Assembly (NCBI GenBank): GCA_013204045.1
Contig: JABMOQ010000074.1
Span: 1 to 36,228 of the forward strand
Direction: 5' to 3'
Length of the DNA stretch: 36,228 bases
From: Rhodospirillaceae bacterium
GTDB taxonomy: Bacteria; Pseudomonadota; Alphaproteobacteria; Rhodospirillales; JABHCV01
Below, piece after piece: positions 1 to 36,228 of this stretch (positions within the stretch are counted from its first letter, which is position 1; each line of letters begins with the position of its first letter). Below the pieces are notes generated by a model, which was not told the origin of the DNA, ran no database searches, and saw only the letters and a program-made list of their open reading frames with translations. The position numbers and the translations under genes were made by a program.

Positions 1-394
1 CGTTTTCAACGTTTTTAACGATAGCCCTCGGGGCCTGGCTTTCAACATTCGTTGATTGTTCGTCGCTATCGGGCGCGGCGGCTTCCTGCTGCGGCTGATT
101 GGTATTCTCATTACGGTCGTCTTCGTGTTTCCTGGGTTGGGAATCCGCACCGCTACTATCGGCGTTCAAAATACGCTGGTAGTGCTCGGCGTGCTGGAAA
201 TAACCTTCCGCGGCGATCCTGTCGCCCGCTGATGTGGCATCGCGGGCCAAGGTGAGATACTTATCGAGGACCTGTTGAGCGGAGCCGCGAACCTTGTTAT
301 CGCCGCCACTGCTTTCAAAATTGCGGCCCTTCGACGATTGCGGACGCTTGCCGCCGCGGCTGCGCCCACGTCTTGGATTGGTTACATGTTTCAT
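1..394 (-). CDS. DUF4167 domain protein, N-terminal part (cut by window edge)
   Basis: The frame opens with ATG at 394 and runs off the left edge without a stop, giving about 131 residues. The N-terminus (MKHVTNPRRGRSRGGKRPQS) is strongly basic and Arg/Gly-rich. It is followed by a helical stretch containing VRGSAQQVLDKYLTLARDA and then AAEGYFQHAEHYQRILNA, which is the recognisable DUF4167 core. After about residue 85 it becomes low-complexity, rich in Glu, Asp, Gln and Asn. DUF4167 proteins are alphaproteobacterial and of unknown function; the basic head suggests nucleic-acid contact, but that is inference. In relatives the gene commonly lies between prmC and clpB, and prmC is indeed upstream here. 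The C-terminus cannot be judged. Confidence 0.85.
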   Translation of the reverse strand, partial: MKHVTNPRRGRSRGGKRPQSSKGRNFESSGGDNKVRGSAQQVLDKYLTLARDATSAGDRIAAEGYFQHAEHYQRILNADSSGADSQPRKHEDDRNENTNQPQQEAAAPDSDEQSTNVESQAPRAIVKNVEN

Positions 395-521
395 GATACC
401 TGTATTTTCATAGTGGACTTCAGCCAGTTGGCATCGGCCTCAAAGTTGACGTTTCTGTTGTCGGATATTTTTCCCAGTACGGTCAAAGCTCCTTGGCTTT
501 AACTTTCCGCACGGCCATTGC

Positions 522-645
522 AAAAAACTTCTGGCTACTGCGTTGTGGGAACTAGGCCTTGGCACCGATGCTTGAAACACCCGCCGGAGCTTGTGGCCCG
601 GATAGCTCTTCCCAAAGCCACCCTCAGACAAGAAACTAGTCGGGA
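522..645 (-). ncRNA. Candidate small structured RNA (family unassigned)
   Basis: This lies in the 291-base gap between prmC and DUF4167. Read on the minus strand, a CATAAT -10-like hexamer at 657-652 would start transcription near 645; no good -35 is visible. The sequence can fold into a long rod: 620-616 with 536-532, 615-609 with 551-544 (one bulged C), 599-595 with 558-554, 585-582 with 564-561, and 581-577 with 571-567 around a UUCAA loop. Five bases after the rod comes a run of six U (527-522), as at an intrinsic terminator. The product would be about 124 nt. I see no SRP tetraloop motif and no tmRNA signature. A 6S-like RNA or a structured DUF4167 leader are alternatives. Pairings were found by eye only. 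Confidence 0.35.
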
Positions 646-685
646 TGGGCTATTATGCCAACTGTTTTTTTTATAAAAATTGGGT

Positions 686-1570
686 TTACAAACGCCCGAA
701 TATGCACCTTTCGATTCCCGCCAGATCCTTGCGTTTTGCGATGTTTCTAAAGCCCCATTCGCCCATCATTCCGCAAACATCATCTGCTTGGCCTTGCCCA
801 ATCTCAAAAAAAACGCCGCCATCGGGCCTAAGAATTTCCGGCAATTGGGGAATAATCGTCCGGTAGGCAGAAAGCCCGTCGGGGCCAGCAAACAGGGCCT
901 TTGGGGGATCGAACTCGGCGACCTCGGGGGCCAGGCTTTTGGCATCGGCGTCAGCAATGTAAGGCGGGTTACAGATGATGACGTCGAAACGGCGACCCTC
1001 GATTGACCCAGCCAGGCCTTGTTCCCAATCTGCGGTGCGGAATGTCGCCTGTTTCGACAGACCCAGATTTTCGGCATTGCCTTTCGCCGTGACCACGGCA
1101 CCTTGGCTGATATCGACTCCCAGACCGTGGCAATCGGGTCGCTCGTGCAGCAAGGCCAGCAGCAGGCATCCGGAGCCGGTTCCCATATCGAGGATTTCGA
1201 GCCGTACATTCCGTTCGGGGTACTCATCAAGCACCACCTCAACCAGGGTTTCTGAATCAGGTCGCGGGATCAGGGTATCTTCGGTGATGGTAAAGTCCAG
1301 TGACCAGAATTCGCGGTGTCCCGTAATTTGGGCCAGGGGCTGGCGCTTTGCCCGGCGGGTGACGATAGCATCAATTTTTTGGCAATCGTTCACATCAAGT
1401 TGGCGTTCCGGATGAGAAAACACCTGTTCCGGGGTACACCCAAGGACATAGGCAACCAGCAGGCGGGCATCAAGGCGGGCCTCATCGATGCCGGCCGCTT
1501 GCAGTCGCTGAATGGCTGCCGCCAAGGCATCGCCGACAGTTGAGGTTGCCAAATCGAAAGGCACTTTCAC
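686..1570 (-). CDS. prmC: Peptide chain release factor N5-glutamine methyltransferase
   Basis: PrmC (HemK) uses S-adenosylmethionine to methylate the glutamine of the GGQ motif in release factors 1 and 2, which improves peptide release. The 294-residue protein has the usual length. An N-terminal helical substrate-binding domain (about 1-95) precedes a Rossmann methyltransferase domain with the SAM motif [14 protein letters not shown] and the diagnostic catalytic NPPY in [13 protein letters not shown]. The start is a GTG at 1570 whose last bases form the prfA stop (GTGA, a 4-base overlap), so enzyme and substrate are translationally coupled. It is the last gene of the run that begins at lysC. 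No intrinsic terminator is clear after it. Confidence 0.97.
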
Positions 1571-2640
1571 GAAATTTCGGACAGGCGGCTTGCCTGGTCT
1601 TCGGAAATCAGGGCGTCGATGGCTTCATCCAGTTCCCCATCCATAATCCTGTCTAGTTTGTGAAGGGTCAGGTTAATGCGATGATCGGTAACGCGCCCTT
1701 GCGGGAAATTATATGTGCGGATTCGTTCCGAGCGATCGCCGGAGCCGACCTGGCTTTTACGGGTCGCCGCGCGCTCGGCATCAAGTTGCTGGCGTTCGTG
1801 TTCATACAAGCGGGCGCGCAGCACTCGCATTCCCTTGGCTTTGTTCTTGTGCTGGGATTTTTCATCCTGCTGCGAGACGACAATGCCGGTCGGCAGGTGG
1901 GTGATGCGAATAGCACTGTCGGTTGTGTTAACCGACTGCCCACCGGGACCACTGGCCCGGAATACGTCGATGCGCAGGTCTTTATCGGCAATTTGAATAT
2001 CGACTTCCTCGGCTTCCGGCATAACGGCGACGGTTGCCGCCGAGGTATGGATACGGCCCCCCGATTCGGTGGTTGGAATTCGTTGCACCCGATGCACACC
2101 GGATTCGAATTTCAGCCTGGCGAATACATCCCTGCCAGAAACAGATGCGATGGCCTCCTTGAAACCACCAATACCCGTTTCGCTCATATGCATGATTTCA
2201 AACTTCCAACCCCGGGCCTCTGCATAGCGCTGGTACATACGGAAGAGGTCAGCGGCGAACAGGGCTGCTTCATCGCCGCCCGTGCCAGCGCGAATTTCAA
2301 GAATGGCGTTTTTTTCGTCAGCATCGTCCTTCGGTATCAGGAGCACCTGCACCCGGCGCTCCAACTCGGGCAGGGATTCCTTTAATTCCAGAAATTCAAT
2401 TTCGGCCATTTCGCGCATGTCCGCATCTGTTTCCGGGTCAGCCAGCATGCCCGCCAAATCGGCGGCTTCCTGTTTTTTCTCGTTCAACCTCCGGATGCCT
2501 TCGACCACCGGGGTCAGGGCGGAATATTCCTTGGACAGGCGAACGAAATCGCCGGAAGACGCCGCATCCGGGGCCACCATCAATTCACCCAGTTCATCGT
2601 GGCGGGCAATAACCTGCCTGAGTTTTTCGTCCATGTTCAC
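1567..2640 (-). CDS. prfA: Peptide chain release factor 1
   Basis: RF1 recognises UAA and UAG in the ribosomal A site and triggers hydrolysis of peptidyl-tRNA. The 357-residue length is normal. The catalytic GGQ sits at 233-235 in [14 protein letters not shown]. The RF1-type stop-codon-reading tripeptide is at 189-191 as PTT (PAT in E. coli), followed by [15 protein letters not shown]. The C-terminus carries [20 protein letters not shown], a typical RF1 segment. The start is taken as GTG 2640 because AAGGA, inside the end of hemA, lies about 10 bases upstream; the ATG two codons later (2634) is the alternative. hemA ends 6 bases upstream and prmC overlaps the stop. Confidence 0.97.
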
Positions 2641-2646
2641 GTTTGT

Positions 2647-3942
2647 TTATTCCTTCGGGTCACGGTTTTTCCCCAGCCCGAACAACCGGCCGACAAGTTT
2701 TTCCATCATTTGCCAGTTGCTTCCTTCGCTTTTGGCAGCATCGCGCAATTGTTCTGACGGCATATGCAAAAGCCGATTGACCAATAGCCGGGTCGCCTTG
2801 TCCGCATCGCCGTCTGCATCGCTGAGGGCTTTAACACGCTCTTTATCGAAATGCTCTCTTAATTGGCTTAACGCTGGGACCGCCACCCGCTCTGCCTGCC
2901 CGCGCAAGAACGAGGCGACTTCTTCCGATACGATCAATTTGGCGGCGACCGACTCGTTCTCACGAATGGCCCGGCCTTCCATGGCGACCCGGTCCAGATC
3001 GCCGAGATCATACAGAAAGGCGTCTTCAAGACGCCCGATGGCCGGATCCAGATCACCGGGAACGCCTGCATCAACCAGGAATACGGGCTTGTGGCGCCGC
3101 GCCGAGAGAGCAATTTTCATCATCGCCGCATCAATCACGTGATGGCGCTGTCCCAGCGAAGCAAGGATAATATCGGCCTCAATCAACTGAGATTGCAAAT
3201 CTTTGAACTCTGCCGTGTGGCAACTCAATCTTGCGGCCAGTTCATCGGCTCGCTTAGCCTGCGGGTGGGTCACCAGCAAACGGCCAAGGCCGGCCGACAA
3301 CATTTCACCGGCAATTAATTCACCCATTTCACCGACCCCCACGAGCAGAGCCCTGCAACCGGCAAGATCACCATGCAGATCACCGGCCACCTGGGTCGTG
3401 GCAGTGGCAATTGAGACAGGGCGTTCGCCGATGGCAGTTTCCGAGCGCACCCTTTTCGCCGTCGCATACGCTGCCTGCATTATTGTTTCCAGCCCCCTGC
3501 CGGCCATTCCGGTATCTTGCGATACCCTGTGGCTGGCCTTGACCTGGCCCAGGACCTGCGGCTCGCCGACAATCAGACTATCCAGCGAAGCGGTCACTGA
3601 AAAAATCTGGTGGATGGCATCTTCGTCCCAATAGACGTACGTCTGCCCGTTCAATTCCGATGGATCAATTTCACCATGTTCGGCAAGCACCTTCAGTACC
3701 CGGGACGGCATATCTTCTCCCGGTCTGTCTTCACAGAAGGCCTGCACTTCAATCCGGTCACAGGTTGAAAGGAGCAGGGCTTCTGTGACGCCTTCCCGCC
3801 TGAGGGCTTCAAGAACACCTGCATACGCGTCTTCCTCGATGAAAAGACGGTCACGCAAAATCATCGAGCTTGATTTATGGTTGGCGCCGACAACAAGTGG
3901 GCTACCCGCGGGCTTATCATGTTTGGGGGATTGGTTTGACAT
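2647..3942 (-). CDS. hemA: Glutamyl-tRNA reductase
   Basis: HemA reduces glutamyl-tRNA(Glu) to glutamate-1-semialdehyde with NADPH, the first committed step of C5-pathway tetrapyrrole synthesis. The 431-residue protein shows the catalytic domain with nucleophile Cys61 in LLLSTCDRIEVQ. It also has the conserved SLIVGEPQVLGQVK segment, an NADPH-binding Rossmann domain beginning ALLVGVGEMGELIAGEM, and a C-terminal helical dimerisation domain. The family motif is usually STCNR; here Asn is replaced by Asp. The gene starts 7 bases after the hisS stop, and its AGGT ribosome site lies inside the last codons of hisS. Many alphaproteobacteria instead make aminolevulinate by the Shemin enzyme (ALA synthase), so the C5 route is a useful lineage clue. 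Confidence 0.96.
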   Translation of the reverse strand: MSNQSPKHDKPAGSPLVVGANHKSSSMILRDRLFIEEDAYAGVLEALRREGVTEALLLSTCDRIEVQAFCEDRPGEDMPSRVLKVLAEHGEIDPSELNGQTYVYWDEDAIHQIFSVTASLDSLIVGEPQVLGQVKASHRVSQDTGMAGRGLETIMQAAYATAKRVRSETAIGERPVSIATATTQVAGDLHGDLAGCRALLVGVGEMGELIAGEMLSAGLGRLLVTHPQAKRADELAARLSCHTAEFKDLQSQLIEADIILASLGQRHHVIDAAMMKIALSARRHKPVFLVDAGVPGDLDPAIGRLEDAFLYDLGDLDRVAMEGRAIRENESVAAKLIVSEEVASFLRGQAERVAVPALSQLREHFDKERVKALSDADGDADKATRLLVNRLLHMPSEQLRDAAKSEGSNWQMMEKLVGRLFGLGKNRDPKE

Positions 3943-3949
3943 GAGATCG

Positions 3950-5194
3950 CTACCTGTAGCGAGTCAGGTGGTCCTCTAAAGATGCCAAAGGCACCTCCAA
4001 CTGATCACCGGTTTCCATATCACGGACGGTGGCGGCTTTGTTCTGAAGTTCGTCTTCCCCCAGAATCACAGCGGCAATTGCCTGAACATTATTTGCTCTT
4101 TTCATGCGCTTTTTCATGTTTCCGGAATAACCCAGATCAACCGTAAAACCGGCGTGGCGCAGTTGCTGGGTTATTTCCAGCGCTTTTATTTCCGCCACAT
4201 CGCCAATGGGGATGACAGCGAGCGGACGGGCACGGCCCTCAGGGGATTCAATCATCATGGCCAGTCGCTCAATGCCGGCAGCCCATCCGGTGCCGGGGGT
4301 CTGCGGACCGCCCATCTGCTTGATCAGGCCGTCATAGCGGCCACCCGCGACCAGTGCCCCTTGGGAACCCAGTTCCGTGGTGGTGAACTCAAATGCCGTA
4401 TGACAGTAATAATCGAGACCACGGACGAGGCGCGGATTGAGCGTATAAGCGACGCCCGCTGTATCCAGCCCGGACAAAACCTGATCGAAAAATGCCTTCG
4501 AGACATCATTAAAGCTGTCTGCAATCACCGGTGCATTTTCAATAATCTTACGATCCCCTTCGTCCTTGGAGTCGAGGATTCGTAACGGATTGCGGGCCAG
4601 CCGATCACGGCTGTCCTTTGAAAGATCGCCAAGGTGGCCTTCAAAGTAAGCAACCAGTTTTTCACGGTAGGCCTTGCGGCTTTCGCCATCGCCCAGGCTG
4701 TTGAGTTCCAGAGTCGTCGAGCCCAGAACGCCCAGGGCATCCAGGAAATGGGCGCCAAGGGATATAACTTCAACATCGGCAAGAGGCCCTTCGACGCCAA
4801 GAATCTCCGCGCCAACCTGATGAAACTGCCTGAGCCGACCCTTCTGGGGGCGTTCATAGCGAAACATCGGCCCCTGATAGATAAATTTAAGCGGCAGATT
4901 TTGCGCCAGCCCACCGGAAATGAATGCCCGTGCCACACCGGCCGTGTTTTCAGGCCTGAGCGTGAGACTGTCGCCGCCCTTGTCTTCAAACGTATACATT
5001 TCCTTGGTCACAATATCGGAGGTATCGCCAAGGGTTCGGGAAAAGACATCGGTTTTTTCGAACACCGGGGTCGCAATTTCATCAAACCCGTAACGCCCGC
5101 TAATTTGGCGGACAGTGTCAATGACCTTACGGTGACGGAGACACTCTTCCCCCAGCAGATCGTGGGTGCCGCGGACCGGCTGCAACGTGGACAT
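3950..5194 (-). CDS. hisS: Histidyl-tRNA synthetase
   Basis: This class II aminoacyl-tRNA synthetase charges tRNA-His. The 414 residues include motif 2 at about 111-130 (FRYERPQKGRLRQFHQVGAE), the histidine-specific loop LVRGLDYYCHTAFEF at 256-270, and motif 3 GWAAGIERL at 303-311. An anticodon-binding domain follows from about residue 325. Cys-His in the RGLDYY loop replaces the more usual Asn-Arg. The RPQKGR..QFHQ motif 2 is the ordinary bacterial type rather than the altered form reported in alphaproteobacteria whose tRNA-His lacks G-1. GAGG and AGGT lie just before the ATG. ispG ends 12 bases upstream. Confidence 0.97.
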   Translation of the reverse strand: MSTLQPVRGTHDLLGEECLRHRKVIDTVRQISGRYGFDEIATPVFEKTDVFSRTLGDTSDIVTKEMYTFEDKGGDSLTLRPENTAGVARAFISGGLAQNLPLKFIYQGPMFRYERPQKGRLRQFHQVGAEILGVEGPLADVEVISLGAHFLDALGVLGSTTLELNSLGDGESRKAYREKLVAYFEGHLGDLSKDSRDRLARNPLRILDSKDEGDRKIIENAPVIADSFNDVSKAFFDQVLSGLDTAGVAYTLNPRLVRGLDYYCHTAFEFTTTELGSQGALVAGGRYDGLIKQMGGPQTPGTGWAAGIERLAMMIESPEGRARPLAVIPIGDVAEIKALEITQQLRHAGFTVDLGYSGNMKKRMKRANNVQAIAAVILGEDELQNKAATVRDMETGDQLEVPLASLEDHLTRYR

Positions 5195-5206
5195 ACCTGA
5201 ACCTCT

Positions 5207-6502
5207 CTATTCGGCCGCAGCGGTGGATTTCGATTTTCCGCCACCCGCCTTACCGTCCCGTGGCTTGTAGCGGGTGGCCACGTAATCGTCGACGATTTTC
5301 TTGAATTCATTGGCGATCCCGGCACCGCGCAGGGTCATGGCCTTTTTGCCGTCGATAAATACCGGAGCTGCCGGTTCTTCACCCGTTCCCGGCAGACTGA
5401 TGCCGATATCGGCATGTTTGCTTTCGCCCGGGCCATTAACGATACAGCCCATCACCGCAAGATTAAGACTTTCGGAACCAGGATATCTGTCCCGCCATTC
5501 CGGCATGCTGCTTCGGACATGGTCCTGAATTTGTTGCGCCAGCGACTGAAAAACGGTCGACGTTGTCCGCCCGCACCCTGGACAGGCCGTAACCATTGGC
5601 GTGAACGCGCGCAGGCCAAGGGTTTGCAGGATTTCCTGGGCGACGATGACTTCCTGGGTGCGGTCTCCACCGGGTTCCGGGGTCAGCGACACACGAATGG
5701 TATCGCCAATGCCTTCTTGTAGCAGCACGCCCATTGCCGTGGCCGAAGCAACGATCCCCTTCGAGCCCATACCGGCTTCGGTCAAGCCAAGGTGCAGAGC
5801 ATGATCGCAGCGCCGGGCAAGATCCGAATAAACGGCGATCAGATCCTGAACGTTGCTGACCTTGCACGACAAAATGATCCGGTCCTTTGTCATGCCCAAC
5901 TCCAGCGCCCGTTCGGCGCTGTCGAGGGCCGATCTGACCAGGGCTTCGCGGGTAACGTCGGCGGAATCCGCAGGTTCCGGCCGCTTGGCATTCTGGTCCA
6001 TCAGGTCAGCAAGCAATTCCTGATCCAGGCTGCCCCAATTAACGCCGATACGAACAGGACGGTTGTATTCGAGTGCCGTTTCAATCATCGAAGAAAACTG
6101 GCTGTCTTTTTTGTTTTTGAAGCCAACGTTGCCAGGATTTATCCGGTATTTTGCCAGCGCCTCGGCACAGGCCGGGTTGTTAGACAAAAGCGTGTGGCCA
6201 ATATAATGAAAGTCGCCAATCAGCGGCACCCGGATGCCCTGCTTGTGCAACTTGTCACGAATGTGGGGCACCGCCCTGGCGGCATCTTCCCGGTCAACGG
6301 TAATGCGGACAAGCTCTGAACCGGCGGCGGCAAGGGCGGCGATTTGTGTCACCGTGCCATCGATATCAGCGGTGTCCGTATTGGTCATCGATTGCACGAC
6401 TATTGGCGCATCGCCGCCAACGCGCACTTGGCAGGTTTCCTGGTCACCGATCATGACCGGAATACTGGCTCGTCTCATTGACGGATGGCTTTTATTGGAC
6501 AC
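5207..6502 (-). CDS. ispG: 4-hydroxy-3-methylbut-2-enyl diphosphate synthase
   Basis: IspG (GcpE) converts 2-C-methylerythritol 2,4-cyclodiphosphate to HMBPP in the MEP isoprenoid pathway. The protein has the N-terminal TIM-barrel region ([40 protein letters not shown]). The C-terminal iron-sulfur domain has cluster ligands Cys307 and Cys310 in [12 protein letters not shown], Cys353 in [11 protein letters not shown], and Glu360, the acidic fourth ligand known in the family. The start is a GTG at 6502; an in-frame ATG at 6478 is possible, and neither has a strong ribosome site. It lies 60 bases downstream of the rodZ-like gene and 12 bases upstream of hisS. Length (431) is normal for the alphaproteobacterial form. 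Confidence 0.96.
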
Positions 6503-6562
6503 GTTTTCTAGCTTTCATGAGCGTAATTTCCGGCCTGACTGGACAAGTCAGCGCACGAAACG

Positions 6563-7867
6563 CTAATCCACTGCTTGCCCTTCAAGCAGGCGTTCCGGCT
6601 CAAGCAGCACGCTGCGCCGCACCGTGCCGGCGCCGCCGATGGGCGGTACGGTTTGGCCATCGACAACGATAACCAGAGCGCCGGCATTACCAGTTAATAA
6701 CTTCAGTCCCGGCTGATTGGGCACCCGATAGCTGTCTCCTGCCCGCAGCAAACGAGTCATGACAAGCTGATTGGCGACTTCGTCGCGAACCTGTATCCAG
6801 CTGTTTTTCATCGCCTTGACCAGAATACGTGAATTGGTATTTTCAATGCCATAGACCCGGCCGCTCAATACAACAGGTGAACTCGCAGCAGGCACAACCG
6901 CCGCGACTTCGGTTTCTGGCACGTCTGGCACCTTGGTAACTTGTTCCGGTTGCGGCGCGGGCTCCAATACAGCTGCGACCTGCTGCTGCTCTTCCTGACT
7001 TTCCGCAGTTGGTTGTACCGGCTGTATGACAACGGATTCAACGGGGCTTTCAACGACTTCTGGGGTCGATTCGATTACTGTTTCTGCTGCGAGCACGCCC
7101 GAACCCGGCTGTTCATTACCAATGTCCTGGACTTGCTCAGGCACATCGGCGACGGGTTCCGGCGGCAATTTCTGAACAGAGCGCGCAATTTCCTCTAGCT
7201 TTTCCGCCCCATCTTCTTCCAGCAATTCCTCGGCCATGGCCTCAAACAATTCATCAGCAAGGTCCTGCTCCTCGGGCGTTAACTGGACAGTCGCTTCCAT
7301 AACTTCGGCCACAGGCTGTTCCGCTATTTCCGGCTCGGGAGTCTCTTTTTGTTGCTCTACGGGCGCTTTGTCTTCCTTCGGTGCCAAGACGCTTAATCTT
7401 TCAGGCACCGGCGCCACCAGTTCCGCAATGACCCCATCCGAGGATGTGCCAACATACCAGATGCCATATGCGATAGCGGCGACGGCAAACCCTACAAAAA
7501 TGATGGCGCCCCCGGGCACACTTGATTCCGGAATAGGAACGGGAAACTGTAGTTTGGTCGTGGCATGTTCGATTGACGTTTCCTGCTTGAACCGACGCAC
7601 GACCTCTTCACTGTCCAGGCCAAGGTATTCTGAATAGGAACGAATAAATCCGACCGCATAGGCGCGGCCTGGCAGATCGTCGTAACGCCCGTCTTCAATG
7701 GCGTCCAGATAAATAAAACGGATGTGAAGTGTGTTCGCGACTTCGCGCAGATCATTGCCGACACGGAGTCGTGAGGCCTGCAACAATGCGCCAACACCAC
7801 CGCTATTATTGATGTCGTCTGCTTGCGCCTTTTGGATCTGCTCGCCGTCTGTTTCCTGAGAAACCAT
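6563..7867 (-). CDS. rodZ: RodZ-like membrane protein with HTH and DUF4115 domains
   Basis: RodZ proteins link the MreB cytoskeleton to the envelope and help set rod shape. An N-terminal HTH_25 domain (about 25-95, GALLQASRLRVGNDLREVANTL through YAVGFIRSYSEYLGL) is followed by one membrane segment at about 119-140 (GGAIIFVGFAVAAIAYGIWY). A long low-complexity linker rich in Glu, Pro, Val and Gln spans roughly 145-330. The C-terminal DUF4115 domain (VYGIENTNSRILVKAMKNSWIQVRD, then GDSYRVPNQPGLKLLTGNAGAL) would lie in the periplasm. The start is the ATG at 7867; the frame also opens one codon earlier with TTG. The 125-base gap upstream may hold its own promoter (TTGTTG, 18 bases, TATTAC on the minus strand), a weak match. 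The order ptsP-rodZ-ispG-hisS recalls RodZ/IspG/HisS clusters elsewhere. Confidence 0.88.
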   Translation of the reverse strand: MVSQETDGEQIQKAQADDINNSGGVGALLQASRLRVGNDLREVANTLHIRFIYLDAIEDGRYDDLPGRAYAVGFIRSYSEYLGLDSEEVVRRFKQETSIEHATTKLQFPVPIPESSVPGGAIIFVGFAVAAIAYGIWYVGTSSDGVIAELVAPVPERLSVLAPKEDKAPVEQQKETPEPEIAEQPVAEVMEATVQLTPEEQDLADELFEAMAEELLEEDGAEKLEEIARSVQKLPPEPVADVPEQVQDIGNEQPGSGVLAAETVIESTPEVVESPVESVVIQPVQPTAESQEEQQQVAAVLEPAPQPEQVTKVPDVPETEVAAVVPAASSPVVLSGRVYGIENTNSRILVKAMKNSWIQVRDEVANQLVMTRLLRAGDSYRVPNQPGLKLLTGNAGALVIVVDGQTVPPIGGAGTVRRSVLLEPERLLEGQAVD

Positions 7868-7992
7868 CAATCAACCCACATCAACCCTTACCTAGGGCGG
7901 TAATATTGAGAAAATAACTTTTGCAACAAGCCCTTACGGCCAATTCTATTCTGACAAGATATTAAGATTATTCAAGGTATAAACAGGCCCTG

Positions 7993-10290
7993 TCAGGCCT
8001 CGACACCATGATCCCTGGCAAAAGAACGCAGGTTTTCCCGGACGCTAGGCTGTCTCTGTTCATAGAGGGTCTGCATATAAAATTCCAGCTCCCGGACCGA
8101 CAGGGAGCGGATTAAAGCCTTGATCGGCCCGATTGCATTTGGGGAAACGGAAATATTCCTGAAACCAGCCCCGATAAGAGCCATCGCCCCCAAGGGATCG
8201 CCCGCCAGCTCGCCACACAGGCTGAGGGGAACGCCGGCCCCAGAACACTGCCCAACTAAAGTATGCAGCAACGACAACATTGGCGGGGACAACATATCGT
8301 AACGCTCAGACAAAAGCGGGTTGCCGCGATCCATTGCGTACATGAACTGGAAAAGATCGTTGCTCCCAACTGATAAAAAATCCACCATTTCAAGAAGTTG
8401 CGGCAACTGGAAAAGAAGCGATGGAACTTCGAGCATGGCACCGGCACTAATAGTAACAGGCAGGATCCCGCCCTTTTCCCCCTCACGCACCAATTCACGT
8501 TGCAAGAGGCTGCGAGCCTTTTCGAATTCGGACACTTCGGCAATCATCGGAAACATGACCGAAAGGCTTTTTCCTGCCGATGCCCGGATCAGGGCACGCA
8601 ATTGATGCCTGAGCATCATCGGGCGATCCAGCGATACCCTGATTGCCCGCCATCCCATGGCCGGATTTTCCTCGTTTTTTTTGTTCCAGTAAGGCAACAC
8701 CTTGTCGCCGCCAATATCGAGGCTGCGGAAAATGACCGGCTTGCCGGCCGCCTGCTCCAGAACCCTGCCGTACATTTGGCACTGTTCATCAACATCGGGG
8801 AAATCGGCGCGCACCATGAACGGCACTTCGGTGCGATAAAGCCCGACCCCGTCGGCACCCATTTCATGCAAATGCGGAAGATCTATCAGCAGTCCGGCAT
8901 TCATGTTCAGGGTGATACGTTCACCGTCGACAGTTTCCGCCGGAAGATCCCTGAACCGTACATATGCTGCTTTTTGTTGTTCGCCGGCTTCGGCGCTGTC
9001 AATGAAGCTTTGGCAAACTTCTTCTCCGGGGCGCAGAAATACCTGGCCATTTTCGCCATCAACGATGATCGGCTCACCGCTCTGGATTTTGTCCAATACC
9101 CCCCGAACCTGCCCAACAACAGGAATGTCAAGGGCGCGGGCAACGATCGAGACATGCGCCGTCGCCGAGCCTTCCTCGAGAACAAGGCCGACCAGCCTTG
9201 TGCGGTCATAATCCAGCAATTGTGCCGGACCCAAATTGCGGGCGATTAGAATAAGGGGGCCTTGCGATATTTCCCCTTCTTTCGGATCGACTTTGCTGGC
9301 CCCGTCCGAGCCAACCAGATGTTGGAGCAACCGTCCGGCAAGGTCTTCAAGATCGTGGATTCTTTCTCGCAGATAAGGATCCGTAATCTGGCTCATGCGC
9401 GCCCGAATATCATTGTGAATTTTTTGTACGGCGGCTTCAGCCGTTAATCCACCTGAAATAGCCTCGTTGATGCGGGCATACCAACCGGCATCCTTGGCGA
9501 TCATGCGATAGGATTCGAGTATATCGCGGTGCTCTCCGGCGCCTGCAATCTCGGATTGTTCCAACATATTATCAAGGGCGCCGTGCATTTCGGATACTGC
9601 CTGGCGAAGACGTTCCTGCTCGGCCCCGACATCTTCGGCTACCAGCTTCGTAATATGAAACTCCGGACGGTGTAAAACCGCCGTGCCAACGCCGATACCG
9701 GAATTAAGGCTGACGCCCTCGATACGAAGAGGCAGAAGCGCGTTGCCATCTGCAAGAAGCATTTCATCACTGCTGATCAACTCGCCATTAACCACCAGTT
9801 CGGCCAGCACCATGGCGACGGTCTGAAGAGTTTCCACTTCCTCTTCTTCATAATGGCGCTGTGTCTGATTCTGAACGGCGATAACGCCGACCACGCGTCC
9901 ACTACGCAAGATTGGAACACCCATCAGGGAATGAAAGGCTTCTTCACCTGTTTCCGGGCGATAGGCGAAATTGGGATGGCTTTGCGCATCATCCAACGCC
10001 ATGGGCCTGGCTTGCGCGGCGATGATACCGATCAAACCTTCCCCGACTCGCAACCGTGTATTGTGAACGGCCTCGGGCTTCAGACCTTCCGTTCCGAACA
10101 GCTCCAGCACTTCACCGGCCCTGAGCACATACACTGAGCAGACTTCTGCCACCATGTCGGCGGCAATGATGGAAACAATTTTATCGAGACGTTGTTGCGC
10201 CGTACCGGCACCGGCCATGACATCGCGGACACGACCCAAAAGCCTGCGTGAAACAAGGGATGGGTGACTGAGTGGCGCAGATATGGACAT
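7993..10290 (-). CDS. ptsP: Phosphoenolpyruvate-protein phosphotransferase PtsP (enzyme I-Ntr)
   Basis: Enzyme I-Ntr takes phosphate from phosphoenolpyruvate and passes it to NPr and then EIIA-Ntr, a regulatory relay tied to nitrogen and potassium status. The 765 residues comprise an N-terminal GAF domain (about 15-170, with LMGVPILRSGRVVGVIAVQN), the HPr-binding helical region, and a swivelling domain with phospho-acceptor His379 in EEGSATAHVSIVARALDIP. The TIM-barrel domain has GADGVGLYRTEVPFM, SVGSNDLFQFMYAMDRGN and the proton-donor Cys in LSLCGELAGDP. The GAF-fused architecture separates PtsP from sugar-PTS enzyme I. The HPr and EIIA partners are not in the window. A small inverted repeat overlaps the stop but lacks a U-run. 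Confidence 0.96.
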   Translation of the reverse strand: MSISAPLSHPSLVSRRLLGRVRDVMAGAGTAQQRLDKIVSIIAADMVAEVCSVYVLRAGEVLELFGTEGLKPEAVHNTRLRVGEGLIGIIAAQARPMALDDAQSHPNFAYRPETGEEAFHSLMGVPILRSGRVVGVIAVQNQTQRHYEEEEVETLQTVAMVLAELVVNGELISSDEMLLADGNALLPLRIEGVSLNSGIGVGTAVLHRPEFHITKLVAEDVGAEQERLRQAVSEMHGALDNMLEQSEIAGAGEHRDILESYRMIAKDAGWYARINEAISGGLTAEAAVQKIHNDIRARMSQITDPYLRERIHDLEDLAGRLLQHLVGSDGASKVDPKEGEISQGPLILIARNLGPAQLLDYDRTRLVGLVLEEGSATAHVSIVARALDIPVVGQVRGVLDKIQSGEPIIVDGENGQVFLRPGEEVCQSFIDSAEAGEQQKAAYVRFRDLPAETVDGERITLNMNAGLLIDLPHLHEMGADGVGLYRTEVPFMVRADFPDVDEQCQMYGRVLEQAAGKPVIFRSLDIGGDKVLPYWNKKNEENPAMGWRAIRVSLDRPMMLRHQLRALIRASAGKSLSVMFPMIAEVSEFEKARSLLQRELVREGEKGGILPVTISAGAMLEVPSLLFQLPQLLEMVDFLSVGSNDLFQFMYAMDRGNPLLSERYDMLSPPMLSLLHTLVGQCSGAGVPLSLCGELAGDPLGAMALIGAGFRNISVSPNAIGPIKALIRSLSVRELEFYMQTLYEQRQPSVRENLRSFARDHGVEA

Positions 10291-10329
10291 GGCCTGTCGA
10301 CATGGGGTGGAAAAGACTTTCCCGCTGTT

Positions 10330-11364
10330 TTAGGCGGCCCCTGCGTCCCCCCTCCGGCCAAGGGCCGAGACGGCTTCGGCCACCAGTTGATCAATAATTT
10401 CCGCCGACGACTGTTCTTGGCTGACCATGCCGACGCTTTGTCCGGCCATCAGCGAGCCGGTTTCCACATCACCGTCGATCACCGCGCGCCTCAGGGCACC
10501 GGCCCAGAAATGTTCAATTTCAAGCTGCGCATCTTTCAGAGTAACCTCACCGGATTCAACGCGGGCGGCGGCTTCTCGCTGGGCTTGTTTGAACCGTTCG
10601 GTCCCTGCGTTGACCAGGGCGCGCACCGGAATCACCGGAAATTTGGGATCAAGCTGCACGGTTGGTATGGCATCTCGGGCGTTGGCGCGGATAAACGCCT
10701 TTTTAAAATTCTCGTGGGCGATGGATTCGGTGGCGCACACGAAACGGGTACCCAATTGGCACCCGGCGGCCCCCATTTCCAGATAGGAAACAATGGCCTC
10801 ACCACGACCGATACCGCCGGCGACAAAAATGGGGACATCCTTGATATGCGGAAGAATTTCCTGGGCTAGGACACTGGTTGCTACCGGTCCGATATGGCCG
10901 CCGGCTTCCGCGCCTTCGATGATCAGCGCATCGGCACCGCTTCTGATCATTCTTTTGGCCAGCGCCAGGGCCGGGGCAAAACACAAAACCTTGCAGCCGG
11001 CATCCTTGATTTTTTTGATCGACGCCGCCGATGGCAGGCCGCCGGCCAGCACCACATGGCTGACACCGCCCTCGATGCAGACATCTATTAGCCGATCAAG
11101 GTCTGGATGCATGGTAATCAGGTTTACCCCGAACGGCTTGTCTGTTTTTTCAATCGTCGCGGCGATTTCACTGGCCAGCAGTTCGGGCGTCATCGCACCA
11201 CAGGCAATCACCCCAAAGCCGCCAGCATTTGATATGGCCGATACCAGATGACGTTCTGACAGCCATGACATGGCGCCGGCCATAATCGCGTACCGGGTAC
11301 CGAGAAACTGGCAACCGCTTCGCCACAGCATCTCGAGCCGGGCTTCAGGAGTATTTGATGTCAT
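10330..11364 (-). CDS. Nitronate monooxygenase / FabK-like flavoprotein
   Basis: This is a TIM-barrel FMN protein of the 2-nitropropane dioxygenase superfamily, which includes nitronate monooxygenases and the enoyl-ACP reductase FabK. Visible signatures are IMAGAMSWLSERHLVSAISNAGGFG near the N-terminus, the substrate-side histidine in IIEGAEAGGHIGP (His157), and the phosphate-binding VAGGIGRGEAI. Motifs alone do not separate the two activities, so the substrate is left open. I take ATG 11364 as the start because AGAG lies just upstream; an ATG at 11379 would overlap the lysC stop and has no ribosome site. The gene is inserted between lysC and ptsP, 4 bases after lysC and 39 bases before ptsP. 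This suggests cotranscription, but no functional link to aspartate kinase is obvious. Confidence 0.85.
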   Translation of the reverse strand: MTSNTPEARLEMLWRSGCQFLGTRYAIMAGAMSWLSERHLVSAISNAGGFGVIACGAMTPELLASEIAATIEKTDKPFGVNLITMHPDLDRLIDVCIEGGVSHVVLAGGLPSAASIKKIKDAGCKVLCFAPALALAKRMIRSGADALIIEGAEAGGHIGPVATSVLAQEILPHIKDVPIFVAGGIGRGEAIVSYLEMGAAGCQLGTRFVCATESIAHENFKKAFIRANARDAIPTVQLDPKFPVIPVRALVNAGTERFKQAQREAAARVESGEVTLKDAQLEIEHFWAGALRRAVIDGDVETGSLMAGQSVGMVSQEQSSAEIIDQLVAEAVSALGRRGDAGAA

Positions 11365-11368
11365 GTCT

Positions 11369-12589
11369 CTATTCGGCATCTAGGCCATAGGCGCTATGCA
11401 ACGCACGCACGGCAAGCTCCGTCGATGCTTCGTCGATCAGGACGCTGACTTTAATTTCAGATGTCGAAATAACCTGAATATTGATTCCTTTCTCGGCCAG
11501 AGAGCTGAACATTCGCTGGGCAACTCCGGCGTGACTTCGCATGCCAACACCGATTACCGAAACCTTGACCACATTTTCATCGCTGCTCAGTTGCTCATAA
11601 CCAAGATCGTCTTTGTTTTTCTCGAGAATATCAATTGTGCGCTTCAGATCGCCTCTGGTTACCGTAAACGTCAGATCGGTCGCCTTGCCGTCTTTGGAGA
11701 CATTCTGGACGATCATATCGACATTTACATGGGCGTCAGATAACGGCCCAAAAATTCTTGCGGCGACACCCGGGCGGTCGGCGACCCTGACCAAAGTGAC
11801 TTTTGCTTCATCACGGCTGTAAGCGATTCCGCTGACTAATTCCTGTTCCACGACTTCGTCCTCATCAACGACTAGGGTTCCGGGTTTATCATTAAACGCC
11901 GACAGTACTTGCAGGCGCACACCATGCTTCATTCCCATCTCGACGGCGCGGGTCTGCAGCACCTTAGCGCCGACTGACGCCATTTCGAGCATTTCCTCGT
12001 AGGTTATCTTATCCAGCTTGTGAGCCTTGGCAACTATGCGCGGGTCGGCAGTGAAGATACCTTCGACATCTGTATAGATATCACAGCGATCCGCCCCAAG
12101 GGCGGCGGCCAGCGCCACCGCCGACGTATCGGAGCCGCCGCGGCCCAACGTCGCCAAACGCCGGTCAGGGGTAATGCCCTGGAACCCGGGAACGACAACT
12201 ATTTCGCCGCGCTGGAAGCACTCTTTTATGCGATCCGTATCGATGGATTGGATGCGCGCCTTGCCATGAGCTTCGTCCGTATTGACCGGTATTTGCCAGC
12301 CTTGCAACGAGCGCGCCTTGAGCCCTATTTCCTGCAGCGCCAGCGCCAGAAGCCCCGACGTAATCTGCTCGCCGGATGAAACAACCACATCATATTCGCT
12401 GCCATCATGAAGCGACGCAATCTCGTCCACATAGCCGATCAGGCGGTTGGTCACCCCGGCCATGGCGGAAACGACGACAGCGACTTGGTTGCCGTTATCG
12501 GCCTCGGCCTTGACGCGCTTCGCCACGGCCTTGATGCGATCAATATCGCCGACCGAAGTTCCGCCAAATTTCTGAACGATTAGAGCCAT
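11369..12589 (-). CDS. lysC: Aspartate kinase
   Basis: This enzyme phosphorylates aspartate to open the pathway to lysine, threonine, methionine and diaminopimelate. The 406-residue monofunctional form has the kinase signature [16 protein letters not shown] at the N-terminus, [19 protein letters not shown] in the nucleotide region, and two C-terminal ACT regulatory domains from about residue 265 ([36 protein letters not shown]). It is therefore probably feedback-controlled by lysine and/or threonine. AGCAGGA provides a good ribosome site before ATG 12589. It is the first gene of the long minus-strand run and is divergent from ubiG. An internal beta-subunit start, known in some LysC genes, was not investigated. 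Confidence 0.97.
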
Positions 12590-12802
12590 TTCGTCCTGCT
12601 TTACCTGTTCGCGCCAGCCAATTTCCGCCCGGCCCGGTCATCGGGGCCACTAGACAAATGATTGAAAAACACACAAATGTTCCGGTTGCGGGGCGACGGG
12701 CGCGTATTCATACTCTATATAGCTAAATTGAAGCAACCCTGGCGGATTGCAGGCCCTAGCGCCCACTTTCACAAGAGATTCAAATGGCAACAGCAGGACC
12801 AA
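12590..12802. promoter_or_regulatory. Divergent lysC / ubiG promoter region
   Basis: These 213 bases separate two divergent genes and should contain both promoters. Toward lysC (minus strand) a possible pair is TTGTGT at 676-671 and TCTAGT at 654-649 (add 12000), with a 16-base spacer. Toward ubiG a possible pair is TTGCGG at 12686-12691 and CATACT at 12709-12714, with a 17-base spacer; TATATA-like bases follow nearby. All are imperfect sigma-70 matches judged by eye. No operator palindrome or riboswitch-like leader stands out. Confidence 0.3.
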
Positions 12803-13552
12803 ATGACTGACACCAATACCAGTAATGGCACCGCGTCGGCAGAAGACGTCAGGCGGTTTACCGATATGGCCGACAGCTGGTGGGACCCGAACGGCAAATT
12901 CCGCCCCCTGCATCAGATCAACCCGGCCAGAATCGGCTATATCCGCGACAACGTGGTCGCCCATTACGGCCTTGAGCCAACGGTCGGCGCCCCCCTCGAC
13001 GGACTGACTTTGCTTGATGTTGGCTGCGGCGGCGGGCTTTTGTGCGAACCCATGCGGCGACTCGGCGCCCGGGTGACCGGCATTGACGCCGGCGAAAAGA
13101 ATATTGCCGTCGCATCCAGGCACGCCGAACAAAGCGGCCTCGATATCGACTATCGCCACCAATTGCCGGAACAACTGGCCAAAATGAAGGGCACCTTTGA
13201 CATCGTGCTCAACATGGAGGTCATCGAGCATGTTTCTGACCTGGATGCCTTTCTCGAAGCCAGCGCCGGGCTGGTCAGCCCCGGGGGTGTCATGGTGCTA
13301 TCGACCATCAACCGCACGTTCAAGGCCCTGGCCCTGGCCAAGATCGGCGCTGAGTATATTTTAAGATGGCTGCCCCCCGGAACCCACGACTGGCGCAAGT
13401 TCGTCAAACCGTCGGAACTGGCCCGTCGCCTCGGCCCGCACGGGGTAGAGGTCACCGATGTTACGGGCATGGCATACAGTCCGTTCAAGGACGAATGGTT
13501 CCTGAACCAGGATCTGGCCGTCAATTACCTGGTGTTTGCCGGGAAGATTTAA
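12803..13552 (+). CDS. ubiG: Ubiquinone biosynthesis O-methyltransferase
   Basis: UbiG performs both SAM-dependent O-methylations in ubiquinone synthesis. The frame is open from 12662, but the first 47 codons look non-coding; ATG 12803 follows AGGA by 4 bases and gives the usual 249 residues. The protein has the UbiG-specific N-terminus FTDMADSWWDPNGKFRPLHQINPARIGYI, SAM motif I LLDVGCGGGLL at 70-80, FDIVLNMEVIEHV, and the late segment LPPGTHDWRKFVKPSEL. The protein is soluble or membrane-peripheral. It is divergent from lysC, a very common alphaproteobacterial arrangement, and converges with the DUF1178 gene 9 bases away. Confidence 0.97.
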   Translation: MTDTNTSNGTASAEDVRRFTDMADSWWDPNGKFRPLHQINPARIGYIRDNVVAHYGLEPTVGAPLDGLTLLDVGCGGGLLCEPMRRLGARVTGIDAGEKNIAVASRHAEQSGLDIDYRHQLPEQLAKMKGTFDIVLNMEVIEHVSDLDAFLEASAGLVSPGGVMVLSTINRTFKALALAKIGAEYILRWLPPGTHDWRKFVKPSELARRLGPHGVEVTDVTGMAYSPFKDEWFLNQDLAVNYLVFAGKI

Positions 13553-13561
13553 AGATTTAGA

Positions 13562-14002
13562 CTAGTTATTACGCCGGGAGCGCCGGGACGTTCCGAGGAT
13601 ACGATGGTATTCGATCCCTTCCTCGTCCAGATCGGCGGCCTGATCATCGGTCGCTTCGCCGTAAATGCCACGTTCGTCGGCATCGCCGTTATGGATGCGT
13701 TTTGCCTCATCGGCGAATTCATCACCGACGTATTCGCAATTTTCCTCGACCGTTTCACGGATTTTATGGGCCGTCTGCAAAATTTGCTCGGCAACTTCGC
13801 GGGCACGCTTTTCGGCCGATTCCTCGGAAATGGAAGATCCCTTGCCAATACTGGGGGCCATCGGCGCCTTAGCAACGTGGGTGTCGCCACAAATCGGGCA
13901 ATCGACATCGCCCCGCTTGCGCTGCTTTTCATAGGAAGCGCCGTTACGGAACCAAGCCTCGAATTCGTGTTCAAACGAACATTTTAGCCGATAGAGGATC
14001 AT
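13562..14002 (-). CDS. DUF1178 family protein
   Basis: This 146-residue protein begins MILYRLKCSFEHEFEAWF and has CPICGDTHVAKAPMAPSIGKG around residues 35-55. Together with Cys8 this forms a rubredoxin/zinc-ribbon-like head typical of DUF1178. The rest is a charged helical stretch (VAEQILQTAHKIRETVEENCEYVGDEFADEAKRIHNG) and an acidic segment ending in a basic tail. The function of the family is unknown. GGGTGG lies about 8 bases before the ATG. In alphaproteobacteria DUF1178 commonly neighbours the nitrilase-family hydrolase, grxC and comF, and the same group occurs here, with a methyltransferase gene of opposite direction inserted between DUF1178 and the hydrolase. Confidence 0.92.
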   Translation of the reverse strand: MILYRLKCSFEHEFEAWFRNGASYEKQRKRGDVDCPICGDTHVAKAPMAPSIGKGSSISEESAEKRAREVAEQILQTAHKIRETVEENCEYVGDEFADEAKRIHNGDADERGIYGEATDDQAADLDEEGIEYHRILGTSRRSRRNN

Positions 14003-14037
14003 TTTTAATTGCCACCCGATACAGGTTTAACAGGGCC

Positions 14038-14076
14038 ATATAAGCTATTAACCCAAACAAAACCAAGTTTTATAAT
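14038..14076. promoter_or_regulatory. Divergent promoters for methyltransferase and DUF1178 genes
   Basis: Toward the plus-strand methyltransferase, TTAACC at 14048-14053 and a perfect TATAAT at 14071-14076 are separated by 17 bases, predicting a start near 14083 and a leader of about 52 bases. Toward DUF1178 on the minus strand, TTGGTT (14066-14061) and TTATAT (14043-14038) are also 17 bases apart but match the consensus less well. The two sets interleave, so they could compete for polymerase. Confidence 0.45.
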
Positions 14077-14134
14077 AACTTTTTTGTGCCACGCGGGCTA
14101 CCTTGCTGAACCCTAACCCCCAATCAATTAACAA

Positions 14135-14737
14135 ATGACAAAAACCAGCGATATAGAACCAAATACTCCCCGCCACCTGAGGATCACCGATCCTTCACCC
14201 TGGGTGGCGCGTTTTGCGCCCCTGATCAAAAAGCGGGGCACGGCTCTGGATCTTGCCTGTGGGGGCGGGCGGCACGCCCGTTACCTTCTCGGGTTGGGAC
14301 TGAGCGTCGTTCTTGTTGATCGCAATACGGAAGCCGTCGCCGACCTTGCCGAAAACCCGTACGCTGAAATTATAACCTGCGATCTTGAAGACGGATCGCC
14401 TGCCTTCGCTGATGGCGGGCCCTTGGCCGGACGCGCCTTTGATGCGGTTATCGTTTCAAATTACCTGTACCGACCTTTGTTCGAGGCCCTGATCGGGGCC
14501 GTTTCGCCGGGCGGAATCTTCATCTATGAAACATTCGCCCGCGGCAACGAACGCTATGCCAAGCCCCGAAACCCGGACCATCTGCTGAAAAGTGGCGAAC
14601 TGCTGGATGTTGCCGCCGGTCATTTGCAGGTTATTGCCTATGAGCACGGCATTATTGAAAAAGGCCCCATCCCCGGAGTCATCCAGCGCATTTCGGCCGT
14701 TCGCGACCCGCAGCCGCATCCCGTCCTGCCCGATTAA
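14135..14737 (+). CDS. Class I SAM-dependent methyltransferase, substrate unknown
   Basis: The 200-residue protein has SAM motif I ALDLACGGGRHARYL at about 37-51, an acidic residue at the end of strand 2 (VVLVDRNTEAV), FDAVIVSNYLY as motif IV, and GGIFIYETFARGN. It belongs to the small Methyltransf_11/25 group (TehB-like in size); the substrate cannot be told. It has its own promoter with a perfect -10 box but no recognisable Shine-Dalgarno sequence before ATG 14135. Its stop overlaps the stop of the convergent hydrolase gene by 4 bases. Confidence 0.85.
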   Translation: MTKTSDIEPNTPRHLRITDPSPWVARFAPLIKKRGTALDLACGGGRHARYLLGLGLSVVLVDRNTEAVADLAENPYAEIITCDLEDGSPAFADGGPLAGRAFDAVIVSNYLYRPLFEALIGAVSPGGIFIYETFARGNERYAKPRNPDHLLKSGELLDVAAGHLQVIAYEHGIIEKGPIPGVIQRISAVRDPQPHPVLPD

Positions 14738-15567
14738 TTCTGGCTAAGGGTGTAGTCACGATCATGGGTCAGGGCAGGAATTTTGTGGCGCGCTTCGGCC
14801 ACCAGAGCCATATCCATATCGGCAACGATGAAGCCGGTTTCCTCAGCCCCGTCGGCCAGCACCCGGCCCCAGGGATCAACGATCAGCGAATGGCCGAAAG
14901 TCTGACGGCCGCCGGGGTGATCTCCACACTGGGTCGGCGCGATGACGAAACAGCCGGTTTCGATGGCCCGCGCCCGCTGCAGGACATGCCAGTGGGCCTC
15001 GCCGCTGATGCGGGTAAAGGCCGCCGGGGTCGCCAGGATATCGGCACCCGCCTTGGCCAGATCCCGGTAGAGATGAGCAAAACGCAGATCGTAACAAATG
15101 GTCATGCCGAGCCCGCCCCACGGGGTTTCGGCGACGACGGCCCTGCTACCGGCCTGGTAGGCGCTTGATTCCCGATGGCTCTCAGACCCGCCCAAATTGA
15201 CGTCGAACATATGAATCTTGTCGTATCGGGCCTGAATATTCCCGCCCCCATCCAGCAAGAACGACCGGTTGGCCAATTTACCGCTTTCCGGATGATCAAT
15301 CGCCAGAGAACCGATCAATATCCAGGCCCCGGTTTCCCGTGCCAGTTCCTGGAACGCCGCCAGTTCCGGATTGCCTTGTTCCTTTGAGACTTTGGCCCGC
15401 AGGCTTTTACGATCGGCATCCATAATATTGACGGTTTCGGGAAGCGCGATCAGATCGGCGCCCGCATCCCGGGCCCGGCGCACCAGATCTGAGGCAGCGG
15501 CAATATTGGCGCCGATGTCGGCACCGGCGTTGGTCTGGATACAGGCGGCCTTGAAATTTGTTGTCAT
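14734..15567 (-). CDS. Carbon-nitrogen hydrolase (nitrilase superfamily, Nit-type)
   Basis: The 277 residues show the superfamily catalytic triad Glu44 (LIALPETVNIMD), Lys117 (ARYDKIHMFDV) and Cys158 (GMTICYDLRFAHLYRDL). The closest group is the Nit/YafV-like amidases. The best-known member, Nit1, is a deaminated-glutathione amidase, while Nit2 is an omega-amidase; a repair role on deaminated glutathione would fit the coupling to glutaredoxin but is inference. The ATG overlaps the stop of grxC as ATGA, so the two are cotranslated. The gene converges with the methyltransferase with a 4-base stop overlap. Confidence 0.92.
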   Translation of the reverse strand: MTTNFKAACIQTNAGADIGANIAAASDLVRRARDAGADLIALPETVNIMDADRKSLRAKVSKEQGNPELAAFQELARETGAWILIGSLAIDHPESGKLANRSFLLDGGGNIQARYDKIHMFDVNLGGSESHRESSAYQAGSRAVVAETPWGGLGMTICYDLRFAHLYRDLAKAGADILATPAAFTRISGEAHWHVLQRARAIETGCFVIAPTQCGDHPGGRQTFGHSLIVDPWGRVLADGAEETGFIVADMDMALVAEARHKIPALTHDRDYTLSQN

Positions 15568-15839
15568 AAAGACAATTGGTCGCCGATCCCGAGCAACGGG
15601 TCAAGTTCATCGTCGAAATCAAGCTCGAATAATTCTTCGCAGCCGCCAATTCCCTTGTTATCAATAAATATCTGCGGAACAGAAGTTCTGCCTTTGGCGC
15701 GCGCCGTCATTTCGCCGCGTTTGGTGGAATCGAAGGTGACATCGTATTCGATGAAATCGATGCCCTTCTTGTTCAGGAAATTCTTGGCGCGGACACAGAA
15801 TCCGCAAAATTTCGAGCTATATACTTCAACCTTGGCCAA
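15564..15839 (-). CDS. grxC: Glutaredoxin 3
   Basis: This small cytosolic thiol oxidoreductase uses glutathione. The 91 residues carry the redox site Cys12-Gly-Phe-Cys15 (SSKFCGFCVRAKNFL), where most GrxC proteins have CPYC. The cis-Pro loop RTSVPQIFIDNKGIGGCEEL follows. The start must be TTG at 15839: the codon two before it is a stop, and no ATG or GTG occurs before the conserved first strand. GGAG lies about 9 bases upstream of the TTG. The gene is cotranslated with the hydrolase through an ATGA overlap and lies 70 bases after comF on the same strand. Confidence 0.92.
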   Translation of the reverse strand: MAKVEVYSSKFCGFCVRAKNFLNKKGIDFIEYDVTFDSTKRGEMTARAKGRTSVPQIFIDNKGIGGCEELFELDFDDELDPLLGIGDQLSL

Positions 15840-15909
15840 TTTTCAGATCTCCGACCTTATGAATATATTCGATTTACCTTATATAGATAGATTCCAGAAA
15901 AAAACAAGG

Positions 15910-16701
15910 CTAGACGGGAATGGGTTTGGGGACCCGGCTCAGGGTCAGCACATCGACGCCCTTGGCGCCACCCCTCAGCAGGGCCCGCGTCGCGGCGCTG
16001 GCCGTAGCACCACTGGTCAGCACATCGTCGATCAGCAGGACCCGCCGGCCGGCCAGCCCCGGCTCCGCCGCCGCAGGAGCCTTGAACGCACCGCCCACAT
16101 TGCGCCGCCGGGCCACCGGCGAAAGCTTCCCCTGGGATGGGGTGCGCCGGGTACGAACCAGCAAATCCGGATTGACGGGGATGCCACTGAGGCGGCCGAT
16201 GCCCACAGCAAGCAGGGCTGACTGGTTGTAGCGCCGTGAAAAAAGCCGGGAATAATGCAGGGGAACCGGCACAATCAGATCGGCGTCGGCCAGCAGCCCG
16301 GCGCCGGCTCTTATCATCCAGCCAGCGAAGGGGGTCGCTGAATCGGTACGGTCGGCGTGCTTGAAAGCCAGGATCAACCCCCGACTATGCTCGTCATAGG
16401 CAAATGCCGCCCGTGCACGATCAAAAACCGGGGGCTTACGTACGCACGAACCACACAGCAACCCGTCGCCAATATCCTGGCTGTCTCCGGCCAATTCGAA
16501 CGGCAAGCCGCAAATATCGCAATGAGGGTCTCCGATAAAGGATATTTCCTGCCAGCAATCCACACACAGAGTCCCCGGATCTTCGACCAATGTGTCACAG
16601 CTAAGACACTGTGACGGCAGCAGCATGTCGAGAACGGCACGGCCAATATGGCGCAACGAATATCCCACTCTGTCATTTGTCGGCGGCTGCGGCTGTGTCA
16701 T
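15910..16701 (-). CDS. comF: ComF family phosphoribosyltransferase-like protein
   Basis: ComF proteins act in DNA uptake and transformation in several bacteria and carry a phosphoribosyltransferase fold. The N-terminus (from ATG 16701) has two zinc-finger-like groups: Cys32/Cys35 with Cys46/Cys49, and Cys61/Cys64 with Cys83/Cys86. The C-terminal half has VPVPLHYSRLFSRRYNQSALLA and the PRPP-binding loop VLLIDDVLTSGATASA. The frame extends upstream to 16968, but that part is antisense to the neighbouring methyltransferase. GAAGG just before 16701 supports this start and gives 263 residues; ATG 16713 is an alternative. The two divergent starts are only 10 bases apart. Confidence 0.9.
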   Translation of the reverse strand: MTQPQPPTNDRVGYSLRHIGRAVLDMLLPSQCLSCDTLVEDPGTLCVDCWQEISFIGDPHCDICGLPFELAGDSQDIGDGLLCGSCVRKPPVFDRARAAFAYDEHSRGLILAFKHADRTDSATPFAGWMIRAGAGLLADADLIVPVPLHYSRLFSRRYNQSALLAVGIGRLSGIPVNPDLLVRTRRTPSQGKLSPVARRRNVGGAFKAPAAAEPGLAGRRVLLIDDVLTSGATASAATRALLRGGAKGVDVLTLSRVPKPIPV

Positions 16702-16711
16702 AACCTTCAGC

Positions 16712-17515
16712 ATGTCCGAAACGATGACCGTGTTCAACCGCCATACCGTCAGCCGCCACCGGGACCGCGCCGCGGCGGGCCTGCTTGACCACGATTTCCT
16801 TTTTACCGAGGTTGGCGAGCGACTTGCCGACCGCCTGGATGATGTCAAGCGGACGTTCCCGGTGGCCCTTGACCTTGGCTGCCGGACCGGGATTCTGGGG
16901 CGTTTACTAAACGGTCGCGGCGGTATCGAAACTCTCGTCCAAAGCGACTTGTCGGCGGCCATGGTCACGCGGGCGGGAGGGGTGAGCGTCGTCGCCGATG
17001 AGGAATATCTGCCCTATGGGGAGGCCAGCTTTGATCTGGTTTTAAGCAACCTGACGCTGCACTGGATTAACGATCTGCCGGGAACGCTGGCGCAAGTACG
17101 GCGCAGCTTAAAACCGGACAGCCTGTTTCTGGCGGCGATGCTGGGCGGCGATACACTTGTTGAGCTTCGCCAAATGCTGTACGCGGCAGAAACAGAGCTT
17201 GATGGGGGATTAAGCCCCCGTGTGTCGCCGTTTGCGGACGTTCGCGATCTTGGCAATCTTCTGACCCGTGCCGGTTTCATGCTACCGGTCGCAGACACCG
17301 AAACGATCACGGTTTCCTATCCCCATCCCATGCGGCTGATGGACGACCTGCGCGGCATGGGCGAAAGCAATGCGCAAATCCATAGCCGCAAGGGATTCAC
17401 CCGCCGAACCGTATTAATGGCGGCGGCCGAACGCTACATTGAAACATTCGGCGATTCCGATGGCCGCATCCCTGCTACCTTTCAGGTCGTCTATTTAACA
17501 GCATGGTCACCTTAA
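16712..17515 (+). CDS. NDUFAF5/BioC-like methyltransferase domain protein
   Basis: The 267-residue protein resembles the mitochondrial complex I assembly factor NDUFAF5 (C20orf7) and BioC. It begins MTVFNRHTVSRHRDRAAAG, has a SAM site VALDLGCRTGILGRLL at about 51-66, then LPYGEASFDLVLSNLTLHWINDLPGTL and the family-typical C-terminus (FADVRDLGNLLTRAGFMLP, then YPHPMRLMDDLRGMGESNA). In the SAM loop Arg replaces the usual Gly (GCRTG for GCGTG). A role in hydroxylating or modifying a complex I subunit follows only from the mitochondrial homologue. The start is ATG 16712 or 16724; neither has a good ribosome site. sfsA begins immediately after its stop. Confidence 0.88.
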   Translation: MSETMTVFNRHTVSRHRDRAAAGLLDHDFLFTEVGERLADRLDDVKRTFPVALDLGCRTGILGRLLNGRGGIETLVQSDLSAAMVTRAGGVSVVADEEYLPYGEASFDLVLSNLTLHWINDLPGTLAQVRRSLKPDSLFLAAMLGGDTLVELRQMLYAAETELDGGLSPRVSPFADVRDLGNLLTRAGFMLPVADTETITVSYPHPMRLMDDLRGMGESNAQIHSRKGFTRRTVLMAAAERYIETFGDSDGRIPATFQVVYLTAWSP

Positions 17516-18226
17516 ATGAAATTTCCAGACCCCCTGATCCGTGGCAAATTAATCAAACGCTACAAACGTTTTCTAGCCGACATCGAACTGGAGGATGGCT
17601 CTGTCGTCACTGCTCATTGCGCCAATTCCGGCTCCATGCTCTGCGTCAAGGAGCCGGGATCGGAAGTCTGGCTGTCGCCGGCCCGCAACCCGGATCGCAA
17701 GCTGAAATTCACTTGGGAACTGATCAAGATCGGACGCTCGTATGTGGGCATCAATACGGCGCTGCCCAATGGCATCGTCGAGGAAGCCATCATCGCTAGC
17801 AAAATACCGGAGCTGGGTGGTTATGAAACACTGCGGCGCGAAGTCAAATACGGCAAGAATTCCCGCATCGACCTGTTGCTGGAAGACCCGGCAAAACCCA
17901 TGTGTTATGTCGAGGTCAAAAACGTCACCCTGAAAAGGGGCAAGGGAGCCGATGATCCGGTGGAATTCCCCGATTCCGTGACGGCCCGCGGCACCAAGCA
18001 CCTGAACGAGCTTTCCCATATGGTCGCCCAGGGCCATCGGGCCGTGATGGTGTATCTGGTCCAGCGTCAGGATGGCCGTATTTTTGATATTGCGGGCGAT
18101 ATCGACCCGGAGTATCAAAAAGCCCTGAAAAAAGCGATGAAATCAGGCGTTGAGGTATTATGCTATCAATGTCGACTGACCCTTAAGGGAATCAACGTGA
18201 CAACGCCACTTGATCTGGCGTTTTGA
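17516..18226 (+). CDS. sfsA: Sugar fermentation stimulation protein SfsA
   Basis: SfsA is a conserved protein first found through effects on maltose metabolism in E. coli, where DNA binding was reported; its biochemical role is not settled. The 236 residues have the full family layout: an N-terminal OB-like part (LIKRYKRFLADIELEDG, then TAHCANSGSML), followed by a nuclease-like core with NSRIDLLLEDP and YVEVKNVTLKR, whose acidic and lysine residues resemble restriction-nuclease active sites. The ATG directly abuts the TAA of the methyltransferase, so translation is probably coupled. map follows 29 bases later. Confidence 0.94.
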   Translation: MKFPDPLIRGKLIKRYKRFLADIELEDGSVVTAHCANSGSMLCVKEPGSEVWLSPARNPDRKLKFTWELIKIGRSYVGINTALPNGIVEEAIIASKIPELGGYETLRREVKYGKNSRIDLLLEDPAKPMCYVEVKNVTLKRGKGADDPVEFPDSVTARGTKHLNELSHMVAQGHRAVMVYLVQRQDGRIFDIAGDIDPEYQKALKKAMKSGVEVLCYQCRLTLKGINVTTPLDLAF

Positions 18227-18255
18227 AGTGCAAATGCGAACGGAAAACTGACTCT

Positions 18256-19077
18256 ATGAACGATATGCTGACCGAACCGACATTCAACAATGACCGTTCT
18301 ATCAAAATCCACGAAACAAAAGATTTTGACGGTATGCGGGCGGCCGGGCGACTGGCGGCGGAAACCCTTGATTTTCTGACTCCGCTAATCAAGCCTGGCA
18401 TGACCACCGAAGACATAAACACCCTGGTTCACGACTACACGATTGAGCACGGGGCGATCCCGGCGCCACTGGATTATCGGGGATTTCCAAAGTCCGTCTG
18501 CACGTCGATCAATCATGTTGTCTGCCACGGCATCCCCGGCGACAAGAAGCTTCAGGACGGGGATATTATCAATATCGATGTCACCTCCATACTCGACGGC
18601 TGGTTCGGCGATACCAGCCGCATGTTTCTTGTTGGCGATGTTGGCGTCAAGGCACGCAAACTTGTCGAAACAACCTACGAAGCAATGTGGCGTGGAATCG
18701 AAGTGGTGCGCCCCGGAGCGACCACCGGTGACATTGGCCACGCCATCCAGAACTTCGCAGAAAAAAAACGCTATTCGGTGGTCCGGGATTTTTGTGGCCA
18801 TGGTTTGGGCAGGGTTTTTCACGAAGCCCCCAACATCATGCACTTCGGCAACCCGGGCGAGGGAACGGTTCTGAAGGAAGGCATGTTTTTCACGATTGAA
18901 CCGATGATTAACGCCGGCCGCCTTGATGTAAAAGTGTTGGGTGACGGCTGGACGGCAGTTACCAAGGACCGTTCGTTGTCTTCGCAGTTTGAACATTCGT
19001 TGGCCGTTACCGCAGACGGATATGAAATATTTACCCGATCACCGGCCGGTTTCGAGTGCCCCCCCTACAAGGCCTGA
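18256..19077 (+). CDS. map: Type I methionine aminopeptidase
   Basis: Map removes the initiator methionine from nascent proteins at the ribosome. All five metal ligands are present: Asp108 and Asp119 ([20 protein letters not shown]), His182 ([12 protein letters not shown]), Glu215 (FFTIEPMIN) and Glu246 ([10 protein letters not shown]). His91 in VVCHGIPG is the usual substrate-side residue. The frame opens with TTG at 18223, but ATG 18256 gives a normal 273-residue protein. The stop codon shares its last base with the radC start (TGATG). Confidence 0.96.
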
Positions 19078-19757
19078 TGACTAAAAAACCAGATCATAAG
19101 GGCCACCGGGAAAGGCTGCGTAGCCGTTTTATGAAGTCAGGCGCTGACGGGCTTGCGGACTACGAGCTTCTTGAACTTTTGTTGTTTCAGGCGCTGCCCA
19201 GGCGCGACACCAAACCGCTGGCCAAAGCGCTGCTGAAACGTTTCGGATCGTTTGCCGAAACCGTCAGCGCCGACCCCCTGGAAATTAAAAAGGTGGAAGG
19301 TGCCGGTGACGCCGTCACCATTGCCCTGAAAACTGTGCAGGCGACGGCCCTCAGATTGACCCGCGATGAAATCATGGGTCGACCGGTGCTGACGTCGTGG
19401 GACAAGCTGCTCAAATACTGCCGCGCCGCCATGGCCTTTGAGGACACGGAGCAATTCCGCATCCTGTTCCTGAACAAAAAGAATATTCTGATCGCTGACG
19501 AAGTGCAGCAGACCGGCACCGTCGATCATACGCCCGTTTATCCGCGCGAGGTCGTCAAGCGTGCCCTGGAACTGGGGGCGACGGCGCTGATCATGGTCCA
19601 CAACCACCCGTCCGGCGACCCCGCCCCGTCGAAAGCCGATATCGAAATGACCAAAGAGGTCTTTGCTACCTGCGAAAAACTCGGCATTCAGTTGCACGAC
19701 CATGTAATTATTTCGAAATCAGGCGAAAATTCGTTTAAGACCTTGGGGCTGCTTTAA
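19077..19757 (+). CDS. radC: RadC family JAB/MPN domain protein
   Basis: The 226 residues have an N-terminal helix-hairpin-helix-like region ([25 protein letters not shown], then [15 protein letters not shown]) and a C-terminal JAB domain with the JAMM zinc motif [14 protein letters not shown] (His-x-His-x10-Asp). RadC was once thought to be a DNA-repair protein, but the phenotype was later traced elsewhere and its true role is unknown; MPN domains are often isopeptidases or nucleases. The start is the ATG at 19077 that overlaps the map stop by one base. Its chromosomal position after map matches core RadC rather than the plasmid or prophage type. Confidence 0.95.
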
Positions 19758-19789
19758 CAAACCTGAACCGATACCGGAGGATCACCATC

Positions 19790-21028
19790 ATGGGGACGCC
19801 CGTTTTTGACGTCGATTACAGCCGCACCCTGTTTCCCCCGACCATCTGGGACTGGTCATTTTTCGAAAACGCCGGTGGCAGCTTCGTTCCCACATCCGTT
19901 ATTGAACGGCTGACCAGCTACATGACTGAAACCCAGGTCCAGCCCGGGGCGGTTTATCCCGCATCCGCCAGGGCGGCAGATCGCATGGCCGAAGGGCATC
20001 GGTTGATGGCGGCGATGATTGGCGCCGACGACGACGAGGTCACCGTATCGGCCTCTACCTCGATTAACGTTTATGTGCTGGCACGCGCCCTCAGGCCACT
20101 GTGGGCTGACGGCGATGAGGTCATCGTCGCGGTGCAGAACCACGAGGCCAACTCCGGCCCATGGCGAAGGCTCGCCGAGACAGGGATCAACGTCGTCGAA
20201 TGGCCGGTCGATCCTGAAACCGGGGCGCTGGATACGAACGTCCTACAGGGTTTGCTGACGGATCGCACCCGGCTTGTCGCCTTTCCACATGTTTCAAACA
20301 TTCTTGGCGCCATCAACGACGTGACCGCCATCACCAGCATGGTTCACGACGCCGGCGCCCTTGTCTGCGTCGATGGCGTCGCCTATGCGCCGCACCGCGC
20401 CGTCGACGTCAAGGCATGGAACGTCGATTTTTACCTGTTCAGTTTTTATAAGGTGTTCGGTCCTCATATGGGCTGCCTGTACGGCAAGCGCCAACTCCTG
20501 CTTGAAGCAAAGGGCCAGTATCATTACTTCGTCGGCGAGGATGAAACGGCGTTGAAGCTGCTTCCTTCCGGTCCGCAGCATGAAATGATTTCCAGCCTGA
20601 CTGGTATCGCCGATTATTTTGAGGCGCTGGCTGCCCATCATCTGGACGTACCGCCGAATGATTTTCATGCGCGCATAAAAGCCGTTTCTGCCCTGGCGTC
20701 GGGGCATGAGGAAAAACTGGCGGATAAATTCCTTGATTTTATTTCATCAAAACCAAATGTCCGCCTGATCGGCCCGGCCAGCAGCGATTCTTTGGTGCGT
20801 GCCGCAACCTTTTCATTCACGGTCAAAGACATGCCTTCGGCGGAGGTTCCCTCGGCCATGCTGGCCGATAGGGTGGCCATATCGAATGGGCATTTCTACG
20901 CCAAACGCCTGGTCGAGGCAGTAGGCGTCAAGGATGCCGCCGATGGCGTCGTGCGCGTATCCATGGCTCATTACACGTCCATGGAGGATGTCGACCGACT
21001 GATCCGCGGCCTGGACCGGATACTGTGA
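19790..21028 (+). CDS. Class V aminotransferase-fold PLP enzyme (cysteine desulfurase-like)
   Basis: The 412-residue fold-type I PLP enzyme has the Schiff-base lysine Lys221 in FYLFSFYKVFGPHMG, the cofactor-contacting Asp195 in LVCVDGVAYAPH, and His118 in VQNHEANSGPW, where the ring-stacking residue lies. The opening FENAGGSFVPTSV is typical of the cysteine desulfurase-like branch. I see no catalytic cysteine loop of an IscS/SufS type, so sulfur transfer is doubtful; lyase, epimerase or transaminase activity is possible. GGAGG lies about 9 bases before ATG 19790, the best ribosome site in the area. The stop overlaps the MFS gene start as GTGA, making a two-gene unit. The substrate is unknown. 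Confidence 0.88.
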   Translation: MGTPVFDVDYSRTLFPPTIWDWSFFENAGGSFVPTSVIERLTSYMTETQVQPGAVYPASARAADRMAEGHRLMAAMIGADDDEVTVSASTSINVYVLARALRPLWADGDEVIVAVQNHEANSGPWRRLAETGINVVEWPVDPETGALDTNVLQGLLTDRTRLVAFPHVSNILGAINDVTAITSMVHDAGALVCVDGVAYAPHRAVDVKAWNVDFYLFSFYKVFGPHMGCLYGKRQLLLEAKGQYHYFVGEDETALKLLPSGPQHEMISSLTGIADYFEALAAHHLDVPPNDFHARIKAVSALASGHEEKLADKFLDFISSKPNVRLIGPASSDSLVRAATFSFTVKDMPSAEVPSAMLADRVAISNGHFYAKRLVEAVGVKDAADGVVRVSMAHYTSMEDVDRLIRGLDRIL

Positions 21029-22278
21029 CCACATCGGCTTCTATTCCTTTGTTTCGGGTCTTTCTTCCATTCGCGCTGGGATATTTCCTGTCGTATCTGT
21101 ACCGAGTCGTCAACGCCGTCATCGCGCCGGACCTTGTCTCCGAGCTGGGGCTTCAGGCATCCGATCTGGGATTGCTGACCAGCGCCTACTTCCTGACATT
21201 CGCCGCCTTCCAACTACCGCTGGGGATTCTTCTTGATCACTACGGGCCACGCAAGACAGAGTCGGCGCTGTTGCTGTTTGCCGCCATAGGCGCCGCCGCC
21301 TTTGCCCTATCGGAAAGTGTCGGTGGATTGATCTTCGGGCGCGCACTCATCGGGCTAGGCGTTTCATCATGCCTGATGGCAGCGTTCAAGGCCTATTCTA
21401 TCTGGGTGCCGAAAGAACGTCTGCCGCTGGTCAACGGGTTTCAGATGGCGGCCGGCGGCCTTGGTGCGCTGACCGGTACTGTGCCGGTGGAAATAGCCTT
21501 GTCGGTGACCGACTGGCGCGGTGTTTTCATCTGGCTTGGGGCGGCAACGATTTTCGCATCCGCCTTTATCTTCATGGCCGTGCCGAAGCGCGCCGAAGGC
21601 GAGCATGCGGCCATGACTAGCGGTCTCGGCCAACAAATCTCGGGCGTCCGGCAAGTATTCACCAGCCCCGCTTTTTGGTGGATCGCGCCGATGACGGTGG
21701 CTTCTCAGTTTGCCTTCCTGTCGATCCAGAGCCTGTGGTCGGGGCCATGGCTGCGGGACGTTGGCGGCCTTAGCCGCGATGCGGCGGCAGAGCACCTGAT
21801 GTTCATAGCGGCGTCCATGGTTGCGGGCTTCATCCTGATGGGCGTTATTGCCGACCGGTTGCGCCACATGGGCATCAAACCGGTGACCATCGCCATCACC
21901 GGCATGTGTATTTACATGGCCGTTCAGGCCGCCATCGCCTTCCGCCTTACGGACGCGGTGCTACCGCTCTGGATGGCCTTCGGGTTTTTTGGTACCGCCG
22001 GTATTTTGCCCTACGCCGCCCTGACCCAGAAATTCCCGGCCCACCTGTCAGGCAGGGTCAATACCGGTTTGAACATGATCGTTTTCATTTGTGCCTTCAT
22101 CGCCCAGTGGGCGACCGGCGCGATCATCGATTTGTGGCCGGCAACCCCATCCGGTGGATATGCCCCGGAAGGGTACCGGGCTGCCTTCGCCAGCATTTTA
22201 GGCGTTCAGGTCGTGGCGCTTGTCTGGCTTGTGCTATATCGCAAAGGGCGGGATGCCTTCGCCCATCCGGAGGCCTAG
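21025..22278 (+). CDS. Major facilitator superfamily transporter
   Basis: The 417 residues form about 12 hydrophobic segments in two halves. The first half has the MFS signature loop ILLDHYGPRKTESALLL between segments 2 and 3; the second has the related VIADRLRHMGIKPVTI. The central loop is about residues 185-220. The early sequence FLSYLYRVVNAVIAPDLVSELGL resembles the organophosphate/sugar-phosphate and anion-symporter branches, but the substrate cannot be read from it. Translation starts at GTG 21025 within the aminotransferase stop, so transporter and enzyme are expected at linked levels. The shared substrate or product is an open question. Confidence 0.9.
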   Translation: MTTSASIPLFRVFLPFALGYFLSYLYRVVNAVIAPDLVSELGLQASDLGLLTSAYFLTFAAFQLPLGILLDHYGPRKTESALLLFAAIGAAAFALSESVGGLIFGRALIGLGVSSCLMAAFKAYSIWVPKERLPLVNGFQMAAGGLGALTGTVPVEIALSVTDWRGVFIWLGAATIFASAFIFMAVPKRAEGEHAAMTSGLGQQISGVRQVFTSPAFWWIAPMTVASQFAFLSIQSLWSGPWLRDVGGLSRDAAAEHLMFIAASMVAGFILMGVIADRLRHMGIKPVTIAITGMCIYMAVQAAIAFRLTDAVLPLWMAFGFFGTAGILPYAALTQKFPAHLSGRVNTGLNMIVFICAFIAQWATGAIIDLWPATPSGGYAPEGYRAAFASILGVQVVALVWLVLYRKGRDAFAHPEA

Positions 22279-22351
22279 TCCGTATGGCATATAGGATAAC
22301 ATCGCTTTATAGTGATGGTCGATTTAGCTATTTCACACACCGGAGCCAGCC

Positions 22352-23740
22352 ATGATTCCCCGCTATAGCCGCCCCGAGATGACCGCCATCTGGGAGCCCG
22401 CCAACAAGTTTCGTATCTGGTTCGAGATCGAGGCCCATGCCTGCGATGCACAGGCCCAATTGGGCGTTATTCCGAAAAAAGCCGCCAAGACCGTTTGGAA
22501 GAAGGGCGACAAGCCTTATACGGACAAGCGCATTGCCCGCATCGACGCTATCGAGCGCGAAACCCATCACGATGTTATCGCCTTCCTGACCGAGCTTGCC
22601 GAGCATGTCGGAGGCGAGGCGCGCTTCATCCATCAGGGCATGACCTCATCGGATGTGCTGGATACCTGCCTCGCCGTGCAGATGACCCAGGCCGCGGACA
22701 TTCTTATCGCCGATCTGGATGAACTGCTCAAAGTGCTCAAGAAACAGGCCCGCAAACACAAAAAGACGATCTGCATCGGACGCAGCCACGGTATCCACGC
22801 CGAGCCGACGACCTTTGGCCTGAAGCTGGCCGGTCATTACGCAGAATTCAAGCGCGACCGCGACCGCATGAAACTGGCCCGCGCCGAAATCGCCACCTGT
22901 GCAATTTCCGGCGCCATCGGCACCTTCGCCAATATCGACCCCCGGGTCGAGAAGCATGTTGCAAAAAAACTAGGGCTGCGGTGTGAGCCGATATCGACAC
23001 AGGTTATCCCGCGCGACCGTCATGCGGTATATTTTTCGACCATGGCAGTAATAGCCGGAGGCATCGAGCGGCTGGCTACCGAAATTCGCCATTTGCAAAG
23101 ATCGGAAGTCCGCGAGGCACAGGAATACTTTGCCCCCGGGCAAAAAGGCTCCAGCGCCATGCCCCACAAGCGCAACCCTATTTTGTCGGAAAACCTGACC
23201 GGGCTGGCTCGAATCGTCCGGGCCGCCGCCGCCCCGGCACTTGAGAACATCACGCTGTGGCACGAACGCGATATATCCCATTCGTCGGTCGAACGCATGT
23301 TCGGGCCGGACGCCACAGTGACGCTTGATTTCGCCCTGAAAAGACTGACCGGCATGATGGACAAGCTGGTCGTCTACCCGCAGACGATGATGGAAAACCT
23401 TATGCAGTTCGGTGGCTTGCATGATTCCCAGCGAGTCTTGCTAACCCTGACTCAAAACGGTGTCAGCCGCGAGGACGCATACGGGATCGTCCAGCGCAAT
23501 GCCATGCAGGTCTGGCGTAGTTACGGCATTGACCCGGATGATCCCGACGGTGCCGTCGAGCCTGCCCCCGAAGATAAGCTCGCGGCCAAAGAGGAAAGCC
23601 GCTTTCTGTTTTATCTTTCCAGGGATGATGGTGTCGCCAAGGCCCTTGGCAAGGACGGGCTGGCCGAATTGTTCAAAAGCAGCTCAACCGACTTCCACAC
23701 CAAAAACGTCGATGCCATTTTCAAGCGAGTATTTGAATAA
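22352..23740 (+). CDS. purB: Adenylosuccinate lyase
   Basis: PurB cleaves SAICAR to AICAR and adenylosuccinate to AMP, releasing fumarate. The 462-residue protein (somewhat longer than the roughly 435 of many bacterial forms because of a C-terminal extension) has the general-acid region GRSHGIHAEPTTFG with His146, TSSDVLDTCLAVQ, and the superfamily signature GSSAMPHKRNPILSE with the catalytic serine at 267 or 268. Around residues 395-420 there is an Asp/Pro/Glu-rich insertion (YGIDPDDPDGAVEPAPEDKL). GGAG lies before ATG 22352. It converges with the zeta-subunit gene, with only 3 bases between stops. Confidence 0.97.
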   Translation: MIPRYSRPEMTAIWEPANKFRIWFEIEAHACDAQAQLGVIPKKAAKTVWKKGDKPYTDKRIARIDAIERETHHDVIAFLTELAEHVGGEARFIHQGMTSSDVLDTCLAVQMTQAADILIADLDELLKVLKKQARKHKKTICIGRSHGIHAEPTTFGLKLAGHYAEFKRDRDRMKLARAEIATCAISGAIGTFANIDPRVEKHVAKKLGLRCEPISTQVIPRDRHAVYFSTMAVIAGGIERLATEIRHLQRSEVREAQEYFAPGQKGSSAMPHKRNPILSENLTGLARIVRAAAAPALENITLWHERDISHSSVERMFGPDATVTLDFALKRLTGMMDKLVVYPQTMMENLMQFGGLHDSQRVLLTLTQNGVSREDAYGIVQRNAMQVWRSYGIDPDDPDGAVEPAPEDKLAAKEESRFLFYLSRDDGVAKALGKDGLAELFKSSSTDFHTKNVDAIFKRVFE

Positions 23741-23743
23741 GGG

Positions 23744-24109
23744 TCAGTTGCCGACCCGGCCGTGATCGCCGTTTAGCGGCTCCGGGTATTGGCTTCGGAT
23801 TTCTTCTTCCGCCACCCCTTGCAGACGATGAATTTCGGTGCGGATATCATCATCGTCCATGGCGACGCCGCGGCTCTTGAATTCTTTTGACACATGGCGC
23901 ACCACGTCCTCGAAACCCGGCTCGTCCAAATCCGAAATGACGACCTGCTTGACGAATGCCTCGGCCTCGTCGCTGATCATGCCCAGCTTTGTCGCCGCCC
24001 ATTGGCCGAGCAGCTTATTGCGCCGGGCATCGACCTTGAAGAGCAACTCCTCATTCAGCTTGAATTTTGCTTCTTCTCCGGCTCCCCGGTTCTTGAATGC
24101 GTCGGCCAT
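23744..24109 (-). CDS. F1-ATPase inhibitor zeta subunit (DUF1476)
   Basis: This is the alphaproteobacterial zeta protein that binds the F1 sector and blocks ATP hydrolysis, as shown for Paracoccus. The 121 residues begin MADAFKNRGAGEEAKFKLNEELLFK and continue with the diagnostic ARRNKLLGQWAATKLGM. An all-helical domain with VRHVSKEFKSRGVAMDDDDIRTEIHRL follows. The inhibitory N-terminus is in place. The C-terminal tail (about 108-121, SQYPEPLNGDHGRVGN) is slightly longer than usual. ATP synthase genes are not in the window, so control must act in trans. The gene is divergent from the NRDE gene. Confidence 0.92.
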   Translation of the reverse strand: MADAFKNRGAGEEAKFKLNEELLFKVDARRNKLLGQWAATKLGMISDEAEAFVKQVVISDLDEPGFEDVVRHVSKEFKSRGVAMDDDDIRTEIHRLQGVAEEEIRSQYPEPLNGDHGRVGN

Positions 24110-24204
24110 TGTTTAATACCCCGTCTTCTGATGAACTAATCTGCTAAAGATACGTTTCAGCAATCGATTCCGCAACGCCCCTGTAACCCTTATTATAGCC
24201 TGTT
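24110..24204. promoter_or_regulatory. Divergent region between zeta-subunit and NRDE genes
   Basis: These 95 bases must contain both promoters. On the plus strand TATTAT at 24191-24196 (or the overlapping TTATAG) lies so close to ATG 24205 that transcription would start on or beside the start codon. There is no ribosome site before that ATG. The corresponding -35 position (TTCCGC, 24168-24173) is weak. A leaderless NRDE transcript is therefore possible. Nothing distinct was found toward the zeta gene. Confidence 0.3.
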
Positions 24205-24948
24205 ATGTGCACATTGGTAATCCTACACCGTCCGGGCCACGACTGGCCGCTGATAATTGCCGCCAATCGCGATGAAATGCGCGATCGCCCCTGGTCGCCC
24301 CCGGCGCGTCACTGGCCAGACAGACCCCACATCATGGCCGGACGCGACGACCTGGCCGGCGGCACGTGGGCCGGAATCAATGATTATGGCCTGATGGCCG
24401 GGGTGCTTAACCGCACCGGTAGCCTGGGGACGGATCCGGAGCACCGTTCCCGCGGCGAACTGCCGCTTGAAGCGCTCGACCATGCCGAGGCCGGAGTCGC
24501 GGCGGCAGCCCTCACCGATCTGGACCCCGACGCCTATCGTCCCTTCAATCTGTTTGTCGGCGATTGGCTAGAAGCCCACTGGATTGCGTCGGACGGGAAA
24601 GATATCCGCGCCCAGGCGGTTCCTGAAGGGCTGTCCATGCTGACCGATAAGGACCTGAACGATACCGAATCGCCCCGTGTTCGGCGTTTTCTTCCTTTGT
24701 TCAAAACGGCGTCCGGGCCCGATCCGGAGACCGGCGACTGGTCGGGGTGGCAGGCTTTGATGGCCGCCAGGCTGGGAATGGACGAATCCCGGGACGCCAT
24801 GAACATCGAAACGGAAACCGGTTTTGGCACTGTGTCATCATCCCTGATTGCCATTCCCAAGGCCGGCAACCCGGATATCCGTCCGGTCTGGCTATTTACC
24901 GCCGGGGCCCCCCACATTGCCCCATATAAGTCAATTACCGGGCTCTAA
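24205..24948 (+). CDS. NRDE family protein (TANGO2-like)
   Basis: The 247 residues begin MCTLVILHRPGHDWPLIIAANRDEMRDRPW, with the family-naming Asn-Arg-Asp-Glu at 21-24 and a Cys at position 2. GRDDLAGGTWAGINDYGLMAGVLNR follows, another TANGO2/NRDE hallmark. The C-terminal part (TGFGTVSSSLIAIPK) also matches. The fold resembles N-terminal nucleophile hydrolases, and Cys2 would be the nucleophile after Met removal; that is inference. Human TANGO2 has been linked to lipid or heme handling, but bacterial function is not established. It precedes purC by 79 bases on the same strand. Confidence 0.9.
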   Translation: MCTLVILHRPGHDWPLIIAANRDEMRDRPWSPPARHWPDRPHIMAGRDDLAGGTWAGINDYGLMAGVLNRTGSLGTDPEHRSRGELPLEALDHAEAGVAAAALTDLDPDAYRPFNLFVGDWLEAHWIASDGKDIRAQAVPEGLSMLTDKDLNDTESPRVRRFLPLFKTASGPDPETGDWSGWQALMAARLGMDESRDAMNIETETGFGTVSSSLIAIPKAGNPDIRPVWLFTAGAPHIAPYKSITGL

Positions 24949-24956
24949 CGGCGACA

Positions 24957-25000
24957 TTGTAACAGCATGGGACTCCTGCTATATCAGGCTTTCATCCTGA
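24957..25000 (+). promoter_or_regulatory. Predicted purC operon promoter with small inverted repeat
   Basis: TTGTAA at 24957-24962 and TATATC at 24980-24985 are separated by 17 bases, each matching the sigma-70 consensus at four of six positions. An inverted repeat TCAGG/CCTGA (24984-24988 and 24996-25000, 7-base loop) overlaps the end of the -10 box and the predicted start near 24992. It could be an operator or a weak 5' hairpin. The purC ATG is at 25028, giving a leader of about 36 bases. Confidence 0.4.
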
Positions 25001-25027
25001 CAATCCGACCGGTGGAGCCCCCCTGAA

Positions 25028-25792
25028 ATGGCAAGACGCAGACAAATATTCGAGGGCAAGGCCAAAGTTCTCTTCGAAGGCCCGGAGCCAGGCACTGTCG
25101 TCCAATATTTCAAGGACGACGCGTCGGCGTTCAACGCCACCAAAAAGGGCACCATTACAGGCAAGGGTGTTATCAATAACCGGATTTCGGAATACCTGAT
25201 GACCAAGCTCGCGGAAATCGGCATCCCGACCCATTTCATGCGCCGACTGAACATGCGCGAGCAGCTTGTTCGCGAAGTCGAAATCATCCCGATTACGGTT
25301 GTCGTGCGCAACATTGCCGCGGGATCACTCGCCAAGCGTTTCGGCATGGCAGAAGGCACGCCATTACCTCGTTCAATCATCGAATACTATTACAAGTCCG
25401 ACGAGCTGGGCGATCCCATGGTTAACGAAGAACACATCACCGCCTTCGGCTGGGCAACGCCGCCGGAGCTCGACGAAATGATGAACATGACCCTTCGTAT
25501 CAACGATTTTCTGGGTGGACTGTTCCTTGGCGTCGGCATACGGTTAATCGATTTCAGGCTGGAATTTGGCCGTCTTTGGGAAGACGATTTGATGCGCATC
25601 GTTCTGGCCGACGAAATAAGCCCGGATAACTGTCGTTTTTGGGACACCAAAACCGACGAAAAGATGGACAAGGATCGATTCCGCCGTGACATGGGCGGCG
25701 TTGAAGAAGCCTATCAAGAGGTCGCCCGCCGTCTCGGGATTCTGCCCGAAAGCGGACCGACGGATATCCAGGGCCCGGAGTTGATGCAGTGA
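25028..25792 (+). CDS. purC: SAICAR synthase
   Basis: PurC joins CAIR and aspartate with ATP in purine synthesis. The 254-residue single-domain form has [12 protein letters not shown] at the start, [42 protein letters not shown], the signature [30 protein letters not shown] and [14 protein letters not shown]. It heads the purC-purS-purQ-purL group, and its stop overlaps the purS GTG by 3 bases (GTGA). GGTGGAG lies upstream of ATG 25028. Confidence 0.97.
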
Positions 25793-26031
25793 AGGCAAAA
25801 ATTCATGTGACCCTTAAACAGGGCGTCCTCGACCCGCAGGGCAAGGCCGTTCAAAACGCCTTGGGCTCGCTCGGGTTTTCAGGCGTCGAGAGCGTCCGTC
25901 AGGGCAAATACATCGAAATCGACCTGAACGAAACCGATGCTGAACTGGCCAAGGGTGCGGTCGAAGGCATGTGCCAGAAACTGTTGGCCAACACCGTCAT
26001 TGAGAATTATTCCATAGAAATAGCGGACTAG
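25789..26031 (+). CDS. purS: FGAM synthase subunit PurS
   Basis: PurS is the small bridging subunit of the three-part formylglycinamidine ribonucleotide synthase, needed for ammonia transfer from PurQ to PurL. The 80 residues match the family throughout ([56 protein letters not shown]). The GTG start at 25789 is embedded in the purC stop. purQ begins 4 bases after its stop. Confidence 0.96.
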
Positions 26032-26035
26032 AAAC

Positions 26036-26728
26036 TTGCACGCTTCCGTCATCGTTTTCCCCGGCTCCAACTGCGATCGCGACGTCAAAGTGGCGCTGGC
26101 GGCCAGCATCGGCCATGAACCAGATATGATCTGGCATGGCGACACGGACCTTCCGAAAACCGACCTGATCGTTGTTCCCGGCGGCTTTTCCTACGGCGAC
26201 TACCTGCGTTCCGGTGCCATGGCCGCCCATTCGCCGATCATGCGCGAGGTCGTCAGCCGCGCCAATGCCGGCGTGCCGGTGCTCGGCATTTGTAACGGCT
26301 TTCAGATCCTGACAGAAGCCGGACTGCTGGACGGCGTACTGATGCGCAATGCGAAACTGAAATTTATATGCCGCGATGTGTTCTTGCGGGTCGAACGCAC
26401 CGACACCCTGTTTACCAGTCATTACACCCAGGGACAGGTCATCCGCATCCCCATTGCCCACCATGACGGCAACTTCGAAACCGATAAAGAAACCCTGAAG
26501 CGCCTGGAAGGCGACGGACTGGTGGCCTTTCGCTATTGTGACCAAGGTGGGGATCTTACCATCGAGTCCAATCCCAACGGCTCGATCGCCAGCATCGCCG
26601 GCATCTACAACGAAAAGCGTACCGTTCTCGGCATGATGCCGCACCCGGAACGGCTGGTCGACATGCTACAGGGGGGCACCGACGGCAAGCCGATGTTCGA
26701 CGGGCTAGTGGAGGCTTTGGCCGCCTGA
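26036..26728 (+). CDS. purQ: FGAM synthase subunit PurQ (glutaminase)
   Basis: PurQ is the class I glutamine amidotransferase subunit that supplies ammonia to PurL. The catalytic triad is visible: Cys86 ([15 protein letters not shown]) with His203 and Glu205 ([13 protein letters not shown]). The N-terminus reads [15 protein letters not shown], which aligns from the first residue of the family. The only possible start is TTG 26036, because an in-frame TAG lies 13 bases upstream with no ATG or GTG between. No strong ribosome site is seen, so expression may depend on coupling to purS, which ends 4 bases before. Confidence 0.97.
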
Positions 26729-26738
26729 GCCTGAAATT

Positions 26739-28928
26739 ATGAGCGAAATTACCCCCGAACAAATTGCCGAACACGGCCTTTCCGAAGATGAATACCAGCA
26801 AGTTCTGGCGATTTTAGGCCGCGCCCCTAATTTAACGGAACTGGGTATCTTTTCGGTCATGTGGTCCGAGCATTGTTCCTACAAATCATCGAAAAAATGG
26901 CTGAAAACCTTGCCGACAGAGGCCCCGTGGGTGATTTGCGGGCCCGGCGAAAACGCCGGCATCATCGATATCGGTGACGGCCATGCCATCATCTTCAAGA
27001 TGGAAAGCCATAACCACCCGAGCTTTATCGAACCCTATCAAGGGGCGGCGACCGGCGTTGGCGGCATCATGCGCGACGTTTTTACCATGGGGGCCAGGCC
27101 CATCGCCAATCTCAATGCCCTCAGGTTCGGGCGCCCGGAACATGCGAAAACAAAACATCTGGTTTCCGGTGTCGTCGCCGGCATCGCCGGATACGGCAAT
27201 TGCATGGGCGTGCCGACGGTCGGCGGCGAATGCGAATTTCACAGCTCATATGACGGCAATATCCTGGTCAACGCCATGACTGTGGGGCTGGCCGAGGCTG
27301 ACAATATTTTCTATTCAGCCGCCGCCGGGATCGGTAATTCGGTTGTTTACGTGGGATCGAAAACCGGCCGCGACGGCATTCATGGTGCGACCATGGCCTC
27401 GACCGAATTCTCAGAGGATTCAGAGGCCAAGCGCCCGACCGTGCAGGTCGGTGACCCGTTCACTGAGAAACTGTTGCTCGAGGCCTGCCTTGAACTGATG
27501 GCCACCGACGCCATCGTTGCCATCCAGGACATGGGGGCGGCAGGGCTGACATCTTCCAGCTTCGAAATGGCCTCGAAGGGCGGTGTCGGCATTGATATGG
27601 ATCTGGACATGGTGCCGCAGCGCGAGGAAAACATGACGGCCTATGAAATGATGCTGTCGGAAAGCCAGGAACGCATGCTGATGGTCCTGAAACCCGGCCG
27701 CGAGGACGAGGCCCGCGTTATTTTCGAGAAATGGGAGCTGGATTTTGCCATCGTCGGCAAACTGACCGATAGCAAGCATATGGTCCTGCGCCACAAGGGC
27801 GAAATCGTCGCCGACTTGCCCATCGATCCGCTGGCTGAGGCCTCGCCAGAGTATGACCGGCCCTGGGTGGAAACACCGAAAGCGGCTGAAATATCCATCG
27901 ATGACGTGGCCGCGCCCAATGATCCGATGGCGGTGCTGGCCAAACTGGTTTCCTGCCCCGATCTGGCCTCGAAGCGCTGGATCTGGGAACAGTACGACCA
28001 CATGGTCATGGCCGATACAGTGCAGCGCCCTGGCGGCGATGCGGCGGTGGTGCGCATCCACGGCACCGGCAAGGCCATCGCCGCAACCAGCGACTGCAGC
28101 CCCCGATACTGCTTCGCTGATCCTTTCGAAGGCGGCAAGCAGGTGGTCGCCGAAGCTTGGCGCAACCTGAATGCCGTCGGCGCCAAACCGCTGGCAATCA
28201 CCGACAACATGAATTTCGGCAATCCGGAACGTCCCGAAATCATGGGCCAGTTCGTCGGCTGCGTAAAAGGCATCGGCGAGGCGTGCACAGCGCTCGACTT
28301 CCCCGTCGTTTCCGGCAACGTGTCGCTTTACAACGAAACCAACGGCCAGGGCATTCTGCCGACCCCAACCATTGGCGGCGTCGGCCTGATGGCTGACGTC
28401 ACCCGCCATGCCGTCGCCGCGTTCACAGGCGAAGGACAAGACATCGTGCTGATCGGCGATACCCTGGGGCATCTGGGACAATCGCTTTATTTGCGCGAGA
28501 TCGAAGGCCGTGAAGAAGGTGCCCCGCCCCCCGTTAATTTGGCGGCCGAACGTAAAAACGGCGATTTCGTCCGTGAGCTCATTGAAGAAGGCCGTATCAA
28601 CCAGTGTCATGATATTTCCGGCGGCGGACTGGGCGTGGCGCTCGCCGAAATGGCCATGGCCGGCGGCATCGGCGCAGACATCATTGTTCCTGATAATGCC
28701 CCGGCCCTGCACGCATGGCTGTTCGGTGAAGATCAGGCACGCTATGTGGTCGTCACCGATGGGGCTGAGGCGACCATCGATGCGGCGGCAAAAGCCGGTA
28801 TTACTGCCAATAAAATCGGCGTTACCGGTGGTCTTAAGTTGACAGTTGAGGGCATTGGCACCATATCGGTGACAGATTTACAAAACGGGCACGAGGGGTG
28901 GCTGCCTGAATATATGTCATCCCCTTGA
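26739..28928 (+). CDS. purL: FGAM synthase subunit PurL (small type)
   Basis: PurL performs the ATP-dependent amidation of FGAR. The 729-residue size is that of the small PurL that works with separate PurS and PurQ, unlike the roughly 1300-residue enterobacterial fusion. Motifs seen include [15 protein letters not shown] (catalytic His45), [54 protein letters not shown] (read from [11 protein letters not shown]) and [21 protein letters not shown] of the second synthetase repeat. It starts 10 bases after purQ. Confidence 0.97.
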
Positions 28929-28961
28929 TATTGTTTATTTATTTTCCTAGGAACTAAAACC

Positions 28962-29201
28962 ATGGCCATGGAAGCCACCGAAATAGAACGCATGATCAAG
29001 GAAGCCATGCCGGATGCAGAAATCACCATCGAGGACCTGCGCGGTGACGGTGACCATTATTCGGCGAGTATCGTTTCGGGGGCATTTGAAGGAAAATCCC
29101 GCGTTCAACAACACCAGATGGTCTATGACGCATTACAAGGAAAAATGGGCGGTGAACTGCATGCTCTGGCCCTGAAAACCGGGACGCCAGGCGGCGCCTA
29201 A
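28962..29201 (+). CDS. bolA: BolA family protein (YrbA/IbaG type)
   Basis: The 79 residues form a single BolA domain: MEATEIERMIKEAMPDAEITIEDLRGDGDHYSASIVS, then FEGKSRVQQHQMVYDALQGKMGGELHALALKT. The conserved His in the RVQQHQMVY helix is the cluster ligand known from BolA-glutaredoxin complexes. Next to the CGFS glutaredoxin 25 bases downstream, a joint role in iron-sulfur or iron-sensing traffic is well supported by family knowledge. The start is ATG 28962, or ATG 28968 two codons on. It follows purL by 33 bases. Confidence 0.94.
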   Translation: MAMEATEIERMIKEAMPDAEITIEDLRGDGDHYSASIVSGAFEGKSRVQQHQMVYDALQGKMGGELHALALKTGTPGGA

Positions 29202-29226
29202 TACTTACAGAATAAGGAATATCAAA

Positions 29227-29562
29227 ATGAGCGACAACCCCGCATTCGACCGTATCAAAAGTGAAACCAGTGAGTCAGACGTCGTCCTGTTCATGAAGGG
29301 CACACCGATGTTCCCGCAATGCGGTTTTTCCGCCGCCGTCGTCGGCGCGCTTACCCAGATGCAGGTCAAATTCAAGGGTATCAATGTCCTTGAGGACGCG
29401 GAAATTCGCGAAGGCATCAAAGATTTTTCCAACTGGCCGACGATCCCCCAGCTTTACGTGAAGGGTGAATTTGTCGGTGGGTGCGATATCGTAAAGGAAA
29501 TGTACGAAACCGGCGAACTTCAAAAAATGTTCGACGACAAGAGCATCGAGTACGCTGCTTAA
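29227..29562 (+). CDS. grxD: Monothiol glutaredoxin (CGFS type, Grx4)
   Basis: The 111-residue protein has the monothiol site Cys32-Gly-Phe-Ser in KGTPMFPQCGFSAAVVGAL, followed by FSNWPTIPQLYVKGEFVGGCDIVKEM. CGFS glutaredoxins bind a [2Fe-2S] cluster with glutathione, deliver it to target proteins, and form heterodimers with BolA, encoded just upstream. TAAGGA lies about 6 bases before the ATG. An intrinsic terminator 28 bases after the stop closes the purine-bolA-grxD run. Confidence 0.97.
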   Translation: MSDNPAFDRIKSETSESDVVLFMKGTPMFPQCGFSAAVVGALTQMQVKFKGINVLEDAEIREGIKDFSNWPTIPQLYVKGEFVGGCDIVKEMYETGELQKMFDDKSIEYAA

Positions 29563-29589
29563 GATTTCTGGCAGCAAATGGATTTAGAA

Positions 29590-29630
29590 AAGGCCGCCCC
29601 GGCTTAATTGCAGGGGCGGCCTTAGTTTTT
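29590..29630 (+). terminator. Intrinsic terminator after grxD
   Basis: AAGGCCGCCCC (29590-29600) pairs with GGGGCGGCCTT (29613-29623), an 11-bp perfect GC-rich stem with a 12-base loop. It is followed by AGTTTTT. It ends the transcript running through purL, bolA and grxD. Confidence 0.88.
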
Positions 29631-29696
29631 CCCCCTGTTATCCTGAATTTTGCTCTATTAGTCTTCAACAGATATTTGATTTCCGGGAGCTGAATA

Positions 29697-31313
29697 GTGA
29701 CGCCTTCCAAGCTGTTTAAGGAATTGTGCAACCTGCCTCGCTTTCGGCTCGTCACCTTGTTGGCGCTGCCGGTGGTTTTTATGACCGTCTCGATGCTGAT
29801 GCGCCATAGTGCCGGCCCTTTCTGGCTGTGGTCGAATCTTGACCCGGATTACTGGTATCTGATCGATTCACTTAACATGGTCAATGGTCACTGGCCGCTG
29901 CACATTGCCCATCCCGGGACCACGGTTCAATTGATCGGCGCCCTTTTCATAAAGGCGATGCATCCCCTTACCTCTACCGATGAGATCAACCGGCTGGTGC
30001 TCACAAATCCGGAGCTATATTTGCCCCTCATCGGTCGCGTATTTATAACCCTCAATACCTTCGCCTTAATATTTGTTGGCTTGACGGGATATTTAGTATT
30101 TCGCGACCTGACCGCCGCATTACTGCTTCAGATGGGGCCATTCCTGTCGAAACTGATCTTCAAGTGGTCGCTTCATGTCTCACCAGAACCGTTGCTGGTA
30201 ACGACGGTTATCGCAATCTCCATCGTTACCGTGCTGGCCCTTCGGGAAGGGCAGCTTGAAAAAAATAGCACCCGATATGCCCTGGCCTTCGCTGTTATCG
30301 CCGGCTTTGGCATGGCGACGAAAGTGACATCGGCAGGCCTCTACCTGCTGCCAATTGCCCTTCTTTGGAACCTTCGCGCAAATGCCCTCTACGCCGTCAT
30401 GGCCGTCATCGCGATCATCTTCTTCACCCTTCCTGCCGCCGGATCGTACGGAATGATCATTGACAGGCTGTCCATGATTTCATCGTCCAGCGGATTCCAC
30501 GGCGGCGGTCCACAGACATTTATCGACTTCAGCACCTATCCAAGAAATCTGATACGGGTATCGAGCCGACCGATGTTCTTTGTTGTCCTTTTAGTCGGCC
30601 TTGGACTGGTTGTGGCCGTGTTCAGGAAATGCCGCAGCGAGGGCCGCCCCTTCCCGGTTGTCGGGCGGGCAATGGCCGGACTATGCCTGAGCTTTGTCGG
30701 TCAGGCCATGCTGGTCGCCAAGCACCCGGCCGGGCATTATATGGTGCCGGCGCTGGTTGCCAGTGCTTTGGGGCTTACATTGATATATCAGTTATCGAAG
30801 GAACTGCTTTTATCTGACGGAACCGGACTGAAAAGGCTGCGTCGGGGATTTACTCTTTTGCTGTTAATCTTGATCGCGGCGCAAAGCAATTCCCTGTGGG
30901 GGCTGAACAAGCAATTCACAGATCGCACTGCCAAAGTCGCCACCATCGATGAAACCCCCTATGGGCAATGCGCACGTATTTATTTCTGGCCGGCATCCCA
31001 TCCGCTGTACGCCCTGTTCATGGGCAGCTGGAACGCCAAGTATTCCTTTGCCGAAACCCTGGATGCCCTCTTCCCCGACAAATCGGTAATGTATTTCACC
31101 AATGACGGTGAATTGCATGGACTGCAAGGCCTGCGCGATCCCAACGCCCTGCCGGAACAGTATTCCTGCATTTACGCCCGCGGTGAACGCCCGGATGGGT
31201 CGCTGAAAATATTGAATGACGCCTTTTCCGCCTACCCGGTCAAAGGCCGCTGTCAGAACGGCCATGAAGCGGTTTTTACCTGGGGCCTCGATTGCCGAGA
31301 TAAACAAAAATAA
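29697..31313 (+). CDS. Polytopic membrane protein, GT-C glycosyltransferase-like
   Basis: The 538 residues start at GTG 29697 with GGGAG 8 bases upstream. A first membrane segment (about 17-37) is followed by a loop with DPDYWYLIDSLNMVNGHWPLHIAHPGTT (49-75). About eight or nine further hydrophobic segments run to about residue 405. This layout, with acidic residues in the first outer loop, resembles GT-C enzymes (PMT/ArnT type) that use polyprenyl-phosphate sugars, but I recognise no specific family. The soluble C-terminus (about 415-538) has four cysteines (425, 491, 519, 533) that could form two periplasmic disulfides. It stands alone between two terminators, so it is probably a monocistronic unit. 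Confidence 0.75.
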   Translation: MTPSKLFKELCNLPRFRLVTLLALPVVFMTVSMLMRHSAGPFWLWSNLDPDYWYLIDSLNMVNGHWPLHIAHPGTTVQLIGALFIKAMHPLTSTDEINRLVLTNPELYLPLIGRVFITLNTFALIFVGLTGYLVFRDLTAALLLQMGPFLSKLIFKWSLHVSPEPLLVTTVIAISIVTVLALREGQLEKNSTRYALAFAVIAGFGMATKVTSAGLYLLPIALLWNLRANALYAVMAVIAIIFFTLPAAGSYGMIIDRLSMISSSSGFHGGGPQTFIDFSTYPRNLIRVSSRPMFFVVLLVGLGLVVAVFRKCRSEGRPFPVVGRAMAGLCLSFVGQAMLVAKHPAGHYMVPALVASALGLTLIYQLSKELLLSDGTGLKRLRRGFTLLLLILIAAQSNSLWGLNKQFTDRTAKVATIDETPYGQCARIYFWPASHPLYALFMGSWNAKYSFAETLDALFPDKSVMYFTNDGELHGLQGLRDPNALPEQYSCIYARGERPDGSLKILNDAFSAYPVKGRCQNGHEAVFTWGLDCRDKQK

Positions 31314-31346
31314 AAAAGGCGACCCCTTTGCGGGAGCCGCCTTTTT
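31313..31346. terminator. Bidirectional terminator between membrane protein gene and rpsD
   Basis: AAAAAGGCG (31313-31321) pairs with CGCCTTTTT (31338-31346), extended by CCC/GGG inside around a short loop with small mismatches. The A-tract before and T-tract after make it work in both directions. It ends the plus-strand membrane gene directly at its stop, and the minus-strand rpsD transcript 24 bases after the rpsD stop. Confidence 0.85.
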
Positions 31347-31369
31347 CGTATTCCGGTTTTCCGGTTCGC

Positions 31370-31984
31370 TTAACGCGAATAAAATTCGATGACCAGATTT
31401 GGTTCCATCTGCACCGGATACGGCACGTCGGCCAAAATCGGCTGACGAATGAAGGTGCCCTTCATTTTTTTCATATCCACGTTTAGATAATCCGGAATAT
31501 CACGTTCCGGCGATTCGCGGGCCTCGAGGACAATCGGAATATCGCGGGATTTTTCGCGAATTTCAACTTCATCGCCCTCAGAAACAAGATAGGACGCGAT
31601 GTTGACCTTTTTACCGTTAACTTTGATATGGCCGTGATTGACGAACTGACGAGCCGCGAAAACGGTCGGCACGAATTTCATACGGTAGATAACCGCATCA
31701 AGGCGGCGTTCCAGAATACCGATCAGGTTTTCCGACGTATCGCCACGGCGACGTACGGCCTCGGCGTAATAACGGCGGAACTGCTTTTCGGTAATGTTGC
31801 CGTAGTAGCCCTTCAGTTTCTGCTTGGCCATCAGCTGGGTGCCATAATCGGTCTCTTTACGGCGGCGCTGACCATGCTGTCCGGGGCGCGTTTCACGGGT
31901 GTTGATGGGGCTTTTCGGGCGACCCCACAGATTGACGCCGAGGCGTCGATCAATCTTGTATTTCGAACTCGTTCTTTTGCTCAT
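31370..31984 (-). CDS. rpsD: 30S ribosomal protein S4
   Basis: S4 is a primary 16S rRNA-binding protein that nucleates assembly of the 30S body. The 204 residues start [20 protein letters not shown], contain [19 protein letters not shown] and the S4 RNA-binding domain ([31 protein letters not shown]), and end LVIEFYSR. There are no zinc-binding cysteines, so this is the cysteine-free form. The gene stands alone rather than in the alpha operon with rpoA, which is usual for alphaproteobacteria. It has its own promoter and a palindrome in the upstream region, and a terminator after the stop. Confidence 0.98.
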
Positions 31985-32065
31985 TTTCTACTCACTCGTT
32001 TACCGGTTGTTATTGTCCCAATAGGCACCATCCACCCTATGAGGCGACTGGCACGGGGCACTTTT

Positions 32066-32121
32066 GGCCCTCATTCTTGGGAGTAAGGGCCGGAATATAC
32101 GCATCCGTCCCCAAAAGGCAA
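32066..32121 (-). promoter_or_regulatory. rpsD promoter with palindrome near the predicted start
   Basis: On the minus strand TTGCCT (32121-32116) and TATATT (32099-32094) are separated by 16 bases, a good sigma-70 pair. Predicted transcription starts at about 32088-32086. A 26-base palindrome at 32066-32091, two 11-base arms around a CCAA loop with one C-A mismatch and one G-U pair in RNA form, begins two bases after the -10 box and spans this start. Neither orientation has a U-run, so it is not a normal terminator. It could be an operator or a 5' hairpin. The rpsD ATG is about 82 bases further on. Confidence 0.6.
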
Positions 32122-32155
32122 GGGTAAACGTCGGAAATACCTGATTCCAGCCCCG

Positions 32156-32719
32156 TCAGGAGGGGTCGAGCTCGGTATCCCAATACAGAAAATCGCGCCA
32201 GCTTTCGTGTAAGTGGTTGGGCGGGAAGGCGCGGCCGTTTTCCAACAGCTCGAAGGGGCTTGGCCGGGATGGCATACGAAGCGGATAAACCCCGGATTCC
32301 TTGGGCAGACGATGGCCCTTGCTCAGGTTACACGGCGAGCAGGCGGTGACCACGTTGTTCCACAACGTCGCCCCGCCCTTGGAACGGGGCGTCACATGAT
32401 CAAAGGTCAGATCCTCGGCCTGGAAGGCTTTGCCGCAATACTGACAGGCGAAGCTGTCACGCAGGAACACATTGAACCGGGTAAACGCCGGATTGCGGGC
32501 AATCGGCACATAATCCTTCAGGGAAATGACGCTCGGCAGCTGCATTTCCAGAGTCGGTGAATGAACCACTTGTTCGTATTCTGAAACGACATTTACGCGG
32601 CTCATGAACACCGCCTTGACCGTATCCTGCCACGACCACAGAGACAGCGGAAAGTAGCTCAACGGCCGGAAGTCGGCGTTGAGAACCAGGGCCGGGTAGC
32701 GTTCGAAAGCTGCGGACAC
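32156..32719 (-). CDS. HNH endonuclease family protein
   Basis: The 187 residues include an N-terminal part (YPALVLNADFRPLSYFPLSLWSWQDTVKAVF) typical of the widespread stand-alone HNH proteins. The HNH core is FACQYCGKAFQAEDLTFDHVTPRSKGGATLWNNVVTACSPCN: two CxxC zinc pairs, the Asp-His of the first catalytic strand, and the Asn. These chromosomal HNH proteins are found in many bacteria and their DNA target and role are not established; no restriction or toxin partner is nearby. The start is a GTG at 32719 with GGGAG about 9 bases upstream, because the upstream frame lacks ATG. Confidence 0.93.
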   Translation of the reverse strand: MSAAFERYPALVLNADFRPLSYFPLSLWSWQDTVKAVFMSRVNVVSEYEQVVHSPTLEMQLPSVISLKDYVPIARNPAFTRFNVFLRDSFACQYCGKAFQAEDLTFDHVTPRSKGGATLWNNVVTACSPCNLSKGHRLPKESGVYPLRMPSRPSPFELLENGRAFPPNHLHESWRDFLYWDTELDPS

Positions 32720-32787
32720 CTCATTTACTCCCTCAATCGTGAGGAAAGGATACTACATGTTGTGGGCGATGCAACACCCCTGCCCCC

Positions 32788-33447
32788 CTAGCCGAGCACC
32801 CGGCCTAGGAAATTCTGCCCCAGACGGATGCATTCTTCGTCGATGCCATGGGGCAGGCCGGGACGGATATGGGATTCGACGTCAATGCCGACCGATTCAA
32901 GGCCGTGAACGGCGTCGGGCAGTGCGGCCACCGGCAGCACCGGGTCGGCGTCGCCGTGGGTCAGCAACACCGGCGGACGGGATTTTATTTCCGACGCCAG
33001 CAAGTCCGCACCGACCAGCATGCCGGAATAGCCGATAATCCCGGCCAATTGCCTTTCCCGCCTTAGCCCGACATACAGCGACATCATGGTGCCTTGGGAA
33101 AAGCCGATCAGCACCAGTTTGTCCTCGCTAAGACCGGTTTCGGTCAATTGATCGTCGATAAACTTGTTCAGTATGGGAGCCGCCGACATAGCCCCTTCGA
33201 GCCGAGCCTTGGGGCTGGAATCCTGCAAGGAGAACCATTGATAGCCGACGGGAGCCATATCGAAGCCGAAAGGCGCGTTCGGTGAGACAAACCGGGCATC
33301 GGGTAATACAGCCTGAAAATGCGGCGCCAGACCGATCAGGTCGTTGCCGTCCGAGCCCAGACCATGCAACAGCAGCACCAATTGTTTCGGCGCCGCCCCG
33401 GAAGCGGGGGCCAGAACCGGGCCGGCAAGAGTTGGCAGATCAGACAC
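32788..33447 (-). CDS. Alpha/beta hydrolase (phospholipase/carboxylesterase family)
   Basis: The 219-residue cytosolic esterase shows the oxyanion region LLLHGLGSDGNDLIGLAP, nucleophile Ser117 in LIGFSQGTMMSLYVG, Asp168 in THGDADPVLPVAAL, and His200 in GLPHGIDEECI. The family includes acyl-protein thioesterase-like enzymes; the natural substrate is unknown. It starts with GTG 33447, three bases after the HPP-family gene stop, so the two are probably cotranscribed. Confidence 0.93.
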   Translation of the reverse strand: MSDLPTLAGPVLAPASGAAPKQLVLLLHGLGSDGNDLIGLAPHFQAVLPDARFVSPNAPFGFDMAPVGYQWFSLQDSSPKARLEGAMSAAPILNKFIDDQLTETGLSEDKLVLIGFSQGTMMSLYVGLRRERQLAGIIGYSGMLVGADLLASEIKSRPPVLLTHGDADPVLPVAALPDAVHGLESVGIDVESHIRPGLPHGIDEECIRLGQNFLGRVLG

Positions 33448-33450
33448 AGG

Positions 33451-33960
33451 CTACGATCCCTCGGGCTCATCGATCAGGGGATAGCTCGTCCTTGGCGGTA
33501 GCCGATGCACAACATACGCAATGGCGACCAGGGCAACGGTGCCGAAGAGCATCGGCTCCAGCAGGAACATCGGCCCCGGGTCGCTCAGCATGATCACCAC
33601 TGGCGTTGCCCCGGCCGGCGGATGAGTCAGCCTGAAAGCGACCATCAGCCCGATCACCAGACCAACGGCTAGGGCGACTGCCCACCAATCGGGCGGCAGA
33701 AAAGACCGAAGCCCCAACGTCACCGCCGTCGCCAACATATGTCCGCCGATAACGTTGGCGGGTTGTGACAGCGGGCTTTGCGGCACCCCGAACAGCAACA
33801 CGCAGGACGCCCCGAAGGGGGCAATCAGAAAGGGCTCGGTCGTGACGCTGCCGAGCCAGCCGACGAAACCCATACCGAGCATGGCGCCGATTCCGGCCTT
33901 GAACCAGAAGATGCGTGGGTGGCCCGGCTGATGCCTGCGAATGAATGATTTAATACTCAT
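33451..33960 (-). CDS. HPP family integral membrane protein
   Basis: The 169 residues form about four membrane segments with the family-naming motif in FRLTHPPAGATPVVIML, plus APFGASCVLLFGVPQSPLSQPANVIGGH. HPP proteins have been linked to nitrite transport in chloroplasts and cyanobacteria, but bacterial roles vary, so nitrite is only a possibility. ATG 33960 is preferred: AAGG lies about 6 bases upstream, whereas the frame opens further up at 33978. It is divergent from gluQ with 46 bases between starts. Confidence 0.9.
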   Translation of the reverse strand: MSIKSFIRRHQPGHPRIFWFKAGIGAMLGMGFVGWLGSVTTEPFLIAPFGASCVLLFGVPQSPLSQPANVIGGHMLATAVTLGLRSFLPPDWWAVALAVGLVIGLMVAFRLTHPPAGATPVVIMLSDPGPMFLLEPMLFGTVALVAIAYVVHRLPPRTSYPLIDEPEGS

Positions 33961-34006
33961 GGCCGCCTTTATAACCATTGTCGGACGGGTGTGCTATCAA
34001 TCTTGC

Positions 34007-34864
34007 ATGACAAAACCCTTGCACACCCGCTTTGCCCCCAGCCCGACCGGCCTGCTGCATTTGGGCCATGCCTATTCGGCCCTGTTCACCGCCGAACAGG
34101 CACAGCAAACGGGTGGACGCTTTATTCTGCGTATGGAGGATATTGACCCCGTCCGCTGCCGGGCCGAATTCGAGGACGCCATATATGATGATCTGGCATG
34201 GCTCGGCCTGGAGTGGGAGCAACCGGTGCGGCGGCAGTCGGAACACATGGATGACTACGGCCAGGCGCTGGCGACCCTGGAAGGCATGGGCCTGCTGTAT
34301 CCTTGTTTTTGCACCCGCAAGGAGATCAAGGCCGAGATCGAGCATGCCGCCCACGCCCCCCACCATTCAGGCATCGGCCCGGACGGGCCGCTTTACCCCG
34401 GAACATGCCGTACCCTTTCAGAAGACGACCGCCAGAGCCGCAAGCAGGCCGGGGGTCCCTTCGCGCTGCGTCTCCATATGGAAAAGGCCCGTGCCGCCGC
34501 AAACCACCCGCTTGTCTGGCGCGATCTTGGCCAAGGCGAGATAACGGCCAGCCCTGAAATTTTCGGTGATGTGGTATTGGCCAGAAAAGACACCCCGACC
34601 AGCTATCATCTGGCGGTCACCATCGATGATCATTTGCAGGGCATCACGCTGGTTACCCGCGGCGAAGACCTGCTTCCATCGACCCATGTGCACAGGTTGC
34701 TGCAGGACCTGCTGGGGCTGGACGTTCCCCAATACCGTCACCACGGGCTTATTACCTGCGATGAAGGCAAGCGGCTGGCGAAACGCGATGCATCGCAGAC
34801 CATCCGGGCCCTGCGCGCGGCCGGAAAAAGCCCGGCGGATGTGCGGAAAATGGCCGGACTATAA
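34007..34864 (+). CDS. gluQ: Glutamyl-Q tRNA(Asp) synthetase
   Basis: GluQ-RS activates glutamate and attaches it to queuosine at position 34 of tRNA-Asp. It is a truncated glutamyl-tRNA synthetase without the anticodon domain, and the 285 residues fit that. The class I HIGH motif is HLGH at 18-21 (APSPTGLLHLGHAYSAL). The zinc site Cys100, Cys102, Tyr130 and Cys134 (YPCFCTRKEI, LYPGTCR) is specific to this group, and the KMSKS equivalent is KRLAKRD. ATG 34007 is the family start; the frame extends upstream only into the divergent gene. Its stop overlaps the YtoQ-family stop by 6 bases. Confidence 0.96.
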   Translation: MTKPLHTRFAPSPTGLLHLGHAYSALFTAEQAQQTGGRFILRMEDIDPVRCRAEFEDAIYDDLAWLGLEWEQPVRRQSEHMDDYGQALATLEGMGLLYPCFCTRKEIKAEIEHAAHAPHHSGIGPDGPLYPGTCRTLSEDDRQSRKQAGGPFALRLHMEKARAAANHPLVWRDLGQGEITASPEIFGDVVLARKDTPTSYHLAVTIDDHLQGITLVTRGEDLLPSTHVHRLLQDLLGLDVPQYRHHGLITCDEGKRLAKRDASQTIRALRAAGKSPADVRKMAGL

Positions 34865-35317
34865 AGTCCCGTCGATCACGTATTTCAATATCCGCACCAC
34901 CTGTTCCGGCGTTTCGGCGGTGGCCAGCGCAGCGGCATCGACTTCTTTTAACGGATGATTGATGTCGGCATCGTGCAGGGTGATGATCGGCAAATTCAGG
35001 GCCGCCGCATAACCGGCATCGAAGGCGGCATTCCACTGTTTATACTTATCGCCGAAACGCACCACCACCACATCGGCCCGTTCAATCATGGTGCGGGTAC
35101 GGATAGCATTAATGCTGGCACCCTTTCGGTCCTTCCAGAAATCATCCGCTTCTGCGCCCAGTATTTCGACGCCGCAATCATCGCTGCTGGCATGATCGGT
35201 GACGGGACCTGAAAAATCAATATCGAGACCCGCCTTCCGGGCACCCTTTTCAATGCGCATCCGCCAGTCGCTGTGAATTTCACCGGACAGGTATACAGAT
35301 AAAGTATCGTCGGTCAT
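34859..35317 (-). CDS. YtoQ family protein
   Basis: The 152 residues match the YtoQ family: SVYLSGEIHSDWRMRIEKGARKAGLDIDFSGPVTDH, FWKDRKGASINAIRTRTMIERADVVVVRFGDKYKQWNAAFDAGYAAAL. The fold resembles nucleoside 2-deoxyribosyltransferases and related Rossmann-like nucleotide-binding proteins, but the function is not established. AAGGA precedes the ATG. It lies 17 bases after the DUF4743-Nudix gene on the same strand and may be cotranscribed with it. Confidence 0.88.
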   Translation of the reverse strand: MTDDTLSVYLSGEIHSDWRMRIEKGARKAGLDIDFSGPVTDHASSDDCGVEILGAEADDFWKDRKGASINAIRTRTMIERADVVVVRFGDKYKQWNAAFDAGYAAALNLPIITLHDADINHPLKEVDAAALATAETPEQVVRILKYVIDGTL

Positions 35318-35334
35318 TTCGCTTTCCTTAGAAA

Positions 35335-36222
35335 TTACTTAAGCCGCCTGAGCCCGTGAACCAGAGTATCATATTCCGGGTGGTCCGGCTCTAGATAACC
35401 ATGGCGGATCAAAAAGTCGATAACCACCAGGGCGCAGTTGAATTTAAAATCATCAGTACCCTGCACCCGTTCCATAACCTCGGCCATGGACATCAAGCAA
35501 AAATCCTCGATCTCGCCATCCGTATTGCGAGGCTCAAAGTCTGAGGGCAGCAACAGATCATATACGAAAAGCACGTCACGGCGCAGGCCTTCCGGGCGCT
35601 CGGTAACGTACGTGACTGCCCCGACAGGGATACTGCTGGCGGCTAATTCAGCGGGAATATCGGCTTCTTCCGCGCATTCCTTGATCAGATTATCGATTAA
35701 CGAAATACCGGTCGGCTGGCCGCCAGCGACGATCTGGTCCAGCTTGCCGGGCCCTGTCGGCTTGCTCAGGCTACGCCGGCCGATCCACATGGCAAAGCCG
35801 TCAGCGGCCTCGACGATGCCGTTCAAGTGGACGCCATAGCCGATGGTTCCGAACAATGGCACTGCGGCGCGCTCTATTTCCAACAGCGCAGGTGCCGTAA
35901 ACGACGCACCGACCGGATAACGTTCGCCGCGCCAGCCGGAAATATCGCCACGATCCATCAGTGTATCGAGGACGCCTGCGACGGCATCGGTGCGGGCGTC
36001 GAACCCTTCCAGTCCATGGGCCAGACGCACCATCTGATCATCGATTCGGAACACATCTTTGTATTCACCCAACACCCGCGAAAATGCCGGCTTTATATAA
36101 CCGACGGTCAGGCCATCGACGATAAAGGGTTGATATGTCTCTAGGTTCGGGGCCGCGCAGGCGGCGATGCGATCAATATAACTCAAGGGAACAGGCCCTC
36201 CATTGTTGACGCGAGCGATCAT
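35335..36222 (-). CDS. DUF4743 and Nudix domain protein
   Basis: The 295 residues start with a DUF4743-like region (about 15-120, YIDRIAACAAPNLETYQPFIVDGLTVGYIKP) and continue with a Nudix domain (about 125-265), an arrangement known from the Nudix half of the yeast thiamine-pyrophosphokinase-like protein Tnr3. The Nudix box GGQPTGISLIDNLIKECAEEAD is degenerate: the first Glu is Ile, Arg is Lys and the late Gly is Asp, but the core E..EE metal residues remain. Hydrolysis of oxidised thiamine diphosphates has been shown for Tnr3-type proteins, so a housecleaning role is plausible. ATG 36222 is six bases from the window edge, so the start could not be tested. Confidence 0.85.
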   Translation of the reverse strand: MIARVNNGGPVPLSYIDRIAACAAPNLETYQPFIVDGLTVGYIKPAFSRVLGEYKDVFRIDDQMVRLAHGLEGFDARTDAVAGVLDTLMDRGDISGWRGERYPVGASFTAPALLEIERAAVPLFGTIGYGVHLNGIVEAADGFAMWIGRRSLSKPTGPGKLDQIVAGGQPTGISLIDNLIKECAEEADIPAELAASSIPVGAVTYVTERPEGLRRDVLFVYDLLLPSDFEPRNTDGEIEDFCLMSMAEVMERVQGTDDFKFNCALVVIDFLIRHGYLEPDHPEYDTLVHGLRRLK

Positions 36223-36228
36223 AGAGCC

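Follow-up and report, generated by a model that had tools for sequence, protein, structure and literature searches.

The gap between prmC and a DUF4167 gene raises the question of what kind of RNA begins there. The initial annotation had proposed an independent minus-strand RNA about 124 nt long, with ends near 645 and 522. We arrive at a different reading, in which the gap probably encodes the regulatory leader of the DUF4167 message rather than a small RNA in its own right. The window, i.e., the whole stretch of DNA that was analyzed, is a complete contig of 36,228 bases. Both flanking genes lie on the minus strand, with prmC upstream (686–1570; TIGR03534, E = 3.1e-83, and additionally PrmC_N) and the DUF4167 gene downstream (2–394; PF13763, E = 1.8e-27; ATG at 394). 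The DUF4167 reading frame exits the contig end, and its C-terminus is not visible. The order prfA–prmC–gap–DUF4167 is maintained in five other genomes of the family, and comparison of the six family gaps revealed a common block directly after prmC, (A/T)GTTGGNA...CCNGACTAGTTTC. With up to two mismatches, one copy of this block per genome was found in 6/6 family genomes, and none in the other 193 of the 199 order genomes sampled. Of 144 class genomes sampled, 129 contained DUF4167 itself; 128 of these had one match each, and genome G296 had three, on different contigs.

Three sets of DUF4167 loci were used for comparison. The 90 order loci comprise the 30 best DUF4167 matches and 60 loci chosen by hand among the matches listed from 186 genomes; families f12, f16, f24, and f29 are absent from this set. 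For the class beyond the order, 40 loci were likewise chosen by hand among the matches listed, and the 80 loci from named genomes are the best 80 of 578, at least six of them being, by length, the same contigs as order loci. Rfam searches at gathering thresholds gave zero matches in the window, in 20 order loci, and in 20 of the 80 named loci, in agreement with the initial annotation, which had not recognized the family. At E ≤ 1, no match was obtained in the five family loci, and at E ≤ 10, the sole match in window positions 380–780 was a miRNA family at 729–780 on the plus strand, within prmC. The absence of tmRNA hallmarks was also borne out, as ARAGORN found no such gene and Rfam no match in the window. 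A coding reading of the 63-aa minus-strand ORF at 631–440 was rejected, since the ORF has no Pfam family and since L045 and L047, two close relatives, differ by a 1-nt indel within it.

The proposed 124-nt RNA had been delimited by a −10-like box, a rod of helices, and a U run. The box, CATAAT, is present on the minus strand (657–652), but as a −10 element it is not conserved in the five family relatives and it overlaps the −35 hexamer described below; GTTGG just 5′ of it and GACTAGTTTC 3′ of it are invariant in 6/6 family genomes. The rod of five helices can be drawn, and its UUCAA is found on the minus strand, starting at 576, but the rod is not the preferred fold. Segment 522–645 folded no better than dinucleotide shuffles on the minus strand (z = +1.33; 182/200 shuffles at least as good), and the plus strand gave z = +0.42 (125/200 as good). 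Forcing the two outer rod helices cost 2.7 kcal/mol within 522–645 (−30.5 versus −33.2) and about 10 kcal/mol with the downstream sequence included (−48.4 versus −58.3), the rod tested being our own reconstruction, as no pairs had been listed. The run of six U residues exists at 527–522; as a terminator, however, it was rejected, since it is internal to the RNA, occurs in only one of six family leaders (L041 has a U5 elsewhere), and is followed on its 3′ side by columns invariant in the family. With rod, CATAAT, and U run left unsupported and conservation continuing past the U run, we assign other ends to the minus-strand RNA, from about 626 to at least 471 and probably on as far as the DUF4167 ATG at 394.

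The 5′ end would follow from a promoter identified by comparison. The upstream regions of the 90 order loci (27 families) yielded a consensus of an A-tract, TTGG(A/C)A, exactly 17 nt, and TAGNTT, which corresponds to 661–633 in the window. On the minus strand, the A-tract (662–679) starts 6 nt past the prmC stop codon and is A-rich in many of the 90 order loci (not counted); we take it to be UP-element-like. The −35 hexamer TTGGCA (656–661) includes letters of the invariant GTTGG, and the −10 hexamer TAGTTT (633–638) follows after 17 nt, supported by the invariance of GACTAGTTTC and by the spacer statistics. For the latter, the spacer was left free between 10 and 24, and the best site per locus was counted if it scored ≥ 9. 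Of the 90 order loci, 81 had such a site, and in 79 its spacer was 17; this spacer peak is the more telling part, since the consensus was derived from the same loci. Shuffled sequences reached this score in 8/90 loci (one at spacer 17), and reverse complements in 3/90. Beyond the order, 20 of 40 class loci passed (16 at spacer 17; shuffled 4/40, none at 17), as did 40 of 80 named loci (34 at spacer 17; shuffled 7/80, none at 17). A single-genome scan with the E. coli consensus found nothing in the window gap, so that the promoter rests on comparison. Exact matches to TTGGMA-N17-TANNTT are hardly enriched in the window genome (seven sites versus four for the reversed control), and the motif is therefore not a genome-wide signature. 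Judged by sequence, the gap promoter is of the housekeeping type and strongly conserved, and it lies upstream of the structure on the DUF4167 strand. Given the usual promoter spacing, transcription would be expected to start near 626–624. In two loci of family f17 (L043 and L053), about 200–330 nt separate prmC from the promoter; this stretch carries palindrome-like elements common to both loci (AAAAGTCC...GTACTTTT and AAAAGTACACC...GGGACTTTTT), which may stem from the insertion of a dispersed repeat.

For the window species, the minimum free energy (MFE) fold from 626 to 466 consists of three helices, P1, P2, and P3, with arms P4 and P5 inside P3, and mildly beats shuffled sequences (z = −1.26; 26/200 as good). 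All elements are on the minus strand. The P1 hairpin (600–623; GGGUGGCUUU / AGAGCUAUCC) starts 9 nt downstream of the −10, a few nucleotides past the expected start. P2 (554–599) is composed of a stem (GGGCC 599–595 / GGCCU 558–554) and an inner hairpin, with an interior that is enlarged in this species. P3 joins UUCCCA (546–551) to UGGGAA (471–476), the latter 76 nt from the ATG. Within it, P4 (508–542) pairs CGCA 542–539 with UGCG 511–508 and GCCA 535–532 with UGGC 517–514, thereby enclosing the U run 527–522 and part of the conserved GGCCGTGCGG (516–507); its GNGCG columns are invariant in the six family genomes. The P5 hairpin (482–503; GUUAAAGC / GCUUUGAC) derives from the MFE fold only. 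A GGCCGTGCGG-like motif (at least 11 of 15 letters) occurs in 15 of 90 leaders versus 1.3 expected, the motif having been picked by eye from the same leaders. Moreover, UGGGAA at the P1 loop (614–609) could pair with UUCCCA of P3 (551–546) in the window species, which could be chance or a species-specific switch. The leaders of the window family f1 (L039–L042, L045, and L047) extend 234–238 nt past the −10 and are longer than many others; the additional nucleotides, located 3′ of P3 and before the start codon, include partly shared stretches, GACAACA and GAGATACA, in several of the six.

Folding of individual leaders gave P1 right after the expected start and P2 around its inner hairpin in many species, and in 43 leaders folded further, P3 was found in many, pairing a stretch after P2 with one before the DUF4167 start. 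Leaders as a group were more stable than their own shuffles (mean z = −1.21 ± 0.11 for 90 leaders). The 90 prmC coding stretches used as a control were also better than shuffles, but less so (−0.58 ± 0.15), and 50 class or named leaders with a promoter gave −1.13 ± 0.15. MAFFT combined with RNAalifold returned poor or no structure for mixed or divergent sets (energy 0.0 for the f27 set). From 25 leaders aligned by hand, 16 entered alignment A3 and 15 alignment A4, the misaligned L069 being dropped. A model of P1 and P2 built from these 15 seeds (R1) gave 34 matches over the 90 loci at E ≤ 1. Apart from its 15 seeds, it recovered another 15 leaders, on the expected strand and in the expected position; the remaining 4 matches were off-target. 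The best non-seed matches were L081 (6.6e-6), L107 (2.2e-5), L046 (3.6e-5), and L062 (0.001); the window matched weakly at 547–628 (15.8 bits, E = 0.047 among loci). At the same threshold, 60 of the 90 order leaders were not found, including the family member L041. In the 40 class loci, R1 found no leader and gave two weak matches elsewhere, so that the features shared outside the order are limited to promoter and position. In two loci of another family of the class (L131 and L143), a different long stem stands at the beginning of the RNA downstream of the promoter (GAGATTG...CAATCTC versus GGAGATTG...CAATCTCC), a hint of lineage-specific folds behind the same promoter.

Covariation was assessed in an alignment of 27 rows (A6), cut at E = 0.14 so that only on-target matches were included; between E = 0.14 and 1, three matches were on-target and four off-target. 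Changes on both sides occurred in 13 of the 15 P1/P2 pairs, and 82.8% of cells paired compared to 73.8% after shuffling, with 0/500 shuffles reaching any of five measures, although A6 was fitted to its own structure and its counts lean towards it. P1 was the strongest part (all six modelled pairs with both-side changes, 97.5% of cells paired) and the outer P2 stem the weak part (61.7% of cells paired, two of four pairs with both-side changes). In the MAFFT seed alignment A4, both-side changes were seen in 9 of 15 pairs; shuffles reached two of the five measures at 1/500 and 6/500, and the other three never.

We complemented these counts with an alignment-free test over the 90 loci, in which the pairing of a leader's own two arms was compared to that of arms from different genomes in 1000 permutations. 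Strong signals were obtained for P1 (z = −9.1), the inner P2 hairpin (−4.8), and P3 (−5.0), each with 0/1000 permutations as good, versus z between −0.9 and +0.4 for four control window pairs; the test is not fitted to a structure, but its windows were chosen after viewing the folds. For P3, the window was placed 15–65 nt before the start codon, and leaders of the six family members were trimmed to 185 nt to bring P3 into this range. A leader's own pairing fell within the best tenth in 36 (P1), 17 (inner P2), and 17 (P3) of the 90 loci, with 9 expected; an earlier version of the test gave 37 (P1), 15 (outer P2), and 21 (P3) of 90. No such signal emerged from the window pair designed for P4/P5 (z = −0.5), which leaves the window MFE fold and the GGCCGTGCGG-like motif as the support for these two arms. 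It should be kept in mind that promoter consensus, P3 windows, and GGCCGTGCGG motif were all picked after inspecting the same loci. The comparison of relatives' gaps, which the initial annotation had suggested and in which missing conservation or covariation was to speak against its RNA, thus revealed an RNA that is conserved and covarying. A structured minus-strand RNA does begin in the prmC–DUF4167 gap, though via helices other than those drawn.

Does this RNA act on its own? A trans-acting sRNA that ends or is processed after P3, with DUF4167 merely downstream or reached by read-through, would be in accordance with the conserved promoter, the compact 5′ fold, and leaders long enough to release such an RNA. 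However, a terminator scan of window positions 380–760 found none, and none is conserved in place: 8 of the 90 leaders have a terminator-like site, in varying positions, versus 1.35 expected from mononucleotide shuffles. With a start near 626 and no conserved terminator, an RNA bounded at 645 and 522 is not upheld; given the excess over shuffles, attenuation or early transcript ends may occur in some species. Moreover, P3 pairs with a stretch shortly before the DUF4167 start.

The linkage of promoter and gene would also argue against an independent sRNA. With the PrmC of the window as query, prmC was found upstream in 29/30, 38/40, and 72/80 loci of the order, class, and named sets, respectively, the 30 order loci being those outside L069–L128. 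Where prmC is not upstream, the promoter mostly seems to stay with DUF4167, as judged by motif in a few cases (L188 had too little upstream DNA). Locus L057 has TTGGAA-N17-TAAGGT 222 nt before DUF4167, behind two ORFs, one small and the other presumably aminotransferase-like. Loci L170 and L098, which by length are the same contig, keep TTGGAA-N17-TAAGTT in divergent orientation to a neighboring ORF that we take to be rpsF-like, and L158 keeps TTGGAA-N17-TACCGT downstream of a presumably kinase-like ORF. Six Bartonella loci (L177, L184, L198, L199, L223, and L233) lack a prmC match within 1 kb upstream of DUF4167 and have kept the A-tract and TTGGCA-N17-TAGRTT (score 9). The exception is L154, a class locus without prmC and without a good promoter site (score 8.0).

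Whole-genome searches point in the same direction. A refined model, R2, was applied to 40 whole genomes and matched with E ≤ 0.004 in 15 of them, at one place each and always at the DUF4167 locus; as all 15 had contributed to R2, the only news is that there is no second place at that level. In the window genome, R2 gave a single match (547–628, E = 0.13; 130 of 1090 candidates scored), and no second copy was detected at its sensitivity. The family genome G004 was not recognized by R2 at its leader. Genome G028 had two weak R2 matches, C1:49150-49206 and C156:4201-4261 (E = 0.014 and 0.028), and its DUF4167 place was not listed there. Altogether, we regard an independent trans-acting sRNA as unlikely.

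A riboswitch-like element or attenuator, which senses a metabolite or the state of translation, would be the same leader with only the sensed factor differing. It would fit the long multi-helix leader of a single gene adjoining prmC at the frequencies given above, and the short U runs that follow P2 in some species. A fixed ligand pocket would suggest more invariant columns than four, but these four are all that the 5′ domain shows among the 15 seeds (the 3′ domain lies outside the order-wide alignment), and we assign this alternative a low probability. Still less probable is that the promoter alone is functional and the leader fold incidental: conservation is highest in the promoter, and the 5′-domain model fails outside the order, but neither the covariation, unmatched by 500 shuffles, nor the alignment-free pairing of three separate helices would be expected from an incidental fold. 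Alphaproteobacterial 6S RNA, which the initial annotation had named for checking and which its rod-like drawing would suit, can practically be dismissed, since RF00013 has no match in the window, the rod is not the favored fold, and a match above the Rfam cut-off (53.5 bits) sits on another contig of the same genome (C38:12840-12994), which refutes the identity for this genome at that threshold.

We therefore return to the cis-acting leader. That the gap holds a conserved promoter plus a structured leader is very probable, and we consider it likely that the two together form a cis-acting structured leader of the DUF4167 mRNA with its own promoter, control in cis being part of this interpretation. 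From the promoter position, the lack of a conserved terminator, and the linkage to DUF4167, we infer a whole leader of 395–626 on the minus strand. The gap promoter (A-tract, TTGGCA, 17 nt, TAGTTT) just past prmC would start the DUF4167 transcription unit, and a single transcript would run from the promoter through the leader into DUF4167. Its first ~150 nt would fold into P1 at the extreme 5′ end, the composite P2, and the domain closed by P3, whose 3′ strand would be placed shortly before the DUF4167 start codon. The leader would then control DUF4167 expression in cis, with some factor binding the P1–P3 fold and thereby altering the stability or the translation of the mRNA.

For this factor, the leading candidate would be the DUF4167 protein itself, as in ribosomal-protein leaders. 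DUF4167 has an Arg/Gly-rich N-terminus and a conserved core, which is predicted to form a helical hairpin (residues 31–78, with helices 31–56 and 59–78); confidence is low elsewhere (mean pLDDT 64), and a PDB profile search with DUF4167 returned no chain at E ≤ 1. Autogenous control is the most likely mode when set against a metabolite or translation sensor; taken by itself, it is possible but tentative. The same caution applies to the broader proposal of a new cis-regulatory family that extends across the order, with promoter and position kept in many class genomes, and through which the small Arg/Gly-rich DUF4167 might control its own synthesis.

In the literature, we found no description of a DUF4167 leader in the text available (supplements were not covered, and one 'DUF' mention in PMC2704228 may have been missed). 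The sources, as far as their text was available, contained no functional study of DUF4167, only single mentions such as a table row. In the accessible text of structured-RNA papers, including PMC7247131, a word search gave no prmC, and in part of them no hemK either. The conserved promoter and the covarying leader suggest that the dose of DUF4167 is controlled, and the leader is a concrete RNA with which to ask whether DUF4167 binds RNA. It would also add a new family of the Rfam type to a lineage that has been studied intensively. If the autogenous family is real, DUF4167 would be an RNA-binding regulator with its natural RNA target already in hand.

Three known systems are comparable. 6S RNA (RF00013) is likewise structured, of similar length, and encoded in the same genome, but it differs in locus, and its model has no match at the leader. 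The alphaproteobacterial sRNAs of Rfam are also intergenic and structured and have their own promoter; unlike them, the leader is linked to one downstream gene and has no Rfam match. The autogenous ribosomal-protein leaders (e.g., those of S15, PMC4137082, and of L17 and others, PMC7247131) share with it a structured 5′ leader with covarying helices, placed before a gene whose small basic product may bind RNA. Unlike in these cases, nothing makes DUF4167 ribosomal, no Rfam leader matches, and binding is only putative here. Structured leaders as such are a known kind, to which the DUF4167 leader would add a new family.
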